Shown one piece after another: positions 1 through 64,000 of a stretch of DNA of 64,000 nucleotides. The number at the start of each line of letters is the position of its first letter. Within the stretch, counting starts at the first letter, position 1. The translations under genes and the position numbers were made by a program. Below the pieces are notes generated by a model. The model made no database searches. It was given only the letters and a program-made list of their open reading frames with translations, and was not told the origin of the DNA. Source of the stretch: Melioribacteraceae bacterium (lineage in GTDB: Bacteria; Bacteroidota; Ignavibacteria; Ignavibacteriales; Melioribacteraceae); assembly GCA_016927595.1 (NCBI GenBank), contig JAFGMI010000032.1, forward strand, positions 1 to 64,000, given 5' to 3'.

Positions 1-29
1 ATAATTGATTATATTTCATATTTCACACT

Positions 30-88
30 GAGCGGAGCCGAAGTGTGAGCGGAGCCGAAGTGTGAGCGGAGCCGAAGTGTGAGCGGAA
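30..88. repeat. 17-bp tandem repeat, about 3.5 copies
   Basis: The unit GAGCGGAGCCGAAGTGT is repeated head to tail at 30-46, 47-63 and 64-80, followed by a partial copy from 81. It lies in the non-coding stretch just past the 3' end of clpB. The composition is more GC-rich than the surrounding AT-rich spacer. It resembles short intergenic repeats of the type CACTGAGCGGAGTCGAAGTG that I recall from Bacteroidota-like genomes; that link is from memory. No function is visible. Confidence 0.85.
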
Positions 89-148
89 CTTAAACCTGAT
101 GCTATTTCTTACCGGCACCTTTTCTGTATCGTCAGATTTTATACATCA

Positions 149-2767
149 TTACTTCTTACTAAAGTGCAATCTTCCGTCACCTTTTGCATCAACAACTACT
201 GTATCACCGGATGTAAACTGATTCATAAGAATTTCAGTTGACAGTGGATTTATAAGATGTTTTTGTATAGTACGTTTTAATGGTCTTGCGCCGAATGTTA
301 CATCATATCCGACCTGCATCATAAAATCCTTAGCTTCATCGGTAACTTCCAGAAAAATATTCTTTTCAGACAACATTTTACCGACTATCTGGAGTTGTAT
401 TTCTATTATTTTACTCAGTTCGCTTTTAAGCAATGGTTTAAAGAGAACAATTTCATCTATCCTGTTCAGAAATTCGGGACGAATTGTTTGCCGCAGTAAT
501 TCAGATAATTTCCGGCGCAGTTCTCCCATTTCATTGTCAAGTTCACTCTCGGTTATTTTGCTAAGTCTTTCCTGAATCATTTGTGAGCCGAGGTTAGATG
601 TCATTATAATAATAGTATTTTTGAAATCAACGGTTCTGCCCTGGTTATCTGTAAGCCTTCCGTCATCAAGAACCTGCAGCAAAACGTTAAACACATCGTG
701 GTGTGCTTTTTCAATTTCATCAAGCAGTACAACCGAATAAGGTCTTCGGCGTACAGCCTCCGTTAACTGACCTCCCTCTTCGTATCCCACATATCCTGGA
801 GGCGCACCAATTAATCGTGAAACAGAAAACTTTTCCATGTACTCGGACATATCGATTCTGATCATTGCATGCTGATCGTTGAAAAGGAATTCCGCCAGTG
901 CTCGCGCCAGCTCTGTTTTACCCACTCCGGTCGTGCCTATAAATATGAATGAGCCTATTGGGCGGTTGGAGTCCTGCAGTCCCGCACGCGATCTTCTGAT
1001 GGCATTTGCAACTGCGGAAACCGCGTCATCCTGTCCAACCACACGTTTGTGAAGTTCATCCTCAAGCCGGATCAATTTACTACGTTCACTTTCAAGCATT
1101 TTACTTACAGGTATTCCCGTCCATTTTGCCACAACCTCTGCTATATCTTCTGCATCAACTTCCTCCTTCAGCAATTTCCTGTTCTTTTGAATTTTTGCAA
1201 GTTCTTCGCTTTCAGCCTTCAGGTTCCTCTCCAGATCGTTTATTGTACCATATCTCAACTCTGCTACTTTCCCAAGGTTGCCTTCCCGTTCGTACTTATC
1301 AGCCAGTGCTTTAACGTTTTCGATTTCAGTTTTCATGTTGCGAATCGACTGAATTCGTTCTTTCTCCATGTTCCAGTGAGCTTTAAGTTCATCTCTTTCT
1401 TCGATGAGGGAGCTTAATTCTTTTTGAATTTCATCCAGTCTGTCCGCCGATTCTTTATCGTGTTCTCTTTTAAGAGCCTCTTTTTCAATTTCAAGCTGTT
1501 TTACTTTTCTCTCTAGTGCATCAAGGTCTTCGGGCATTGAATTTATTTCTATTCTCAGTTTCGATGCTGATTCATCTATTAAGTCTATTGCTTTATCGGG
1601 TAAGAACCTGTCTGATATATAACGGTTAGATAGCTGAACTGCAGCGACTATAGCGCCGTCAGTAATACGTACGCCATGATGAACCTCGTATCTTTCTTTT
1701 AATCCGCGCAGTATCGAAATTGAATCTTCTTCGCTCGGTTCCATTATTAAAACCGGCTGGAATCGTCTTTCGAGTGCGGCATCTTTTTCAATATGTTTTT
1801 TATACTCATTTAATGTAGTTGCACCGATGGTGTGCAACTCGCCCCTTGCCAAAGCCGGCTTGAGTATATTCGCTGCATCCATCGCGCCGTCGGTTCGACC
1901 GGCTCCTACGAGCTGATGAAGTTCATCAATAAATAATATTATTTCACCATTCGACTGTTGCACTTCTTTTATAACTGCTTTCATTCTTTCTTCGAACTGT
2001 CCTCTGTATTGAGTGCCTGCAACAAGGGCTCCCATATCAAGAGCGACAATTCTTTTTGTTTTTAAATTTTCAGGGACATCTCCGGAAACAATCCTGTGAG
2101 CAATACCTTCGGCAATTGCGGTTTTACCTACTCCCGGCTCGCCGATCAAAACCGGGTTATTTTTTGTTCTTCTTGCAAGAACCTGCAGCACACGTCTTAT
2201 CTCCTCGTCTCTGCCGATTACCGGGTCCAGCTTATTCTGCATCGCAAGATCATTTAGGTCCCGTCCGTATTTTTTCAGAGCCTGATATGTTTCCTCAGGA
2301 CTCTGCGAAGTAATTCTCTGATTGCCGCGGATTTCTTTTAATGCGCTGAGAACAATATCTTTTGTTACACCTTTTTCAACAAGCAGCATTCCTGCTTTAC
2401 CCTGATTTTCCGACAGCGCCAGCAACATATGTTCATTCGATATATATTCATCTTTCAGCTTAGATGCTTCTTTTGCCGCGTTATCCAGAATTTGAGCTGT
2501 GAAATGCGACATCTGCTGACTTCCTATTCCGCTTCCCGTAACTTTCGGTAAATTTTCCAGTAATTCACCCGTCCTGATTTTAAGCTGATCTGCGTTCGCA
2601 CCGGATTTTTGAATTATCGATACTGCTACGTTATCTGAGTCCTGCAGCATTGCTGCCAGAAGATGCTCAGGTTCAACGAGCTGATTATTATAATTCTGTG
2701 CAATTTCAACTGCATTCTGTATCGTTTCCTGTGCTTTAATCGTGAATTTGTTGAAATTAAACGTCAT
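149..2767 (-). CDS. clpB: ATP-dependent disaggregase ClpB (Hsp100)
   Basis: ClpB is a hexameric cytoplasmic AAA+ chaperone that threads aggregated proteins through its pore together with DnaK. The 872-residue length is normal for the family. Visible parts are the N-terminal Clp repeats (about 1-150), the first AAA module with Walker A GEPGVGKT at 209-216 and Walker B (LFIDE), the long charged coiled-coil middle domain (about 410-530), and the second AAA module with Walker A GTTGVGKT at 611-618 and the GYVGYEEGG pore-loop region. The middle domain separates it from ClpA and ClpC. The ATG is preceded by GAGGTGACGA, a good ribosome site. The gene stands alone, divergent from the hydrolase gene at 2963. 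No CIRCE-type or other heat-shock operator was recognised upstream. Confidence 0.97.
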
Positions 2768-2962
2768 TCGTCACCTCTTCATACTCATTTGAACATTAAC
2801 GGCATTATACAAAAATTAACCGAAATTGGTTTCTTTTTGTAAATATAATCAGGCGAAGGGAAAGAAGGTACATAATAAAAATATGGCTTCATTTTGATTG
2901 TTCTTCATGAAAATTTTATAAATTAGCAACCTGTGTTTACACATTAAATTAGAATAACACGT

Positions 2963-4459
2963 ATGAAAAAACTGATGAGTGGTTTAATTCTTGTAATTCT
3001 CTTTACGAACCTGGTTGCTCAATCAAATTCGCCTAAGTATGAATTAAGAGGAGCATGGATTGCAACAGTGGCTAATATCGACTGGCCGTCGGCTAATACC
3101 CTGACTGTAAATGAACAGTATTTGGAATTAACCAGGATGCTGAACGCTCTTGATAAAGCAGGTATTAACACTGTCTTTTTCCAGATTAGAACCGAGTGCG
3201 ATGCTTTTTACCAATCGGATTTTGAGCCATGGTCGTACTGGCTGACCGGACAACAGGGAAAAGCCCCCGAACCATTTTATGATCCTCTTGAACTTGTAAT
3301 CAATGAAGCCCATTCGCGCGGTATGGAATTTCATGCCTGGTTTAATCCCTACAGAGCAGAAAGAAAAACCGGGCTTTATGAATCGGCTTCTGATCACGTG
3401 GTTAATACTCATCCGGAGTGGATACTCCGGTTTGATGAATACAAAATGCTTGACCCCGGTAATCCGGATGCAAGGAGGCATATTTTAAATGTAATGAAAG
3501 ATGTATTGATAAGGTACGATGTAGACGGTATACATTTCGATGACTATTTTTACCCATATACTCCTAAAATATCGGATGAGGATTCGCTCACATTTGTGAA
3601 TTTCAGCAGGGGATTTGATGATATTGACGCCTGGAGACGAGATAACATAAATCAGCTTATGCGCGAGATTTATGAAGTAATAAATACAGAAAAGCCGCAT
3701 GTTAAATTCGGGATAAGTCCCTTCGGAATTGTGAAAAACGAATATGCCGGAACCAATGGATTTAATTCATACGATGTACTTTACTGCGATCCGCTTACCT
3801 GGCTTGATGAAAAAACAGTCGATTACGTGCTGCCGCAGCTTTACTGGGAACTGGATCATGAGTTAGCGCCCTATAAAAATCTTCTTCCGTGGTGGGCAAG
3901 CGTTACCGAAGAACGTCATCTTTATGTAGGTCATTATTCGAGTAAAATGTTTGCAGAAAACTATAGAGGAAGCTACAATGAAATTGGAAAACAAATAATG
4001 CTTAACAGATCAACTCCGAACGTAAAGGGATCGGTATATTTCAGTGCAAAATCAATTTCACAAAACTGGTCCGGTTTTGCTGATACACTAATTAATAATT
4101 ATTATAAAAACCCTGCTTTACCACCGCTGATGGAATGGAAAGATAATATACCTCCGGAGAAACCGTTGAACCTTTCAATCGATTTATCGGGCGAATATAT
4201 AATAATTGACTGGGATACTCCGGATATATCCGCATTCGGCGAGTATCCGTATTACTATATTATTTACCGTTTCAAAGAAGGAGAGGCAATAGATTTATCG
4301 GCTAACGGCAATATCGTTCATAAAACAATTGACGGTGAAACAATCTTTGTTGAAACCCGGAGTGCCTTAAATAGAGGAAGTTATTTATACATTGTTACTG
4401 CGCTTGACAGACTGCATAATGAAAGTGAGCCTGCAGCAAAGGAGTTTATACTTAAATAA
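2963..4459 (+). CDS. Secreted GH10-like (GHL10/DUF187) glycoside hydrolase
   Basis: A 498-residue exported protein with a signal peptide ending ...LVAQ at residue 20. The family signature ELRGAWIATVANIDWPS is at 27-43, HAWFNPYR at 124-131 and GIHFDDYFYPY at 189-199. These belong to the glycosyl-hydrolase-like 10 TIM-barrel family, whose characterised members act on glycans including peptidoglycan-like or beta-linked polysaccharides. From about residue 390 the sequence looks like a fibronectin type III domain (PPEKPLNLS, YYIIYRF, YIVTALD). It is followed on the same strand, 141 bp later, by the DUF5916 gene; whether they share a transcript is unknown. The substrate cannot be read from sequence. 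Confidence 0.85.
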   Translation: MKKLMSGLILVILFTNLVAQSNSPKYELRGAWIATVANIDWPSANTLTVNEQYLELTRMLNALDKAGINTVFFQIRTECDAFYQSDFEPWSYWLTGQQGKAPEPFYDPLELVINEAHSRGMEFHAWFNPYRAERKTGLYESASDHVVNTHPEWILRFDEYKMLDPGNPDARRHILNVMKDVLIRYDVDGIHFDDYFYPYTPKISDEDSLTFVNFSRGFDDIDAWRRDNINQLMREIYEVINTEKPHVKFGISPFGIVKNEYAGTNGFNSYDVLYCDPLTWLDEKTVDYVLPQLYWELDHELAPYKNLLPWWASVTEERHLYVGHYSSKMFAENYRGSYNEIGKQIMLNRSTPNVKGSVYFSAKSISQNWSGFADTLINNYYKNPALPPLMEWKDNIPPEKPLNLSIDLSGEYIIIDWDTPDISAFGEYPYYYIIYRFKEGEAIDLSANGNIVHKTIDGETIFVETRSALNRGSYLYIVTALDRLHNESEPAAKEFILK

Positions 4460-4600
4460 ACAGTAGTGTTGTTAAGGGCGGTAGAGATATTAAATTGCTA
4501 AATAATTGATCCGTACCCTTCAAAAAAAATCGATCTCAAAGCAACATAATTTAATCTTACGAGTCTAAATATTTGTGATTTGTCAATTCATAGGGAATCA

Positions 4601-7258
4601 ATGAAAAGGATTTTTACGATTATTATTCTGGTTTTTCTTGTTCTGAATCTTAAAGCACATTCTTCCGGGAAAGAGGTTTCGCGGGCAAGAAAAGTAAAAG
4701 CACAAAAACTTATCGAAAAATTTAACTTCGACGGCAAACTAACAGAGTCGGTCTATAATTCTAATCCGGTGGACGGGTTTATTCAAAGAGATCCGGATGA
4801 GGGTAAGCCTGCTACTGAAAAAACAAATGTCTGGGTTTCATACGATGAATCGAATATATATGTGTCTGCCAGATTATATGATTCGGACCCTTCTTCTATT
4901 GATGCAAGCCTGATGCGAAGAGACAATATGGTGCAGTCGGATTGGTTTTTTGTGTACTTAGATCCATACCTTGATAGAAGAACCGGTTATTATTTCGGCG
5001 TGAATCCCGGCGGCTCACTGCTTGACGGTACGCTTTTTAATGACAGCTGGGACGACGATGCATGGGACGGGATCTGGGAGGCAAGAACGAATATTGATGA
5101 GAAAGGCTGGACTGTTGAAATGAGAATCCCCTTTTCTCAGCTTCGCTTTAATGAGTTAGATGAAATGAGATGGGGAATTAATTTTAACAGGGATATCAAA
5201 CGTAAAAATGAAATGACATACTTTGTAATGGTACCAAAAAATGAAAGCGGGTTTGTTTCACATTTCGCCACCCTTGAAGGATTAACAGGACTTAAATCAC
5301 GGCAAAGATTTGAAATGCTGCCATATTTTGTTCAGAAAGCACAGTATCTTGTTCATGACGCCGAAGATCCGTTTTACAAGGGAAGCCAATACAAAACAGC
5401 ACTGGGAGTGGATTTAAAAGTGGGGATCGGCAGCAATCTGAATCTGGACGCAACCATTAATCCGGATTTCGGTCAGGTTGAAGTTGACCCCGCTGTTGTT
5501 AATTTGTCGGCTTTCGAAACATATTTTCAGGAAAAAAGACCTTTCTTTATTGAAGGCTCTAATATACTTCTCTTCGGAAATCTTGGAGTAAATAATAACT
5601 GGGGATTTAACTTCGGAGATCCCACGATGTTTTACTCCCGAAGAATAGGAAGAGCGCCGCAGGGTTCGGTATCGGATTATGATTATGGCGATATACCGCG
5701 TGAAACACGAATAATAGGTGCAGCGAAATTATCGGGCAAGTTAAATGAATCCTGGTCGATCGGTGCTGTGAGCGCTGTTACTGAACGAACATTTGCTTCT
5801 ATTGAATATGAAGATGTGAAATATAATCAGGAAGTTGAGCCGCTTACTCATTATGGCGTACTCAGAACCAGAAGAGAATTTGATGAAGGTAAATCTGCTC
5901 TCGGCTTGATGCTTACTTCAGTGAACAGAGATTTAAGCGATCATAATCTGAGGTCTGCGCTGGTGAAACAGGCATATACATTCGGCATTGATGGGTTTTA
6001 TACTCTCGATGAGGATGAGGAGTATGTGATTAAAGCTTACGCAATCGGTTCCTTTGTTAAAGGATCGAAAGAAGCTATGCAGGTTAAACAGGAACAGCCT
6101 TACAGATATTATCAGAGACCCGATGCAGAAAATTACAGTTATAATCCCGATATGACTTCAATGTCAGGACTTTATTCCAGAGTGATGCTGAATAAACAGA
6201 AAGGTAATTTTTATATTAACACTGCTCTCGGTGTTATTACGCCGGGTTTCGAGTACAACGACCTGGGCTTTCAATGGAACGCGAATAAAATTAACGGACA
6301 CATGGTTCTGGGCTACAGATTTTTTGAACCTTATTCGATCTTCAGAAAAAGCTCGCATTACCTGGCGTATTTCCGTTCACTCGATTTCGATGGTAACACT
6401 ATTTCAAACGGTATAATGACATTCAACAGTTGGGAGTTCAGTAATTATTACGGATTTGGTATCAGAGCCAGTTATAATCCCGACAGGATCAGTAATACAT
6501 TAACAAGGGGCGGTCCCCTGGCTTTAAGCCCCTCTGAATTCTGGATGGGGATCGATTTTCACACCGACGGAAAAGAAAAAATTGTTGGTTATATGGAAGG
6601 TGACTTTTGGACAGCCAGGAACGGGGCATATGGATATGAGTTTGGATTTGATATCGACTGGAAACCCAGTACGCAGCTTAATATAAGCGTGGGTCCGTCT
6701 TACGATAAAACCAACAGTTATTTACAATGGGTCGATGCATTCGATGATCCGCTTGCTGATTATACATTCGGACGAAGATACGTATTTGCCGATATAGACT
6801 ATAAGACTATCTCCGCTAATATACGATTGAACTGGACATTTACTCCGCAACTAAGCCTGCAACTGTTTATTCAACCGTTTTTATCGGTTGGTAATTATTC
6901 GAATTATAAAGAGCTTGCAAAACCGCGAACACTCGAATACAATGAGTATAACAAAGCCGGTGCATATATTTCATATGACGCTGAAAACGAAGAGTATACA
7001 ATTGACCCTGACGATGATGGGGAAGCCGAACCCTTTGTATTCACGAATCCTGATTTTAATTTCAAGTCACTCAGAGGTAATTTTGTTTTAAGATATGAGG
7101 TGATTCCCGGATCGGTATTCTATTTTGTTTGGACGCACGATAAAACAAACTTCGATCATCCGGGCGATATGAGTGTAGGACGGGATTTTAATAATCTTTG
7201 GACTTCAAAACCGGATAACATATTCCTTGTTAAATTCTCATATTGGTTTAACATGTAA
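4601..7258 (+). CDS. DUF5916 outer-membrane-type protein with CBM9-like N-terminal domain
   Basis: I place the start at the ATG at 4601, where a signal peptide begins (MKRIFTIIILVFLVLNLKAH); a TTG 21 bp upstream would add seven unlikely residues. The mature protein is about 860 residues. Its first 200 look like a CBM9-type carbohydrate-binding domain (VWVSYDESNIYVSARLYD, then WTVEMRIPFSQL). The remainder is the DUF5916 domain (FNRDIKRKNE, DATINPDFGQVEVDP, FFIEGS), rich in alternating aromatic residues and ending in an aromatic strand (FSYWFNM) like outer-membrane barrels. Function is unknown for the family; proteins of this kind are common in Bacteroidota and are thought to sit in the outer membrane. 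Confidence 0.85.
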   Translation: MKRIFTIIILVFLVLNLKAHSSGKEVSRARKVKAQKLIEKFNFDGKLTESVYNSNPVDGFIQRDPDEGKPATEKTNVWVSYDESNIYVSARLYDSDPSSIDASLMRRDNMVQSDWFFVYLDPYLDRRTGYYFGVNPGGSLLDGTLFNDSWDDDAWDGIWEARTNIDEKGWTVEMRIPFSQLRFNELDEMRWGINFNRDIKRKNEMTYFVMVPKNESGFVSHFATLEGLTGLKSRQRFEMLPYFVQKAQYLVHDAEDPFYKGSQYKTALGVDLKVGIGSNLNLDATINPDFGQVEVDPAVVNLSAFETYFQEKRPFFIEGSNILLFGNLGVNNNWGFNFGDPTMFYSRRIGRAPQGSVSDYDYGDIPRETRIIGAAKLSGKLNESWSIGAVSAVTERTFASIEYEDVKYNQEVEPLTHYGVLRTRREFDEGKSALGLMLTSVNRDLSDHNLRSALVKQAYTFGIDGFYTLDEDEEYVIKAYAIGSFVKGSKEAMQVKQEQPYRYYQRPDAENYSYNPDMTSMSGLYSRVMLNKQKGNFYINTALGVITPGFEYNDLGFQWNANKINGHMVLGYRFFEPYSIFRKSSHYLAYFRSLDFDGNTISNGIMTFNSWEFSNYYGFGIRASYNPDRISNTLTRGGPLALSPSEFWMGIDFHTDGKEKIVGYMEGDFWTARNGAYGYEFGFDIDWKPSTQLNISVGPSYDKTNSYLQWVDAFDDPLADYTFGRRYVFADIDYKTISANIRLNWTFTPQLSLQLFIQPFLSVGNYSNYKELAKPRTLEYNEYNKAGAYISYDAENEEYTIDPDDDGEAEPFVFTNPDFNFKSLRGNFVLRYEVIPGSVFYFVWTHDKTNFDHPGDMSVGRDFNNLWTSKPDNIFLVKFSYWFNM

Positions 7259-7300
7259 TATGGGTGATTTGAAAAGTGAGTTTAATTTAACAAATGATAA

Positions 7301-8926
7301 TTATGATATTCCTTCATGAAATGATTGATGAACAAACTGGTCGACATAATATTTCGGGTTCAGGTTTTCGCCCGTGGACTTGTAAATTAAATCATTCCAG
7401 GCATAAAGCGCGCCGTAATTAAAGAAGAGATGTTTTAAATAGGCTCCTACTTCCTTAATATCACAGTAAGATGAATCTATATCGCTGTTACCGGCTATAA
7501 CTCTGGTCGTTATATAATTATTGAGCTGCGAGGCAAGCAGCTCACCGAGCATATAATTGTGATAATAAACCGGGTAAAGAGCAATATGTATTTTTGCTGC
7601 CCAGTCCGGTTCATTCCGTCCGTCCGGTTTTTTAATAAATTGATATTTTTCGACCAGCGACCACCATAATGAATTCAAATCCTGATCAGGATTACTGAAT
7701 AATTCTTTTTCAAAACGGTAAATTACCTGAGTCCATCTGCAGAAGACGAGCTGCTCCAGACGGAGCGAATTAAAGATGGATTTTTTTATCTTATCGATTT
7801 CCCCGCTATTGATTCCCAATACAGATTTAATCCAAGCCGGATTTGAAGCCATCCTGCCGAACAACATAGCAATAGCTTCTGTTGTAAGTATGTGTGAATG
7901 TGTCCGAAGCAGCCACGGCAGCTTCCTGTTTATGTACTTATCGTATACAGCATGACCGAATTCATGAAGCATGGTAGCTATCCATTTGTAATTACGCTTC
8001 AGGTTGCAGACCACCCTTATATCACCGGCTCTGTCAATATCCGAACAATATGCATGTTGATATTTGTTCGGTTTTTCGTAAAGATCGCTGTTGTTTATAA
8101 TATCTTCCACGGGCAGATCTATCCCCGCGAAATATTTTGCAGTTATTTCAGCCGGATCGGCTTCCGCAAAAAATTTATCGTAATCTACTGAATAGATCTT
8201 GGGGCCTTGCTGAAAATACTTATCCATGTAATGCCAGGGCATAAGCTCCTCCTGAGTAATTCCATATCTCTCTGAAAGGTAGTTGTCTATTTCAGTTTTT
8301 AAACCCGAAAATTCGTCCCGCGTTAATCTGTCAAGCTCATCGAATATTTCATCAACCTGTTCTGTATTCTGTTCGTTCAGCACCAGGCTCATCTCATGAA
8401 AATTCTTATATCCGTTTTCACGTGCTGCCTCATTACGCAGCTTCACTAATTCGATTACATCTTTTTCAACCTGCTTGCCGACCTGCTTGCTGGCTTCCCA
8501 TGTTTTTTTCAGTACATCTGAATCCAAGGACTCTTCAAGTATTGAATCAATTTGATTGTCCGTTAATTCCTTTCCGTCAACCGAAGCTCTGAACGTGGAA
8601 TAATCAGATTCAATTTTCGTTGAGAGCTTTACAATTCTTTCGTGAAGGTTTTCGTGGTATTGATTAATAGCATAGCTGTTAAACAACAACCCGACCTGTC
8701 TTTTCAGAAATTGATCATTTATGTTTCTTGATTTGAATTCGGATATAAGCTTAAAGTCATCTTTGTCCGAGTATATTTTATTTAGTGCGAGCTGAAGATC
8801 GGCGGCTTCTTTGTAGTCTTCTTCTTTTCCTGAAATTGAAGCATTGAAATAGCTTAAATTTGCTTTTCTGGTTAATTCAGCAACTTTTATCTCGCAGCTA
8901 TTGATAAACAACTGAATGTCTTGCAA
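7301..8926 (-). CDS. M2/M3-type zinc metallopeptidase (peptidyl-dipeptidase-like)
   Basis: A 541-residue, largely helical protein without a signal peptide, so probably cytoplasmic. It has the zincin motif HEFGH at 321-325, and E350 in TTEAIAML, 29 residues after the first His, fits the third zinc ligand of clan MA(E) oligopeptidases (families M2 and M3). Such enzymes release peptides or dipeptides from short peptides. I cannot decide between M2 and M3 by eye; the HSHILTTEAIAMLFGR region looks like the M2 (ACE-like) branch. The start is TTG, with AGGT upstream. It lies 29 bp after the stop of the GroES-like gene, so the two are probably cotranscribed. It is convergent with the DUF5916 gene, with only about 40 bp between them. 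Confidence 0.8.
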   Translation of the reverse strand: MQDIQLFINSCEIKVAELTRKANLSYFNASISGKEEDYKEAADLQLALNKIYSDKDDFKLISEFKSRNINDQFLKRQVGLLFNSYAINQYHENLHERIVKLSTKIESDYSTFRASVDGKELTDNQIDSILEESLDSDVLKKTWEASKQVGKQVEKDVIELVKLRNEAARENGYKNFHEMSLVLNEQNTEQVDEIFDELDRLTRDEFSGLKTEIDNYLSERYGITQEELMPWHYMDKYFQQGPKIYSVDYDKFFAEADPAEITAKYFAGIDLPVEDIINNSDLYEKPNKYQHAYCSDIDRAGDIRVVCNLKRNYKWIATMLHEFGHAVYDKYINRKLPWLLRTHSHILTTEAIAMLFGRMASNPAWIKSVLGINSGEIDKIKKSIFNSLRLEQLVFCRWTQVIYRFEKELFSNPDQDLNSLWWSLVEKYQFIKKPDGRNEPDWAAKIHIALYPVYYHNYMLGELLASQLNNYITTRVIAGNSDIDSSYCDIKEVGAYLKHLFFNYGALYAWNDLIYKSTGENLNPKYYVDQFVHQSFHEGIS

Positions 8927-8955
8927 AATCTTACCTGTATAAAATTTGTTAATTT

Positions 8956-9318
8956 CTATGCGAGCAAATCATCTTCACGAAGGAGCAGAAGAATAGATGC
9001 TTGTGGTACAATTATCAACTTTTCCATTTCCAGTTCGATGTCTATTGCATCTTTTTTAAGAAACAGAGCCAGGTCTCCCACCTTTGCCTGTAGCGGTATA
9101 TATTTTGTGGTTTTATCTTCTTTCCACGGTTCTTCTTCATCTGTAACCGTGGGAAGAGGGTAGCCGGGACCGGTCTTTATAATATAACCGCTTTGTACTT
9201 TTTCCTTTTCAACTACATTCGGAGGCAGATAGAGCCCGCCATGCGACTTATCCGTACTTTTTGTCGGTCGGATTAATACACGGTCGCCAACTATTATTAT
9301 TTTATCTGTATTAACCAG
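8956..9318 (-). CDS. GroES/Cpn10-family protein without a canonical start codon
   Basis: The minus strand encodes about 120 residues of clear GroES fold: KIIIVGDRVLIRP, then GGLYLPPNV, KVQSGYIIKTGPGYPLP and a C-terminal VGDLALFL...KLIIVP. This matches the GroES roof-loop and barrel pattern, with an acidic insertion (TDEEEPWKED) not found in standard GroES. The frame has a TAA at 9322-9324 and no ATG, GTG or TTG before the conserved region. The only start options are CTG (9316-9318), used for these coordinates, or ATT (9319-9321). It could be a rare start, a sequencing error (ATG read as CTG) or decay. No groEL is nearby, so it is probably a GroES-fold paralogue rather than the main co-chaperonin. 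It sits between the asparagine-synthetase-like gene and the zinc peptidase. Confidence 0.8.
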   Translation of the reverse strand: MVNTDKIIIVGDRVLIRPTKSTDKSHGGLYLPPNVVEKEKVQSGYIIKTGPGYPLPTVTDEEEPWKEDKTTKYIPLQAKVGDLALFLKKDAIDIELEMEKLIIVPQASILLLLREDDLLA

Positions 9319-9393
9319 AATTTACCCGCTAAGCAATTATTATACATCGACATTTAAATTTATATGATATCATTCATAATAAAAACACAAAAT

Positions 9394-10653
9394 CTATGTT
9401 TTTTGTTTCTTCTTTTTAGCTGCCGGGAATAAAATATTGTTCAATATTAATCTGTAGCCGGGCGAGTTTTTGAAAAGAGATAAATCTGTTGGGGGATCGC
9501 CCACGGCATGGGTATAATCTTCAGGATCATGACCGCCGTAAAAAGTAAAGGTTCCACGACCAAAATTACCGTGAATATATTTTACCTGGTTTGTGCCGGC
9601 ACGTTCGGCTAAAACATAAACGGATTTTTTCAGCAGCTCTTTTCTGAACATTGTTGTCTGCCCCATAAAACCCCTTATAACATTCACATGGTTTTGTATC
9701 AGCATTGTAGGTACGGGATCATATTTGGCGGAATAATCGAACAATGAAAAATAATCGTTGTTCTGATTTCCAATTTCCTGCGGCTGAATGTCTATATCGC
9801 TGTATTCATAAACCATAGGATTCATTTCCAGCTTAAAATTTTCAAATGCCAGCGTGTTTTCGAAATTCAGCTTTTCCTGAGCATCTGGATCGGGAGGATC
9901 GCCGTCGTACATTCTATCAGCAATATCAACACTTAAAGCGCTCAAAGCGATGTCGTATGAATCTGCTGCCGAACACATTGCAAACAAAAATCCACCCTCG
10001 GCTATGTAATCTCTTATATTTACAACAACCGCTTTCTCCATCTCCGATACTTTTGAAAAGCCGAGTATTTCCGCCTCCCTTTCATATAATAACTGCTGTT
10101 CTACATACCATTGTGCATTTCTGAATGAGGCATAGAACTTACCGTATTGACCTGTAAAATCTTCATGGTGAAGATGAAGCCAGTCGTATTTACTCAGATC
10201 GCCACGCAATATTTCTTTTAACCAGATTTTCGAATAAGGAACTTCCGCATAATCGAGCGCCAACGAAACAGCGTCGTCCCAGGGAAGGTAGCCTTCGGGA
10301 ACGAACACGGCGATTTCCGGCGCCTTTTCCAGCCTTACAACTTCCATGTTCTGATCCTCACTTTGAACGAGGGAATAGATCTCCACTATTTCGCTCCCTT
10401 TTACAATATCGAAAGCTACATCTTTAATTCTGCATGTAAGAGCCAGCTGATCGGTATAATCGAGCATGAAGGCACCGCCCCGGTAATTTAAAAGCCAGTC
10501 GGCAGTATGTCCCTTTTTTAATTCGTTGAACGTTACACCATAAGCTTTAAGATGATCAGTCTGCTTCAGATCCATATATATCAGTACTTTATCCTGAGCC
10601 GGTACAGACTGAAAATACAGCAGCGTTAATATTATCAGAAAACTCTTTTTCAT
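9394..10653 (-). CDS. Secreted protein of the Bacteroidota 'asparagine synthetase B' group
   Basis: A 419-residue exported protein; the signal peptide ends SVPAQ near residue 19. The opening KVLIYMDLKQTDHLKAYG, followed by WLLNYRGGAFML, matches a family often labelled asparagine synthetase B in Bacteroidota, but I see no AsnB synthetase domain and the label is probably misleading. The middle (FVPEGYLPWDDAVSLALDYAEVPY and the IAEGGFLFAMCSAADSYD stretch) looks like a flavodoxin/GATase-like fold of the kind seen in DUF4159-type proteins. The C-terminus is very basic (KKKKQKT). It is the first gene of a probable three-gene minus-strand unit with the GroES-like gene and zinc peptidase. The function is unknown. 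Confidence 0.7.
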   Translation of the reverse strand: MKKSFLIILTLLYFQSVPAQDKVLIYMDLKQTDHLKAYGVTFNELKKGHTADWLLNYRGGAFMLDYTDQLALTCRIKDVAFDIVKGSEIVEIYSLVQSEDQNMEVVRLEKAPEIAVFVPEGYLPWDDAVSLALDYAEVPYSKIWLKEILRGDLSKYDWLHLHHEDFTGQYGKFYASFRNAQWYVEQQLLYEREAEILGFSKVSEMEKAVVVNIRDYIAEGGFLFAMCSAADSYDIALSALSVDIADRMYDGDPPDPDAQEKLNFENTLAFENFKLEMNPMVYEYSDIDIQPQEIGNQNNDYFSLFDYSAKYDPVPTMLIQNHVNVIRGFMGQTTMFRKELLKKSVYVLAERAGTNQVKYIHGNFGRGTFTFYGGHDPEDYTHAVGDPPTDLSLFKNSPGYRLILNNILFPAAKKKKQKT

Positions 10654-10777
10654 TTCCCGGATTTAATTTTGTTTTATTACATCTCTAACTAAAAATTGTT
10701 TCACGGAGATAAGTTAATAAATTATTATGAAGGCTTTTACCATAAACAAACGCTCAATGAATTTCTCAAGCACATTT

Positions 10778-10808
10778 AAAATTAAAAAGGACATGCGGCA
10801 ACATGTCC
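10778..10808 (-). terminator. Intrinsic terminator after clpX
   Basis: Read on the minus strand, GGACATG, loop TTGCCG, CATGTCC forms a perfect 7-bp stem (10789-10808), followed directly by TTTTTAATTTT. It begins 27 bp past the clpX stop. This closes the Trm112-GlcD-TPR-ClpX operon. Confidence 0.88.
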
Positions 10809-10835
10809 CTAATAATAATTCCTAATAATCATACA

Positions 10836-12089
10836 CTATGCAGATTTACGGTCGGCTTCAATATAAATAGGCTGTGCATTGGTTTCAATAGTATCTTTTG
10901 TAACTAGACATTTATCAATGTTTTCTTTAGCGGGCAAGTCGTACATAACATCGAGTAAAATATTTTCTACTATCGATCTGAGAGCACGCGCACCCGTTTT
11001 TCTTTCCATAGCTTTTTTTACAATGCCGTTTAAAGCCTGATCATCAAATTCTAGTTCGACGCCTTCGAGCATAAACAATTTTTTGAATTGTTTGATAATT
11101 GCATTCTTCGGTTCGGTAAGTATGTTTTTCATCGCTCCCTCATCAAGAGAATGTAAAGGGGCAATCATAGGCATACGACCAACCAGTTCGGGTATGAGTC
11201 CGTACCTGATTAAATCTTCCGGCTGCACCTGTGCAATCAGATCGTCCTTTTCGATATGGTTTTTCTCGTTTATATCTGCATCAAAACCCATTGTACTTTT
11301 ATTTATTCTTGAAGCGATAATGGGGTCGAGACCGTCAAAAGCACCGCCGCATATAAAGAGAATGTTTTTGGTATTTATATTTATAAGGCTCTGTTCAGGA
11401 TGTTTCCTGCCGCCCCTCGGGGGAACTCCTGCAATAGTACCTTCCAGTATTTTAAGTAATGCCTGCTGCACTCCTTCACCGGAGACATCACGTGTAATTG
11501 ATACGCTTTCGCTTTTACGCGCAATTTTATCAATTTCGTCGATGTATATTATTCCCTTTTGAGCTTTCTCCAGATTATAATCTGCAGCCTGGAGTATTCT
11601 TACCAATACGGTTTCAACATCGTCGCCCACATAACCCGCTTCGGTTAAAGTTGTTGCATCTGCAATAGCAAACGGTACATCCAGAATTTTTGCAAGTGTC
11701 TGAGCAATTAATGTTTTACCGACACCGGTTGGACCAACAAGTAATATATTGCTTTTTTCTATTTCAACATCGTCAAGCTCGAAATACGAAGCGTTGGAAT
11801 TAATTCTTTTATAATGATTATAAACGGCAACCGACAATACTTTTTTAGCATAATCCTGACCAATTACATATTCATCAAGACTTTTATGAAGCATCTCGGG
11901 GGTGAGAGAACTTTTAGTGTTTTGTTTCGAACTAAAAGCCGCTATATTATTTTTTAAAATATCTACACTGGTTTTTATGCAAATGTCGCATATATATACA
12001 TCGGGTCCTGCAACCATGCTGGTAACTTCGCTTCCATCTCTGCCGCAGAAGGAACATTTTACCGATTTTTGATCATCTTTAGTGGTCAT
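10836..12089 (-). CDS. clpX: ATP-dependent protease unfoldase subunit ClpX
   Basis: ClpX is the hexameric AAA+ unfoldase that feeds substrates to ClpP. At 417 residues it is of normal length. The N-terminal zinc-binding domain has Cys at 12, 15, 34 and 37. Walker A GPTGVGKT is at 119-126, the GYVG pore loop at 152-155, Walker B IIYIDEID at 180-187, and the RKH loop (GGRKHP) near 226-231. The C-terminal small domain follows ([13 protein letters not shown]). The start ATG overlaps the stop of the upstream TPR gene (ATGA), which suggests translational coupling. No clpP is present in the window. The neighbours differ from the usual tig-clpP-clpX-lon order. Confidence 0.97.
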
Positions 12090-13960
12090 ATATTACTACC
12101 GTTGTTGTTCAACATTTGAATTAATTCTCTAGACCTGTCAAAATATAATGAGTTAGGGTAACTTTCAAGTATATTCTGGTACATTTCTGCTGCTTTTGGT
12201 ACATCGGATAATCCAAAATGATACACATTTGCAATTAAAAACATTGCTTTATCGGTAAAAATTCCACTCCGGTCTTTTTTTATAATATTTTGCAGCATTT
12301 CAATAGACCTATTGTATTGATCCAGAGCAATCATCATTTCGGTGTTCATAAATGATGCCATTATATTCAGGAACAATAAATTGTTATCGTTTGCGAGCTC
12401 ATCAAACACGACGGATGCGCTGTCGAATTTCATCCTTTCAGCATCAAGCATCGCAGCAGCGAATCGTGCAAGATTAACCGAATCTTTTATGCCGGTATTT
12501 ATTATCAGTGCCAGTTCAAGTGCGTCATTGGCAATATCGTCCCTCAGATTATTAGCAATACCGTTCAAAAGGTTAACCGATTTCTCAAACTCTGCGTTCC
12601 AGAAATAAATTTTTGCAAGATTGTATTTAATAAGGTTTTTTTGATGTCCGTTGTTAACAGCCGGTTTCATGGCTCCATTAAAACTTTGTTCTGCATTCTG
12701 AAGCTCTCCCAGGTAGATATAAATTCTGCCCTGTAGCTCCATTATATCGGTATAAAATCCCGATAATGTTTTCCGGTTCAGGAAAGGTTCAATAAGTTTC
12801 AGCGCTTTAAAAGGCTGAAGCTGTTTCTCGAATATAATTTTTGCAGCTCTGTAAGCTGCTTCTATTGATAAATCGGCACCTGATTGAAGATTCATCAGTT
12901 CTTTATAAGCGGTGACAGCCTGTTCGTATTTTCTGTTTATCGTCGTGTCAACAACAAAATATTTTTTCCAGGACGTATTTTTATTCTGCACATCTTTATT
13001 AATTGTGAATTCGAGAGTCTTTGCATATCCCATCTTCGAGTCATAATAAAACGGTGATTTAGGATAATTACTTATAATAAACTTGTAACAGCGGGAGGAA
13101 ACATTATACTGTTTCGCGAAAAACATTTCCTGTGCGAATTTATAGAGTAGTGCACCGTTGCTGCCAGACAAACTGTCAATTTCAATCGTGAGATTAAAAG
13201 CGTCTTCATAGCGGCCATTTCCCGAATAAACTGATGCAAGCAGTTCTTTAAATACAAGATTGTTATCTCTATCGGGAAATTGATTAATTGCATCAAGAGC
13301 CGCTTCAAATGCGCCGGGTCGGTCTATGTAGGCTGCGATTCTTCTCTTTGTAAGCTCGAGCTGCATGGGATCGTGCGATAGTATATTACAATACTCTATG
13401 GTGGCTTCTTTAAATTTCATACTGGCTGTGTAAATAGTCGCAAGGTCATATGAAAAAAGTTTCGGATCGGTTGCAGATTCTCTGCCCCGCTTCAAGATAT
13501 CTATTGCTTCATCAAAAGCCCTGTTCTGTATCGCATAATTGGCAATAATTCTGTAATTCATGCTGCCTGAGAAGGGGAGCGATAAAGCTCTTTCCCAGGT
13601 CTCAAATGCTTTTTCCCTCTGGCTCATAATATAATAAGTGGTTCCAAGCAACCCGTATTTGTTTACATCATTCGGGTTATCTGTTATCGACTTTTCAAGC
13701 AGGCTTATGGATTTATCATATTCTTTCTGATTCAGGTATAAATCATTCAGTGCAGTTAAGTAAGTCTGGTTCCAGGGCTGGAGAGCTAATAATTCTTTAT
13801 ATATTGATTCGGCTTTTTCCGGTTCGCCCGACCGTTCATACGTCTGTGCGAGTCTGAATTTATTCTCCAGTCCAACACGGTTTTCCTGGGCGCAAATATC
13901 CGTAATTAAAAAAACGGAGATAATTAAAACCGGAATATATTTTAAAACTGTATGCAGCAC
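12086..13960 (-). CDS. Secreted tetratricopeptide-repeat protein
   Basis: A 624-residue protein with an N-terminal hydrophobic signal ([21 protein letters not shown]), followed by TPR-like helical pairs over its whole length. Clear repeats include the [22 protein letters not shown] region, [40 protein letters not shown] and, at the end, [19 protein letters not shown]. It is likely a periplasmic or outer-membrane scaffold; no enzyme domain is visible. The GTG start follows the TAA stop of the upstream GlcD gene with no gap, and its own stop overlaps the clpX start, so all three are probably coupled. The specific role is unknown. A link to ClpX is suggested only by position, and a periplasmic TPR would not meet ClpX directly. 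Confidence 0.85.
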
Positions 13961-15445
13961 TTAAACTTCCTTTAAGATTTCCGGATCAATTATATTACCG
14001 ATATTCAAAATCAAATTGGGATCAAGTGTTCTTTTGACCTTTGCCATTGCCTTCAGATTCTCGTCTGAGTACATCAGCTTCAAATAATTTCTCTTTAGTT
14101 TACCGATGCCATGTTCCGCGGAAACAGTGCCTTTCATCTCAACGGCTTTTTCGCACAGCCTGTGATAAATATTTCTCGCAAGATCATATTCATTCTGATT
14201 AACAGGCATCATGTTCAGATGAAGATGAGAGTCGCCTGCATGCCCGTAAACGATATATTTGATATTATTTTCTTCAACCAGTTTAGTAATAAAATTATAA
14301 TATTCCGGAAACTGATCTTTGGGCACAGCCGTATCGGTGCCTATCTTTCTTATCCCCTCGCGCGTAATATACTCGGTTACTTTTGATGATACTGCATGCC
14401 TGAAATCTTTGAACTTTTCTCTGTCCTTATCATTTGTTGCAATCCATGCAGTTTCAATATCGGCATTGTGTTCTGACAGCAGTTCGACCCACTTGTCAAG
14501 AAGAATCTCTTCAGTATAGTCATTGATTTCCTGTTCAAACCAGACGGCGGCGCCTGCATGAGCAGGAATCTGCGGGTATTCTTCTTTCATAAATCTGAGT
14601 GAATATTTATCGAAATATTCCAGTCCGAGCGCATTTATCTGATCCGGGCTGTCATCGTTATTAACCGACAAATCCACCGCCCCGGCAATAAAATTCAGCG
14701 CATCGTTCTCATCGCTGAAAAAAACCACACATGATAATATGTTTTCGGGTTTATCTATAAGTTTTAATTTAACCCTGGTTATAATTCCGAGCGTCCCCTC
14801 TGAACCGATAAACAGATCAATTGCATCCATTCCTGCTTTACAGTAGTAACCTGCCGAGTTTTTTGTATCAGGCATCCTGTATCGTGGAAGTTGAATAACT
14901 ATATCATCGCCGGAATCGGTAGTAAGTTTAAGAACAAAACCATCAGCGGAAATTTCTCCTCTTTTAATAGTAAACTTATCGCCTGTCGGAAGAATAACAT
15001 CCAGCTCTTCAACATAATCACGTGTAGGACCATACTTAAATGATTTTGCGCCGGAGGAGTTATTTGCTACCGTTGCTCCCAGGAAACAGTTTTGCTCGGT
15101 GGGGTCGGGCGGATAGAACAAACCTTTCTGCTCTATCATCGTGTGAAACTCACTCAGCAGCACACCGGTTTCTACAACAGCGTATTTTTGCTCTTCGTTA
15201 ATTTCAATAACCCGGTTAAGATTATTTGTTGAAATAACAATGCCCCCTTCGGGAACCCTTCCACCGTTCAAACCGGTACCGTTGCCAGATACAGTTACCT
15301 GCAGATTTTTTCTGTTAGCATCCTTAAGTATTTCAATAATGTCGGCTTCATTCTGCGGAAAATATACTCCTTCGCAGGTGCCTTTGAAGTTGGATGCGTC
15401 ATTAAGAAAATCCTGTATTTCAGAATTATCAGTTTTAAATTTCAT
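13961..15445 (-). CDS. FAD-binding oxidase of the GlcD / D-lactate dehydrogenase family
   Basis: A 494-residue flavoprotein that should oxidise a 2-hydroxyacid such as glycolate or D-lactate. The PCMH-type FAD domain is evident from TVSGNGTGLNGG at 51-62 and GATVANNSSGAKSFKYG at 123-139. The C-terminal FAD-linked oxidase domain shows GHAGDSHLHLNMMP and AEHGIGKLKR, the usual His-rich active-site signatures. It lacks a fused iron-sulfur domain, and no separate GlcF-like partner is adjacent, so the electron acceptor is unclear. It lies 61 bp downstream of the Trm112-like gene and directly abuts the TPR gene. The exact substrate cannot be assigned. Confidence 0.9.
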   Translation of the reverse strand: MKFKTDNSEIQDFLNDASNFKGTCEGVYFPQNEADIIEILKDANRKNLQVTVSGNGTGLNGGRVPEGGIVISTNNLNRVIEINEEQKYAVVETGVLLSEFHTMIEQKGLFYPPDPTEQNCFLGATVANNSSGAKSFKYGPTRDYVEELDVILPTGDKFTIKRGEISADGFVLKLTTDSGDDIVIQLPRYRMPDTKNSAGYYCKAGMDAIDLFIGSEGTLGIITRVKLKLIDKPENILSCVVFFSDENDALNFIAGAVDLSVNNDDSPDQINALGLEYFDKYSLRFMKEEYPQIPAHAGAAVWFEQEINDYTEEILLDKWVELLSEHNADIETAWIATNDKDREKFKDFRHAVSSKVTEYITREGIRKIGTDTAVPKDQFPEYYNFITKLVEENNIKYIVYGHAGDSHLHLNMMPVNQNEYDLARNIYHRLCEKAVEMKGTVSAEHGIGKLKRNYLKLMYSDENLKAMAKVKRTLDPNLILNIGNIIDPEILKEV

Positions 15446-15506
15446 GGTTGGAACTTCTGATTTATGGTGTGAAAATTCAAGTCAGGCAAGAAGAATTACA
15501 CCCGGT

Positions 15507-15722
15507 TCAATCTACCTCTTTGCCGTGCTTTTTCATTATTTCTTTCCAGGTTGCTTCATCGAGCTGTTCCGATTCATCAATCAACATAATCGGTATATCG
15601 TCCTCGATTCTGTAACGCCTTCGTGTTTTTTTATCTGTTGATACAAGGGTATCGCCGTCTAAAACCAAATCTGCCTTTGATTCCGGGCAGCATAATATAT
15701 CCAGTAATTCCTGACTGACCAT
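15507..15722 (-). CDS. Trm112-like small protein
   Basis: A 71-residue protein with the opening LLDILCCPESKADLVLDGDTL and the later motif YRIEDDIPIMLIDES, both typical of the bacterial Trm112/YcaR family. Trm112 proteins are small zinc-ribbon-like activators of methyltransferases in eukaryotes; the bacterial role is poorly known. Here the canonical CPxC knuckle reads CCPES, and I see no second pair of cysteines, so zinc binding has probably been lost. The C-terminal tail (EATWKEIMKKHGKE) is charged. It appears to be the first gene of the operon running to clpX. Confidence 0.85.
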   Translation of the reverse strand: MVSQELLDILCCPESKADLVLDGDTLVSTDKKTRRRYRIEDDIPIMLIDESEQLDEATWKEIMKKHGKEVD

Positions 15723-15959
15723 TTTAACCTCGTTAACTTTCCGGATTTAATCACTGCAAATATAATAAGGTTATGATCAAAATATCAGGTGATTAATTTA
15801 CAGGTTTAGCGGGCGGAGGATTTTTACATTAAAGGCAAGTATTTAAAATTACTGAATCTAATATTTCTGGTCCGGATCGGTCACTGCCTGTCCGGATTAT
15901 CAGTAGTTCTTACAAACCTGATATAGGGGCAAAAATATAAAAAGTCTTACAAAATAATA

Positions 15960-15986
15960 TTGACTTACTATACCATATTTTATAAC
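15960..15986 (+). promoter_or_regulatory. Possible sigma-70-type promoter of the toxin-antitoxin pair
   Basis: TTGACT at 15960-15965 is followed 15 bp later by TATAAC at 15981-15986, about 35 bp before the antitoxin ATG at 16021. The spacing is shorter than the ideal 17 bp; TAACTT at 15983 gives a 17-bp alternative. The rest of the 298-bp spacer (15723-16020) shows nothing else I can name. Confidence 0.35.
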
Positions 15987-16020
15987 TTTATACGCAATTA
16001 CTGCATGGTGGATAGAATAC

Positions 16021-16254
16021 ATGGAAACAGGTTATGTAACATCAAAGGGGCAGCTGGTAATACCGTCAAAGCTCAGAAGGAAGTTTGGAATTAAAGCAGG
16101 AACACGGGTTAATTTTTTTGAGGAAAATGATGGCATAAAAATTATACCGGTGACGTCCGAAACCATAAAAGCAAATATTGGTTTTCTGGGAAAAGACGGA
16201 CCGAATCTGCTGAAAGTGCTTATGGAAGAAAAAAAACGTGAGCGTGAATTATGA
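16021..16254 (+). CDS. vapB: AbrB/SpoVT-fold antitoxin (VapB-like)
   Basis: A 77-residue protein whose first 45 residues form a swapped-hairpin AbrB domain (VTSKGQLVIPSKLRRKFGIK, then GTRVNFFEENDGIKIIPV). The C-terminal tail (about 50-77, basic and charged) should bind and block the toxin. Antitoxins of this type usually bind their own promoter as part of a complex with the toxin. Its stop codon overlaps the ATG of the PIN-domain gene by 4 bp (ATGA), the usual coupling in vapBC operons. Confidence 0.9.
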   Translation: METGYVTSKGQLVIPSKLRRKFGIKAGTRVNFFEENDGIKIIPVTSETIKANIGFLGKDGPNLLKVLMEEKKREREL

Positions 16255-16649
16255 AACGTTACGTTCTTGACAGCTATGCACTGATAGCATACAGCAGAGA
16301 GGAAAGGGGAGCCGAAGCAGTTGCCGGAATTATTGATGACGGGTTGCATGAAAAAGCCGAACTTTATCTGAGCGTGATTAACTGGGGAGAAATATATTAT
16401 ATAACGCTCAGAAACTTTGATCTTAAAAGGGCAGACCTCTTCAAAGAAATAATAGCCAGATACCCGATTACTATTGTTGAAGCAAATAAAGAACTGACTC
16501 TGCAGGCAGCCCGGTATAAAGCTTATCATAAGATTTCTCTCGCAGACGCATTTGCTGCAGCTCTGGCAAAGATAAAAAAGGCTCAACTGGTTACCGGGGA
16601 TAAGGAGTTTAAATCGCTTGAAAATGAAATAAAAATTAATTGGATATGA
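16251..16649 (+). CDS. vapC: PIN-domain ribonuclease toxin (VapC-like)
   Basis: A 132-residue PIN-domain protein predicted to cleave RNA with bound magnesium. The acidic residues expected at the active site are visible: D7 in VLDSYAL, E47 in NWGEIYY, D99 in SLADAFAAA and D117 in TGDKEF. All are intact, so the toxin is probably active. Known VapC toxins cut initiator tRNA, other tRNAs or 23S rRNA; the target here cannot be read. It is coupled to the AbrB-type antitoxin by a 4-bp overlap. The 259-bp spacer that follows (16650-16908) holds only a doubtful 46-codon reading frame. Confidence 0.9.
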   Translation: MKRYVLDSYALIAYSREERGAEAVAGIIDDGLHEKAELYLSVINWGEIYYITLRNFDLKRADLFKEIIARYPITIVEANKELTLQAARYKAYHKISLADAFAAALAKIKKAQLVTGDKEFKSLENEIKINWI

Positions 16650-16908
16650 TAAAAGGATATCAATTTATGTGGAGGTTTAAAACTTTATCAATCGGTGATC
16701 CTGAAAGGAACCAACACAAAGCTATATTTCATAATTCAACAGACATTTCTGATAACGGTTTAAGTGGAATTGGTTATAAAGTAATTAACTGCCAGAAGAC
16801 AAGTTAAAAATTTTAATGCAAAACTGAGAGATAATATCCGGAATCATCAAATGGCAGCCGGGACTGTTATTCATTGAAAGTTTTCAATAACCAAAACCTT
16901 ACAGTATA

Positions 16909-18588
16909 TCATGAAGTCAGAATTTTTCCCGGTAGTGCACCTGTGTGTTCGCTGTTCTCAATCACTATCTTACCGTTTACAAGCACAAAAGGTATTCCAT
17001 CAGGATATTGATGGGAATCAATGAATGTAGCTTTATCCCGAATCTTATTGTAATCAAAAACTGTAATATCAGCCCATTTATTTTCTGCGATTCTTCCGCG
17101 GTCTTTCAAACCGATTTTATCAGCGGGCATCGAAGTCATTTTCCTGATCATTTCTTCAAGCGGACAGATATTTCGTTCGCGCACATATTTTGCTATTGCT
17201 CTTGGGAATGTACCATATGCACGCGGATGAGCGATGCTGTTACTCATCGGCGGATAGGGTGCATGAGCGCCTGCGTCGGATGCAATCATAACGCGGGGAT
17301 GTGCAAGAATTTTCTCGGTTGATGTTTCACTCATTCCGAAACCAACCATCGAAACTCTGCCTTCGGAGTTAACAAGCAGTTCAACAGCGGTTTCGAAAGG
17401 GTCTTTTCCAAGCGCTTCGGAAATGGCGAGTACCGAAGAACCCTTGAACCGCTCGTGTTCCGCGAAAGATGTTTTCGTGATAACTATGCCGTTCCACCCG
17501 CCGTCGAGATTGGACGCTTTCTTTTCCGCGAAGTCCCTGAGATCAGGCAGAAGGGATTTGTCCGCGAGCCTCTTCACAAAAGCCGTGCTGCCGCCGTCGC
17601 GCGACCAGAGCGGAAACATATTGGCGAGTCCGGTATGATAAGCAACGTACGTGTATCTGTCAGCGTGAACTTCCAGCCCCGAACCGACAGCCTCGTCCAT
17701 AAGCTCAAGCAGTCTTTCCGCCTTGTGCCAGTTTGATTTTCCCGAAGCTTTAAGGTGGGACAACTCCAGCCTGCATCCGGATTCTTTCGCGATTCTGATA
17801 GCCTCTTCAACGGCTTCAACTACGGTGTTGTCCTCGTTACGCATATGGGTAGCGTACAATTTAGCCTTGTCCGGAATAATCTTGCAAACTTCAATCAGTT
17901 CTTCAGTTGAGGCAAAACTTCCGGGTGTATATTCAAGTCCGGACGACACTCCGATTGCTCCCTCATCAATAGCTTTCGCTGTTTCATACCTCATACGTTT
18001 CATTTCATGGGGTGCAGGCTTGCGGTCGTTAAGACCTACGCACAACTCCCTTATTGTCCCGAGCCCGAGAAGAGTTGTTTGATTGACAGAAAACTTACGG
18101 TTGGAAAGCATATTCAGAAATTCACCCATTGATCCGTCCTTTAAAGTTATACCGTATCTTTCATTTACTTCATCCAGCTTATCCCTGCTCACAGGACCGA
18201 ATGAACCACCGCAGTTACCGCTTATTTCGGTTGTAACTCCCTGCCTTATTTTGCTTTCGCCTTTGGGATTATGCAGTACTCCCAGATCGGTATGTGTGTG
18301 GATGTCAATGAAGCCGGGTGTTACTTTTAAACCCTCGGCATTAATGATACGGTCGGCGGAAGCATCAGACAGGTTTTCAATGGCTATTATTTTTCCGTCT
18401 TTAATTCCCAGGTCAGCCCGGAATTCCTTTGTGCCGTTACCATCAATTACCATACCGTTCCTGATAATAATATCAAACGAGCTGCCTTTAAAAATTATTT
18501 TGGAATAATTATAAGAACCCAGCAGTAATGTTGAAGCTGTTAATAAAGATGTGTTCCCGACAAATTGTCTTCTGTTTATTTTTTTCAT
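16909..18588 (-). CDS. Tat-exported N-acyl-D-amino-acid deacylase (D-aminoacylase)
   Basis: A 559-residue amidohydrolase-superfamily enzyme that should hydrolyse N-acyl-D-amino acids. The N-terminus has a twin-arginine-like signal (NRRQFVG, 5-11, then a hydrophobic run), suggesting folded export. Metal-binding HTHTD is at 97-101 and the conserved cysteine C126 lies in GNCGGS. THMRNED and SHLK provide further metal and substrate residues, and ASDAGAH with AHPRAYGTFPR is typical of the D-aminoacylase family. The C-terminus restores the small beta domain (ADITVFDYNKI, VLVNGKIV). The gene starts 12 bp after the PPK2 stop, so the two are probably cotranscribed, although the functional link is not obvious. 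Confidence 0.92.
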   Translation of the reverse strand: MKKINRRQFVGNTSLLTASTLLLGSYNYSKIIFKGSSFDIIIRNGMVIDGNGTKEFRADLGIKDGKIIAIENLSDASADRIINAEGLKVTPGFIDIHTHTDLGVLHNPKGESKIRQGVTTEISGNCGGSFGPVSRDKLDEVNERYGITLKDGSMGEFLNMLSNRKFSVNQTTLLGLGTIRELCVGLNDRKPAPHEMKRMRYETAKAIDEGAIGVSSGLEYTPGSFASTEELIEVCKIIPDKAKLYATHMRNEDNTVVEAVEEAIRIAKESGCRLELSHLKASGKSNWHKAERLLELMDEAVGSGLEVHADRYTYVAYHTGLANMFPLWSRDGGSTAFVKRLADKSLLPDLRDFAEKKASNLDGGWNGIVITKTSFAEHERFKGSSVLAISEALGKDPFETAVELLVNSEGRVSMVGFGMSETSTEKILAHPRVMIASDAGAHAPYPPMSNSIAHPRAYGTFPRAIAKYVRERNICPLEEMIRKMTSMPADKIGLKDRGRIAENKWADITVFDYNKIRDKATFIDSHQYPDGIPFVLVNGKIVIENSEHTGALPGKILTS

Positions 18589-18600
18589 GGTTTCCTGCCG

Positions 18601-19464
18601 TTAATATGCTTCCGGAATAAATGTCTGATCAGTAATAGGGGGACGGACGTAGCCCTTTCTTTTTCTTCTCGGCGGAAGTTTAACAGGTTCCGGTGTAAGA
18701 TCTTTATATTTTATTAATGTGAGCAGGTGCGAAATAGTATTTAAACGGGCACGCCTCTTGTCATCCGCACAAACTACATACCACGGAGCCTGCTTGATAT
18801 CAGTATAGTTGAACATTTCATCTTTAGCTTTCGAGTAGTCTTCCCACAACTCGCGCGACTTCAGATCCATGGGGCTGAGCTTCCATCTTCTTCTTGGATC
18901 ATGTATACGTTTCTGAAATCTTTTTTCCTGTTCCTCATCGCTGACGGAGAACCAGTACTTAATCAGAATTATACCCGACCGGACCAGCATTCTTTCAAAC
19001 TCGGGGCACGTGCGCATGAATTCGTTGTATTGTTCATCAGTGCAGAATCCCATAACTCTTTCAACACCCGCACGGTTATACCAGCTTCTGTCAAAAAAAA
19101 CCATTTCTCCTGCTGCAGGGAGATGCGGGACGTAACGCTGAAAATACCATTGCGTCTTCTCTCGCTCAGTCGGTACTCCCAGAGCAACAACCCTGCAGAC
19201 TCTGGGGTTTAGTTTGTCCATTATTCTCTTTATAGTTCCGCCCTTTCCGGCTGCATCGCGCCCTTCAAAAATTACTACTACTTTAAGCCCTTTGTGCTTA
19301 ATCCATTCCTGCAGTTTAACAAGTTCAATCTGAAGTCCGGCAAGCTCCTTTTCATAGAATTTTGCTGACAGCTTTTTTTTCTGATTGTCCTGATCTTTCT
19401 TTCTGTGCGGGTGTTTGAGCGGTTCCTTTTTTTTAGGCATGGTATTGCCTTCATTTTGTTGCAT
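18601..19464 (-). CDS. ppk2: Polyphosphate kinase 2 family protein
   Basis: PPK2 enzymes move phosphate between polyphosphate and nucleotides. This 287-residue single-domain protein shows Walker A EGRDAAGKGG at 67-76, the lid-region LNPRVCRVVALG and Walker B FFDRSWYNRAGVERVMGF starting at 123. The basic KRIHDPRRRWKLSPMDLKSRE segment is also a PPK2 signature. It looks like a class I (NDP-phosphorylating) enzyme, though the class is not certain by eye. The ATG at 19464 is used; an alternative ATG eight codons later has AAGG at a suitable distance. The N-terminal 35 residues are highly basic, perhaps for polyphosphate binding. Confidence 0.93.
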   Translation of the reverse strand: MQQNEGNTMPKKKEPLKHPHRKKDQDNQKKKLSAKFYEKELAGLQIELVKLQEWIKHKGLKVVVIFEGRDAAGKGGTIKRIMDKLNPRVCRVVALGVPTEREKTQWYFQRYVPHLPAAGEMVFFDRSWYNRAGVERVMGFCTDEQYNEFMRTCPEFERMLVRSGIILIKYWFSVSDEEQEKRFQKRIHDPRRRWKLSPMDLKSRELWEDYSKAKDEMFNYTDIKQAPWYVVCADDKRRARLNTISHLLTLIKYKDLTPEPVKLPPRRKRKGYVRPPITDQTFIPEAY

Positions 19465-19648
19465 ATAATATAAAGCTGTCGGGGCTTTTATTCCAGTTAT
19501 AATTGATCAGACTATGATTCAAGTTTCAGTAATTTCCTTTTTCAGTTTCTCCTGGTTTCCGGGGATGGTCTGTAAACAAAAATTTATTATCAGTACCATG
19601 AAGAAGTTTAGGTATTCTTAAGCACGGATGATTTTAAAACCGGATCTC

Positions 19649-20302
19649 TCAGTTCGACTCACCTATTATTTTATAACCTCCTTTTAGATCAGATTCAATC
19701 ACCATATTAATTTTATAAAGATTCTTTCTATAGTATTTGTTGAAATCTGTAATATTGCTTTGATAAAACACCTTCAGGGTTTTGCATAGTCCGTATTTTC
19801 TTCGGGATGCATCTCTGAATATTCTTGCAAACATCTGGTTGAAAAAGTTTGCTTTAATTGCAATTGAGTAATCCGCAAGTTTCAGAATTTCCCGGTGTAA
19901 ACCAAGCTCGCCTTCAAGGAATATAAATTGGGCGGGTCTGAATTTCTCCGAGGACTCATCACTGCCTGTAACGGGATCGTATACCGGCTTTTCAACTTCA
20001 ATATTCTGTTTGAGAACTTTTAAATGATTCAGCAGCAGTTCAATTTTATTTGCTGAAGGATTTGATCCCAGTAATCCCGAGCTGGCTCTGGATGTTCTTG
20101 AATATCTGTAATCATCCAGGTGGAGTACTGATGAACCGGCAATACTTTTGACCAGCAGTTGAGCCAGTGTTGTTTTTCCGCAACCGCCCCTGCCGGTTAT
20201 AATTATAAAAGCAGGACGTTTTGTTATCTTGTTTATTCTTGAATTTATTTCGTCAGTAATTGAAATCTGTTTCACTCCCGTATCCCCGATACAAATATTC
20301 AT
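19649..20302 (-). CDS. Uridine-kinase-like P-loop protein
   Basis: A 217-residue P-loop protein with Walker A GRGGCGKT at 37-44, followed by SSVLHLDDYRYSR, where the DD pair resembles the catalytic Asp region of uridine kinase and phosphoribulokinase. QFIFLEGELGLH and a basic helix (RIFRDASRRKYG) correspond to the usual Walker-B-like and lid segments. It probably phosphorylates a small molecule; the substrate is unknown. It lies 9 bp downstream of the dehydrogenase gene and so is likely in the same transcript. The 184-bp spacer between this gene and ppk2 shows nothing notable. Confidence 0.75.
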   Translation of the reverse strand: MNICIGDTGVKQISITDEINSRINKITKRPAFIIITGRGGCGKTTLAQLLVKSIAGSSVLHLDDYRYSRTSRASSGLLGSNPSANKIELLLNHLKVLKQNIEVEKPVYDPVTGSDESSEKFRPAQFIFLEGELGLHREILKLADYSIAIKANFFNQMFARIFRDASRRKYGLCKTLKVFYQSNITDFNKYYRKNLYKINMVIESDLKGGYKIIGESN

Positions 20303-20311
20303 TCCGGGAGT

Positions 20312-21616
20312 TTACTTCTCCCATCCGTCTCTGACGAGCGAACTGATTATCAGTTTACCGCGGTGCCCGAATATCGGATGATTTTCGAATGATAATTTTT
20401 CTGCGAGCTCTACGGCTACCGAACCGGTTGACCTTCCCGATTTATGTGATTCGGCAAGTACCTTTAAAGTCATTTGATGTATTGAATATTCCCAGTCCTT
20501 TGACAGATGCCTCTCGATAAGCGGATCATTGGTTACATAACCTGCCGATTCGTCAGCGCAGTTGACTATACCCATTCTGTTGGTAAGAAAATCCGGAATG
20601 TAAAGTATTCCTTTTTTATTAATCGCCGCGTCGTCATCAACCGGATCCTCAAGCTGATTGTTAGCAGCACCGCATATAATGCGCGCTTTTACTGACGGTA
20701 TTGTCCGGCTGTTCAGTGTGGCGCCGGTTGCATTCGGGGAGAGAATATCACATTCGATACTCATGAGAGAGTTATCATTTCGTTTAACCAGATGCGTTTC
20801 CAGATTAAAATCTTTAAACTCTTTCCGGGCTCTTTCAACAATATCTGGATAGATATCCCAGGCGATAATTTTTTTTACATCTTTTTCGGACAGGAATTTT
20901 ATGAGCGACATTCCCACATTGCCCATACCCTGCAAAGCTATTGTTTTATCTTTAATTTTTTCACCGAGAAACTCAAGCGCAGCCTCCATTCCCGCCACTA
21001 CGCCTCTTGCAGTAGGCACAGAAGGATTTCCGCTGCCGCCAAGTTCGCGGGGAATGCATGTAGTAAATCTTGTCCTGGAAAAAATGTTTGCCATATCGCT
21101 GACACTTGTCCCGACATCCTCGGCGGTTACATAACAACCACGGAGTGAAGTTATGAACTCTCCGTATTCTTTGTACAAAATTTCTCTTACAACCGGATCA
21201 AGTTTATATACATCGGGATTGTGCGTCATTACGCCCTTACCACCGCCCCACCACAAACCTGCAAGAGCATTTTTATGAGTCATACCCATCGCTAAACGAA
21301 GTCCGTCTCTCAGGTAATCTTCAACAGTATCATAGCTCCAGTAGCGCAAGCCGCCGGCAGCCTGTCCGCGGTTGGTACGGTGAATAAAAGCTCCGAAAAG
21401 TGTGTCGAATTCAGAACTGACCTGAATGAAAACTCCTTCATGAAATTTGAAATCCCGTTTGTCATTGTTTAAAAAATCAGCGATAGCTTGCAGTTGAACG
21501 TGAGAGGCTTTTACTGCTTCAGCATCCTCATCATAAACAAAATAGATGCGCTGTATATTTTCATTTCTCAAATAGGTTATAAAGTCCTGCGGGCTTAAAG
21601 ATAGAATTGGTTCCAT
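20312..21616 (-). CDS. Glu/Leu/Phe/Val dehydrogenase family enzyme
   Basis: A 434-residue NAD(P)-dependent amino-acid dehydrogenase, which would deaminate an amino acid to the 2-oxo acid. K115 in MTHKNAL and the catalytic K127 in WWGGGKG match the substrate-binding and catalytic lysines, D167 in TAEDVGTS is the proton-transfer Asp, and the Rossmann motif GMGNVG lies at 230-235, followed by CGAANNQL. The sequence looks nearer leucine/phenylalanine dehydrogenases than classic glutamate dehydrogenase, but the preferred substrate is not certain. The N-terminal 60 residues are longer than in typical leucine dehydrogenase. A uridine-kinase-like gene follows 9 bp downstream. Confidence 0.9.
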   Translation of the reverse strand: MEPILSLSPQDFITYLRNENIQRIYFVYDEDAEAVKASHVQLQAIADFLNNDKRDFKFHEGVFIQVSSEFDTLFGAFIHRTNRGQAAGGLRYWSYDTVEDYLRDGLRLAMGMTHKNALAGLWWGGGKGVMTHNPDVYKLDPVVREILYKEYGEFITSLRGCYVTAEDVGTSVSDMANIFSRTRFTTCIPRELGGSGNPSVPTARGVVAGMEAALEFLGEKIKDKTIALQGMGNVGMSLIKFLSEKDVKKIIAWDIYPDIVERARKEFKDFNLETHLVKRNDNSLMSIECDILSPNATGATLNSRTIPSVKARIICGAANNQLEDPVDDDAAINKKGILYIPDFLTNRMGIVNCADESAGYVTNDPLIERHLSKDWEYSIHQMTLKVLAESHKSGRSTGSVAVELAEKLSFENHPIFGHRGKLIISSLVRDGWEK

Positions 21617-21813
21617 TTTAAATTGTTCTCTGCTGTTGAGTCTATAGTTATCTGCAATTTAAGAAAAAAGGAAACAAACAGCATCGATATCCGTTTAGTA
21701 TGTTTTCAGAAGGGAATTGTTAACTGATAACGCGACTTAAAAATACCAGATAGAATGTTTGGCGGGACTGAAAACGATTGACACGTTTTATTAAATAGAT
21801 TTTAAAACAGCGG

Positions 21814-22596
21814 TTATTTTTTTGACTGACTGAAAAGCCAGTCCTGAAGAAGTCTGTTTTCGTAAAGTTCTTTCCAGATTACATGACCGCATTTTTCAAG
21901 TTCCGTATAAAGTACATTGCTGCTGAATTTTCTTAATGCATTTACCATGTTACGCGAACCCTCTGCAGGAACAGCCAGATCCATTTCGCCGTGGAAAACC
22001 CAAACGGGCAATTCATTGATTAGGTGAGCTTTTTCGGGATCACCAGCACCGCTCATTGGTATTGCGGCAGCAAACTTATCCGGGTAACGCGTTATTAAAT
22101 CCCAGGTTCCGAATCCGCCCATTGATAAACCGGTAATGTATATTCTGCTTGTATCTATCGGATATTCTGCGATGAGAAAATCGATAAGATTAATAACAGC
22201 ATCAAGCTCATTGCTTATAGTAATTGTATCCTGCGAGTAGCTGCCGACTTTCCAATAAGTATCAACCCACCTGTTGTTTTCCGGGCATTGCGGTGAAAAA
22301 ATAAAACACGGACTGCGCTTTTGAAGATTGCTGTCCGCCCATGCAGTTGCAATCCCATGCAGGGCAATCTGTTTCTCATTATCGTTTCCGCGTTCACCGG
22401 AACCGTGAAGTGTGAGAATTAAAGGATAAAGTCTTCCTGTTTCTGCTCTTTCCGGCACAAATAATCTGTAGGGCAGTATTGTTGTATCGCTGCTGAAAGA
22501 GAGTTTCAGAAATTTATTGGTTATTGCAGTGTTAGACTGAGCCGTTGCTGAGAATGATACAAAGATTAATATTATAGTATGAATAAAAATTTTCAT
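21814..22596 (-). CDS. Secreted alpha/beta hydrolase (prolyl-oligopeptidase / PHB-depolymerase type)
   Basis: A 260-residue exported esterase-like enzyme with a signal peptide ending SATAQ at residue 20. The oxyanion region LHGSGERGND (64-73) is followed by nucleophile S158 in GLSMGGFGTWD, acid D206 in HGEMDLAVP and H238 in CGHVIWK, a complete triad. Proteins of this kind hydrolyse carbohydrate esters or small peptides and are common in Bacteroidota. It lies 9 bp after the unknown gene at 22606 and is probably cotranscribed with it. The natural substrate is unknown. Confidence 0.88.
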   Translation of the reverse strand: MKIFIHTIILIFVSFSATAQSNTAITNKFLKLSFSSDTTILPYRLFVPERAETGRLYPLILTLHGSGERGNDNEKQIALHGIATAWADSNLQKRSPCFIFSPQCPENNRWVDTYWKVGSYSQDTITISNELDAVINLIDFLIAEYPIDTSRIYITGLSMGGFGTWDLITRYPDKFAAAIPMSGAGDPEKAHLINELPVWVFHGEMDLAVPAEGSRNMVNALRKFSSNVLYTELEKCGHVIWKELYENRLLQDWLFSQSKK

Positions 22597-22605
22597 AATT
22601 CGCTG

Positions 22606-23379
22606 CTACAATGCTGAGTTAAAAAATTCCAGCACCTTTTTATCGGGGTTCTCAATACCGGCGAGACTGTTATAAATTAATACCGCAGTATTATCGTTAT
22701 ATAAAAAAGTGTCGGCAGGCAAATTATTCTTTTCGATTCCGATATTAGCCGGGTATTCAAAATAAAAACAAGGCTCATCCGTAATCAAACCGTCGAATGA
22801 AAATCCGATGTTAAAAAAGCCGGGTTTTCCGGCTTCATTATTATAAATAACAGATGAAGCTTTAAATTCCGAAGTAAAGAACTTTATTTCACTTGTTACG
22901 TTCTGTAATCCGCTTTTAAATTGCAGCAGCAGAAAATATATTTTATACAGATTTTCCCAGAATTTAAAAGCAAGTTCTTCACTATAAGTCAGCATTGTTT
23001 CATCGCCGAACTTGTTGAAGTCGCATTCGCAACCGATTCCCAGACCATTCATAATTGTTATTACTTCTTCGGCAAACGAGTACATCGATTGGTTTTCTAA
23101 GAAAACACTTAAGCGGGCTTCACCGCAGAAAATTTTTAACTTATGTTCGTAAAAATTAAGATTGAGATCAATCGGCTTAAATTCTTCTCCGGCCATAACC
23201 GGAACCGGTGATGTTGTTAGTCCCTTTGCATAAAAAGATAAAGCTTGTTCCTTTAAAGAATTATCATATGCGGAAAACTTAGATTTGAAGTCGGTTAATA
23301 CATGACAATACTTTTGGATAGTACTTTTTGTATCGATCCAGTCATCCGATTTAAAGCTGCCGAAACTGTACTTTAACAT
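22606..23379 (-). CDS. Conserved-looking protein of unknown function
   Basis: I do not recognise this 257-residue protein. It has no signal peptide or membrane segment. It is rich in aromatic residues and acidic patches (FYFEYPANIG, INYYIFLLLQFKSG-like hydrophobic helices, ECDFNKFGDE). The reading frame is open, with normal codon use and the ATG start in good context. The upstream aldo/keto reductase ends 84 bp before it and the esterase starts 9 bp after it, so it is probably in an operon with the esterase. No catalytic motif was identified. Confidence 0.7.
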   Translation of the reverse strand: MLKYSFGSFKSDDWIDTKSTIQKYCHVLTDFKSKFSAYDNSLKEQALSFYAKGLTTSPVPVMAGEEFKPIDLNLNFYEHKLKIFCGEARLSVFLENQSMYSFAEEVITIMNGLGIGCECDFNKFGDETMLTYSEELAFKFWENLYKIYFLLLQFKSGLQNVTSEIKFFTSEFKASSVIYNNEAGKPGFFNIGFSFDGLITDEPCFYFEYPANIGIEKNNLPADTFLYNDNTAVLIYNSLAGIENPDKKVLEFFNSAL

Positions 23380-23463
23380 TTTCCGTTACCTCTTAATCGC
23401 AATCAATGTATAAAGGAAATTTATTTAAGTATCAGGAAATTAATCTTCCTGATGAAATAACAA

Positions 23464-24369
23464 TTAAGGAACACCGTGTCCTTTTGAAGCTACCCAGATC
23501 CGGTACCAGTCTTCCCGGCTTAAATTTATTTTTAACGACTCAGCTGCGCTTTGTATTCTTTCAGGTTTTCCTGTACCGATAACAGAAACCGGATTTGACG
23601 GAAGTATATTTATCCACGCAAGCGCAATCTGATCAGCAGTAGCATTGTATTTCCATGCCAAATGATTTATGGTTTCTTTTAATCGATTTGCCTGATCCGT
23701 ATTTTCAGAAAACAACCTGCCGCCTGCGAGAGGCGACCATATCATTGGTGAGATTTTCAACTGCTGGCACTGATCAAAAGTACCATCTTCCAAAGGTTGT
23801 AAGTGCATCACCGAAAATTCAACCTGGTTGGTTACAAGTGGATAATCCAATCTGGACTGAAGCAGTTCGAACTGAGATGGTAAAAAATTGGAAACACCGA
23901 AGTTCAGTACTTTTCCGCCGGATTTTAATCTGGAGAAAGCCTCGGCAACTTCATCGGCATTCATTAAAGCGTCGGGTCTGTGTATAAGCAGCACATCAAG
24001 ATAATCGGTTCCGAAATTTCTGAGCGATTGTTCTGCAGAGGAAATAATATGCCTAGCGGAAGTGTCGTAATAATGGAATTTGTGCCCTGGTCTTTGAGGC
24101 GATTCGAATATTATATTGCATTTTGTAACCAGTTCTATTTGTTTGCGTAGCCCCGCAACCGACTTTAAAACACTGCCGAAAGTTTCCTCACACGTGTAAC
24201 TTCCATAAATATCAGCATGGTCAAACGATGTTATTCCAAGTTCGATACCCGATCTGATAATTAGCTCAAGACCTGCTTTATCCACTTCCCATTGCTTAAG
24301 TCTCCAGACGCCGATAATTATTCTGGACAGTTCGGCTCCGTTGGGAGCAATTTTTATTTTTGGGACCAT
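23464..24369 (-). CDS. Aldo/keto reductase (YdhF-like)
   Basis: A NADPH-dependent oxidoreductase of the aldo/keto reductase barrel family. I use the ATG at 24369 (301 residues), which has AGAG upstream; a TTG seven codons earlier is a weaker option. The catalytic tetrad is visible: D53 and Y55 in FDHADIYGSY, K83 in LVTKC and H130 in LLIHRPD. The C-terminal SVIGTGKPERIQSAAESL is the typical cofactor-binding signature. It resembles the YdhF group of Escherichia coli. The physiological substrate is unknown. Confidence 0.92.
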   Translation of the reverse strand: MVPKIKIAPNGAELSRIIIGVWRLKQWEVDKAGLELIIRSGIELGITSFDHADIYGSYTCEETFGSVLKSVAGLRKQIELVTKCNIIFESPQRPGHKFHYYDTSARHIISSAEQSLRNFGTDYLDVLLIHRPDALMNADEVAEAFSRLKSGGKVLNFGVSNFLPSQFELLQSRLDYPLVTNQVEFSVMHLQPLEDGTFDQCQQLKISPMIWSPLAGGRLFSENTDQANRLKETINHLAWKYNATADQIALAWINILPSNPVSVIGTGKPERIQSAAESLKINLSREDWYRIWVASKGHGVP

Positions 24370-24495
24370 ATTTACTCTATGCTTCTTCAATTAACATAAT
24401 TAATCTACAAATTTTTGTACAACTCATGCTTAAAATTATTCTTCTTGAAAATATAACAAACGGTTTTTTCCGCTGTGATAAAAATTATCTGGCAA

Positions 24496-26946
24496 TTACT
24501 CTGTTTTAATGCTTTCAACCGGATTGATAAGAGAGGCACGGATACTGTGGAATGCCACTGTTATAAGAGCGGTTAAAAAACTTATTGCTGCCGTGAGAGC
24601 AAAAATTTCTGCAGTTATTGAAATTCTGTAAGCAAACTTATCAAGCCAGTTTTGAGTTACGAATACAGAAACCGGAAATGCGATAATAAAAGCTGTGACT
24701 GCGGTTATAAATATATTTTTATTCACCATGTACATTATATCTTGCATACCTGCACCGAGAACTTTTCTTATACCTATTTCTTTTGTTTTGTTAACTGCCT
24801 GAATGCCGGCAATACCGAAAAGCCCGAGCACGGCAATCACAACAGCAAATACCGTTGCTGTATTTATGACATTCTGCCATTGAATTACTTTGCCATATTG
24901 ACTATCCAGAGTTTCTTCAAGAAAATTATATTCGAAAGGTATGTCCGGAGCGATCGACGACCATATAGATTTTACGGCTGAAATTGCTTCCTCTTTACGG
25001 TTTGCATCAACTTTTAAAAAAGCGTAATTATACCCATCCCCGTTGCCGCCCGATTCCAGGAACATTGGATTAACCTCATTAAGAAGAGATTGAAAATTAA
25101 AATCTTTTGCAATGCCTATTACCGTGTAAGGATTTGCATTTCCGGGTGATGATATAATTTCCCCTGCGTGTTTAATACCCGCTCTACGGGCAAGTGTTTC
25201 ATTTATAATAACGGCGTTATCCCGGTCTGAAGTTTTTTCTTCATGGAAATTTCTCCCTTCGATCAAGTCAATATTCATCATCGGAATAAAATTAAAATCG
25301 ATAAAATAATAATAGGACCAGATTTGTTCAGAATTTATGTTAAGCATCGTCATCGACATTCCGCTTCCGAAGGACAGGCTGGCGCCGGAAACATCCCTGA
25401 AATCTGATTTGCCGGCCAATTCATTCCTCAGCCTTTTTACTATAGTGTTCCCTCCGATCTCGCTGCCGTACAGGGGAATTGTAACAATATTTACGGGATC
25501 ATATCCAAGATCTCTGTTGTTTACCAGACTCATCTGACTCGCCATAATAACTGCGCTTGTTATCAGGAATGAAAAAACGGCAAATTGAAATCCTACGAGA
25601 ATCAAAATGAATTTAGTTTTGTATCTTATCGAATAAGATCTGTTTATGGCTTTTACAGTTTTATGATGCGACATAATGAAAGCCGGATATATGCCCGAGA
25701 GAAATCCTATTAGCAGAGCCAGAAGAATGGTGAGTAATAAAATGGCAGAATCGTTTAATAAAGATACTGACAAACTACCGCCGGTTATGTCGTTAAACAG
25801 CGGGAGTAATGATTCAGCAAGTATAGTACCGATTAGTATTGATATAAATGAAACCAGCAAAGCCTCGCTTAAAAACTGCATTGTAAGAGAATTTTGATTA
25901 GCCCCCATAACTTTTCGTATACCGACTTCCAGTGATCTGTCGCTTGCAGATGCAAGGGCTATCGAAATATAATTTGTACACGCAACAATCATTATCAATA
26001 ATGCTGATACTATAAGAATATAAGCGTTAAGTGGATTTGCCGATTTTTCACGTGACATAGTGTGAGGTGATAAATAAATATCCCTTATATTAACTATATC
26101 CAGACTTACAGTAATATTCCGGGATTCATTTGTTTCTTCAAAGGTACCGTTTCCGAATATACCCGCCAGTTTTCGTCTGGAAAATACGCCAACTTTTTTA
26201 TTTAACTCCTTTAAGTCAAAATCTTCAGAGAGCTTAATGAAGTTAGTTGTCGTTAAAGCTGCTAAGTTAGCTTCCTCCGTTTTAAGATTGGAATTATTCG
26301 TCAAAGGTATTATAACTGAGTATGTAATGCTGCTGTTGGAAGGGGGAAGTTCTGCAATTCCCGTAACAAGGAAGGGTTTAAGTTCATTGCCCAATTTGAT
26401 TTCTATTATCTTACCGATCGAGTTTAACCCGCCGTGGTATTTTTCAGCAAGTTCACGTGTCAACACACAGCTTGAGGGGTTATCGAGAACCGATTTATTT
26501 TCTCCCGCGATCAGTTTAAATGAAAAAAAATCAAAAAAGTTTTTATCAGCCAGCTGCACATCCTGATGATATAAATTATTACCGGTTTTAATTAATAACC
26601 TCTCTTCTGTATACCTGCAGGAAGCAATTACTTCAGGGATCTCTTCTTCCATTGCAGGACCAACCGCGGGTGATATCATGGAAGTCCTTGATACATCCTC
26701 ACCATTTGAAAACATTTTTACATTATAACCGCGGGACTTGGCTCTTTCGAGGTTTATATCTTCCTCAACCCTGAATATCCTGTCGGCATCGTTATGAAAA
26801 CCGTCGAAGGTAAATTCATTTTTTACAAACAGCATCACAAGAATGCAAAACGCCGTACTGATACCTAATCCGACTATTTTTATAAATGAATATACTTTGT
26901 ACTTCAGTAACTGGCGCCAGGCTGTCTTTATGTAGTTTTCGAACAT
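24496..26946 (-). CDS. FtsX/MacB-type ABC transporter permease
   Basis: An 816-residue permease with an N-terminal transmembrane helix (about 20-40), a long periplasmic MacB-like domain, a three-helix FtsX block (about 285-440, including ALLIMIVACTNYISIALA and the EVGIRKVMGAN motif), a second periplasmic domain and a second FtsX block (VFAVVIAVLGLFGIAGI, then EIGIRKVLGAG). The duplicated arrangement is typical of Bacteroidota and Acidobacteria MacB-related permeases, which probably export peptides or drugs or signal envelope stress. No ABC ATPase gene is adjacent, so its partner is elsewhere. AAGTAAGGGATAAATATG gives a good ribosome site. A two-unit operator lies about 95-135 bp upstream. Confidence 0.92.
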   Translation of the reverse strand: MFENYIKTAWRQLLKYKVYSFIKIVGLGISTAFCILVMLFVKNEFTFDGFHNDADRIFRVEEDINLERAKSRGYNVKMFSNGEDVSRTSMISPAVGPAMEEEIPEVIASCRYTEERLLIKTGNNLYHQDVQLADKNFFDFFSFKLIAGENKSVLDNPSSCVLTRELAEKYHGGLNSIGKIIEIKLGNELKPFLVTGIAELPPSNSSITYSVIIPLTNNSNLKTEEANLAALTTTNFIKLSEDFDLKELNKKVGVFSRRKLAGIFGNGTFEETNESRNITVSLDIVNIRDIYLSPHTMSREKSANPLNAYILIVSALLIMIVACTNYISIALASASDRSLEVGIRKVMGANQNSLTMQFLSEALLVSFISILIGTILAESLLPLFNDITGGSLSVSLLNDSAILLLTILLALLIGFLSGIYPAFIMSHHKTVKAINRSYSIRYKTKFILILVGFQFAVFSFLITSAVIMASQMSLVNNRDLGYDPVNIVTIPLYGSEIGGNTIVKRLRNELAGKSDFRDVSGASLSFGSGMSMTMLNINSEQIWSYYYFIDFNFIPMMNIDLIEGRNFHEEKTSDRDNAVIINETLARRAGIKHAGEIISSPGNANPYTVIGIAKDFNFQSLLNEVNPMFLESGGNGDGYNYAFLKVDANRKEEAISAVKSIWSSIAPDIPFEYNFLEETLDSQYGKVIQWQNVINTATVFAVVIAVLGLFGIAGIQAVNKTKEIGIRKVLGAGMQDIMYMVNKNIFITAVTAFIIAFPVSVFVTQNWLDKFAYRISITAEIFALTAAISFLTALITVAFHSIRASLINPVESIKTE

Positions 26947-26974
26947 ATTTATCCCTTACTTTTGCAGCAATATT

Positions 26975-26990
26975 CTCAAATTACATACCA
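26975..26990 (-). promoter_or_regulatory. Weak sigma-54-like promoter candidate for the permease
   Basis: On the minus strand TGGTATGTAATTTGAG resembles TGGCAC-N5-TTGCA, with the GG element and ten bases of spacing, but the essential -12 GC is GA. It ends about 29 bp before the permease ATG. The position relative to the upstream operator would suit an enhancer-dependent promoter, but the mismatch makes it doubtful. Confidence 0.25.
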
Positions 26991-27039
26991 GATAAAATCT
27001 GAAATATCTCACGCTAAAAGATTATTCAAAGCAAATAGT

Positions 27040-27079
27040 TGTTCAAAATCGTACAAATATGTGCAGTAGCGTACAAATA
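27040..27079. promoter_or_regulatory. Tandem 20-bp operator, two units
   Basis: Two adjacent 20-bp units, TGTTCAAAATCGTACAAATA (27040-27059) and TGTGCAGTAGCGTACAAATA (27060-27079), each contain the imperfect inverted repeat TGTnC-N6-GTACA followed by AATA. The 20-bp phasing is two DNA turns, so two dimers would bind on the same face. It probably binds a regulator of the permease or the divergent peptidase. No regulator gene is adjacent. Confidence 0.6.
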
Positions 27080-27266
27080 TAATCGCTGACTTTAATTACA
27101 AAGAAGTTAAAATCAATTTAAAGATATGTAAAGAATACGATATTTGAAGTTTGGGGATGTTTTACGAATCTAAAACGAAATTTTGCAGGTAAACCTTCTG
27201 TTCAAACTTAATTCAGTTAAAATCATTATTTTTACAATTGCAACTGGGAAAAATAAAAGGGGTGAA

Positions 27267-29366
27267 ATGATTAAAAAAATTTTTTTAACAATCATTTTGG
27301 GATTTTTTATGATGTCCTGTTCAACTGAAACAAAAAATCCATTTTTTATAGAATGGAAAACACCTTTCGAAACGCCGCCTTTCGACATGATAAATGAAGA
27401 ACATTACCTTCCGGCATTCGAGGAAGCAATTAATCGGCACAAAGCTGAAATAGAATCCATTATAAACAACGCTGAAGAACCCTCATTCTCAAACGTAATT
27501 GAGGCGCTCGATTACAGCGGGAGTGATCTGACTAAAGTTGAGAATGTATTTTTCGCTATGAACGAAGCGATGACAAACGACAGCATGCAGGATATTTCGA
27601 GAATTGTAAGTCCGATGCTGGCTAAACATAATGATGATATCAATCTCAATCCGGAATTGTTTGAAAAAGTTAAGGCTGTTTACGAAAAGAGAGACCAGCT
27701 TGATCTTTCAACGGAACAAAGCAAGCTGCTTGAAAAATATTATAAGGGTTTTGTAAGAGGCGGAGCTAATCTTGAAGATGCTGCCAAAGAAGAGTTCAGA
27801 AAGATAAATGAAGAACTTTCTCTTCTGTCTTTGGAATTCGGAGAAAATGTTCTTAAGGAAACCAATAAGTTTGAACTCGTTCTTGAAAAAGAAGATGATC
27901 TCGCCGGTCTGCCTGAAAATGTAATTCAAATGGGATCGGAGGAAGCGAAGGAACGAGGTTATGAGGGAAAGTGGGTTTATACCATTCAGCGCCCGAGCAT
28001 GTACCCGTTTTTAACTTATTCAACAAGAAGGGATCTTCGTGAAAAGTTATATAAAGGATATATAAATAAGGGCGATAATAATGATTCTCTCGATAATAAA
28101 AAAATTACCGCGAGAATGGCTTTATTGAGAGTAAGAAAAGCAAATTTACTGGGATATCCGACTCACGCGCATTTTGTTCTTGAAGAACAAATGGCAAAGA
28201 ATCCCGACAAAGTTTATGAACTGCTTAACAAGTTATGGGATCCGGCGCTTGAGGTTGCTAAAAATGAACGTGACGATATGCAGAAGATGGTATATGATGA
28301 AGGCAATGACTTTAAGCTGGAATCGTGGGACTGGTGGTATTATGCCGGGAAAGTGAAAAAGGCAAAATACGATCTGGACGAAAAAGAACTAAGACCCTAT
28401 TTCAAAGTTGAGAATGTAATCAAAGGTGTATTTGATTTGTCTGCAAAACTCTGGGGAATTACATTCGATGAACGCAGCGATATTCCTAAATATCATCCTG
28501 ATGTAAAAACCTTTGAAGTAAAAGACAGGGACGGAAGTCATATCGGTATTTTGTATACTGATTATTACCCCCGCGCCAGTAAACGCGGCGGTGCGTGGAT
28601 GGATGCATTCCGAAAGCAAAGCAAAAGAAACGGCAGATTTATTTCTCCCGTTATTTATAATGTCGGTAATTTCTCTAAGCCAACCGGCGATGAACCCGCA
28701 TTGCTGAGCGTGGATAATGTAAATACTTTGTTTCATGAATTTGGTCATGCTCTTCATGGATTATTGTCCAATTGTACTTATGAATCTCTATCGGGAACAG
28801 AAACTCCGCGTGACTTTGTGGAATTTCCTTCTCAGATTATGGAGAACTGGTGCATGCATCCCGATGTACTTAAAAACTATGCGTTCCATTATATTACCGG
28901 CGAACCGATACCCGATGATTTGATTCAAAAGATTAAGAACTCCAGCAAGTTCAACCAGGGATTTTCAACTGTAGAATATCTGGCGGCTTCGTTCCTTGAT
29001 ATGGACTGGCACACACTTACCGAGCCCGTTGAACACGACACCGATGAATTTGAAAAGAAGGCTCTTCAAAAAATCGGACTTATACCTGAGATTGTATCAA
29101 GATACAGAACTACTTATTTTAATCATATTTTCTCAGGCGGATATTCATCAGGGTACTACAGTTATATATGGGCAGAAGTGCTTGACTCGGATGCATTCAG
29201 CGCTTTTGTCGAATCGGGCGATGTTTATAACCAGGAGCTTGCAGGCAGATACAGGAAGTACGTACTTTCTGCGGGCGGTACCGACGATGCGATGATTCTC
29301 TATAAAAAGTTCCGCGGTAAGGAACCTTCCATCGGACCGCTGCTTGAAAAGAGAGGACTGAACTAA
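27267..29366 (+). CDS. M3-family metallopeptidase lipoprotein (Dcp/OpdA-like)
   Basis: I place the start at the ATG at 27267, preceded by AAAAGGGGTGAA, giving 699 residues; an upstream TTG would add 28 residues without a ribosome site. The N-terminus MIKKIFLTIILGFFMMSCST is a lipoprotein signal with Cys18. The zinc motif HEFGH is at 490-494, and the following GLLSNCTYESLSGTETPRDFVEFPSQ region (E and further ligands) is characteristic of M3 oligopeptidases such as Dcp and oligopeptidase A. It should cleave short peptides, here at the cell envelope. It ends just before a strong terminator. The presence of a lipoprotein signal makes it the periplasmic counterpart of the cytoplasmic enzymes. Confidence 0.93.
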   Translation: MIKKIFLTIILGFFMMSCSTETKNPFFIEWKTPFETPPFDMINEEHYLPAFEEAINRHKAEIESIINNAEEPSFSNVIEALDYSGSDLTKVENVFFAMNEAMTNDSMQDISRIVSPMLAKHNDDINLNPELFEKVKAVYEKRDQLDLSTEQSKLLEKYYKGFVRGGANLEDAAKEEFRKINEELSLLSLEFGENVLKETNKFELVLEKEDDLAGLPENVIQMGSEEAKERGYEGKWVYTIQRPSMYPFLTYSTRRDLREKLYKGYINKGDNNDSLDNKKITARMALLRVRKANLLGYPTHAHFVLEEQMAKNPDKVYELLNKLWDPALEVAKNERDDMQKMVYDEGNDFKLESWDWWYYAGKVKKAKYDLDEKELRPYFKVENVIKGVFDLSAKLWGITFDERSDIPKYHPDVKTFEVKDRDGSHIGILYTDYYPRASKRGGAWMDAFRKQSKRNGRFISPVIYNVGNFSKPTGDEPALLSVDNVNTLFHEFGHALHGLLSNCTYESLSGTETPRDFVEFPSQIMENWCMHPDVLKNYAFHYITGEPIPDDLIQKIKNSSKFNQGFSTVEYLAASFLDMDWHTLTEPVEHDTDEFEKKALQKIGLIPEIVSRYRTTYFNHIFSGGYSSGYYSYIWAEVLDSDAFSAFVESGDVYNQELAGRYRKYVLSAGGTDDAMILYKKFRGKEPSIGPLLEKRGLN

Positions 29367-29393
29367 GATTGTATGGTAAAAGTATTTTATAGC

Positions 29394-29419
29394 AAGGCGG
29401 ATTATTATCCGCCTTTTTT
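29394..29419 (+). terminator. Intrinsic terminator after the M3 peptidase
   Basis: AAGGCGGAT, loop TATT, ATCCGCCTT forms a perfect 9-bp stem that merges into a T run (29414-29419). It lies 28 bp downstream of the stop codon and is the clearest Rho-independent terminator on the plus strand in the window. Confidence 0.93.
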
Positions 29420-29499
29420 ATATGTAACGGTTAAATTAAATCATATCTTCCCAAATCAGAAAACACATTTCAAGTCTGTTGAATTAATTCGGTTGCGGT

Positions 29500-30666
29500 T
29501 TATTGCTGATGTCGGGATTTATATTCTGTAGGAGTCATACCGGTAAATTTTTTAAAAATTGAATTAAACGATGATTTTGAATTAAAACCGGCATCCATTG
29601 CAATTGAAAGAAGGGTTAAGTTATTTTTAGACTTTTCGGTCAAATCACTTTTTACCTGGTCAACTCTGTACTTGTTGATAAAGTCAAAAAAATTCTGATT
29701 CATTCGTGAATTTAAAACCTCCGACAGATTATGAGGTGTAACGGAGAGTATCAAAGCGAGTTTGTTCAAAGTGAGTGAGTTATCTTTATATGGCTTATCG
29801 GCTGTCATTAGCATAAGCAGATCATTCAGTATTTCCTTTGCGCGCTCCTCCGTCAATCCCGACCGCCTGTATTTCGTTTCGCCTTTATAGCTCGATGCTG
29901 TATCGATTTCGGGTATAGTATGCGCCGAATCAACAAACTCACAGCTTAGGAAGATATCAGATTTAAGCAGACCAAGATAACCTATTGCAATAACATAAAG
30001 TGAAAATATAATGTTCGACAATGCAAACTTATCGCTTATTATATAGCCGCCGAGCAGAAACGTATTCTCAATCAGAAATACAACCATGCCTGCTCCGATA
30101 ATGACGGTTATATATCGCAGCCAATTTAGCTGTAGCTTTTCAATCGAAGAGAATACCTGTTTAATTGTATTCGAGAATTTTTGTATTCTTAACAGAGTTA
30201 TAGTAACGTAAAAAAGTACATGAACCGTAATAATCCAATTGAAAACAAGAAATTCGCCCTGGACGCTTTTCTTTTGTAATTGATCGAATAAACTTATCAA
30301 TTCATCTTTACTTTTTAACAATTCTCCGGATATCAGCAAAAAGTATATCAGGAAAGGGATAAAGTGCAGAAAATCTTTTTTGCTGAATTTACTTTCAGAA
30401 CTTATTAAATATTTGCAGTACAGGTAATGAACCGGTCCCATCAAAAATGAGATGCTTATCGGAAGCAGCAGCAGGTGCGGAATAACAGTGTAGTATCCCA
30501 GGTCCCATAACAGTAACCGCAGCAATAATACGGAATATAAGAACAGAAGGATTGCCAGAAGGCGATTCGCCATCGAGTATCCGTACTTATGAAATATAAG
30601 AATTGATAAGAACAATCCAAGTGAAGACGCCAGAAGAAGCGAGAGATTTGTAAGTGATAATTCCAA
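29500..30666 (-). CDS. AraC-family regulator with membrane-spanning sensor domain
   Basis: A 388-residue protein with about seven hydrophobic helices in the first 230 residues (LLLASSLGLFLSILIF, LLAILLFLYSVLLLRLLLW, IPFLIYFLLISGEL and others), then a linker with YRRSGLTEERAKEIL, and a C-terminal AraC/XylS double helix-turn-helix (LLSIAMDAGFNSKSSFNSIFKKFTGMTPTEYK). This arrangement is known in Bacteroidota and suggests a membrane sensor that acts on DNA directly. The target genes are not obvious; the neighbouring Gfo/Idh/MocA gene upstream on the same strand is one candidate, 105 bp away. Confidence 0.9.
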   Translation of the reverse strand: MELSLTNLSLLLASSLGLFLSILIFHKYGYSMANRLLAILLFLYSVLLLRLLLWDLGYYTVIPHLLLLPISISFLMGPVHYLYCKYLISSESKFSKKDFLHFIPFLIYFLLISGELLKSKDELISLFDQLQKKSVQGEFLVFNWIITVHVLFYVTITLLRIQKFSNTIKQVFSSIEKLQLNWLRYITVIIGAGMVVFLIENTFLLGGYIISDKFALSNIIFSLYVIAIGYLGLLKSDIFLSCEFVDSAHTIPEIDTASSYKGETKYRRSGLTEERAKEILNDLLMLMTADKPYKDNSLTLNKLALILSVTPHNLSEVLNSRMNQNFFDFINKYRVDQVKSDLTEKSKNNLTLLSIAMDAGFNSKSSFNSIFKKFTGMTPTEYKSRHQQ

Positions 30667-30770
30667 TTCAATTAAAAATATTTATTGGGAACAAATTTAG
30701 AAAAATGATATAACGATTGCCCGATTATGAAATCTAAAAATCTGAATGCGGAAATACGCTTTATTTATAA

Positions 30771-31763
30771 TTATATAATGCTTATCCACTTCTGTGTCAG
30801 AGAACTCTCAGATACCGCATCTATAACTTTCATATTGTTCACAGCATCGGTTAATGGCGTGGGAACCGGGGTGTCGTCAATTATTGCTCTTGAAAAGGCA
30901 TCGAATTCCACCGTGTAATGATTGCAGGCATCAAATACGATCTCCTCTTGCTTTTCTTCTGTAAATACTAAAATTTTGCTCGGTTCATCCAGTTCAGGTG
31001 TAAACGGACGGTGAATTTCAATTCTTCCTCTATCGCCGTATATTTTCACGCTTTGATCGAAAGGTATTTGTGTTGAGCATGTAAATGCAGCATGAGCGTA
31101 TCCGTAGTCAAGTATAGCGGAAACTAATCTGTCGGTGTTAAACCCTGGATCCATTTCAATTTCACCGATTACTTTTTGGGGTTCACTGTTAAATATATAT
31201 CTGAGCAGGGAAATGCAGTAGCATCCGATATCCAGCAATCCGCCTCCGCCTGCATCGTACTGGTTTCTTATATTTTCCGGATTAATGTTATGATATGAAA
31301 AGAATGTCTGTGCGTGTTTGAGTTTTCCGATAATATTGCTGTCGAGCAGTTCTCTCAACTTAAGTATACGGGGATGGAGTCTGTACATAAAAGCTTCCAT
31401 TACTTTCAGGTTCGGATATTGTTTCGCAAATTCTGCAAGTTCATTTGCTTCTTCTTTATTCAATGTAATAGGTTTTTCACAAAGGACATGCTTACCCGCT
31501 TCCAGAGCTTTTTTAGTCCAGTTCAGATGCATGTGATTCGGCAGAGGATTGTAGATTGCCTCTATATCAGGATCGGTTAAAAGTTCTTCATAGCTTCCGT
31601 ATGCATTCGGAATGTTGTGTTCTGCTGCTTTTAGACTTGCCGTCTTCTGATCTCTTGATGCAATCCCTGAAATATTCGTTAAGGTGCATCCTTTAACAGC
31701 AGGTACGATCATGGTTAAAGCAAAATTTGAAGTGCTTAATATTCCCCAGAATATTTTTTTCAC
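30771..31763 (-). CDS. Gfo/Idh/MocA-family NAD(P)-dependent oxidoreductase
   Basis: I choose the GTG at 31763 (330 residues), which has AAGAG upstream and starts the Rossmann strand KKIFWGILSTSNFA; the TTG fourteen codons earlier gives a poorly matching extension. The signature EKP in HVLCEKPITLNKEEA, the IYNPLPNHMH segment and GGGLLDIGCYCISLLRYIF fit the family. Members oxidise or reduce sugars and related polyols, commonly glucose, inositol or trans-dihydrodiols. The exact substrate is unknown. A small Cys-rich gene lies just upstream. Confidence 0.9.
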   Translation of the reverse strand: MKKIFWGILSTSNFALTMIVPAVKGCTLTNISGIASRDQKTASLKAAEHNIPNAYGSYEELLTDPDIEAIYNPLPNHMHLNWTKKALEAGKHVLCEKPITLNKEEANELAEFAKQYPNLKVMEAFMYRLHPRILKLRELLDSNIIGKLKHAQTFFSYHNINPENIRNQYDAGGGGLLDIGCYCISLLRYIFNSEPQKVIGEIEMDPGFNTDRLVSAILDYGYAHAAFTCSTQIPFDQSVKIYGDRGRIEIHRPFTPELDEPSKILVFTEEKQEEIVFDACNHYTVEFDAFSRAIIDDTPVPTPLTDAVNNMKVIDAVSESSLTQKWISII

Positions 31764-31827
31764 AATTACACTCTTTAAATGTTGATGATCTGGAATTTTA
31801 ATCAAAAGATAAGAATTATAAACGAAT

Positions 31828-31986
31828 TTATTTTAACTTAATTTTTTCCGGTTCACAAAGCTGTTTGCTGTCATTTGTAACTCTTGCACATTTCAGGCAA
31901 AAAAATTTAGGCGGGTTTCCTGATTTGGATATTTTTTTTACGTTTTTCTCTATCTCTTTTTTACTCAGTTCGCAGAGAGTTTTCAT
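31828..31986 (-). CDS. Small Cys-rich protein, zinc-knuckle-like
   Basis: A 52-residue protein starting at the ATG at 31986. It contains KFFCLKCARVTNDSKQLCEP, with Cys at residues 30 and 33 and again at 44. This resembles a small conserved protein pattern (KFxCxKCGRVAxxKxxLCxP) that I recall from anaerobic and environmental bacteria, a probable single zinc knuckle, but I cannot name its function. A longer frame back to 32118 runs into a repeat element (32106-32117 onward) and is unlikely to be translated. It lies 22 bp beyond the extended frame of, and 64 bp upstream of, the chosen Gfo/Idh/MocA start. Confidence 0.65.
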   Translation of the reverse strand: MKTLCELSKKEIEKNVKKISKSGNPPKFFCLKCARVTNDSKQLCEPEKIKLK

Positions 31987-32105
31987 TGTTCGAATAATTA
32001 TTATAAGAACCTTACTAACGATTAAATATCCGAATAAGTTCCTGTAATTATTTGAAGATTCTAGTAGTTTCAGGCATCCATCTTTCGTCAGCTTACGGAG
32101 ACTAA

Positions 32106-32198
32106 GCCGGGATGACATAAATGCACCTTAATCTTTCACAATTTCGATACTTGTCATCCCGGTTATGGTTTTTACCGGTTACCGGGATGTAAAGTATC
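32106..32198. repeat. Fold-back repeat element
   Basis: GATACTTGTCATCCCGGT at 32146-32163 pairs with ACCGGGATGTAAAGTATC at 32181-32198 (16 of 18), with a 17-base loop. A third related copy, GCCGGGATGACA, at 32106-32117 can pair with 32152-32163 (11 of 12). The stem is more GC-rich than the spacer. It lies past the 3' end of the propeller gene (32206) and may act as its terminator, or may be a dispersed intergenic repeat. Confidence 0.7.
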
Positions 32199-32205
32199 AT
32201 TCGGT

Positions 32206-35200
32206 TTAATCTTTTATTTCCGGTATCGGCTGCCCTTCAATCCAGGGTGCCCCGGCGCTAATTAATGCTTTTTCAATTTCAGGAATCTGAATATTAATAA
32301 CGTTTTCGAATCCGGGTTTTATTTGTGCGAACATGGTTTTGGCAATTTCAAAACTCTTTACATTGTTAGGTGTCGGACCGTAGCTGGAGTACATAGAACT
32401 CCTTGCAGCGTATAAACGGGACTGTATTGAGGGCAGATCTTTTTCTCCCACTTCATTTTTTGATCTGCTGCCGTTTATCTTTGTATCAATATCATATAAG
32501 GTTTGCTTTAAATCATGAAGTTTCCTGTCCAATTCCCCAGGAGCAACAGATGTTCTGTAAAGAGCAGTCTGCATGGCTTCAACTTTTTTAAAAGCGTTAT
32601 TGACTTTTGAATATAATGCTGATACAGATTTCTGAAAATCATTAATTTCCTGCCAAAAAATAAAAGTTGAATTTATATCAGCTTCCCCGAGTGCGCCATC
32701 GTACAATTTTTCAACTGTGAACTTAACTGGTTCCGCAAGTTCGGTTATTACTCCATCAACCTCTTTTGACATACTAACAGTATATTCGCCCGGAGGAGCT
32801 ATTATTCCGCTGCCCGATTCTCTGCTCAACGGCTGTTCCATATCAACAGATCTGGCTGAAGGATAGGTTAAATCCCACGCTGTTCTGTGAATTCCCTTGC
32901 CTGTATTACCTTTAATTCTTTTCACAACATTACCGTTTTTATCCTTCACTGTCAGCCATATCATTGGAACTTGTTGCCTTAGCTCGTTTTCAACGGCTTC
33001 CCAACCGGGGAACTCCACATCTTTATTTGCCTTCATCAACGCTTTGTCATTTTTCTTTCGTTCCGATTTGAGAGTTGATAAGCCGTCTTTTAAATAATAT
33101 GTGAACACAGCACCAAACGGGGGATTAGGCGCTGTGAAATAAGATGCTCCCTGCGATCCCTTGGTTCCTCCGAGTATGGTTTTTTCAAAATACCACCAGG
33201 CTTTGCGCGGCTGAAATATTTCAGCTTCCTGATTTAGTGTTTCTTCAGTTATTTCCCGTAGCGGACTATAATCATCCAATATAAAAAATCCTCTTCCGAA
33301 TGACGCACCTACCAGGTCGTTTTCCCGTTTTTGAATTGCCAGATCCCTGAATGAAATTGTAGGAACTCCGCCTTCCAGTTTAATCCATTTATTACCCGAG
33401 TCAATCGTAAAATATATTCCGAATTCAGTTGCAGCGAAAAGCAATTTCGGATTAATATGATCCTGAACAATACGCCACAATAATGTTCTATCTGGAATGT
33501 TGTTTCTGATAGATTTCCACGATTTACCAAGATCGGTACTTTTTAAAATGTACGGATTAAGGTCACCGAATTTATGATTGTCGAGCACTACATAAACAGT
33601 ATTTGCATCGTGCAGATCCGCTTTTATATCATTTACGAATGCGGTTTTGGGGACACCCGGTAAACTACCGACTTCGATTTTACGCCAGTTCCTGCCGCCG
33701 TCCTCAGTAACCTGGATTATTCCATCGTCAGTACCTGCGTAAATTACTCCTTCCTTAACAGGTGACTCCGACAGAGATGTAATGGTATTGTATGTTGACA
33801 TCGCGTACAAATCCCAGCCTGAATCCCAGCTCCACTTCTTACCGTGAACCGGAAGTTTAATCCTCTCCTCATTACGGGTAAGATCACCTGAAATGGATTT
33901 CCAGCTGTCACCCCTGTTATCTGAGCGCCATACGCGTTGTGTTGCAAAGTAAAGCCGTGAAGGAGAATGTGGACTAACAAGAATCGGGGAATCCCAGTTT
34001 GATCTTTCTATCACATCATTATCATCCGGTTGTGGTTTAATATAAACGCGCTCACCTGTTGTTCTGTCTATCCTGTAAATTTCACCCTGCTGCGATTGTG
34101 AATAAACTATTGCCGGATTGCCGGGCTCTGTTGCGGGCTGATGCCCGTCGCCTCCGAGATTAACAAACCAGTCAGCGTTGCGAATACCGTGCCTGTTGTC
34201 GGTTCTTGACGGACCGCCCTGAGTGTTATTATCCTGTGTTCCGCCGTATATATAATAAAACGGTTCAGAATCGTCGAGGGCGAGTTTATAAAATTGTGTA
34301 ACCGGAAGGTTATTAATGAATCTCCAGTTCTCTGCATTGTCGAAACTCTCATATATTCCGCCGTCGGTACCAACTAAAAGATAATCGGGATCGTCCTTAA
34401 CGAATGCAACTGAATGGTTGTCGGAATGCTTATGACTTTCCTGCATGCGTGTAAATGTTTTGCCGCCGTCCTCCGATACCTGCATACGAACATCCACGAG
34501 GTATAATTTATCAAACTGATGCGGACTTGCGTAAAGTTCCTGGTAATAGTGAGGACCGGTCGCGCCCGATACAGCATCGGATTGTCTGCTCCAGGAAGCT
34601 CCACGGTCGGTTGATTTATAAACTCCTCCTGTTCTTCTGTCCAGTTCGATTGCGGCATAAATGACATCGGGTTTCTGAAGTGAAATTGCAATACCGATTT
34701 TTCCCATGTCACTTTTGGGAAGACCATTCTTTAATTCCGTCCAGGTCTCGCCGCCGTCTGTTGAACTGTGAATACCTGAACCAGGTCCACCTCCAATATA
34801 AGCTGCCACGTTACGATGACGTTCCCATGTTGCAGCGTACAAAACATCGGGGTTTCCCGGATCGATTACAATATCAGTCACGCCTGTATATTTATCGTCG
34901 CCCAGAACCTTTTTCCAGTTCTTCCCTCCATCAGTTGTTTTATATAAGCCCCTGTCTCCGCCTTTGTTCCACAACGGTCCCTGCGCAGCGACCCAGACAA
35001 CATTCGAGTTTCCGGGGTGTACAATTATTTTAGAAATGTGATTTGATTCTTTCAAACCCATGTTTGTCCAGCTCTTGCCGCCGTCTTTGCTTAAGTAAAC
35101 ACCGTCGCCGTAAGCCACATGACGCCCGCCCACATTTTCACCTGTACCAACCCAGACAATATTTGTGTTGTTCGGATCGATAGTAACACAGCCTATCGAA

Positions 35201-35484
35201 TAAACAGACTGCTTATCAAAAACCGGCTCCCATGTTATTCCGGCGTTTACCGTTTTCCAGACACCCCCCGAACCGACAGCCACATACCAGGCGTTTCTAT
35301 TATTAGGATCAATAGCTATATCAGCAATTCTACCTGACATGAATGCAGGTCCTATATTTCTCAGCTCAAGTCCCGCAAATGTTGAACTTGTAAGGAGTGT
35401 ATCCTTTTTGTTCTCTTTTGCCGTAATAGTATTTACAGCAAATAATGTTATTATAAACAGTACCGATAAGAATCTCTTTTTCAT
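32206..35484 (-). CDS. Large secreted VPS10/sortilin-type beta-propeller protein
   Basis: The start is taken at the ATG at 35484, with TGAGGA upstream and a signal peptide (MKKRFLSVLFIITLFAVNTITAKE); an upstream TTG adds five residues. The mature protein has about 1,070 residues. Many BNR/Asp-box motifs are visible (SKDGGKSWT, TTDGGKNWK, STDGGETWT, STDRGASWS, SEDGGKTFT, TEDGGRNWR, STDLGKSWK), which build a ten-bladed sortilin-like propeller over about residues 30-770. The C-terminal 300 residues include a beta domain (TWDLTYPSARS, APPGEYTVSM) and a helical tail. Such proteins are common in Bacteroidota; the ligand or substrate is unknown. A catalytic role is not evident. Confidence 0.88.
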   Translation of the reverse strand: MKKRFLSVLFIITLFAVNTITAKENKKDTLLTSSTFAGLELRNIGPAFMSGRIADIAIDPNNRNAWYVAVGSGGVWKTVNAGITWEPVFDKQSVYSIGCVTIDPNNTNIVWVGTGENVGGRHVAYGDGVYLSKDGGKSWTNMGLKESNHISKIIVHPGNSNVVWVAAQGPLWNKGGDRGLYKTTDGGKNWKKVLGDDKYTGVTDIVIDPGNPDVLYAATWERHRNVAAYIGGGPGSGIHSSTDGGETWTELKNGLPKSDMGKIGIAISLQKPDVIYAAIELDRRTGGVYKSTDRGASWSRQSDAVSGATGPHYYQELYASPHQFDKLYLVDVRMQVSEDGGKTFTRMQESHKHSDNHSVAFVKDDPDYLLVGTDGGIYESFDNAENWRFINNLPVTQFYKLALDDSEPFYYIYGGTQDNNTQGGPSRTDNRHGIRNADWFVNLGGDGHQPATEPGNPAIVYSQSQQGEIYRIDRTTGERVYIKPQPDDNDVIERSNWDSPILVSPHSPSRLYFATQRVWRSDNRGDSWKSISGDLTRNEERIKLPVHGKKWSWDSGWDLYAMSTYNTITSLSESPVKEGVIYAGTDDGIIQVTEDGGRNWRKIEVGSLPGVPKTAFVNDIKADLHDANTVYVVLDNHKFGDLNPYILKSTDLGKSWKSIRNNIPDRTLLWRIVQDHINPKLLFAATEFGIYFTIDSGNKWIKLEGGVPTISFRDLAIQKRENDLVGASFGRGFFILDDYSPLREITEETLNQEAEIFQPRKAWWYFEKTILGGTKGSQGASYFTAPNPPFGAVFTYYLKDGLSTLKSERKKNDKALMKANKDVEFPGWEAVENELRQQVPMIWLTVKDKNGNVVKRIKGNTGKGIHRTAWDLTYPSARSVDMEQPLSRESGSGIIAPPGEYTVSMSKEVDGVITELAEPVKFTVEKLYDGALGEADINSTFIFWQEINDFQKSVSALYSKVNNAFKKVEAMQTALYRTSVAPGELDRKLHDLKQTLYDIDTKINGSRSKNEVGEKDLPSIQSRLYAARSSMYSSYGPTPNNVKSFEIAKTMFAQIKPGFENVINIQIPEIEKALISAGAPWIEGQPIPEIKD

Positions 35485-35751
35485 TATATATGTCCTCAAT
35501 GAATTAGTCGGAAGAAATTAAATATAGGCTACCGAGGAATTAAATGCAAAGCAGTTATTGTCTGCATGCGGAGTAAAATATTAAGTATAATAGAACAACT
35601 TTTTAAAACTGAATGATAAACCTGCTGATCGTTTGAAATTTTTATGACGCTTAAAATATCCAGAACCAACAAGATGACGTATAGAGAGTATAAATGTCTA
35701 GACATTAATACATTCAAATATTTGTAATTAAGCAATTCTTTTTACCGGACT

Positions 35752-36735
35752 TCAATTCAGTTTGATACCATCTTCATTATAAATAAAAATTCCGTCGAAG
35801 AATGTACAAATCCATTTGTTGTTGAATTCATCCACTGCGACCGAAAACACCAGATTATCAGTTAACGGGGAATTATTTTTATTTAATAACTGCCACTTTA
35901 CACCGTCGAACCATGCGGCACCGTGTCCAAAAGTACCGATCCATACTTTATTATTGCGGTCTTCAGCCAGCGAGTAGCACTTTGAAAAAGGTAATTTATT
36001 AATGCTTTTGTATGTCCATGTATTATTTTTATAAACAGCTATACCATTTTGTTTAAACCCAACCCATAAAGAGCCGTCATTTGTACGAAGCAAAGAATAG
36101 ACACTTGCGAAAGGGATGGTATCATTTCCAAAGTTATATCGTTTTATTGCAGAGTTTTCCATTGTGTATAAACCTTCGATGCTTCCAATCCAGACTTTTA
36201 AATTATTATCTATTAATACACTTGGAATTTTATATGGCAGCACCGAGTTATTATTGGTGAAACTTTTCCAATTATTCCCGTCAAATGTACATAGCCCTCC
36301 GCCCCAGGTTCCGATCCATACCTTATCATTGACGTCCACATCAATTTTATAGAGTGTATTATGACTGATGCCCGAGTTGCCGGTATTATAATTTGAAATT
36401 TTATTATCCTTGATTTTTACCAACCCTCCCCCATGTGTCGCAATAAAAATATTTCCCTTACTGTCTTCCTTTGCATCGTAGATGGTATTATGAAGAATAT
36501 TAGAATTTGATTTGTTAAATACTATCATCGAATCACTGTAGTATTTTACGAGCCCTGCATCCCACGTGCAAATCCATTTAACATTGTTTTTGTCTATAAA
36601 AACCGAATGAATACTGTTGGTCGGTAATTTTGAATTATCTTTATGTAAATGAATCCATTTTGAATGAACCGGGTTTTCCTGTCCGAAGAGATTAAAAGCC
36701 AGAACAAAGTACAACATGATAAATCGACCAAACAT
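35752..36735 (-). CDS. Secreted two-component-regulator-type propeller protein
   Basis: A 327-residue exported protein with a short signal (FGRFIMLYFVLAFNLFGQ). It is built of repeats such as NVKWICTWDAGLVKY, DSKGNIFIATHGGGLVKI, NDKVWIGTWGGGLCTF and NNKVWIGTFGHGAAWF, about seven in all. These match the Reg_prop repeats normally found as the sensor half of hybrid two-component systems. No kinase or DNA-binding domain follows, so this is a stand-alone propeller. It may be a sensor accessory or a carbohydrate-binding protein; nothing more can be said. Confidence 0.87.
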   Translation of the reverse strand: MFGRFIMLYFVLAFNLFGQENPVHSKWIHLHKDNSKLPTNSIHSVFIDKNNVKWICTWDAGLVKYYSDSMIVFNKSNSNILHNTIYDAKEDSKGNIFIATHGGGLVKIKDNKISNYNTGNSGISHNTLYKIDVDVNDKVWIGTWGGGLCTFDGNNWKSFTNNNSVLPYKIPSVLIDNNLKVWIGSIEGLYTMENSAIKRYNFGNDTIPFASVYSLLRTNDGSLWVGFKQNGIAVYKNNTWTYKSINKLPFSKCYSLAEDRNNKVWIGTFGHGAAWFDGVKWQLLNKNNSPLTDNLVFSVAVDEFNNKWICTFFDGIFIYNEDGIKLN

Positions 36736-36884
36736 TCAGCCTCTGAATAATGATTTTGTGATTATAAATAAAGTATTCATTTAAAAATATCTTTTCAATT
36801 ATTATTAAAACAAATTTAACAAATTGTAATGATTATTTTATTCTTTCGGCATACCATAAACTCAGAATATTAAACGGGGAACAG

Positions 36885-39182
36885 CTAAAACTCAAGCTCC
36901 AATCCGAATATCGGTATTGATGTCCACTGCATTTCTTCACGCGGTTCATTCTTTAATTCATTCCATGAATAAGCATAAATGTTTTTTCTTCCGTATGCGT
37001 TCCAGATGCTGAAGTATATAACGAGCGATGAATTAATGAAATGAAAACGTCTGTCAACACGAAGATTAAGCGAATGATAATCAGGCAGACGCTCACCGTT
37101 TATTCTTGCCTGATCCAGCACACCCGAATAAGCCTCTTTGGAAGTTTCGATGTCAAATGGTGTATAAGGAGCACCGCCTGCGTAAATCCATCTCATACTG
37201 AATTCCCATTTATTATCAGGCTTGTAACCGCCCTCAATTGTAAAGCTGAACTTATTGTCGAATATCCTGTCTTGCCACTTGCCGTTTAAATCTCTGTACC
37301 CCGATCTGAAATATGTTCCGGCAATCAGTCCATATATATTCTTTGCCAGTTTTTTCTGAACCGACATTTCAATTCCGCAGCTTGAGGCAATTCCTTTTGA
37401 AATTAAACCCGTATGTCCGTCAAATGAAATATTAAAAATTGACTCATCAAAGATTAACAGCTGAGGTCTGGACGGATCCACAGGAAGGTTGGAATATTCT
37501 TTATCATATAGCTCTAAAGTCAGTTTTACATCCTCTTCTAAAATGTGATTAAAACTCAGCACGTAATGGATAGCTTCCGGATTATCAAGAGACTTGTACT
37601 GTTTATTCTGCGCGAGAAAAACAGCAGGTATTGACTGACTGTAAATTCCGAAAGACGCTGTTATTGAAGTAACATTATTAAAACTGTAGGTGGCTGAAAA
37701 TCTGGGTTCGATAATAAACTTGTTGTTAAAATCAGTATACGATAATCTTAATCCGGGATATAATGAAAAATTGTTATTAGTATCATACATATAATTCATA
37801 AATCCTGAAATCAGAAAATAATTAATATCAGTCTGAACATGCAATTCGGGGAAGGATTGCCCGAGTATATCTACCCGGGAGGCATATAAGTTGTCATATA
37901 TGTTAAATAAATATTTTACATCAAAACCGAAGTCTGATTTATGATTTTCGTTTATCCTGTAATGATTTGTATTTCTAAGCCTCAACTCCTGTTCATCCGA
38001 ATTTAAGATTGCTCTTTGCATACGGGTTCTTGTTTCTTTAACATCTTTTCTGTCTTTCCAATACAGGTGCGATATTGTAAAATTCGAATAGCCTGACTTA
38101 TCCCACAAATACTGCCAGTTGATTCCCGCGGTATTCATATCCACCTTTATATCGAAGTAATTATCCTTAAAATTCTCGATGGCTTTTTTATAATTCATAT
38201 TCTGCCTGTCCCTCGAAAAAATATTCAGGAAAGAAATTTTATGATTCTTAGACAAATTATAAGCGAGCTTAAAGTGCGAGTCTGAATAATCAGGCATTGC
38301 CTCGCCAGGAGCAACCGATTCAAAAATAAGATCGAGATAACTTTTACGTGCAGATAAAAACCATGAACCGCTTCCGTCATGCAAAGGTCCTTCAATTATA
38401 CCGCCAATTGACTGAAAGCTGATGTCAAGCTGAGCATCGAATTCATCCCTGTTGCCGTCGCGTAATTTTATATCCATTACGGATGACAACCGGTTTCCGA
38501 AAACAGTTGAAAATCCACCCGAATAAAAAGTTACATTTTTTATAAAATCAACGTTTAAAATTCCTATGGGACCACCACTGGAACCAACCATTGGGAAATG
38601 GTTGATATTGGGTATTTCAATGTTGTCGATGTAAAATATGTTTTCGATCGGACTTCCCCCGCGGACTATGAGGCTGTTGCTCTGATCATTAATCTTCGCT
38701 ACGCTGGGCAGGCTCAACATTATCCTGCTTACATCGCCGCCGGAACCGGGAGCGCGACGGACTTCCTCGGATGAGAAACCGGTTATACTATTGGGCTGTA
38801 TTTCTGAATCTGTAAAATATCCGCCAGTTACTACAATTGAATCTGTCTTTATGGATGACGACACAAGTTCGCCATCAATAAAAGTTATTCTGCCCGGACG
38901 TACGATTATATCAGTTTTAATAACTTTACTGTATCCGATATAACTGAATTTCATGGAATAACTACCGACGGGTATTCCGATCAGCTCAAAATTTCCCTCA
39001 GTATCTGTAGAAGTACCGATCGTTGTATTTACAACAATAACATTTGCTCCTATTAACGCGGATTTTGAATCTTTATCAATCAGTCTTCCTTTTATCGTCC
39101 CGGTTAATGTATTGCTCTGACCTGTTAGATTTGCAGCCAGCAGGAAAAAAAGCAGAGATATTTCCCTTGAAAATTTTATCAT
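36885..39182 (-). CDS. TonB-dependent outer-membrane receptor with CarboxypepD_reg-like domain
   Basis: A 765-residue exported receptor. The signal peptide (LLFFLLAANLTGQ) is followed by a carboxypeptidase-regulatory-like domain (about 25-110: TGTIKGRLIDKDSKSALIGANV, GTSTDTEGNFELIGIP), a plug domain (RRAPGSGGDVSRIMLSLPSV, IVRGGSPIENIFYIDNIEIPN) and a beta-barrel ending in the aromatic ...FGLELEF. It probably imports a siderophore, oligosaccharide or vitamin using TonB. No SusD partner is next to it. Its barrel is shorter than the SusC-like protein at 41836. Confidence 0.92.
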   Translation of the reverse strand: MIKFSREISLLFFLLAANLTGQSNTLTGTIKGRLIDKDSKSALIGANVIVVNTTIGTSTDTEGNFELIGIPVGSYSMKFSYIGYSKVIKTDIIVRPGRITFIDGELVSSSIKTDSIVVTGGYFTDSEIQPNSITGFSSEEVRRAPGSGGDVSRIMLSLPSVAKINDQSNSLIVRGGSPIENIFYIDNIEIPNINHFPMVGSSGGPIGILNVDFIKNVTFYSGGFSTVFGNRLSSVMDIKLRDGNRDEFDAQLDISFQSIGGIIEGPLHDGSGSWFLSARKSYLDLIFESVAPGEAMPDYSDSHFKLAYNLSKNHKISFLNIFSRDRQNMNYKKAIENFKDNYFDIKVDMNTAGINWQYLWDKSGYSNFTISHLYWKDRKDVKETRTRMQRAILNSDEQELRLRNTNHYRINENHKSDFGFDVKYLFNIYDNLYASRVDILGQSFPELHVQTDINYFLISGFMNYMYDTNNNFSLYPGLRLSYTDFNNKFIIEPRFSATYSFNNVTSITASFGIYSQSIPAVFLAQNKQYKSLDNPEAIHYVLSFNHILEEDVKLTLELYDKEYSNLPVDPSRPQLLIFDESIFNISFDGHTGLISKGIASSCGIEMSVQKKLAKNIYGLIAGTYFRSGYRDLNGKWQDRIFDNKFSFTIEGGYKPDNKWEFSMRWIYAGGAPYTPFDIETSKEAYSGVLDQARINGERLPDYHSLNLRVDRRFHFINSSLVIYFSIWNAYGRKNIYAYSWNELKNEPREEMQWTSIPIFGLELEF

Positions 39183-39347
39183 GTTAATGCATCATTTTTT
39201 TTGTGGAGTAACATAAAAGCAAGTGCAGATAAATTCGTCCGAACCCAACAGGTTGTACCTGTAATTTCTTATATTTTGTACAGTCCCATTGGTTTGAACC
39301 GTCAGATGAAATGATAAGACTTTTAAACCGTTTCGGGATAAGGTGGG

Positions 39348-40220
39348 CTATTTTCTGTTCACAAGTATTACACCAGCTATGATAATCAGTCCGCTTATCA
39401 TCATCAGGAAAGTAATTTCCTCGTTTAAAAGCAGCCATGCGGTAAACACTGTAACGAATGGTTCGATGTACAGAAATGCACCGACCTTCCCCGCCGGAAG
39501 CTCGTTCATTGCCTGTGCCCAAAGTACGTATGCAATACCCGAGCAAAATACTCCCAGAAATACTAATGCCAACCAGTCAATGCTGCTTATGGCTGAAACT
39601 GCATCTATGTTTGTGTTCGTTATAGTGAAAGGAGAGATAATAATCAGCATCGTTATGAAAAGATAAAGTATTGTCATTGTCGGAGGATAGTTCAACGTGA
39701 CTTTCTTTCCTGCCAGCGAATAAAAACTCCATGTGAATGCACTTCCAAGAACAAGTAAATCACCCTTGTTTGAAACAAAATCAATTGAACCCAGATCACC
39801 TTTGCTTATTAACATTATTAATCCAGCGAAAGAAATAAATGCACCGGAAACCTGAATTGATGTCATTTTCTCCCGGAAAAACAGATATGCCAGAATAGCC
39901 ATAATAACCGGTATGATACCTATTATCCATCCAGTGTTGGATGCGGTTGTGAACTGCATCCCGGTTACCTGAATCCATAAATGAGTAGTTGATATCGCAG
40001 CAAGCAGTATTATGCCTTTCACATCCGGAATCCTTAAACTGAAACTTCGTTTGCGTTTTATCGCAACTACAAGCACGGTAAATATTCCGAAGAGCAATCT
40101 CATGTATATAATTGCAAGCGGGGATAAAGTATCAAGCAGACTTTTTGTTGCTATGAATGAAGCACCCCAAAACACAACCGAGGTTATGGGTTTCCAGTAG
40201 TATTTCAGATTATCAGTCAA
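39348..40220 (-). CDS. EamA/DMT-superfamily transporter
   Basis: A 290-residue inner-membrane protein with about ten transmembrane segments in two EamA repeats (SVVFWGASFIATKSLLD start, then WIIGIIPVIMAILAYLFFREKMT and, in repeat two, VLWAQAMNELPAGKVGAFLYIEPFVTVFTAWLLLNEEIT). Members export amino acids, purines or other metabolites. The start is TTG at 40220, supported by AGAGG about eight bases upstream. The substrate is unknown. It follows the lactonase-like gene by 30 bp on the same strand and may be cotranscribed. Confidence 0.92.
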   Translation of the reverse strand: MTDNLKYYWKPITSVVFWGASFIATKSLLDTLSPLAIIYMRLLFGIFTVLVVAIKRKRSFSLRIPDVKGIILLAAISTTHLWIQVTGMQFTTASNTGWIIGIIPVIMAILAYLFFREKMTSIQVSGAFISFAGLIMLISKGDLGSIDFVSNKGDLLVLGSAFTWSFYSLAGKKVTLNYPPTMTILYLFITMLIIISPFTITNTNIDAVSAISSIDWLALVFLGVFCSGIAYVLWAQAMNELPAGKVGAFLYIEPFVTVFTAWLLLNEEITFLMMISGLIIIAGVILVNRK

Positions 40221-40250
40221 AGTATTATCCTCTGTGAAGCAATCGTGTTC

Positions 40251-41402
40251 TTATCTCATAAACCTGATACAGACCGGGGAGGGGACTTCAGCACTGTGTG
40301 AAGTATATTCCAGCGCCCCTGTTTCCTGATTTATCCTGAACACGAAGATATTGTCCGACTTTTGATTTGCCACAAGCAGAAATTTACCGGTCGGATCAAT
40401 TGCAAAATTGCGCGGCCAGTCACCCTTTGCCGGTTCATGACCGATCAGCCGTAGTGCACCCGAAGATTCATCAATTTTAAATATTACTATGGAATTATGA
40501 CCACGATTACTTCCGTATAAATACTTGCCGCTCGGATGTACGTGGATATCAGCACAATAACTTGTACCCTCAAAACCATCGGGAAGGGTGTTGTAAGTTG
40601 CTAATTGTTGAAGAGACCCCGTTGAACGATCCACTTTAAATGACACAATGGTATTATCCAGTTCATTAATTACATATGCAAATTTATTATCGGGTGTAAA
40701 TGAAAGATGCCTTGGTCCCGCACCCGGTTTTAATTCAGTAAATGGGTATTCTGTCGGCTCCACGTTTCCGCCGATATAATCCAGTTTGTATGTAACGATT
40801 CTGTCTATTCCCAGATCCACAGCATACATATACTGTCCGTCAACATCGAAATCGACAAAATGAACATGCGGACCACCTTGCCTCATCTCATTTATTCCGG
40901 ATCCCCTGTGCATAACTACAAATGAATCATGGCTTAAAGAACCGTCTGTCAGAATGGGAATAACACTTAAATTTCCACCGCTGTAATTTGCTGTGCATAC
41001 AAATCTGTTGGTTTGATCTACTGAGATGTAACAAGGATGAGCTCCGCGTGACGATATTGTATTAAGCTTTTCCAGCTTTTTTGTCTCATTATTTATTGAA
41101 AAGGCGGTTATGCTACCCGAGCCGGAGGTATCAAAGTTATCAACTTCATTCACAGCATATATGAATTTGTTATCTGCATTCAGGGCTAAATATGAGGGAT
41201 TAACAACATCGCCGGTTGCGTTTACAAAATGCAGTTCACCGGATTTCGTGTTTATTTTATACTGGTATATTCCCTGGCTGTCCCCGTCTGTATATGTCCC
41301 GACAAAAAAATACATTTCGCTGCTCTCCTCATCACTGCAAGAATAAGTAATTACCATTAATAAAACAGTTAAGTACTTAAAAAGTAGTATAGTAGATTTC
41401 AT
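40251..41402 (-). CDS. Lactonase-family beta-propeller lipoprotein
   Basis: A 383-residue seven-bladed propeller of the 6-phosphogluconolactonase/YbhE family (FFVGTYTDGDSQGIYQYKIN, GAHPCYISVDQTNRFV, GGPHVHFVDFDVDGQYMYAVDLGIDRI, GAGPRHLSFTPDNKFAYVINE, GDWPRNFAIDPTGKFLLVANQ). The N-terminus has a hydrophobic signal followed by SCSDEESS, so it is probably a lipoprotein, although the lipobox (TYSC) is imperfect. A signal peptide places it outside the cytoplasm, where a phosphogluconolactone would be an unlikely substrate; a sugar lactone is more plausible. It lies 30 bp upstream of the EamA transporter gene. Confidence 0.88.
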   Translation of the reverse strand: MKSTILLFKYLTVLLMVITYSCSDEESSEMYFFVGTYTDGDSQGIYQYKINTKSGELHFVNATGDVVNPSYLALNADNKFIYAVNEVDNFDTSGSGSITAFSINNETKKLEKLNTISSRGAHPCYISVDQTNRFVCTANYSGGNLSVIPILTDGSLSHDSFVVMHRGSGINEMRQGGPHVHFVDFDVDGQYMYAVDLGIDRIVTYKLDYIGGNVEPTEYPFTELKPGAGPRHLSFTPDNKFAYVINELDNTIVSFKVDRSTGSLQQLATYNTLPDGFEGTSYCADIHVHPSGKYLYGSNRGHNSIVIFKIDESSGALRLIGHEPAKGDWPRNFAIDPTGKFLLVANQKSDNIFVFRINQETGALEYTSHSAEVPSPVCIRFMR

Positions 41403-41835
41403 AAATAATCCGAAAATTTAGTTATGAATATAAAAGAATATTTTGATAAAGTTGCGTTATAACAAAAAAATGGGGTGGTGGACCACTATGGTTTAGATTT
41501 CTTAAAACCGCATATTTATGCGGTTGTTTTACTGAGGATTTAAATGGATTATTGCGTGGGGGGATTAACAAACCTTAATATAGCCTTTGTCAATCCTAAA
41601 TTTTACGACACAATTGAAACGTTTTTTGTTTTAACCTGAGCACCATACTTCATTAAAATAATGTTGTTGCTGATTCCGTGTGGAATAATTATTAAGAAGA
41701 GCAATAATTTTTATATACATCGCAATCATTAATAAAATCAGGGGGGATTTTAATGATTAAAACCTTTTCTACACATTTTATTTAAACCTATTAAAAACAA
41801 TTCCTTTTAACCGATTACTATCAAAGGGGGTTAAT
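41403..41835. other. Upstream region of the SusC/SusD pair, 433 bp
   Basis: A non-coding region between the divergent lactonase and susC-like genes. It contains the hairpin at 41507-41524 with a short T run, a perfect short palindrome GTGGACCAC, and, near the susC start, a run GGGGGGATTTTAATGATTAAAACC whose ATTTTAAT...ATTAAAA core is palindromic. The SusC ATG at 41836 is preceded by AAAGGGGGTTAAT. I could not identify a confident promoter; the leader seems long, as is common for sus-type operons. Confidence 0.6.
41507..41530. terminator. Weak hairpin with T run upstream of susC
   Basis: ACCGCATA and TATGCGGT (41507-41524) form a perfect 8-bp inverted repeat with a two-base centre, followed by TGTTTTA on the plus strand. 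No gene ends here, so it could be an attenuator in a susC leader or a chance hairpin; it is nearly symmetric on both strands. Confidence 0.35.
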
Positions 41836-44670
41836 ATGTACATTGGTAAAAAGCCCGATACTAATTATTTAAATGGGCGAATTAAACTGCTGCATTATTT
41901 GTTGATATTTCTATTGGTAGCGGCAACAAATTATGCACAAAACGGCAGAATTTCAGGAAGTGTTAAAGACGACATTACGGGTGAAGTATTAATTGGCGCC
42001 AATGTTTTTATAGCTTCACTTAATATAGGTGCTTCATCCGATGTTGACGGCAATTACATTATAGAAAACATTCCTGCCGGTACTTATACAATTATTGCAA
42101 GATATGTCGGATTCAAACAGGTGACGGAGGAAGTAGTTGTAAGAGCCAACTCAACCACACAACTTGATTTCAGGCTTGAATCGACAGCCGTTCAGCTAAA
42201 TGAACTTGTAGTTACGGGTCAGGGCGTTGCAACCGAAAGAAGAAAACTGACTTCAACAGTAGAATCAATCAGTGCTGATGATATAGGCATTGCTCCTGTT
42301 GAATCCGTAGACCAGCTTCTTCAGGGCCGTGTTCCCGGGCTTACGGCATTTAACTCATCCGGTATGCCGGGAACCTCGGGCAGAATTGCTGCCAGAGGAC
42401 TCAAAAGTGTTTTAACAAACGCGACTCCTGTTGTTTATGTGGATAACGTCCGGGTTGATAATCAGGATGCATTCAGACTCGCGCTCGACACGGGAGGAGC
42501 TGAAACTTCAGCTTTATCCGATCTGGTTGTCGGTGAAATAGACAGAATCGAAGTTATAAAAGGAGGTGCCGCCTCAACTCTTTTCGGATCGGAAGCTGCA
42601 AACGGTGTTATCCAGATATTCACTAAAAAAGGAGTTCCCGGAAAACCACGCTGGCATTTCAATGTTACAAGCGGTTTCGATGCACCCAACACCGAATTCG
42701 TATCGGAAAAATATGTTAAAGATAATGTACTGCGCACGGGATATTATCAGGGATACGATTTTTCAGCAATGGGCGGTGCTCAGGATTTCACATATCATTT
42801 CGGAGGAAAAACCTTTTTGAATGACGGTATCATCGTTGATAATGTATCTCAGTCAAAAGGCTATAATTTAAATGCCGGATTCAGGGTTCATTTGTCGGAT
42901 ATCTCAAATCTTGAAATATCATCGAGCTATACAAAATCACAATTCAGAAGAACCGATAACAACAATCTGCCCACAGCACCGTACGGCGGATTTGAAGATG
43001 GTGCTTATGCAGATCAATGGGGATATAATGACCATTTAAGAGACTCAGTTTTGGCATTAATGCTTTCGAATGATGTGCGCGATGATGTTGACAGGTTCAG
43101 GACAGCGGTAAATTATGATATTACGCCAGTAAAGGATTTTACTAATAAATTTACATTCGGACTCGATTACAGAAAGAATGAAGAGCGGCAGTTCGTTCCC
43201 AAGAAAGCAGGCGATTTATTTGCAACAGAAAATGGATTCCTGTTTCGTGCCGACAGGGAATACTTAACCGTTACTCTTTCATATATCGGATCATACATTC
43301 TCCCGAAGCTGGGTCCGGTAACACAAACTCTTGCTTTTGGAGCCCAGGGATTCCGCGTTGAGGACAGAGAAGGAGCTGCCCAGGGTCAAAACTTTGCGAT
43401 ACCGGGAACCGAGGATTTCGACAATGCCTCGTTAATTGATGCCCAGGAAAGCAACAGGCAGCTTTTCAGCGGCGGTCTGTATCTTGTTGATCAGATCGGA
43501 ATATTTGACAAGATCTTTATTGATCTCGGTATACGAGCAGATGGAAACTCTACTTTCGGCGAGGATGTAGGATTACAGTATTATCCTAAAGCAGGTATTG
43601 CGTATAATATCTCGGATGAAAGTTTTTATCCTGAAGCCTTAAAATCGTATGTCAGTTCGCTTAAACTTAGAACTTCATGGGGACAAACAGGTAACTTCCC
43701 GCCCCCGTTTACCAAGGACAGAACATATGCATCGAATTCATTCCTCGATAGATCGGGGCTCGCATTCAACAATCCCGGTGATCCGGAACTGAAACCCGAG
43801 AAAACCAGTTCTGTCGATGCTGGATTCGACATGGGTTTGTTCAATGACCGTGTAGCTATTGAATTCAATTACTTTAAACAAATAACCAAGGACGGGTTAT
43901 TCCTGGTACCCAACGACCCTGCATCAGGATTCGGACTCCAGTATAAAAACGTAGGAGAAATACTTAACGAAGGTATTGAATTATCAATCTATGCACAGGT
44001 CCTGCAGTCAGAAAATTTTTCAGCAGATGTAAGGTTTTCATTTGCCACGCTTGAAAACGAAGTTACAGACCTGGGCGGATCGGCACCATTCTCGATAGCC
44101 TCATTTACTTTCCTGCCGAGAAGAGTGGAAGAAGGTTATACCCTCGGAGTATTCAGGGTTAATAAACCGATAAAGGATGCCGAAGGAAATTATACGGGTG
44201 ACTATGAAACTGTTCTTGAGGGAAGTCCTCTTCCCAAACAGACAGGCAGTTTCTCTTTTAATGTAACGCTGTTTAAAAATCTTAGCATCAGAAGTCTTAC
44301 CGAATTTGCATTCGGTCATCAGGTGGTGAATCTGAAAAAGACTTTACGATATTTCAACCAGACGGAAGACGCTGCAGATGCTGTGCCGGACGGGTACTCA
44401 TTCGAAACTGCATCCCAGGTCTGGGTTGAAGATGCCGACTGGATTAAAGTAAGGGAGATTGGATTAACATACAGACTACCCGAATCACTGTTAAAAGGAA
44501 TTACATTAAACGCAAGTTTAAGAAACGTTGCCGAATTCGGAATAAAGACATCCAATCTTGATCCGGAACTTAACAGTTTCCAGCCGTCGCAGGCAAACGT
44601 TGGTGGTTACGGATATCTCGATGTTTCGGCTCCGAGACAATTCCGTTTCAGTGTTACGTATAATTTCTAA
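41836..44670 (+). CDS. SusC/RagA-family TonB-linked outer-membrane protein
   Basis: A 944-residue receptor. The signal (LLHYLLIFLLVAATNYAQ) is followed by a carboxypeptidase-regulatory-like domain (about 36-115: GRISGSVKDDITGEVLIGANVF, SDVDGNYIIENIPAGTY) and the SusC-specific plug (LNELVVTGQGV, VDQLLQGRVPGLTAFNSSG, IEVIKGGAASTLFGSEAANGVIQIFTKKG). The barrel ends ...FRFSVTYNF. Together with SusD it forms a lidded pore that imports oligosaccharides or peptides. It is coupled to the SusD gene 33 bp downstream. No glycoside hydrolase, sensor or anti-sigma gene is adjacent, so the substrate is not hinted at. Confidence 0.95.
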   Translation: MYIGKKPDTNYLNGRIKLLHYLLIFLLVAATNYAQNGRISGSVKDDITGEVLIGANVFIASLNIGASSDVDGNYIIENIPAGTYTIIARYVGFKQVTEEVVVRANSTTQLDFRLESTAVQLNELVVTGQGVATERRKLTSTVESISADDIGIAPVESVDQLLQGRVPGLTAFNSSGMPGTSGRIAARGLKSVLTNATPVVYVDNVRVDNQDAFRLALDTGGAETSALSDLVVGEIDRIEVIKGGAASTLFGSEAANGVIQIFTKKGVPGKPRWHFNVTSGFDAPNTEFVSEKYVKDNVLRTGYYQGYDFSAMGGAQDFTYHFGGKTFLNDGIIVDNVSQSKGYNLNAGFRVHLSDISNLEISSSYTKSQFRRTDNNNLPTAPYGGFEDGAYADQWGYNDHLRDSVLALMLSNDVRDDVDRFRTAVNYDITPVKDFTNKFTFGLDYRKNEERQFVPKKAGDLFATENGFLFRADREYLTVTLSYIGSYILPKLGPVTQTLAFGAQGFRVEDREGAAQGQNFAIPGTEDFDNASLIDAQESNRQLFSGGLYLVDQIGIFDKIFIDLGIRADGNSTFGEDVGLQYYPKAGIAYNISDESFYPEALKSYVSSLKLRTSWGQTGNFPPPFTKDRTYASNSFLDRSGLAFNNPGDPELKPEKTSSVDAGFDMGLFNDRVAIEFNYFKQITKDGLFLVPNDPASGFGLQYKNVGEILNEGIELSIYAQVLQSENFSADVRFSFATLENEVTDLGGSAPFSIASFTFLPRRVEEGYTLGVFRVNKPIKDAEGNYTGDYETVLEGSPLPKQTGSFSFNVTLFKNLSIRSLTEFAFGHQVVNLKKTLRYFNQTEDAADAVPDGYSFETASQVWVEDADWIKVREIGLTYRLPESLLKGITLNASLRNVAEFGIKTSNLDPELNSFQPSQANVGGYGYLDVSAPRQFRFSVTYNF

Positions 44671-44703
44671 AAATATGGTAAGTGAAATAATTAAGGAGCT
44701 AAT

Positions 44704-46134
44704 ATGAAATCGAATAAATATTTTAGCAAACTAATACCGTTATTATTTATGTTTGCGCTCCTCTTTGCAGCTTGTGAATTGATTGATCCTACCGATGTTG
44801 AAAATCCCGCAATTACGGAGGAAAAATTGTTTGCTGATGCAACCGGAGGAGCCGAACCACTGGTAACGGGCTTGGAATTTGCCTTCTCCGACGCTGTGGT
44901 TAGAAGCGTTGTTTTTCTGGAAGCTGTATCGGATAATTATGACAATATTTCTACGTATGTCTCAACAGTTCTCGACAAACCAAGAAACATAACTCCTAAC
45001 GATCAGTATCTGGGAGATTCGAGAGAAATATATTTTAAGCTGCAGATACTGAGATCATTAGCTGATTTTGGGCTATCCACAGTTTTACCTGCAGATGCCA
45101 ATTCAACTACGTTTCATGAAGCGCAGGCATTGTTTTATAAAGGGATGGCAATATTAATGCTGTCGGAAAACTTTTTAGCCTTCCCGCTGGTAGAAGACGG
45201 TCCGATGGTTAGGGCGGAAAATGCCGTAAAAGAAGCAATAGAGGTTCTGGAAGAGTCATATTCGATAAGTCCGTCGGGAGATCACGGTCTTAAATGTAAA
45301 CTTGCACTAGCCCGTGCGTACAGACTGGACAAAAACAAAGCAATGGCTGTCCAGATGGCTAATGAAGTGTTATCTATGAATCCGACTTTTAATTATTCTG
45401 CTCAATACGACGCTATTAACCTGCCGAACAGGATGGTGTACTTTCTTGTAACCCGTTCGCAGAATGATTTTCAACCTCTGCCAAGATTGGATTTTCTGGA
45501 TCCTAAATTCTCAACACCAGATGCCAGCGATGGTATTCCGTGTCTTAAAGCTGAAGAAGCTTATCTGATTCTGGCGGAAGCTGCACTGAGCGATAATGAT
45601 ATTAATACTACCAAAGGGTATCTGAATGATTTGATTGTTCTTGTGGATTCAAGGCAGGTTTATACTTTCAGTGATAATGACCCCAGAAGAAACAGACCGT
45701 CAAATCCGGACTATATAGTTAAAGCTGATGCAAGTGCACCCGGAAAACCGGGACTGATTCTTGCGAGGGAAGATCAGGAGATTGCAGTAAGTCCTGTATC
45801 CGGAACAAGTCTTACAAATGCTGATATTGATGCAATGACTACGCCGGAAGAGCTTTACTATGCATTGTATTTATTAAGGCAGGAAGTGTTTTTTGCAGAA
45901 GGACGAAGAATGAGTGATCTGGGAATCAGACTGCCCGTTATGCAGAGACAGATTGATGCTAATCCTAATATAAACATCGGGGATTACGGAACTGAAATTT
46001 ATGTGCCGGCTTATATTCCTCAGTCTGATGAAATGGATCAGTTTACGGTTGATGAAACCAATGGTATTGTAACCATACTTCACGATATGAACAGAGTATT
46101 GGTTCAGAATATAAATGTGGTTTCGCCGTTTTAG
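44704..46134 (+). CDS. SusD/RagB-family outer-membrane lipoprotein
   Basis: A 476-residue lipoprotein with a good lipobox: LLFAACELIDPTD, Cys at residue 24. It contains helical TPR-like pairs typical of SusD (FHEAQALFYKGMAILMLSENFLAFP, GLKCKLALARAYRLDKNKAMAVQ, LKAEEAYLILAEAALSDNDINTTKGYLNDL), and the C-terminal ELYYALYLLRQEVFFAEGRRMSDLG stretch matches the SusD family's C-terminal helices. It is the lid and ligand-binding partner of the SusC-like protein. The ATG has AAGGAG at the proper spacing. The protein is slightly short for the family. Confidence 0.93.
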   Translation: MKSNKYFSKLIPLLFMFALLFAACELIDPTDVENPAITEEKLFADATGGAEPLVTGLEFAFSDAVVRSVVFLEAVSDNYDNISTYVSTVLDKPRNITPNDQYLGDSREIYFKLQILRSLADFGLSTVLPADANSTTFHEAQALFYKGMAILMLSENFLAFPLVEDGPMVRAENAVKEAIEVLEESYSISPSGDHGLKCKLALARAYRLDKNKAMAVQMANEVLSMNPTFNYSAQYDAINLPNRMVYFLVTRSQNDFQPLPRLDFLDPKFSTPDASDGIPCLKAEEAYLILAEAALSDNDINTTKGYLNDLIVLVDSRQVYTFSDNDPRRNRPSNPDYIVKADASAPGKPGLILAREDQEIAVSPVSGTSLTNADIDAMTTPEELYYALYLLRQEVFFAEGRRMSDLGIRLPVMQRQIDANPNINIGDYGTEIYVPAYIPQSDEMDQFTVDETNGIVTILHDMNRVLVQNINVVSPF

Positions 46135-46157
46135 TTTTTATATGATATTTAAGAATA

Positions 46158-46260
46158 GATCTATTTTCGCAGCATAGATCATCCTTGCCTTTCGTAAGGG
46201 GGGCGCCAATTAGGGCGGCATGGCAAAGTTAATTTGTGTGTGGTTAACTGAGTCAGCCGC
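46158..46260. other. GC-rich fold-back patch downstream of susD
   Basis: After the susD stop there is a run of short inverted repeats in an otherwise AT-rich spacer: GATCTAT/ATAGATC (46158-46164 and 46174-46180), CCTT-TCGT-AAGG (46188-46199), the near-repeats GGGCGCC and GGGCGGC, and GTTAA...TTAAC further on. No T run follows the first hairpins. It may be a terminator-like or regulatory RNA structure or a degraded repeat. Confidence 0.45.
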
Positions 46261-46264
46261 TCTT

Positions 46265-47116
46265 TCATTGGTGAAGATTATTTTTTCTTGCATCAACACA
46301 AATGAACGGTATTGTAACAGCGAAATAACCTTTATTCCCGGCAATCAGATTCAACTCCGTCTCAACCTGTGTAAAGATTTTTCGGCGCAAAGAATCGTCC
46401 GGAATCAGATTAAACCAGGGTTCTCTGAAAGATAGTCTGATCGTAAAATGATTTAGGAACGATGTTCCATCGGCATATTTTAATTGGAATGAATCTTCAA
46501 TTGTCTGTCTTATTTCAAAACCATTGCCGGTGATCAGTTCCGCGGTATATATAACAGGTTTTCTTTTTGATGTAATATGTTCTTCGAGTTTATGATTTAA
46601 TTTATCGAAACCATTCTCATACAATACCTGCTTTAAAACATGGTAAAACTCCTGCATGGTATCAGGCAGGTTCATAGTAAAAACTGCCTGACAACCAGCC
46701 TTTGTAACGCGGGATATTTCAGACATAACTTTCCCGTCGTTGTTAACATTATTCAACCCGTTGTTGGATATTACCAGATCGAAAAAATTATTATCGAAAG
46801 GTAATTCCTCACCAATGCATTCCAGCACTTCAATATTATTAAGCCCCCACTTTTCAATCTTCTTTTTGCATCTTGCGTTTGCAGATTTCCATGGATCAAC
46901 ACAATAAATTCGGGAAGTTTTACCCAATCTGGCTGCAAGTTCTACCGAAGGAAAACCAAATCCGCTTCCGACATCAAGTACGGTAATATTTTTTTTGTAT
47001 TGTATAGTATCTAGAAGTTTCATTCCGAAAGGAGCAGACCAAAGCGGTAAATCATCAATTACAGAGATTATCTCAGAATCTGATAGATCATAATAATTTC
47101 CGAAGTCAATACTCAT
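46265..47116 (-). CDS. Class I SAM-dependent methyltransferase
   Basis: A 283-residue protein with the AdoMet-binding motif I VLDVGSGFGFPSVELAARL (about 49-68), motif II (YCVDPW, with the acidic residue), and motif IV (FFDLVISNNGLNNV). The remaining residues show a C-terminal region of about 100 amino acids with no known domain. It may methylate a small molecule or other substrate; this cannot be determined. It lies 57 bp downstream of a TetR-family gene on the same strand and may be controlled by it. Confidence 0.88.
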   Translation of the reverse strand: MSIDFGNYYDLSDSEIISVIDDLPLWSAPFGMKLLDTIQYKKNITVLDVGSGFGFPSVELAARLGKTSRIYCVDPWKSANARCKKKIEKWGLNNIEVLECIGEELPFDNNFFDLVISNNGLNNVNNDGKVMSEISRVTKAGCQAVFTMNLPDTMQEFYHVLKQVLYENGFDKLNHKLEEHITSKRKPVIYTAELITGNGFEIRQTIEDSFQLKYADGTSFLNHFTIRLSFREPWFNLIPDDSLRRKIFTQVETELNLIAGNKGYFAVTIPFICVDARKNNLHQ

Positions 47117-47172
47117 CTTTGCCGGTAAGAATATTTTTTGTAATTGATATTTATAATCTGTTAAGCAATGCT

Positions 47173-47760
47173 TTAGTAAAGAATATTTTTCATTAAAAAT
47201 TCTCTGAAACGGATAAGAGGTGCTTCTGATTTAACGGACTTTACAGTAATCAAAGTGCCTCTCCAGCTGTTTTCAATGAATTCAGCTAAGTCCGCCACAT
47301 TTAATGCCAGGTTTATCTCACCCAGTTCCTGCGCTTCACTAAGGCAATTTATAAGCGGTTTATTAAATTCAATTATTAGTTTTTCGACGGTTGCCCTTAT
47401 TGTCCTGTTTATCAAAGACACCTCGTCACCTATGGTTGAAAGCAGGCAAAATTGTGTATAGTTGCTGGCTACAATTTCATCGGTTCTTCTCCGGTAGTAA
47501 TCAACAATTCTGACGATTGCGGTTTTTGTTTTTTCATTTAATATACTTTCTGCGAACTCAATTTTATTTTTTACGTATAGCTTAAGAACGGTTATGGTAA
47601 ACTCTTCTTTGCTTTTGAAATAATTATAAAACGATCCTTTCGGAATCCCGACTGCATCAGTAAGTTCTTTTATGCCGGTTCCGTTGTAACCCTTAACAGA
47701 AAGAAGATCCGTTCCTTTCTCAATTAAAACCTTCCTGTTGTTTATTCTTCCCTTAGACAC
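47173..47760 (-). CDS. TetR/AcrR-family transcriptional regulator
   Basis: A 195-residue repressor with the N-terminal helix-turn-helix VKGYNGTGIKELTDAVGIPKGSFYNYFKSKEEFTITVL (about 19-57) and a C-terminal ligand-binding domain. FYNYFKSKEEF is a clear TetR signature. The start is GTG. It is followed on the same strand by a methyltransferase gene, so an effect on this gene is plausible. The effector is unknown. No obvious operator palindrome was found upstream. Confidence 0.92.
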   Translation of the reverse strand: MSKGRINNRKVLIEKGTDLLSVKGYNGTGIKELTDAVGIPKGSFYNYFKSKEEFTITVLKLYVKNKIEFAESILNEKTKTAIVRIVDYYRRRTDEIVASNYTQFCLLSTIGDEVSLINRTIRATVEKLIIEFNKPLINCLSEAQELGEINLALNVADLAEFIENSWRGTLITVKSVKSEAPLIRFREFLMKNILY

Positions 47761-47988
47761 AAAAGCACAATAATTTTTAATGTCAAAATAAGGAATATGA
47801 TCGAATATTGTTCAGACTCGAAATCAGATTAATTTTATGACAAGAATGAGACCTTGATTAAGTTTCAATTTACTCATATAATTAATTAGTAATTAAATCT
47901 TTCCTTTTCGGCTTTCCGCTATTGTATATTTTTATAATTGTATGAGTTTATTCATTGTCCGGTTCCAGGTAAATATCTTGGAGTGAAC

Positions 47989-48432
47989 ATGAAAAAAATA
48001 GTTTTACTATCATCTATTCTTTTTTTGACAGCGGCGATTACGGCGCAGGAATTACATGTTCATGAATTTATCGGCAGAAGCATGAAAGATGTAATTTCAA
48101 AGTTCGGCAAACCGGCTCATCATGACAGAAGCAATCCGAGTATGGAATGTGTTTTTTATAAAACAAAAACTTTCCAAATGGTTTTTGTAGCTAATAAGGA
48201 GGGCGTGTTTCAGGCTGAAGGTACTAAATGCTTTAATTCCAGGTCATCTGCAGAGAAAGAGATCAGCAAGTTATTAAAAGATTCCATGGGAACCGGATAT
48301 TCGGTTGACACCCTAAATGTCGCGGAGTTTGAATTACGAAAGAGCGGGATTAAATTCAATCTGCTTCTGTTTGAAAATAATTATTCAAAAAAATATGAAA
48401 TAAAAGTAAAAGCGAACCACAGTGCCGGCTAA
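47989..48432 (+). CDS. Secreted small protein of unknown function
   Basis: I place the start at the ATG at 47989, which has GGAGTG upstream and a signal peptide (MKKIVLLSSILFLTAAITAQ); an earlier frame extension is not supported. The mature protein is about 127 residues and contains HEFIGRSMKDVISKFGKPAHHDRS, a bacterial SmpA/OmlA-like or DUF4309-like opening (GKPxxxD) and MEVFYKTKT-like central strands. It may be a periplasmic or envelope protein of the BamE/OmlA-like fold, but this is a guess. It is convergent with the DinB-fold genes. Confidence 0.75.
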   Translation: MKKIVLLSSILFLTAAITAQELHVHEFIGRSMKDVISKFGKPAHHDRSNPSMECVFYKTKTFQMVFVANKEGVFQAEGTKCFNSRSSAEKEISKLLKDSMGTGYSVDTLNVAEFELRKSGIKFNLLLFENNYSKKYEIKVKANHSAG

Positions 48433-48515
48433 CGTACTTTAGCTTTTGAATTTTCCGAACCGTTTCACACATTATACTCGTGAGGTTTTCCAGCCGGAAT
48501 TCCGGATGAATGCCA

Positions 48516-48980
48516 TTAATTACCTGCAAAATGTTTTGCCAGCAGGGCAATTTGCCCTATGTGAAAAGCGTAATATGCCATTTGACTATTTATTACATCG
48601 AAAACGGTATGTGTTTCCTGGCGGATATAAACTGTTTTTTCTAAGTCATCGGGAGCTAATGAAGAAATAGTTTTAAGCAGAATCTCCCAGCTTTCTTCCC
48701 AGTTCTGCATTATAGAATCTCTCGTGCCGGTTTCCGATAGTTGAAACCCAAGCTCCCCATCTCTGTAGCTCTGCCATTCCGGAGTGAGAAAATTACTAAA
48801 GCCGGATCGCATATTTTCCGAAAGGTGCTTAATTAATATTGCTATGCTGTTCGAAATGTTGTCCGATTTTCCAAAGAATTTTTCATCAGGTACTAAGGCA
48901 AGCGAGTTTTCGGCAATATCTCTGTATCTTTTTAATTGTCTTAATATATCGTCGATGAATTGTTTGCGGATCATTCGCAT
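48516..48980 (-). CDS. DinB-fold protein (DUF1572-like)
   Basis: A 154-residue all-helical protein of the DinB/YfiT-like four-helix family. Helix patterns with His residues (SIAILIKHLSENMRSGFSNFL and the C-terminal YYAFHIGQIALLAKHFAGN) fit metal-binding DinB proteins of the DUF1572 group, which often have putative metal sites in helices 2 and 4. Proteins of this fold include thiol transferases for bacillithiol or mycothiol; the function here is unknown. It lies about 100 bp downstream of another DinB-fold gene on the same strand. Confidence 0.82.
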   Translation of the reverse strand: MRMIRKQFIDDILRQLKRYRDIAENSLALVPDEKFFGKSDNISNSIAILIKHLSENMRSGFSNFLTPEWQSYRDGELGFQLSETGTRDSIMQNWEESWEILLKTISSLAPDDLEKTVYIRQETHTVFDVINSQMAYYAFHIGQIALLAKHFAGN

Positions 48981-49076
48981 TTCCGTCAGAAAATTTATTC
49001 TCTAGTCAATTTTAAATTCTACTGACTATGAATATTATAAAGCGATTATGCACAAGTTACAGTTATGCTGTCGAAA

Positions 49077-49607
49077 TCAGATCCATCCCATTCTTTGCTT
49101 AAGCGTTGAAACCTGAGCAATATGATGCCTTCCATGCCACTCATATAATGCAAGCGCTTCGTTGAGAGTTACGCGCGATCCGGTTTCGGGGTGATGGTAA
49201 GCTTTTTCAAAGTCCTCCCCGGTCATTGCTCTTAATAGAACATCCCAGCGCCGGTGCAAAGCATCCAGAAGGTTAAGCGATAAATCTATATTGGAACGTT
49301 TACCATCGAATAATTCTGCCCACAGAGCTTCTTCGTAAGGTTTTATAGTAGGTTCAATTTCCGTTAGGGTCCATTTAAATCTCAGGTAGGCATTCATATG
49401 ACTGTCGGGCAGGTGGTGAATTACCTGTCTAACCGTCCATCCGCCTGGTCTGTACTGAGTGTCGAGCTGCTCGTCGTTTAAATTTTCAACTTCACCTCTT
49501 AATATCATTGGCACCATTGCGAGACTCTCAATAAGCATAAGTCTGTCTTCATTCGATTCAATTTCCATATATTCAAATTGTCCGATAGGATATTGTAATT
49601 CTTTCAT
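49077..49607 (-). CDS. YfiT-like DinB-fold protein (bacillithiol transferase type)
   Basis: A 176-residue protein starting MKELQYPIGQFEYMEIESNED. LRGEVENLNDEQLDTQYRPGGWTVRQVIHHLPDSHMNAYLRFKWTLTE closely fits the YfiT/BstA family, with the metal-ligand His residues in HHLPDSHMN and EWHGRHHIAQV. Bacillithiol S-transferases of this fold conjugate toxic electrophiles to bacillithiol. Assignment to the function requires the thiol to be present; this cannot be seen here. GGAGCTGCT precedes the ATG. A second DinB-fold gene follows. Confidence 0.88.
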   Translation of the reverse strand: MKELQYPIGQFEYMEIESNEDRLMLIESLAMVPMILRGEVENLNDEQLDTQYRPGGWTVRQVIHHLPDSHMNAYLRFKWTLTEIEPTIKPYEEALWAELFDGKRSNIDLSLNLLDALHRRWDVLLRAMTGEDFEKAYHHPETGSRVTLNEALALYEWHGRHHIAQVSTLKQRMGWI

Positions 49608-49747
49608 AGCAGCTCCATCAAAATACGTTATAATTAAAAGTAAAAAATCCGGTTGTAATAAACTGAAAGCTAAGAAATTTCATAGTAAAAAAACGGAAGC
49701 AAAAGAAATATCTTCTACTTCCGTAACACTTAACAGGACTTCAAAAA

Positions 49748-50245
49748 TTAATCAGCGGTTGTTCTGGTTTCTCGACCTTTGCTTCTTTCTATCGACTGCA
49801 AAGCGAGATATCTGTCGCCGAACTTTTTCAGGTTTTCAAGCTCAACATCGAACTGGTCGAAGTGTCTTTCCTCGTCCGCTACCAGACTTTCAAACACCTG
49901 TTTAGTGACAGAATCTGCATTGGCTGCGGATTCATTTGCCCATTCGTTGTATTCTTTAGCGCTGTCATTTTCCATTTGTGCCGCCATTTTCAGCATTTCG
50001 GAAACATCATGAATTTTACTAACCTCATGTGCGGCAACTAATTCCACGTCGCCTCTCAGAAAAAGGATTCTTTCAGCAAGTTTTTCAACGTGCATCATTT
50101 CTTCAACCGCAGTTCTTTTAAACATTTTTGCGAGTAAATCATATCCCTGATCGTCACAATGAAAATGAAAATACATGTACTGATGGACCGCATGCATTTC
50201 GTCGGCAACAGCTTTGTTCAATAATTCAATACTCTTTTCGTGCAT
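49748..50245 (-). CDS. Bacterioferritin/ferritin-like diiron protein
   Basis: I take the ATG at 50245 (165 residues), where GGAGG lies seven bases upstream; an ATG four codons earlier overlaps the ribosome site. The four-helix bundle contains the diiron ligands E and ExxH: VADEMHAVHQYMYF, VEEMMHVEKLAERILF, and ESLVADEERHFDQFDVEL, the pattern of ferritin-like proteins. It resembles bacterioferritin but I do not see a clear heme-binding Met. It probably stores iron or removes peroxide. It may belong to the oxidative-stress set with the DinB-fold genes. Confidence 0.9.
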   Translation of the reverse strand: MHEKSIELLNKAVADEMHAVHQYMYFHFHCDDQGYDLLAKMFKRTAVEEMMHVEKLAERILFLRGDVELVAAHEVSKIHDVSEMLKMAAQMENDSAKEYNEWANESAANADSVTKQVFESLVADEERHFDQFDVELENLKKFGDRYLALQSIERSKGRETRTTAD

Positions 50246-50373
50246 AAATACCTCCATTAAATATTACATTTTTATTTCAAATATAATAAGATGGTAAATA
50301 ATTCTCATGTAAATGTTGATTAGTTTGCAGCAATTGAATATTTACTGTCTTTGTTAAGTGCCGTGCTCTCGAA

Positions 50374-51147
50374 TCACAAATTAATTTCAATACCTACGGG
50401 ACAGTGATCTGAACCCATTACATCCGGCATAGTAAATGCATCGGCAATACTATTCTTCAAATTTTCACTTATGTAAAAATAGTCAATCCGCCAGCCGACA
50501 TTCCGTTCACGAGCACGCGAGATCATATCCCACCAGGTATACACCCCGGAATTCTGATTGAACATTCTCAGCGTATCTATAAATCCCCGGGCGAGAAATC
50601 TGTCGATCCATTCACATTCCTGCGGAAGAAAGCCGGATACATTTCGGTTCTCTTTCGGACGTGCAAGATCAATTTCTTTATGAGCAGTATTCACATCGCC
50701 GCAGATAATAAGCTTCTTCCCCTTATTCTTGAGATCAACCGCATACTCCTGGAAGGCTTCGTAGAAATCCATCTTGTATTTTAATCTTTCGTCGTCGCGC
50801 TTACCATTGGGATAGTAAATGTTCATCAGTGTAAACTTTTCATGCTCGGTTATTACGAATCTACCCTCGCGGTCGAAATGTTCAATACCTATACCAAATG
50901 AGATATTTAATGGTTCCTCTTTTGTATAAGTAGCAACCCCGCTGTAACCTTTCTTGTATGCTTCCGCAAAATAGGACTTATATTCACCGATGTTTATCAA
51001 GGAATCATCAAGCTGTTCTTTCCAGGCTTTGGTTTCCTGAATGCAGAGAATATCTGGTTTTTCTTTCCCGAACCATTCGAGAAATCCCTTTTTTGCTATT
51101 GCACGAATACCGTTTACATTCCATGAGAGTAATCTGTATTTTTTCAT
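50374..51147 (-). CDS. xth: Exodeoxyribonuclease III
   Basis: A 257-residue AP endonuclease/exonuclease of the ExoIII family that acts in base-excision repair. Signature motifs are complete: LLSWNVNGIRA (about 5-15), ILCIQETKAW with the catalytic Glu (about 34-43), GYSGVATYTKE, NIYYPNG, LIICGDVNTAHKEIDLARP (about 145-165) and MGSDHCPVGIEI with the catalytic Asp-His pair near the C-terminus. The length is normal. It is divergent from typA with a 205-bp spacer. Confidence 0.95.
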   Translation of the reverse strand: MKKYRLLSWNVNGIRAIAKKGFLEWFGKEKPDILCIQETKAWKEQLDDSLINIGEYKSYFAEAYKKGYSGVATYTKEEPLNISFGIGIEHFDREGRFVITEHEKFTLMNIYYPNGKRDDERLKYKMDFYEAFQEYAVDLKNKGKKLIICGDVNTAHKEIDLARPKENRNVSGFLPQECEWIDRFLARGFIDTLRMFNQNSGVYTWWDMISRARERNVGWRIDYFYISENLKNSIADAFTMPDVMGSDHCPVGIEINL

Positions 51148-51352
51148 AAAACCCTTAACATTTTTTTTGATAGGGAAGGCATAACAAAATAGTTATTATT
51201 CCGGAAAGTTTTTACAAAAACTGTAAGCTGATCAGGTCTGAGCGAAGGGATATCGCTTTAAGAATATGAAAGCCTCACGAAATTCTTTTAACTTGACTAA
51301 CTCTCAACTTTTCAGTTACTTGACCGGCTGATTTTTATTATTTGGAGTAATA

Positions 51353-53161
51353 GTGAAAGAGATACGAAACATTGCAATTATAGCCCACGTAGATCATGGC
51401 AAGACAACGCTGGTTGATCAGATTCTTAAACAGTGCTCGGTATTCCGCGAGAATCAGGTGGTAAGGGAACGTTTTCTCGATTCTAACGATCTGGAAAGAG
51501 AACGGGGCATTACAATCCTGTCAAAGAATATCAGTATACCTTACAGGAATTTTAAAATAAATTTAATCGACACACCCGGGCATGCGGATTTCGGCGGTGA
51601 GGTTGAGCGCGTTCTTAAAATGGCAGATGGTGTTCTGCTTCTCGTAGATTCATTCGAAGGTCCAATGCCGCAAACCCGGTTCGTGCTCGAAAAAGCATTG
51701 CATCTTCACCTGAAGCCGATTGTTGTAATAAATAAAATTGACAGACCCGATAACCGTCCTAACGAAGTGCTTGACGAGATTTATGACTTGTTTATTGATC
51801 TGGATGCAAATGAAAGCCAGCTGGATTTTCCCTATGTCTATGCCAGCGGACGCGACGGATGGGCGGTATATCAGCTTAACGATAAGAGGGAAAACCTTAA
51901 TCCTCTTCTGGATTCAATCATTAAGAACATTCCGTCACCCCCGGCAGTAGAAGGAACAACCCAGATTCAGGTAACTACGCTCGATTACAACGATTACGTC
52001 GGAAGAATAGGTATCGGAAGGGTGTTCAGAGGGACGCTGAGCAAAAACAGCAAACTCAGTATTATAAAACGCGACGGTAAAATTCATCCCGTATCTATTA
52101 AACAGCTCTTCATATTCGATGGATTAAACAGGATGGAAACCGATGAAGTACAGTGCGGAGATATCTGCGCTATGGTTGGTATTGAAGATATTGATATAGG
52201 CGACACTATAGCCGATGCGGAAAATCCCGAACCGCTTCCAATTATTGCGATTGATGAGCCCACTATCAGCATGACCTTTACAGTTAACAACTCGCCTTAT
52301 TACGGAAGAGAGGGCAAGCTTGTTACTTCCAGACAGATTCGTGACAGGATATATAAAGAGCTTGAACAGAACGTTGCTTTACGGGTTCAGGAAACCAGTT
52401 CACCCGATGCCTTTAAAATTTCAGGCAGAGGAATTCTGCATCTTTCGATTTTTATTGAGAATATGCGAAGGGAAGGATACGAACTGCAGATACGTGAGCC
52501 TAAAGTTATTTACAAACAAATAGACAGTAAGAAAGCCGAACCGATAGAAGTGCTTGTTGTTGATGTCCCAACTGAATATGCCGGCAAGGTGATTGAACTT
52601 GTAGGTCAGCGCAAAGGCGAGATGGTTAATATGGATACAAAGGGAAATCTTAATAAGATTGAATTCCATATTCCTTCTAGAGGGATAATGGGATTGAGAA
52701 CGAGAATGCTTACAGCAACTGCGGGCGAAGCCATTATGCATCACAGATTCTACCAGTATGAGTATTTTAAAGGGTCTATCGGAAGGGTTAGAAACGGTGT
52801 TTTAATATCGATGGCTGAAGGACCGGCAACGGCTTATGCTATCGATTCTCTTCAGGACAGAGGCAAGTTCTTTATCGATCCGGGTGAAAATGTTTATGCT
52901 GGTCAGATTGTTGGCGAGCATAACAAGGATAATGATATTGAGGTGAACGTTCAGCGGGGAAAGAAGCTTACTAACATGCGTGCTTCGGGTGCGGATAAAG
53001 CGATTAAAATTACACCTGCAATAAAGTTCACACTTGAGGAGGCGCTTGAATATATTGCCGATGACGAAATGGTGGAGGTTACTCCCAAGTCGATCCGATT
53101 AAGAAAATTGTATCTCGATCCGAATGAAAGAAAGAGGTATAACCTGGGGAAAAATAATTGA
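51353..53161 (+). CDS. typA: Ribosome-associated GTPase TypA/BipA
   Basis: A 602-residue translational GTPase. G1 [12 protein letters not shown] (about 8-19), G2 [12 protein letters not shown]3 [14 protein letters not shown], and G4 NKIDRP are all present, followed by the beta-barrel and two alpha-beta domains, then the TypA-specific C-terminal domain ([40 protein letters not shown]). It works in ribosome assembly and stress adaptation. GTG is the start, with GGAG six bases upstream. The downstream gene is the frame-broken outer-membrane protein. Confidence 0.96.
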
Positions 53162-53358
53162 GGATTGAATATCCTTTAAATCATTTTTTAAAACATCTCC
53201 CTTCGGGCATGTCCTTTAATGAATTTTACATTAAATCAAGTTATAATTAAACTTAAAATGTCTGGTATTTGATTTTCTGTGTAATATTCATGATCCGTCG
53301 CTCAACCAACTCCGGGAAATATTTTATTTCACATATATATCACTATTTAGAGGCGGTT

Positions 53359-54731
53359 ATGAGACTATTTCGTGTTATTGCACTGTTTGTACTGCCGGTA
53401 TCTACTTTGGTATTGGGACAGGAGTATGGACTAAACGGACTTGATCAATCATTATTCAAAGACTACCGCGTTCCGGAAATTCGTTACAGATCCCTGTACT
53501 TTAATGCCGGGTTAAATTATTATTCCAATTCATACCAGTATAAAAGCGAATCAGCCGACAGGGTTAATGAAAACTATAAACTGAATTTTAGACCCCGGTA
53601 CAATTACTCTGATGAATCAGAAGATATGGTTTTGAACCTTTATGCCCTGATGGGTATGTCGATAGGTTCGGATTATTCGGAAACAGATGAAAACGAATGG
53701 ACGGCTGGTTCAAAAGCTCATCATTAATCTACGGATACGAAATCCTGCTGATTCCCAATATCGTAAAGTATATTAATAATTCGGACTGGTTTTATTCCGC
53801 GGATGTATACTCGAGAATCAGTCTGAATAAAACCGAACGATTTTCCAGCAGGAACTACGAGGAGGAAAACATCTTTATTCAAAATGACGTACAACAATAT
53901 GATGTAACATTCGGCTTCGGTTATGGTAAAATGAGGAATGTAACACCGCTGGTTCAGGCGGCAAGGCTTCAAAACAGATTAATGGTTTTAAATAAATTGA
54001 ATAAGCCGTTTGATAATGAAACTATGATTGCGCTTGCACAACAGTTATCGAAATCCTCTGCCTACAACAATGTTTACGATAGACCGGAAAAATATTTCTG
54101 GAATGATATCGAATCAACTCTTAATAGTCACGGAATTTCACTTTCTACTTTAAATCAATACGCGGCTTCTTATCTGAGAGAAGTTGAAAATGAAATCAGA
54201 TTTATGAGATACGAGGGATTTATGATCAATCCCCTTCTGGGGTTGGAATATAGAAAAAGCCGTTACTATTACGGTCCCGGGGATGAGGATGCACAAGAAG
54301 GTTCGCTTCTGCTGTTCGGGTTTGCATTCGATTACTGCACGCAGTTAAATCTTTACTCTCAATTCAGGAATAACCTGGTAGTTAAAGGCGGAAGTTTTAT
54401 GAATAATCATCCCGAATATAAACAGGAACATAATCTCATTAATACTACAACTTATGCGTATGAAGTTACCGACAGATTTATACTGGAGGTTGAAAATGAA
54501 TTCATGTATAAAATTATAAATTATACCGAATCCGGATCAGAAACGGAAAACTCTTTTGTAATAAGCGCCTATTATTTTTGGGAAGATTATATTACGTCGA
54601 GCCTGCAGTACCGGTGGCTTCATACCAAGTTCGAAAAACATCCCGATCGGACAGATGATTTTACTGTCAATAATCATTCGTTGTATCTTGAATTCTCGTA
54701 CGCTTTTATGTCGAACTTTTTAAGAAAATAA
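53359..54731 (+). pseudogene. Outer-membrane-type protein broken by a one-base frame change
   Basis: The ATG at 53359 (AGAGGCGGTT before it) starts a signal peptide (LFRVIALFVLPVSTLVLGQ) and an aromatic, beta-rich barrel-like protein, but this frame stops at 53727 after EWTAGSKAHH. The next frame continues directly with matching character (SSSLIYGYEILLIP... to FSYAFMSNFLRK) until 54731. One extra base at the AAAA run (53712-53715) would restore a single frame of 457 residues with an aromatic C-terminus. It is probably a true mutation or a homopolymer error in the sequence; programmed slippage on A-AAA-G is less likely. The family is unknown: it looks like a putative porin. The hairpin at 54745-54767 follows it. 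Confidence 0.8.
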
Positions 54732-54744
54732 AATTGTTTCATTA

Positions 54745-54767
54745 TGCCCGGCTGAATCAGCAGGGCA
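54745..54767. terminator. Hairpin between convergent genes
   Basis: TGCCCGGCTG and CAGCAGGGCA (54745-54767) pair at 9 of 10 positions around an AAT loop, in the spacer between the convergent outer-membrane-protein and protease genes. No T run follows on either strand, so its role as a terminator is uncertain. Confidence 0.4.
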
Positions 54768-54814
54768 GGTGACTTATTTAAAGGTATGTCTTCCTGATTT
54801 AATAAAAGGAATTT

Positions 54815-55606
54815 TTATTCAATGAAATGCTGAGTCCATTTTTTTATAAGATCCTGTTCCGTTAAATCAAGTTCGGCTAGAAGTTCATCGTTAGACTGCA
54901 CTTCGAGCAGGCTTAGCAATATATCCTTCCCGTATTTATCCAGAATATATTTTACAACTGATCCGCTTAAAGCGTATCGTGCATTTCCCTCCCAGAATTT
55001 AACAAGACTTCGCGGGTAGCGGTCTTCATTAATAATTTTAATAACCTCCTGCATTCTATCTTCATTCAATTGTCCGGCGACAAGAATTGCAACACCTTCA
55101 ATAAACCATGCCATTGGCTGCATGTTCCCGAAGAAGTGATCAAGATTGATCTGCCCGTGATAAACGTGCATCATCTCGTGTGTTATAAGTCTTTGTATTT
55201 CCGTTATATCATTCGGATTATGTTCGCAGGCTTCTTTATTCCAGGCAAGCGGACTCAATAAATCGAACTGGTCGGCAACACCGCTTCCAACCATCCAGCA
55301 CTGGCTTTTAAATCCCGGTATGTTCCAGTTCGCACTCCACTCGAGATCCAAAGATGCCCTGTTCGGATGAATGTATACATCAAATTTGGTTAAAAATTGT
55401 CTGTTAAAATAATTTGTAATCGTTTCGTGCGTGTTATCGAAATATGCCAGAAACATTGATATATCTGAGGAGTCCTGTTTTGTAAAATAAATATCATATC
55501 GTTCGGTTTCCATCATATACCATTTTGAAGGTAGTTTGTCGGGGTTTGTCTGCGCAAATGAAACATTAAAAATTAGTGTTGAAAACAGTAGCAGTAATCT
55601 GAACAT
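54815..55606 (-). CDS. Secreted gluzincin-type metallopeptidase (peptidase MA-like)
   Basis: A 263-residue exported protein with a signal peptide ending VSFAQ near residue 19. It has the zinc motif HEMMH at 143-147, with E170 in WFIEGVAIL, 27 residues after the first His, matching the gluzincin third ligand. This is the layout of the MA-like peptidase domain common in environmental bacteria. The N-terminal 130 residues form a beta-rich domain (YDIYFTKQDSSDISMFLAYF) of unknown role. The substrate is unknown. It is convergent with the frame-broken outer-membrane-protein gene. Confidence 0.87.
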   Translation of the reverse strand: MFRLLLLFSTLIFNVSFAQTNPDKLPSKWYMMETERYDIYFTKQDSSDISMFLAYFDNTHETITNYFNRQFLTKFDVYIHPNRASLDLEWSANWNIPGFKSQCWMVGSGVADQFDLLSPLAWNKEACEHNPNDITEIQRLITHEMMHVYHGQINLDHFFGNMQPMAWFIEGVAILVAGQLNEDRMQEVIKIINEDRYPRSLVKFWEGNARYALSGSVVKYILDKYGKDILLSLLEVQSNDELLAELDLTEQDLIKKWTQHFIE

Positions 55607-55695
55607 TTTTGATTCCGTAAATAATTAATATTAGTACAAAATAATTTATAGAATAAATAACTAGTTTTACAGTCCAAATTTAGTTGAATGATTAT

Positions 55696-56331
55696 ATGGG
55701 GCGCACAAAGCAGAAAAAAATAGATGCTGTTAAATTTTTTCCGAATGTTTTTGTAAAGGAAAATTTAAGTGAAGCCGTTCAAAAATACTTCAGCAACAAC
55801 AATCCTTTATCGCTTGAAATAGGATGCGGTGAGGGAGATTATACTCTTGCGCTTGCGAAAAATTTCTCCGGGAAAAATTTTATGGGTATAGATATAAAAC
55901 CTTCCAGGATTTACATAGGAGCAAGGTCAGCTCTGGATGAGAACATACATAATACCGCATTTATTGCCGGACGGATTGAAAGGCTTTATGAAATATTCGG
56001 CGAGGCGAGCATTCAAGAAATTTACATTCCTTTCCCCGATCCTCACGTTAGACGCAGAAGCGCTCCACGAAGATTAATCTCCCATCAGTTTATTTCGATA
56101 TATAAAAAGATCTTAACAAAGAACGGCAGGATTCATTTTAAAACCGACAATGAAATTCTTTTCGAATTCGGACTGGAAAATTTAAAGCAGGCAGGAGCAG
56201 AAATTATAAAGATAAATTACAATGTTCATAATTCGGATAATCTTACACTGCCCGAATCGATTACAACCCGTTATGAAAAGCATTATATAAAAGAAGGAAG
56301 AACTATCAAATATTTATGCTGCGGGTTTTGA
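55696..56331 (+). CDS. trmB: tRNA (guanine-N7-)-methyltransferase TrmB
   Basis: Methylates G46 in the tRNA variable loop using AdoMet. I place the start at the ATG at 55696 (211 residues, MGRTKQKKIDAVKFF); a TTG four codons earlier is possible. Motif I LEIGCGEGDYTLALAK, FMGIDIKPSRI, the family's IPFPDPHVRRRSAPRR (the usual FPDPW-type motif with His in place of the Trp) and YEKHYIKEGRTIKYLCC at the C-terminus are present. The gene overlaps no neighbour, and ends 37 bp before the convergent DUF819 gene. Confidence 0.94.
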   Translation: MGRTKQKKIDAVKFFPNVFVKENLSEAVQKYFSNNNPLSLEIGCGEGDYTLALAKNFSGKNFMGIDIKPSRIYIGARSALDENIHNTAFIAGRIERLYEIFGEASIQEIYIPFPDPHVRRRSAPRRLISHQFISIYKKILTKNGRIHFKTDNEILFEFGLENLKQAGAEIIKINYNVHNSDNLTLPESITTRYEKHYIKEGRTIKYLCCGF

Positions 56332-56368
56332 CGAGTAAATTCAGCACAAATCAGAAGTCTGCGACAAT

Positions 56369-57523
56369 CTAACCAATTATCAACTTCAGCAGGTAGGCAC
56401 CTCCGAAACCGATATAATTACCAACGGCATAACCCAGCAATCCTGCTGCTATTCCCGGAAGAGCCAGGTCGTTCCAATCCTTTGCGCTTGTAATGGCTGC
56501 TACACTGGAAGGTCCTGCTTTAGCGGCAACAGAAGCCACTGCAATAATCCGGAGATCAAGTTTTGCGAGTTTACCGATTACCAGTGCAAATGACACTTGC
56601 GACACAATAACAATTAATACGAACATAAAAAGAACGGGTGCCAGTTCAATGGCTTTAATGATATCCATAAGCGCGCCTACCGCGGCAAAGAAAAGATAGA
56701 ATGCGAAATTTCCCAGATCGTTAGCGCCTTGCAGGTTTTGTATAAATTTAAATTGGGCAAATATCAAAGCGAGAGTAGTTGTAATCAATATTGTAGGAAG
56801 GTTTGGAAACAGGGGTGCAATAAACTGCTGTTTGATCCAGCTGCTTAAAAACATTATTAGCAGCGCCCAGAAAGTCAGCGCAGCAAGATGCAAAATTTTC
56901 AGCTCCGTGATTTTTTCGGAATGGTCAACCGCATCAAGTTCTTTCTGCTTCCAGAATTTACCGGGTTTGTAAAATTTCATTAGGTAATTAGGTGCGAGTA
57001 TCCAGATGAGAAAAACCGGCATGAGAGTTAAATTGTCGACCGCATTGGCGGCTGCAAATAAATTCGCATTGTTTATTTCCAATCCGGTCCATAGCGAGAA
57101 AAAATTTAAACTACCACCTATGTATGTTCCTATATAGGGTCCAACCAGTTTCCACCCTTCGTTTGAGAGTATCTCATTAAACTCGCTGCTTAGAATTATA
57201 CCACCGGCGATACAGCCGACAACCGATCCGATGCTTGCAATTCCAAATGCAGCCAGCATAGTAACGCCTGCATTTTTCAGATCAGCAAGTTTAACGTGAA
57301 ATAAAATTAAAATAACTGCAAAGGGTACCGCATATCCTGTTAATTCGTTGTAGAATGGGTTATCGGTTGTTATGATTCCCAGATTTGAGGCGGCGGCGCT
57401 TAAGAACAGAATAATTAATATCGGCGATATTTTTTTCGCAATACTGTATTTGCCCGTCAGATATAGAGAGAACGCTATAATGCCCAGGAAAATTATAAGT
57501 ATATGAAAAGGGTTAGTAATCAT
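56369..57523 (-). CDS. DUF819-family membrane protein
   Basis: A 384-residue integral membrane protein with about ten hydrophobic segments (HILIIFLGIIAFSLYL, ISPILIILFLSAAASNLG, VPFAVILILFHVKLADL, MLAAFGIASIGSVVGCIAGG and others). The glycine-rich PYIGTYIGGSLNFFSLW and SVAAKAGPSSVAAITSAKDW segments match DUF819 (YjcL-like) proteins. The family is suspected to be transporters but has no proven function. It stands upstream of nothing on its strand within 100 bp and is convergent with trmB. Confidence 0.9.
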   Translation of the reverse strand: MITNPFHILIIFLGIIAFSLYLTGKYSIAKKISPILIILFLSAAASNLGIITTDNPFYNELTGYAVPFAVILILFHVKLADLKNAGVTMLAAFGIASIGSVVGCIAGGIILSSEFNEILSNEGWKLVGPYIGTYIGGSLNFFSLWTGLEINNANLFAAANAVDNLTLMPVFLIWILAPNYLMKFYKPGKFWKQKELDAVDHSEKITELKILHLAALTFWALLIMFLSSWIKQQFIAPLFPNLPTILITTTLALIFAQFKFIQNLQGANDLGNFAFYLFFAAVGALMDIIKAIELAPVLFMFVLIVIVSQVSFALVIGKLAKLDLRIIAVASVAAKAGPSSVAAITSAKDWNDLALPGIAAGLLGYAVGNYIGFGGAYLLKLIIG

Positions 57524-57635
57524 TTTTATAATAATTTAATAATTGATCTGCTCAAACCGGCGGGCAATAATAACCCATTAACTGAGCATGAAACTAATGT
57601 TATTATCGACTAAAATCAACCGCAGGAGCAAGAGA

Positions 57636-58226
57636 TCACCAACTTAATATATAATTCAACTGCTCATCAACACTAGATGTAAATTCCTTGTAAGATGCCG
57701 GCGTGCGTCTGTTGATATAAAGCAGCAGCATGCCGGTTACCGTATAATTCAGATTACTTCTCAATTTACCGGTCAATTCGGCACTAATAATTTTTGATTC
57801 TTTAACATAATCCCATTCGCCTGAACATAGTCTGTCAAAAAATGTTGCTATCAATTCAACCGTATTTTTTTTGCTCCCTACGTCCGAAACTCTTTCAATA
57901 TAAAACAATTCGAATGTACCCGGATACTGTACGAAGTATTTTATGAACGAACGGGATATCGCCATTATTTTTTCCCTGCCCCTTTCTGCTTTGCGGGAAT
58001 CCTTTAGTACCATCTCCTCGCACTCTTCCTGAAAATCTTTTACGCACTCGAATATCAGGTCTTTAATATCCTTAAAATAGTTGTACAATGTTGCATAAGA
58101 GTATCCGGCATTTTCTGCAATGTTTCTCACGCTTATACTTCTCAGTCCCTCTCCTTTCAGGATTGATTTTGCCGAATCGATAAAATAACCTCTCATCCGC
58201 TGATCCTGGATCTGCTTTCTGTCCAC
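57636..58226 (-). CDS. TetR/AcrR-family transcriptional regulator
   Basis: A 196-residue regulator with an N-terminal helix-turn-helix LRSISVRNIAENAGYSYATLYNYFKDIKDLIFE (about 29-61). TLYNYFKDIKDL is a clear TetR signature. The start is GTG. Just upstream (58261-58279) there is a perfect 19-bp palindrome, so autoregulation is likely. The DUF819 gene lies 112 bp further along in the same orientation and is a candidate target. The effector molecule is unknown. Confidence 0.92.
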   Translation of the reverse strand: MDRKQIQDQRMRGYFIDSAKSILKGEGLRSISVRNIAENAGYSYATLYNYFKDIKDLIFECVKDFQEECEEMVLKDSRKAERGREKIMAISRSFIKYFVQYPGTFELFYIERVSDVGSKKNTVELIATFFDRLCSGEWDYVKESKIISAELTGKLRSNLNYTVTGMLLLYINRRTPASYKEFTSSVDEQLNYILSW

Positions 58227-58260
58227 ATTAACACCCTTAATTAAATTAACGCAATTAATG

Positions 58261-58279
58261 TAATTAACAATGTTAATTA
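58261..58279. promoter_or_regulatory. 19-bp perfect palindrome, candidate TetR operator
   Basis: TAATTAACAATGTTAATTA has 8-bp arms around an AAT centre with no mismatch. It lies 34 bp before the GTG start of the TetR gene, which fits promoter-overlapping autoregulation. Related ATTAA half-sites lie just to its left (58238-58260). Confidence 0.55.
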
Positions 58280-58407
58280 TTCAAAGAGTTTTTTTACCCG
58301 GGCGGGTAAAATATATTTCCACGGCATGCATACGGAAGAAATATACGGCGATTTGATTATGAACTGGTAAGAACCTGATTATGAAATGTGAAATCGATGA
58401 AGTATTT

Positions 58408-59238
58408 TCAATTATTATCCTTGAATATATTAATGCCTTTATGTTCTGATAGAAGTTCAACTGTGTTTAAGACAGGAAGCCAGGACATCTCAAACTTCGT
58501 TGCAATTACCTTTTTCAGCAGGTATTCATTTTCTATAATTGTTTTTACTGAGCTGTTTCTATAATGCTCGTAAACCACATTGTTTTTGAGTTCAATCCAA
58601 CTTTGATTAGAAAATTTGATTATCCGCAGCAAATTCATAAAATATGAACTTGTCAAAAATGTTTTGCTTATCTCATCCTGGAAATATGAAATATCCCTCC
58701 CTATCGGATTAACCACGTAATCATGAACCAGTACTTCGTTTTTATATACCTTTAAAACAGGAAGAGAATTCGCATTATGTGTGAAGATGTATTTTAACCT
58801 GCCCCACACCAGAATTTTATCAACATTCCGATCCAACTGAAAAGGTTCATAAAAAGGTGCTCCGTAGCCGACATCGACAAAATAATTCTTTTCATCAACA
58901 GAGACTATTAACGCAGCATGCGCGTCAGCTGATCCTGCAATGTTGCAACCCACGAATTTGGTTCTATAATCAAGATAATCAAGCAGGCATTTGAAATAAT
59001 AGTTATTCGCAAAGCATGTTCCGCCGCTGTGGTGAATTATCGAATTTTCTAAGTGTAATTCGATGTCTGTTAGCGTGGTTAAATTACTCCCGTAGTAATT
59101 AATAATTTTAAAAACATTTTCGAAAGGAAATTTCTGAATCTGTGATCTTATCAGCTTTAGCAGATTGTCATAATCGGGTCTGGAAAAATTTACGCCGAGA
59201 TGTGATAAATACTTTTTATAAACTCCGGAATATCTCAT
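58408..59238 (-). CDS. Arylamine N-acetyltransferase family protein
   Basis: A 276-residue protein with the three catalytic residues of arylamine N-acetyltransferases: C75 in SGGTCFANNYYF, H107 in DAHAALIV and D122 in YFVDVGYG. PFENVFKI at 38-45 is also typical. The enzymes transfer acetyl groups from acetyl-CoA to arylamines or hydrazines; some act in natural-product amide formation. The C-terminal third (HYRNSSVKTIIENEYLLKKVI) is family-like. It lies 13 bp downstream of the TGS GTPase gene on the same strand. The in vivo substrate is unknown. Confidence 0.9.
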   Translation of the reverse strand: MRYSGVYKKYLSHLGVNFSRPDYDNLLKLIRSQIQKFPFENVFKIINYYGSNLTTLTDIELHLENSIIHHSGGTCFANNYYFKCLLDYLDYRTKFVGCNIAGSADAHAALIVSVDEKNYFVDVGYGAPFYEPFQLDRNVDKILVWGRLKYIFTHNANSLPVLKVYKNEVLVHDYVVNPIGRDISYFQDEISKTFLTSSYFMNLLRIIKFSNQSWIELKNNVVYEHYRNSSVKTIIENEYLLKKVIATKFEMSWLPVLNTVELLSEHKGINIFKDNN

Positions 59239-59250
59239 GGTGGATATTAA

Positions 59251-60240
59251 TTATATGTGCAATTCAACAACATCACCATCGCACAGCAAATGTTCGCGGC
59301 TTACCACCTGACCTTCGTGCACCTCATTTCCCCAGATGCGCGCATTTTTCATGTTCTCGTGAAAGTCTTTATGAACCGCCATTGCAAAGTCGTCTATTGT
59401 TGCGCCTTTTCTTAAGATAAATGGTCTCGAATAATCAGGTTCCTCGTGCGGTTTTTTGGAGTAAACCCTTATAATCATAAGTTCTTTTATTATAAAGTTC
59501 ATCATACCGTGGATGTTACGACCGGTTTTGACAGAAACCGGCAGAAGCACAAATCCTTCTTCGCGCAGCAATTCGTTAAGAACATTAAAATCTTCATCAA
59601 GTTTTTCGGCATCATCTTTATTTGCCACGACCACATACGGCAGTTTATGGATTTTCTTATCCGTCAAGCCGGAATCATGTTTAATCGGGCAGATATTATG
59701 ACTTTCCAGTATATCAATTGACTTTTGAAATTGTTGTATTGGAAAAGCCTGCAGATCGATCATAAGCAAAACTAAATCGCTGTGTTTAATTAAATCGACG
59801 AATTCCGGCTCCATGTAATCACGGTCAAGTGCCGGTGTATCTATTAATTGTATATGTACACCATTATGTACAACCATGCCGGGTACAGGCGTCCATGTAC
59901 TGAACGGGCTTTCCGATATTTCCGGATCAGCATGCGTCAGGTTCGCCACGAGGGATGATTTTCCGACATTAGCAGCACCCAACACCACAACTCTGGCATT
60001 ACCCTCTTTTTCAATATGAAAATGCGTTTCATGTTTACCGGTTTTCCTTTTTGATGATTGTGCCTGCGATTTATATTTGGAAAGTTTTTTCCTGAGGTCA
60101 GCTCTCAGTTTATCCGTTCCCTTATGCTTCGGAATTGTACTTATAAGCGCCTCAAGAGTTTCCACCTTTTCCTGAGGAGAGTCAGCTTCCTTGTACCGAC
60201 GTTCTGCTTCGTGGTATTCTGGCGGTAAATTTGCAGGCAT
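59251..60240 (-). CDS. DRG/Obg-like GTPase with C-terminal TGS domain
   Basis: A 329-residue GTP-binding protein. G1 GAANVGKSS is at 88-96, G3 DTPALD at 134-139 (Ala in place of the usual DxxG glycine) and G4 NKDD at 207-210. The first 65 residues form a basic helical region (KGTDKLRADLRKKLSKYK) and the last 65 residues form a TGS domain (FILRKGATIDDFAMAVHKDFHENMKNARIWG). This is the bacterial DRG-like family; such proteins often bind ribosomes or RNA, but this member's target is unknown. It is followed by the N-acetyltransferase gene 13 bp downstream. Confidence 0.9.
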   Translation of the reverse strand: MPANLPPEYHEAERRYKEADSPQEKVETLEALISTIPKHKGTDKLRADLRKKLSKYKSQAQSSKRKTGKHETHFHIEKEGNARVVVLGAANVGKSSLVANLTHADPEISESPFSTWTPVPGMVVHNGVHIQLIDTPALDRDYMEPEFVDLIKHSDLVLLMIDLQAFPIQQFQKSIDILESHNICPIKHDSGLTDKKIHKLPYVVVANKDDAEKLDEDFNVLNELLREEGFVLLPVSVKTGRNIHGMMNFIIKELMIIRVYSKKPHEEPDYSRPFILRKGATIDDFAMAVHKDFHENMKNARIWGNEVHEGQVVSREHLLCDGDVVELHI

Positions 60241-60773
60241 TTACGCTTCCGGATTTTGGAGCAATGTAATAAATTCTGTAAAGATTTTCCCGTAAAAATT
60301 TTTATTGACTGAAACAAGCTGTGAATTAAAAAACGGACAGCACTCAACACAGTAACATTCTGAGATTCAGGCAAAATATTTATATGATCCGCCTGAAAAT
60401 TTCATCAAGATAAGGATAAATATTCGAAACACGCAGATACTTCTTCCCCCAAAAATTTTGTTATTAATTAATTAACCGATGATTTCAATTCAAAACCATA
60501 CTTACATACAGCATTTTACAGGCAGCGAATTAATCGGTCGAAATGAAACAATACGGGTGTCATGTGATGTTTAGATTGGAAATTACAAAACATTTTTCAA
60601 CACACAAATAATGAGAATCCTGATTGAATTAAAACCAGTTTATCGTAATCGAATGAATTAACAGCTGTGTTAAGTCAATTTCCACAAAAGATTTCGGAAA
60701 AGTCGTAATAAAAAATGAAAATGGATTCTGATATTAAAAAATAATTATTTATGTATTATAAAAGGATAATGAA
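60241..60773. other. Non-coding region between GTPase and SDR genes, 533 bp
   Basis: A divergent spacer with no credible gene. It contains TTCAGGC and GCCTGAA (60366-60372 and 60391-60397) as inverted arms with an 18-base loop, and a perfect short inverted repeat TTAACA-GCTG-TGTTAA at 60658-60673, about 100 bp upstream of the SDR start. AAAGGAT gives the SDR ribosome site. I saw no tRNA or other RNA. Promoters were not identified with confidence. Confidence 0.6.
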
Positions 60774-61682
60774 ATGATAAAAACAGATTGGAAAGCCGAT
60801 AATATCCCGGATCAAAGCGGAAGAAATGTAATTATAACAGGCTCAAGCGGCGGAATAGGTTATGAAGCTGCTAAAGTATTCGCAGATAAAAATGCGAAAG
60901 TCATAATTGCTGTCAGGAACTTAGCGAAAGGAGAAAAAGCTAAAAAAAATATCAAAGATAATAAGGATAATGCTGACGTTGAAGTTATGTTATTGGATCT
61001 TGCCGATTTACGATCGGTTAAGAAATTTGCCGATGAATACAAGAAAAAGTTCAGAAAACTTGATCTGCTTATAAATAATGCCGGCGTTATGATTCCTCCC
61101 TACCTTAAAACCAAAGACGGATTTGAACTCCAGTTCGGAACGAATCATCTCGGTCACTTCGCATTAACAGCATTGATGATAGACTTAATCATCAATACTG
61201 AAAATTCAAGGATCGTTAATGTTTCCAGCAATGCACATAAATACGGAAGGCTTAATTTTGAAGATCTGAACTGGAAGAATAGAAAATACAAAGCATGGCG
61301 GGCATACGGCGACAGTAAGATATCGAATCTTTATTTTACGTATGAATTACAGCGCAGGTTAGATTCTGTTAAATCTCATATTAAAGTGACTGCTGCTCAT
61401 CCGGGATGGACAGCAACAGAACTGCAACGACACAACGGATTCCTTAATTATCTTAATAAGTTTTTTGCGATGGAACAATCTCAGGGAGCATTGCCTGTCT
61501 TAAGAGCAGCTGTTGATGAAAATGCACATGGTGGCGACTACTTTGGTCCCGATGGCTGGCAGGAATGGAAAGGATACCCGGTTAAGGTAAATTCGAACAA
61601 GTTATCGCTTGATAGTGTAATAGCCGGTAAATTATGGAATGTTTCGGAAGAATTGACCAACATCAAATTTATGATTGGGTAA
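60774..61682 (+). CDS. Short-chain dehydrogenase/reductase
   Basis: A 302-residue NAD(P)-dependent oxidoreductase. The glycine-rich cofactor motif TGSSGGIG is at 22-29, NNAG at 101-104, the catalytic Ser in VNVSSNAHKYG and Y178...K182 in AYGDSK, so all catalytic residues are intact. The overall pattern (IIVGNIRDQSG-type start, DLADLRSVKKFADE, FGTNHLGHFALTALM, AAHPGWTATELQRHNG) resembles the retinol dehydrogenase / WW-domain oxidoreductase subgroup. AAGGATAATGAA precedes the ATG. The substrate is unknown. Confidence 0.93.
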   Translation: MIKTDWKADNIPDQSGRNVIITGSSGGIGYEAAKVFADKNAKVIIAVRNLAKGEKAKKNIKDNKDNADVEVMLLDLADLRSVKKFADEYKKKFRKLDLLINNAGVMIPPYLKTKDGFELQFGTNHLGHFALTALMIDLIINTENSRIVNVSSNAHKYGRLNFEDLNWKNRKYKAWRAYGDSKISNLYFTYELQRRLDSVKSHIKVTAAHPGWTATELQRHNGFLNYLNKFFAMEQSQGALPVLRAAVDENAHGGDYFGPDGWQEWKGYPVKVNSNKLSLDSVIAGKLWNVSEELTNIKFMIG

Positions 61683-62079
61683 TTTTATCGGGAAAAATTT
61701 TCGGATTATATTTCAGTTTCAATAAAAGTGAAACATAATTGAGAAGAGTAATAGCTGCAATGTTGGCGAAAGCGTACCAATGTCTAACCGGTTATTGCAG
61801 CGAATCAAGTATGCGTTGGTTTAAAATTTCTGAAAGTACTATTTAAAATCGGATATTTACTGAGATCCGGTTCCGGGGAGTCGGGTTATTGTTTAAACAC
61901 GCAAAAATTATGCAACTCCTAACGGTGTGTGGAACGAGTCTTCTTGTAAATATGTTAATAATTCCGGACTCTCGGCAAAGCAATGATTAATTCAGCCCTA
62001 TGCAGAATTTATAAACACTAAAATGAATCTGGGAATACTTCTCTGACGGCTGGTTGCAGGTATCAAATAAAAGAATAAT
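61683..62079. other. Non-coding region between SDR and glutathione peroxidase genes, 397 bp
   Basis: This spacer has no credible gene. It contains a compact fold-back at 61754-61801 (described separately) and ordinary AT-rich sequence elsewhere. The ribosome site of the glutathione peroxidase gene is weak. No promoter was recognised with confidence. Confidence 0.6.
61754..61801. other. Possible structured RNA or DNA element, 48 nt
   Basis: GCTGCAAT (61754-61761) and ATTGCAGC (61794-61801) pair perfectly and enclose two possible inner hairpins, TTGG-N10-CCAA and the palindrome AACCGGTT. It would form a three-way junction. The nearest gene on the right starts about 280 bp further on. It may be part of a leader or a repeat; no known RNA family was recognised. 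Confidence 0.4.
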
Positions 62080-62565
62080 ATGAACGAGAAATTTTATAGC
62101 TTAAATGCTTTATCGCTCCGGGGGGAGAGGATAAACATGGAATCTTACAGAAACAAAGTTGTGCTGGTTATAAATACTGCCAGCCGATGCGGATTTACAC
62201 CGCAATATGAGGGACTTGAGAAGCTATATAAGAAATTCGGTAATAATGGATTCGTGATTCTTGGTTTTCCCTGTAACCAGTTTGGTCATCAGGAACCAGG
62301 AAATGAAAAGGAAATTGCTGAAGGCTGTCTTGTCAATTACGGCGTTACATTCCCGATATTCTCAAAAGTTAAAGTGAATGGTACGGATGCTCACCCGATT
62401 TTCAAATATTTAAAAAATAAACTGCCGGGAATTTTTGGCGGTCGTATAAATTGGAATTTCACAAAATTTCTTATCGATAAAAACGGACAACCTTTTAAAA
62501 GATTTGCGCCTTACACCCGACCGGAAAAACTGGAAAAAATAATTTCACGCTTACTTGAAAAATAG
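62080..62565 (+). CDS. Glutathione peroxidase family (Cys-type)
   Basis: A 161-residue thiol peroxidase. The peroxidatic Cys is C37 in NTASRCGFTPQYEGLE (Cys in place of selenocysteine), and the tetrad partners are the Gln of FPCNQFGHQE (63-71), and W125-N126 in RINWNFTKF. A second Cys (C83, EGCLVNYG) is well placed as the resolving Cys, so this is probably a thioredoxin-dependent peroxidase. Bacteria without glutathione use this type. No signal peptide is present. It lies upstream of the FKBP gene on the same strand by 106 bp. Confidence 0.93.
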   Translation: MNEKFYSLNALSLRGERINMESYRNKVVLVINTASRCGFTPQYEGLEKLYKKFGNNGFVILGFPCNQFGHQEPGNEKEIAEGCLVNYGVTFPIFSKVKVNGTDAHPIFKYLKNKLPGIFGGRINWNFTKFLIDKNGQPFKRFAPYTRPEKLEKIISRLLEK

Positions 62566-62671
62566 CTTCCGCACTTAAACTTTTATCAGTTTATTCGAAC
62601 CGTTCCAAAGTTGGTATTCAAAGAGGAATACGATAAGTTTACAAACGCTAATTTTAAATATGGGAGAAATA

Positions 62672-63370
62672 ATGAAGCATGTATTAATTACTTTGATTTT
62701 TCTGGGTTTTATTTCAACGATTATTGCACAGAATAAAAAATTATCCAAAGATGATTTGAAGACAACAAAACAAAAAGTAAGCTATGCTATTGGACATGAT
62801 GTTGGGAAAAACACAAAATTGCAGGGAATTGAAATTTCGGTCGATGAATTTATGCAGGGCTTTAAAGACGCATTATCAGACAATCCGGTTTTAACAGAAC
62901 AGGAAATAACACAGATCATTATTTCATTTCAACAGGAGATGATGGCTGAGAGAGAAGCGAAAAATAAAGTTGCCGCTCAAAAAAATAAGAAAGATGGAAA
63001 AGCCTTTCTGGAAGCAAATGCCCAAAAGGAAGGTGTGGTAACGCTTTCCAGTGGTCTTCAGTACAAAGTGATTAAAAGGGGAAACGGACCGCAGCCGACG
63101 AAAAGTGATAAAGTGAAAGTTCATTACCGGGGCACTTCGATTTCGGGTGAGGAATTCGACAGTTCATACAAACGTGGTGAACCAACCGAGTTCCCGGTTA
63201 CGGGTGTAATTAAAGGGTGGACCGAAGCACTGCTGCTGATGCATGTCGGTGATAAATGGGAATTATATATACCGTATGACTTAGCTTATGGCGAAAGTGG
63301 TAACCCGCCTGTTATACAGCCTGCCCAAACGCTTTTATTTGAAGTTGAGCTGCTTGAAATTGTAAAATAA
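62672..63370 (+). CDS. FKBP-type peptidyl-prolyl isomerase, exported (FkpA/Mip-like)
   Basis: I place the start at the ATG at 62672, where GGGAGAAATA serves as the ribosome site (232 residues); the frame's upstream ATG is at 62660. The signal peptide (MKHVLITLIFLGFISTIIAQ) is followed by the Mip-type dimerisation domain (KVSYAIGHDVGKN, VDEFMQGFKDALSD, EIAQ-like helices) and the FKBP domain (SDKVKVHYRGTSISGEEFDSSY, GWTEALLLMHVGDKWELYIPYDLAYG, TLLFEVELL). It is likely periplasmic, folding outer-membrane proteins. A bidirectional terminator follows. Confidence 0.94.
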   Translation: MKHVLITLIFLGFISTIIAQNKKLSKDDLKTTKQKVSYAIGHDVGKNTKLQGIEISVDEFMQGFKDALSDNPVLTEQEITQIIISFQQEMMAEREAKNKVAAQKNKKDGKAFLEANAQKEGVVTLSSGLQYKVIKRGNGPQPTKSDKVKVHYRGTSISGEEFDSSYKRGEPTEFPVTGVIKGWTEALLLMHVGDKWELYIPYDLAYGESGNPPVIQPAQTLLFEVELLEIVK

Positions 63371-63400
63371 TAGGATATGATTAAAAAATAGAAATTAAGA

Positions 63401-63434
63401 AACCCGGCTGACTATATAAGCCGGGTTTTGTTTA
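63401..63434. terminator. Bidirectional intrinsic terminator
   Basis: AACCCGGCT (63401-63409), a nine-base loop, and AGCCGGGTT (63419-63427) form a perfect 9-bp stem. A T-rich run follows on the plus strand (TTTTGTTT), and the minus strand has TTTCTTAATTTC. It separates the convergent FKBP and GH3 genes. Confidence 0.9.
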
Positions 63435-63439
63435 TTAAA

Positions 63440-64000
63440 TTATTCTAATTCGAACATCGTCTCCAGCTCAGCGTCTGAACTTCCACCTACCCAAAGCTTA
63501 AAATCACCCGGTTCGGCAGTATAATTCATATTTATGTCCCAGAATTTTAAATCGTCTGTATTCAGAACGAATTTCACCTCTTTAGATTCACCCGGCAATA
63601 AATTTATTCTTTTAAAGCTTTTCAGTTCTTTTACCGGTCTTGTTACACTTCCAACCAGATCTCTCACATATAGTTGAACAACTTCTTCTCCTGCGTAACT
63701 GCCTGTATTGGAAACGGTGACCGATATTTCAAGACTATCCCCCATTTTGATCTCATGCTTTGACAGCTTAAGATCGGAATATTCGAAATCGGTGTAAGAT
63801 AATCCGTAGCCGAACGGATAAGCAGGTGTGTAATCTACATCGAGAAAATAAGAAACAAATCCTTTCGGATCCTCCGGCGTACCCGGTTCTATACCCAGTT
63901 GATCTTCAGAGGGCGGTCTGCCTGTATTTTTGTGAGAATAATATATAGGCACCTGACCCACTGTTCTCGGAAAACTTACCGGCAATTTACCTGATGGCGA
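63440..64000 (-). CDS. GH3 beta-glucosidase, C-terminal part (cut by window end)
   Basis: The reading frame remains open to the window edge, so only about the last 185 residues are seen and the true start is outside. PSGKLPVSFPRTVGQVPIYYSHKNTGRP is the characteristic BglX-type motif after the second GH3 domain. The remaining residues form the fibronectin III-like C-terminal domain (AYPFGYGLSYTDFEYSDLKL, VSNTGSYAGEEVVQLYV, GESKEVKFVL, LKFWDINMNYTAEPGDFKLWVGGSS). The enzyme probably releases glucose from beta-glucosides in the periplasm. The catalytic nucleophile lies upstream of the window edge. Confidence 0.93.
   Translation of the reverse strand, partial: SPSGKLPVSFPRTVGQVPIYYSHKNTGRPPSEDQLGIEPGTPEDPKGFVSYFLDVDYTPAYPFGYGLSYTDFEYSDLKLSKHEIKMGDSLEISVTVSNTGSYAGEEVVQLYVRDLVGSVTRPVKELKSFKRINLLPGESKEVKFVLNTDDLKFWDINMNYTAEPGDFKLWVGGSSDAELETMFELE

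Follow-up and report, generated by a model that had tools for sequence, protein, structure and literature searches.

Our analysis of the window, by which we mean the whole stretch of 64,000 nucleotides, identifies a gene for a GroES-like protein whose translation most simply begins, as judged by homology, at a CTG codon. In the reading that we favor and consider likely, an intact gene starts at this CTG (positions 9316-9318), which derives from an NTG start codon by one change and is read inefficiently by the initiator tRNA. Mechanistically, a single substitution would have converted the NTG start codon to CTG, the ancestral codon presumably being one that, in this bacterial family, changes frequently between ATG, TTG and GTG. 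The initiator fMet-tRNA would then read the CTG with a first-position mismatch, and the resulting protein would begin with fMet and be made at a low level. The observation itself is sound and its explanation is mostly ordinary, in that the first base of the NTG varies and this genome has the rarest form.

A GroES-like frame without an ordinary start codon

The intact frame at 8956-9321 on the minus strand comprises 121 codons and a stop codon (8956-8958), and is preceded by the TAA at 9322-9324. It opens with ATT (9321-9319) and CTG (9318-9316), followed by GTT AAT ACA GAT AAA, and when the ATT is counted as codon 1 the only in-frame ATG, GTG or TTG codons are codons 81, 99, 102 and 119. A preliminary description of this DNA had reported a GroES-like frame behind an in-frame stop, with no ATG, GTG or TTG start and only CTG or ATT to choose from, and it was correct on each of these points. 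Given that the first ordinary start codon is at position 81 of the frame, a gene caller restricted to ATG, GTG and TTG would either skip the gene or yield a fragment of about 41 residues at best, and the expectation that normal gene callers would overlook it holds for callers of this type. The window contains 13 frames of at least 100 amino acids, measured from stop to stop, that lack ATG, GTG and TTG in their first 40 codons. By coordinates, the 12 others overlap, wholly or mostly, an ORF of at least 150 amino acids, and the GroES-like frame does not. Judged by profile match and conservation, this frame is a genuine coding sequence and not a chance frame, because it scores 46.3 bits with Pfam Cpn10 (PF00166), for which the cut-off is 21.1, over profile positions 1-90 of 93, and because its orthologues in two same-genus genomes are 86% and 83-84% identical over the protein. 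The coordinates of the gene and its surroundings are collected in Table 1.

Table 1. Features of the GroES-like locus in window coordinates
Feature	Position	Strand	Basis or remark
GroES-like (Cpn10 family) coding sequence	8956-9318	-	Inferred CTG start to stop codon, 120 residues
Inferred start codon CTG	9316-9318	-	ATG, TTG or GTG at the same column in family orthologues
ATT codon, sole other near-cognate codon upstream, rejected as start	9319-9321	-	Most orthologues start elsewhere
In-frame TAA stop directly upstream	9322-9324	-	Same-genus G001 also has a stop right before its TTG start
Presumed mobile-loop region, conserved GLYLPP (own classic GroES: GGIILP)	9196-9264	-	Alignment
Acidic insertion TDEEEPWKE, presumed roof-hairpin region	9109-9147	-	Alignment to Cpn10; model confidence low
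Upstream intergenic region	9325-9393	-	Weak SD-like AGCGGG, TATAAT-like stretch
M3/M2 (ACE-like) peptidase gene, TTG start	7301-8926	-	29 nt downstream, probable co-transcribed partner
Upstream gene, no Pfam or NCBIfam match	9394-10653	-	75 nt from the GroES-like gene
clpX	10836-12089	-	Same region

The protein has the same fold as classic GroES/Cpn10 by both profile and model, and has in common with it the VGDRVLI core and a G-L-Y-L-P segment resembling the mobile loop, at the position that this loop has in GroES. The best structural model (pLDDT 77) is a GroES beta-barrel in which the insertion and the loop are poorly modelled, the other four models having a mean pLDDT below 57, and the best Foldseek hit is the Thermus Cpn10 structure 1wnr (E 2.6e-7, target TM 0.81). 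The protein differs from classic GroES in carrying about 13 extra acidic residues at what is presumably the GroES roof, in having no groEL neighbor, and in its NCBIfam scores. Nine NCBIfam GroES models match it, all far below their cut-offs (the best with 41.8 bits against 96), placing it outside classic GroES as these models define it. The extra residues surround an EPWKE motif and are present in all 19 aligned sequences. An acidic insertion absent from classic GroES had been noted before and is real, but it is not peculiar to this gene, a possibility that its family-wide presence rules out.

Profile searches place a GroES-like orthologue in 67 of the 79 genomes examined from the bacterial family and, class-wide, in 184 of 294. 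A search of relatives at an E-value of 0.001 matched 55 of 58 genomes, some of them through no more than a weak hit to classic GroES, and the named records carrying the gene include Cytophagales, Prolixibacteraceae and Kapabacteria among the 80 best-ranked of at least 557 relatives. GroES-like proteins with the acidic insertion are a Bacteroidota-wide family. Among the papers listed from a collection with few subscription journals, we found no title or abstract opening that describes this subfamily.

In the same genome, the classic groES gene lies before groEL on contig C26, the GroES-like gene is not next to groEL, and a single groEL match is present (E 1e-10). By homology, the GroES-like protein is a paralogue of the genome's own groES product, and the likeliest role suggested by its sequence is that of a specialized co-chaperonin lid made at a low level. 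GroES-like subunits are also found in the Chlamydomonas ClpP entry 7ekq, where the Cpn11, Cpn20 and Cpn23 chains match the window protein in sequence and fold. This likeness is one of sequence and fold only, and among the matches listed for ClpP and co-chaperonins no title concerned this entry. A third GroES-type gene in the genome (C28:12575-12838, locus L292) is 49% identical to the classic one and lacks the acidic insertion. It adjoins a frame that we named glutaredoxin-like by eye, though only one groEL was found.

The start column in related genomes

A search of 79 family genomes gave 67 that match, and in each of these we read the start column as the codon ten positions before a conserved Gly-Asp. 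This column holds ATG in 41 genomes, TTG in 19, GTG in five, CTG in the window and ATT in one genome, G019, which has its own ATG one codon upstream. The comparison of start sites with close genomes, which had been proposed as a check, thus fixes the start column at the CTG of the window, 65 of the 67 orthologues having ATG, TTG or GTG there. The preliminary description had left a choice among an unusual start, a wrong base and a lost start. The CTG column favors unusual initiation, but the ATT option within it falls away: an infC-like start at the ATT is ruled out, since the same 65 orthologues start at the next codon.

A start that lay further upstream and was lost or separated by a frameshift is also ruled out, because the orthologues begin at the CTG column and the sister genome G001 has a stop immediately before it. 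The orthologue comparison speaks against a conserved upstream start with a frameshift at this position, and the TTG of G001, placed directly after a stop, indicates that there is no upstream coding sequence in that sister either. More generally, we regard it as extremely improbable that translation starts elsewhere, be it at the ATT one codon up, at ATA at codons 8-10, or in the ATG frame at 9352 with a subsequent frameshift. Both ATT and ATA count as near-cognate start codons, a short ATG frame overlaps the start, and G019 does begin one codon upstream; the ordinary start codons of 65 of 67 family orthologues at the CTG column, together with the position of the stop in G001, argue against all three. 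The short frame in question (window 9296-9352, minus strand) has 18 codons, overlaps the CTG start region and is probably a chance frame.

The CTG as homology-defined start also stands out in a wider comparison. The window orthologue is the only one without ATG, GTG or TTG among 177 distinct orthologues, the other 176 having such a codon in frame at least eight codons before the conserved core. The suggestion that relatives may be under-annotated was not upheld by this count, in which any ATG, GTG or TTG located after the last in-frame stop and no later than codon -8 was scored as a start. The 177 orthologues were obtained with a looser motif from 229 locus hits, none of which was removed for identity. 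They include two frames that run open to the end of the locus (L276 and L285), and a locus cut by its end (L169) is the G017 gene again and was counted once. A narrower count covers 117 distinct loci and leaves out L092, whose motif is GE and not GD; in a further set 38 of 39 loci were read, L275 being left out for its AD motif. Beyond the bacterial family, many lineages start 3-6 codons further upstream.

The same-genus relatives have TTG (G001, directly after a TAA) and GTG at the start column, and G007, G017 and G028 have TTG, so the codon that preceded the change is more likely to have been TTG or GTG than ATG. In a tree of the 67 proteins, the window protein groups with the GTG relative (support 100/59, a branch that is not starred), and the two lie inside a supported same-genus trio (99/84). 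The four start-codon states need at least 14 changes on this tree, which is built from a short protein, leaves 21 of its 63 inner branches open and labels G019 as ATG.

Evidence for and against use of the CTG

Natural non-AUG starts in bacteria include the AUU codons of infC and pcnB. Like these and the rare CUG cases, the GroES-like gene is a conserved gene without AUG, GUG or UUG at its homology-defined start, and the CTG at that position, with no ordinary alternative, is as expected of a natural CUG-initiated gene. It differs from the infC type in that its orthologues vary among ATG, TTG, GTG and CTG and keep no single rare codon, and in that there is no evidence of autoregulation. We infer that the CTG is read correctly in the assembly and serves for initiation. 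PMC11497404 gives CUG as 0.024% of bacterial initiation codons, and protein output relative to AUG as 0.86% for CUG, 29.8% for UUG and 58.4% for GUG. Reconstructed switches to CUG are given as 1 of 2,468 ancestral UUG codons, 1 of 5,080 GUG codons and 2 of 61,358 AUG codons (PMC5622118, which we take to be the work of Belinky et al.). If the CTG is real, the gene should yield far less protein than a TTG start would allow. Among the 67 orthologues, the window start comes 18th in predicted SD pairing (-4.7 kcal/mol) and second in the predicted strength of folding around the start, a structure that should weaken initiation further. A search of the 67 orthologues for a strong compensating signal, in SD pairing or in structure around the start, revealed no clear one. 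Counting against use of the CTG, initiation at CUG is so inefficient that hardly any protein might be made, and switches to this codon are very rare in the literature.

The CTG is one base in one draft assembly, and the C at 9318 might be a sequencing, assembly or minor-strain base in an organism that really has TTG or another NTG. This is consistent with the TTG and GTG of the nearest relatives at the column, with the draft state of the genome (59 contigs), with the published rarity of natural switches to CUG (1 of 2,468 from UUG; PMC5622118), and with the family genome G336, whose in-frame TAA inside the gene indicates that errors or decay occur in such drafts. However, the locus bears no other sign of error, as no stop interrupts the matched length of the GroES-like frame, of clpX or of the peptidase gene. 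By a rough inference that assumes about 3,500 genes and consensus error rates of 1e-5 to 1e-4, about 0.01 to 0.1 hits on the first base of a start codon that give C would be expected per genome. This compares with roughly one CUG start per genome, as derived from the 0.024% figure, the quality of which is uncertain (PMC11497404). On balance, we hold a base error to be unlikely, and in the earlier suggestion of a single wrong base, CTG for ATG, the ATG is less likely to be the original codon than TTG or GTG, given the same-genus relatives.

The possibility of a silent, very young pseudogene, whose start was lost only recently, has to be weighed against the pattern of substitution in the gene. 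Between the window and the two sisters, pN is 0.094 and 0.107, with pS at about 0.8 and saturated, and the non-synonymous differences to the outgroup G007 number 37.5 for the window and 43.7 and 41.7 for the sisters. By these counts, the gene is under purifying selection without acceleration. The lack of accelerated amino acid change, and of any other lesion in the window gene, argues against loss of the start, albeit weakly, since a very recent loss would leave no trace. In its favor are the output of CUG, at less than 1% of that of AUG (PMC11497404), the presence in this genome of the classic groES-groEL pair and the third GroES-type gene, the 12 of 79 family genomes without a GroES-like match, and the broken genes of G336 and G050. 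Taken together, a lost start appears distinctly unlikely. The G336 gene (C382:11060-11416, locus L143) has an ATG start and its TAA lies within the EPWKE insertion, reflecting decay or a base error in a draft genome; it was kept among the 67. G050 has a broken second copy (C17:16412-16761, with one TGA and one TAG) beside an open copy in the same genome.

The GroES-like and peptidase genes

The GroES-like gene is followed by a peptidase gene whose product matches two NCBIfam M3 models, in both cases with a score far short of the cut-off. In all 36 genomes that match both, GroES-like and peptidase genes are immediate neighbors of the same orientation, with 27-145 bases between the ends of their matches, and three further genomes (G005, G006 and G031) match the peptidase but not the GroES-like protein. 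Across Bacteroidota, the peptidase is near 10 of the 80 named GroES-like loci that rank best among at least 557 relatives, and near seven of the 56 among these that are flanked by some 3 kb or more on each side. Nine of the ten peptidase-bearing loci have Ignavibacteria-type titles and one has an unspecific title, and several are genomes already counted. The probable operon of the preliminary description is thus supported on its downstream side, at the spacing given in Table 1. Its upstream side is weakened by the larger gap to the neighboring gene and by a promoter-like element in front of many orthologues. TAnnTTTG is the consensus of a Bacteroidota-type promoter element, and it occurs within 60 bases upstream in 39 of the 67 orthologues, compared with a mean of 4.2 and a maximum of 13 in 500 base shuffles, so the GroES-like-peptidase unit may often have its own promoter. 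Upstream of the window gene itself, a search for the exact element found no exact copy. The gene upstream of the pair probably does not belong to this unit. Its product has 419 residues and, by eye, a signal-like N-terminus; it lies between clpX and the GroES-like gene, and was found in only one of the 80 named GroES-like loci (the best 80 of at least 557).

The GroES-like gene is less than 2 kb from clpX in five family genomes (G000, G001, G002, G007 and G017). In G338 clpX is 5.2 kb away with a different gene order, and the remaining genomes have it at a greater distance or on a separate contig. In G338 (C24:9524-16333) and G337 (C44:3-3567), the GroES-like-peptidase pair is directly beside the gene for an FAD-linked oxidase, which elsewhere precedes clpX, and this is a second, different placing near the oxidase-clpX block.

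Both genes of the pair often lack an ATG start. Non-ATG starts were found in 25 of 67 GroES-like genes, with G019 counted as ATG, and in 10 of 30 peptidase genes (TTG in nine and GTG in one, with ATG in 19 and one unresolved). Among control genes of this bacterial family, a start other than ATG occurs in none of 30 clpX loci, none of 30 classic groES loci and one of 30 loci for the FAD-linked oxidase, or 1 of 90 in total. The Fisher p value for GroES-like genes versus controls (4e-10) is descriptive, as the orthologues are related and there are only three control genes. The controls are the 30 best-scoring loci per gene, drawn from 75 clpX, 66 GroES-match and 62 oxidase genomes; the function of the oxidase was assigned by eye, and most classic groES loci among them carry a GGAG-type SD. 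The GroES-like orthologues tolerate weak starts, which speaks for the CTG reading, and the frequent non-ATG starts in both genes hint at weak initiation by design. It could be envisaged that in Melioribacteraceae the GroES-like and peptidase genes form a two-gene unit held low by weak NTG starts, of which the CTG is the extreme, that the ring serves the peptidase or another protease (perhaps ClpXP) and not GroEL, and that synthesis is sensitive to the levels of initiation factors or initiator tRNA. We consider this proposal as a whole very unlikely, and a role with the adjacent peptidase or ClpXP is speculative.

CTG starts are already known, but they are rare. If the base is right, a conserved gene would here show a natural and evolutionarily placed change of its start from another NTG to CTG. 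As callers restricted to ATG, GTG and TTG would overlook it, tallies of CTG starts based on such calls may be too low. The analysis also brings out a subfamily of GroES-like proteins with an acidic insertion that, in this bacterial family, is linked to an ACE-like peptidase and is prone to weak starts.
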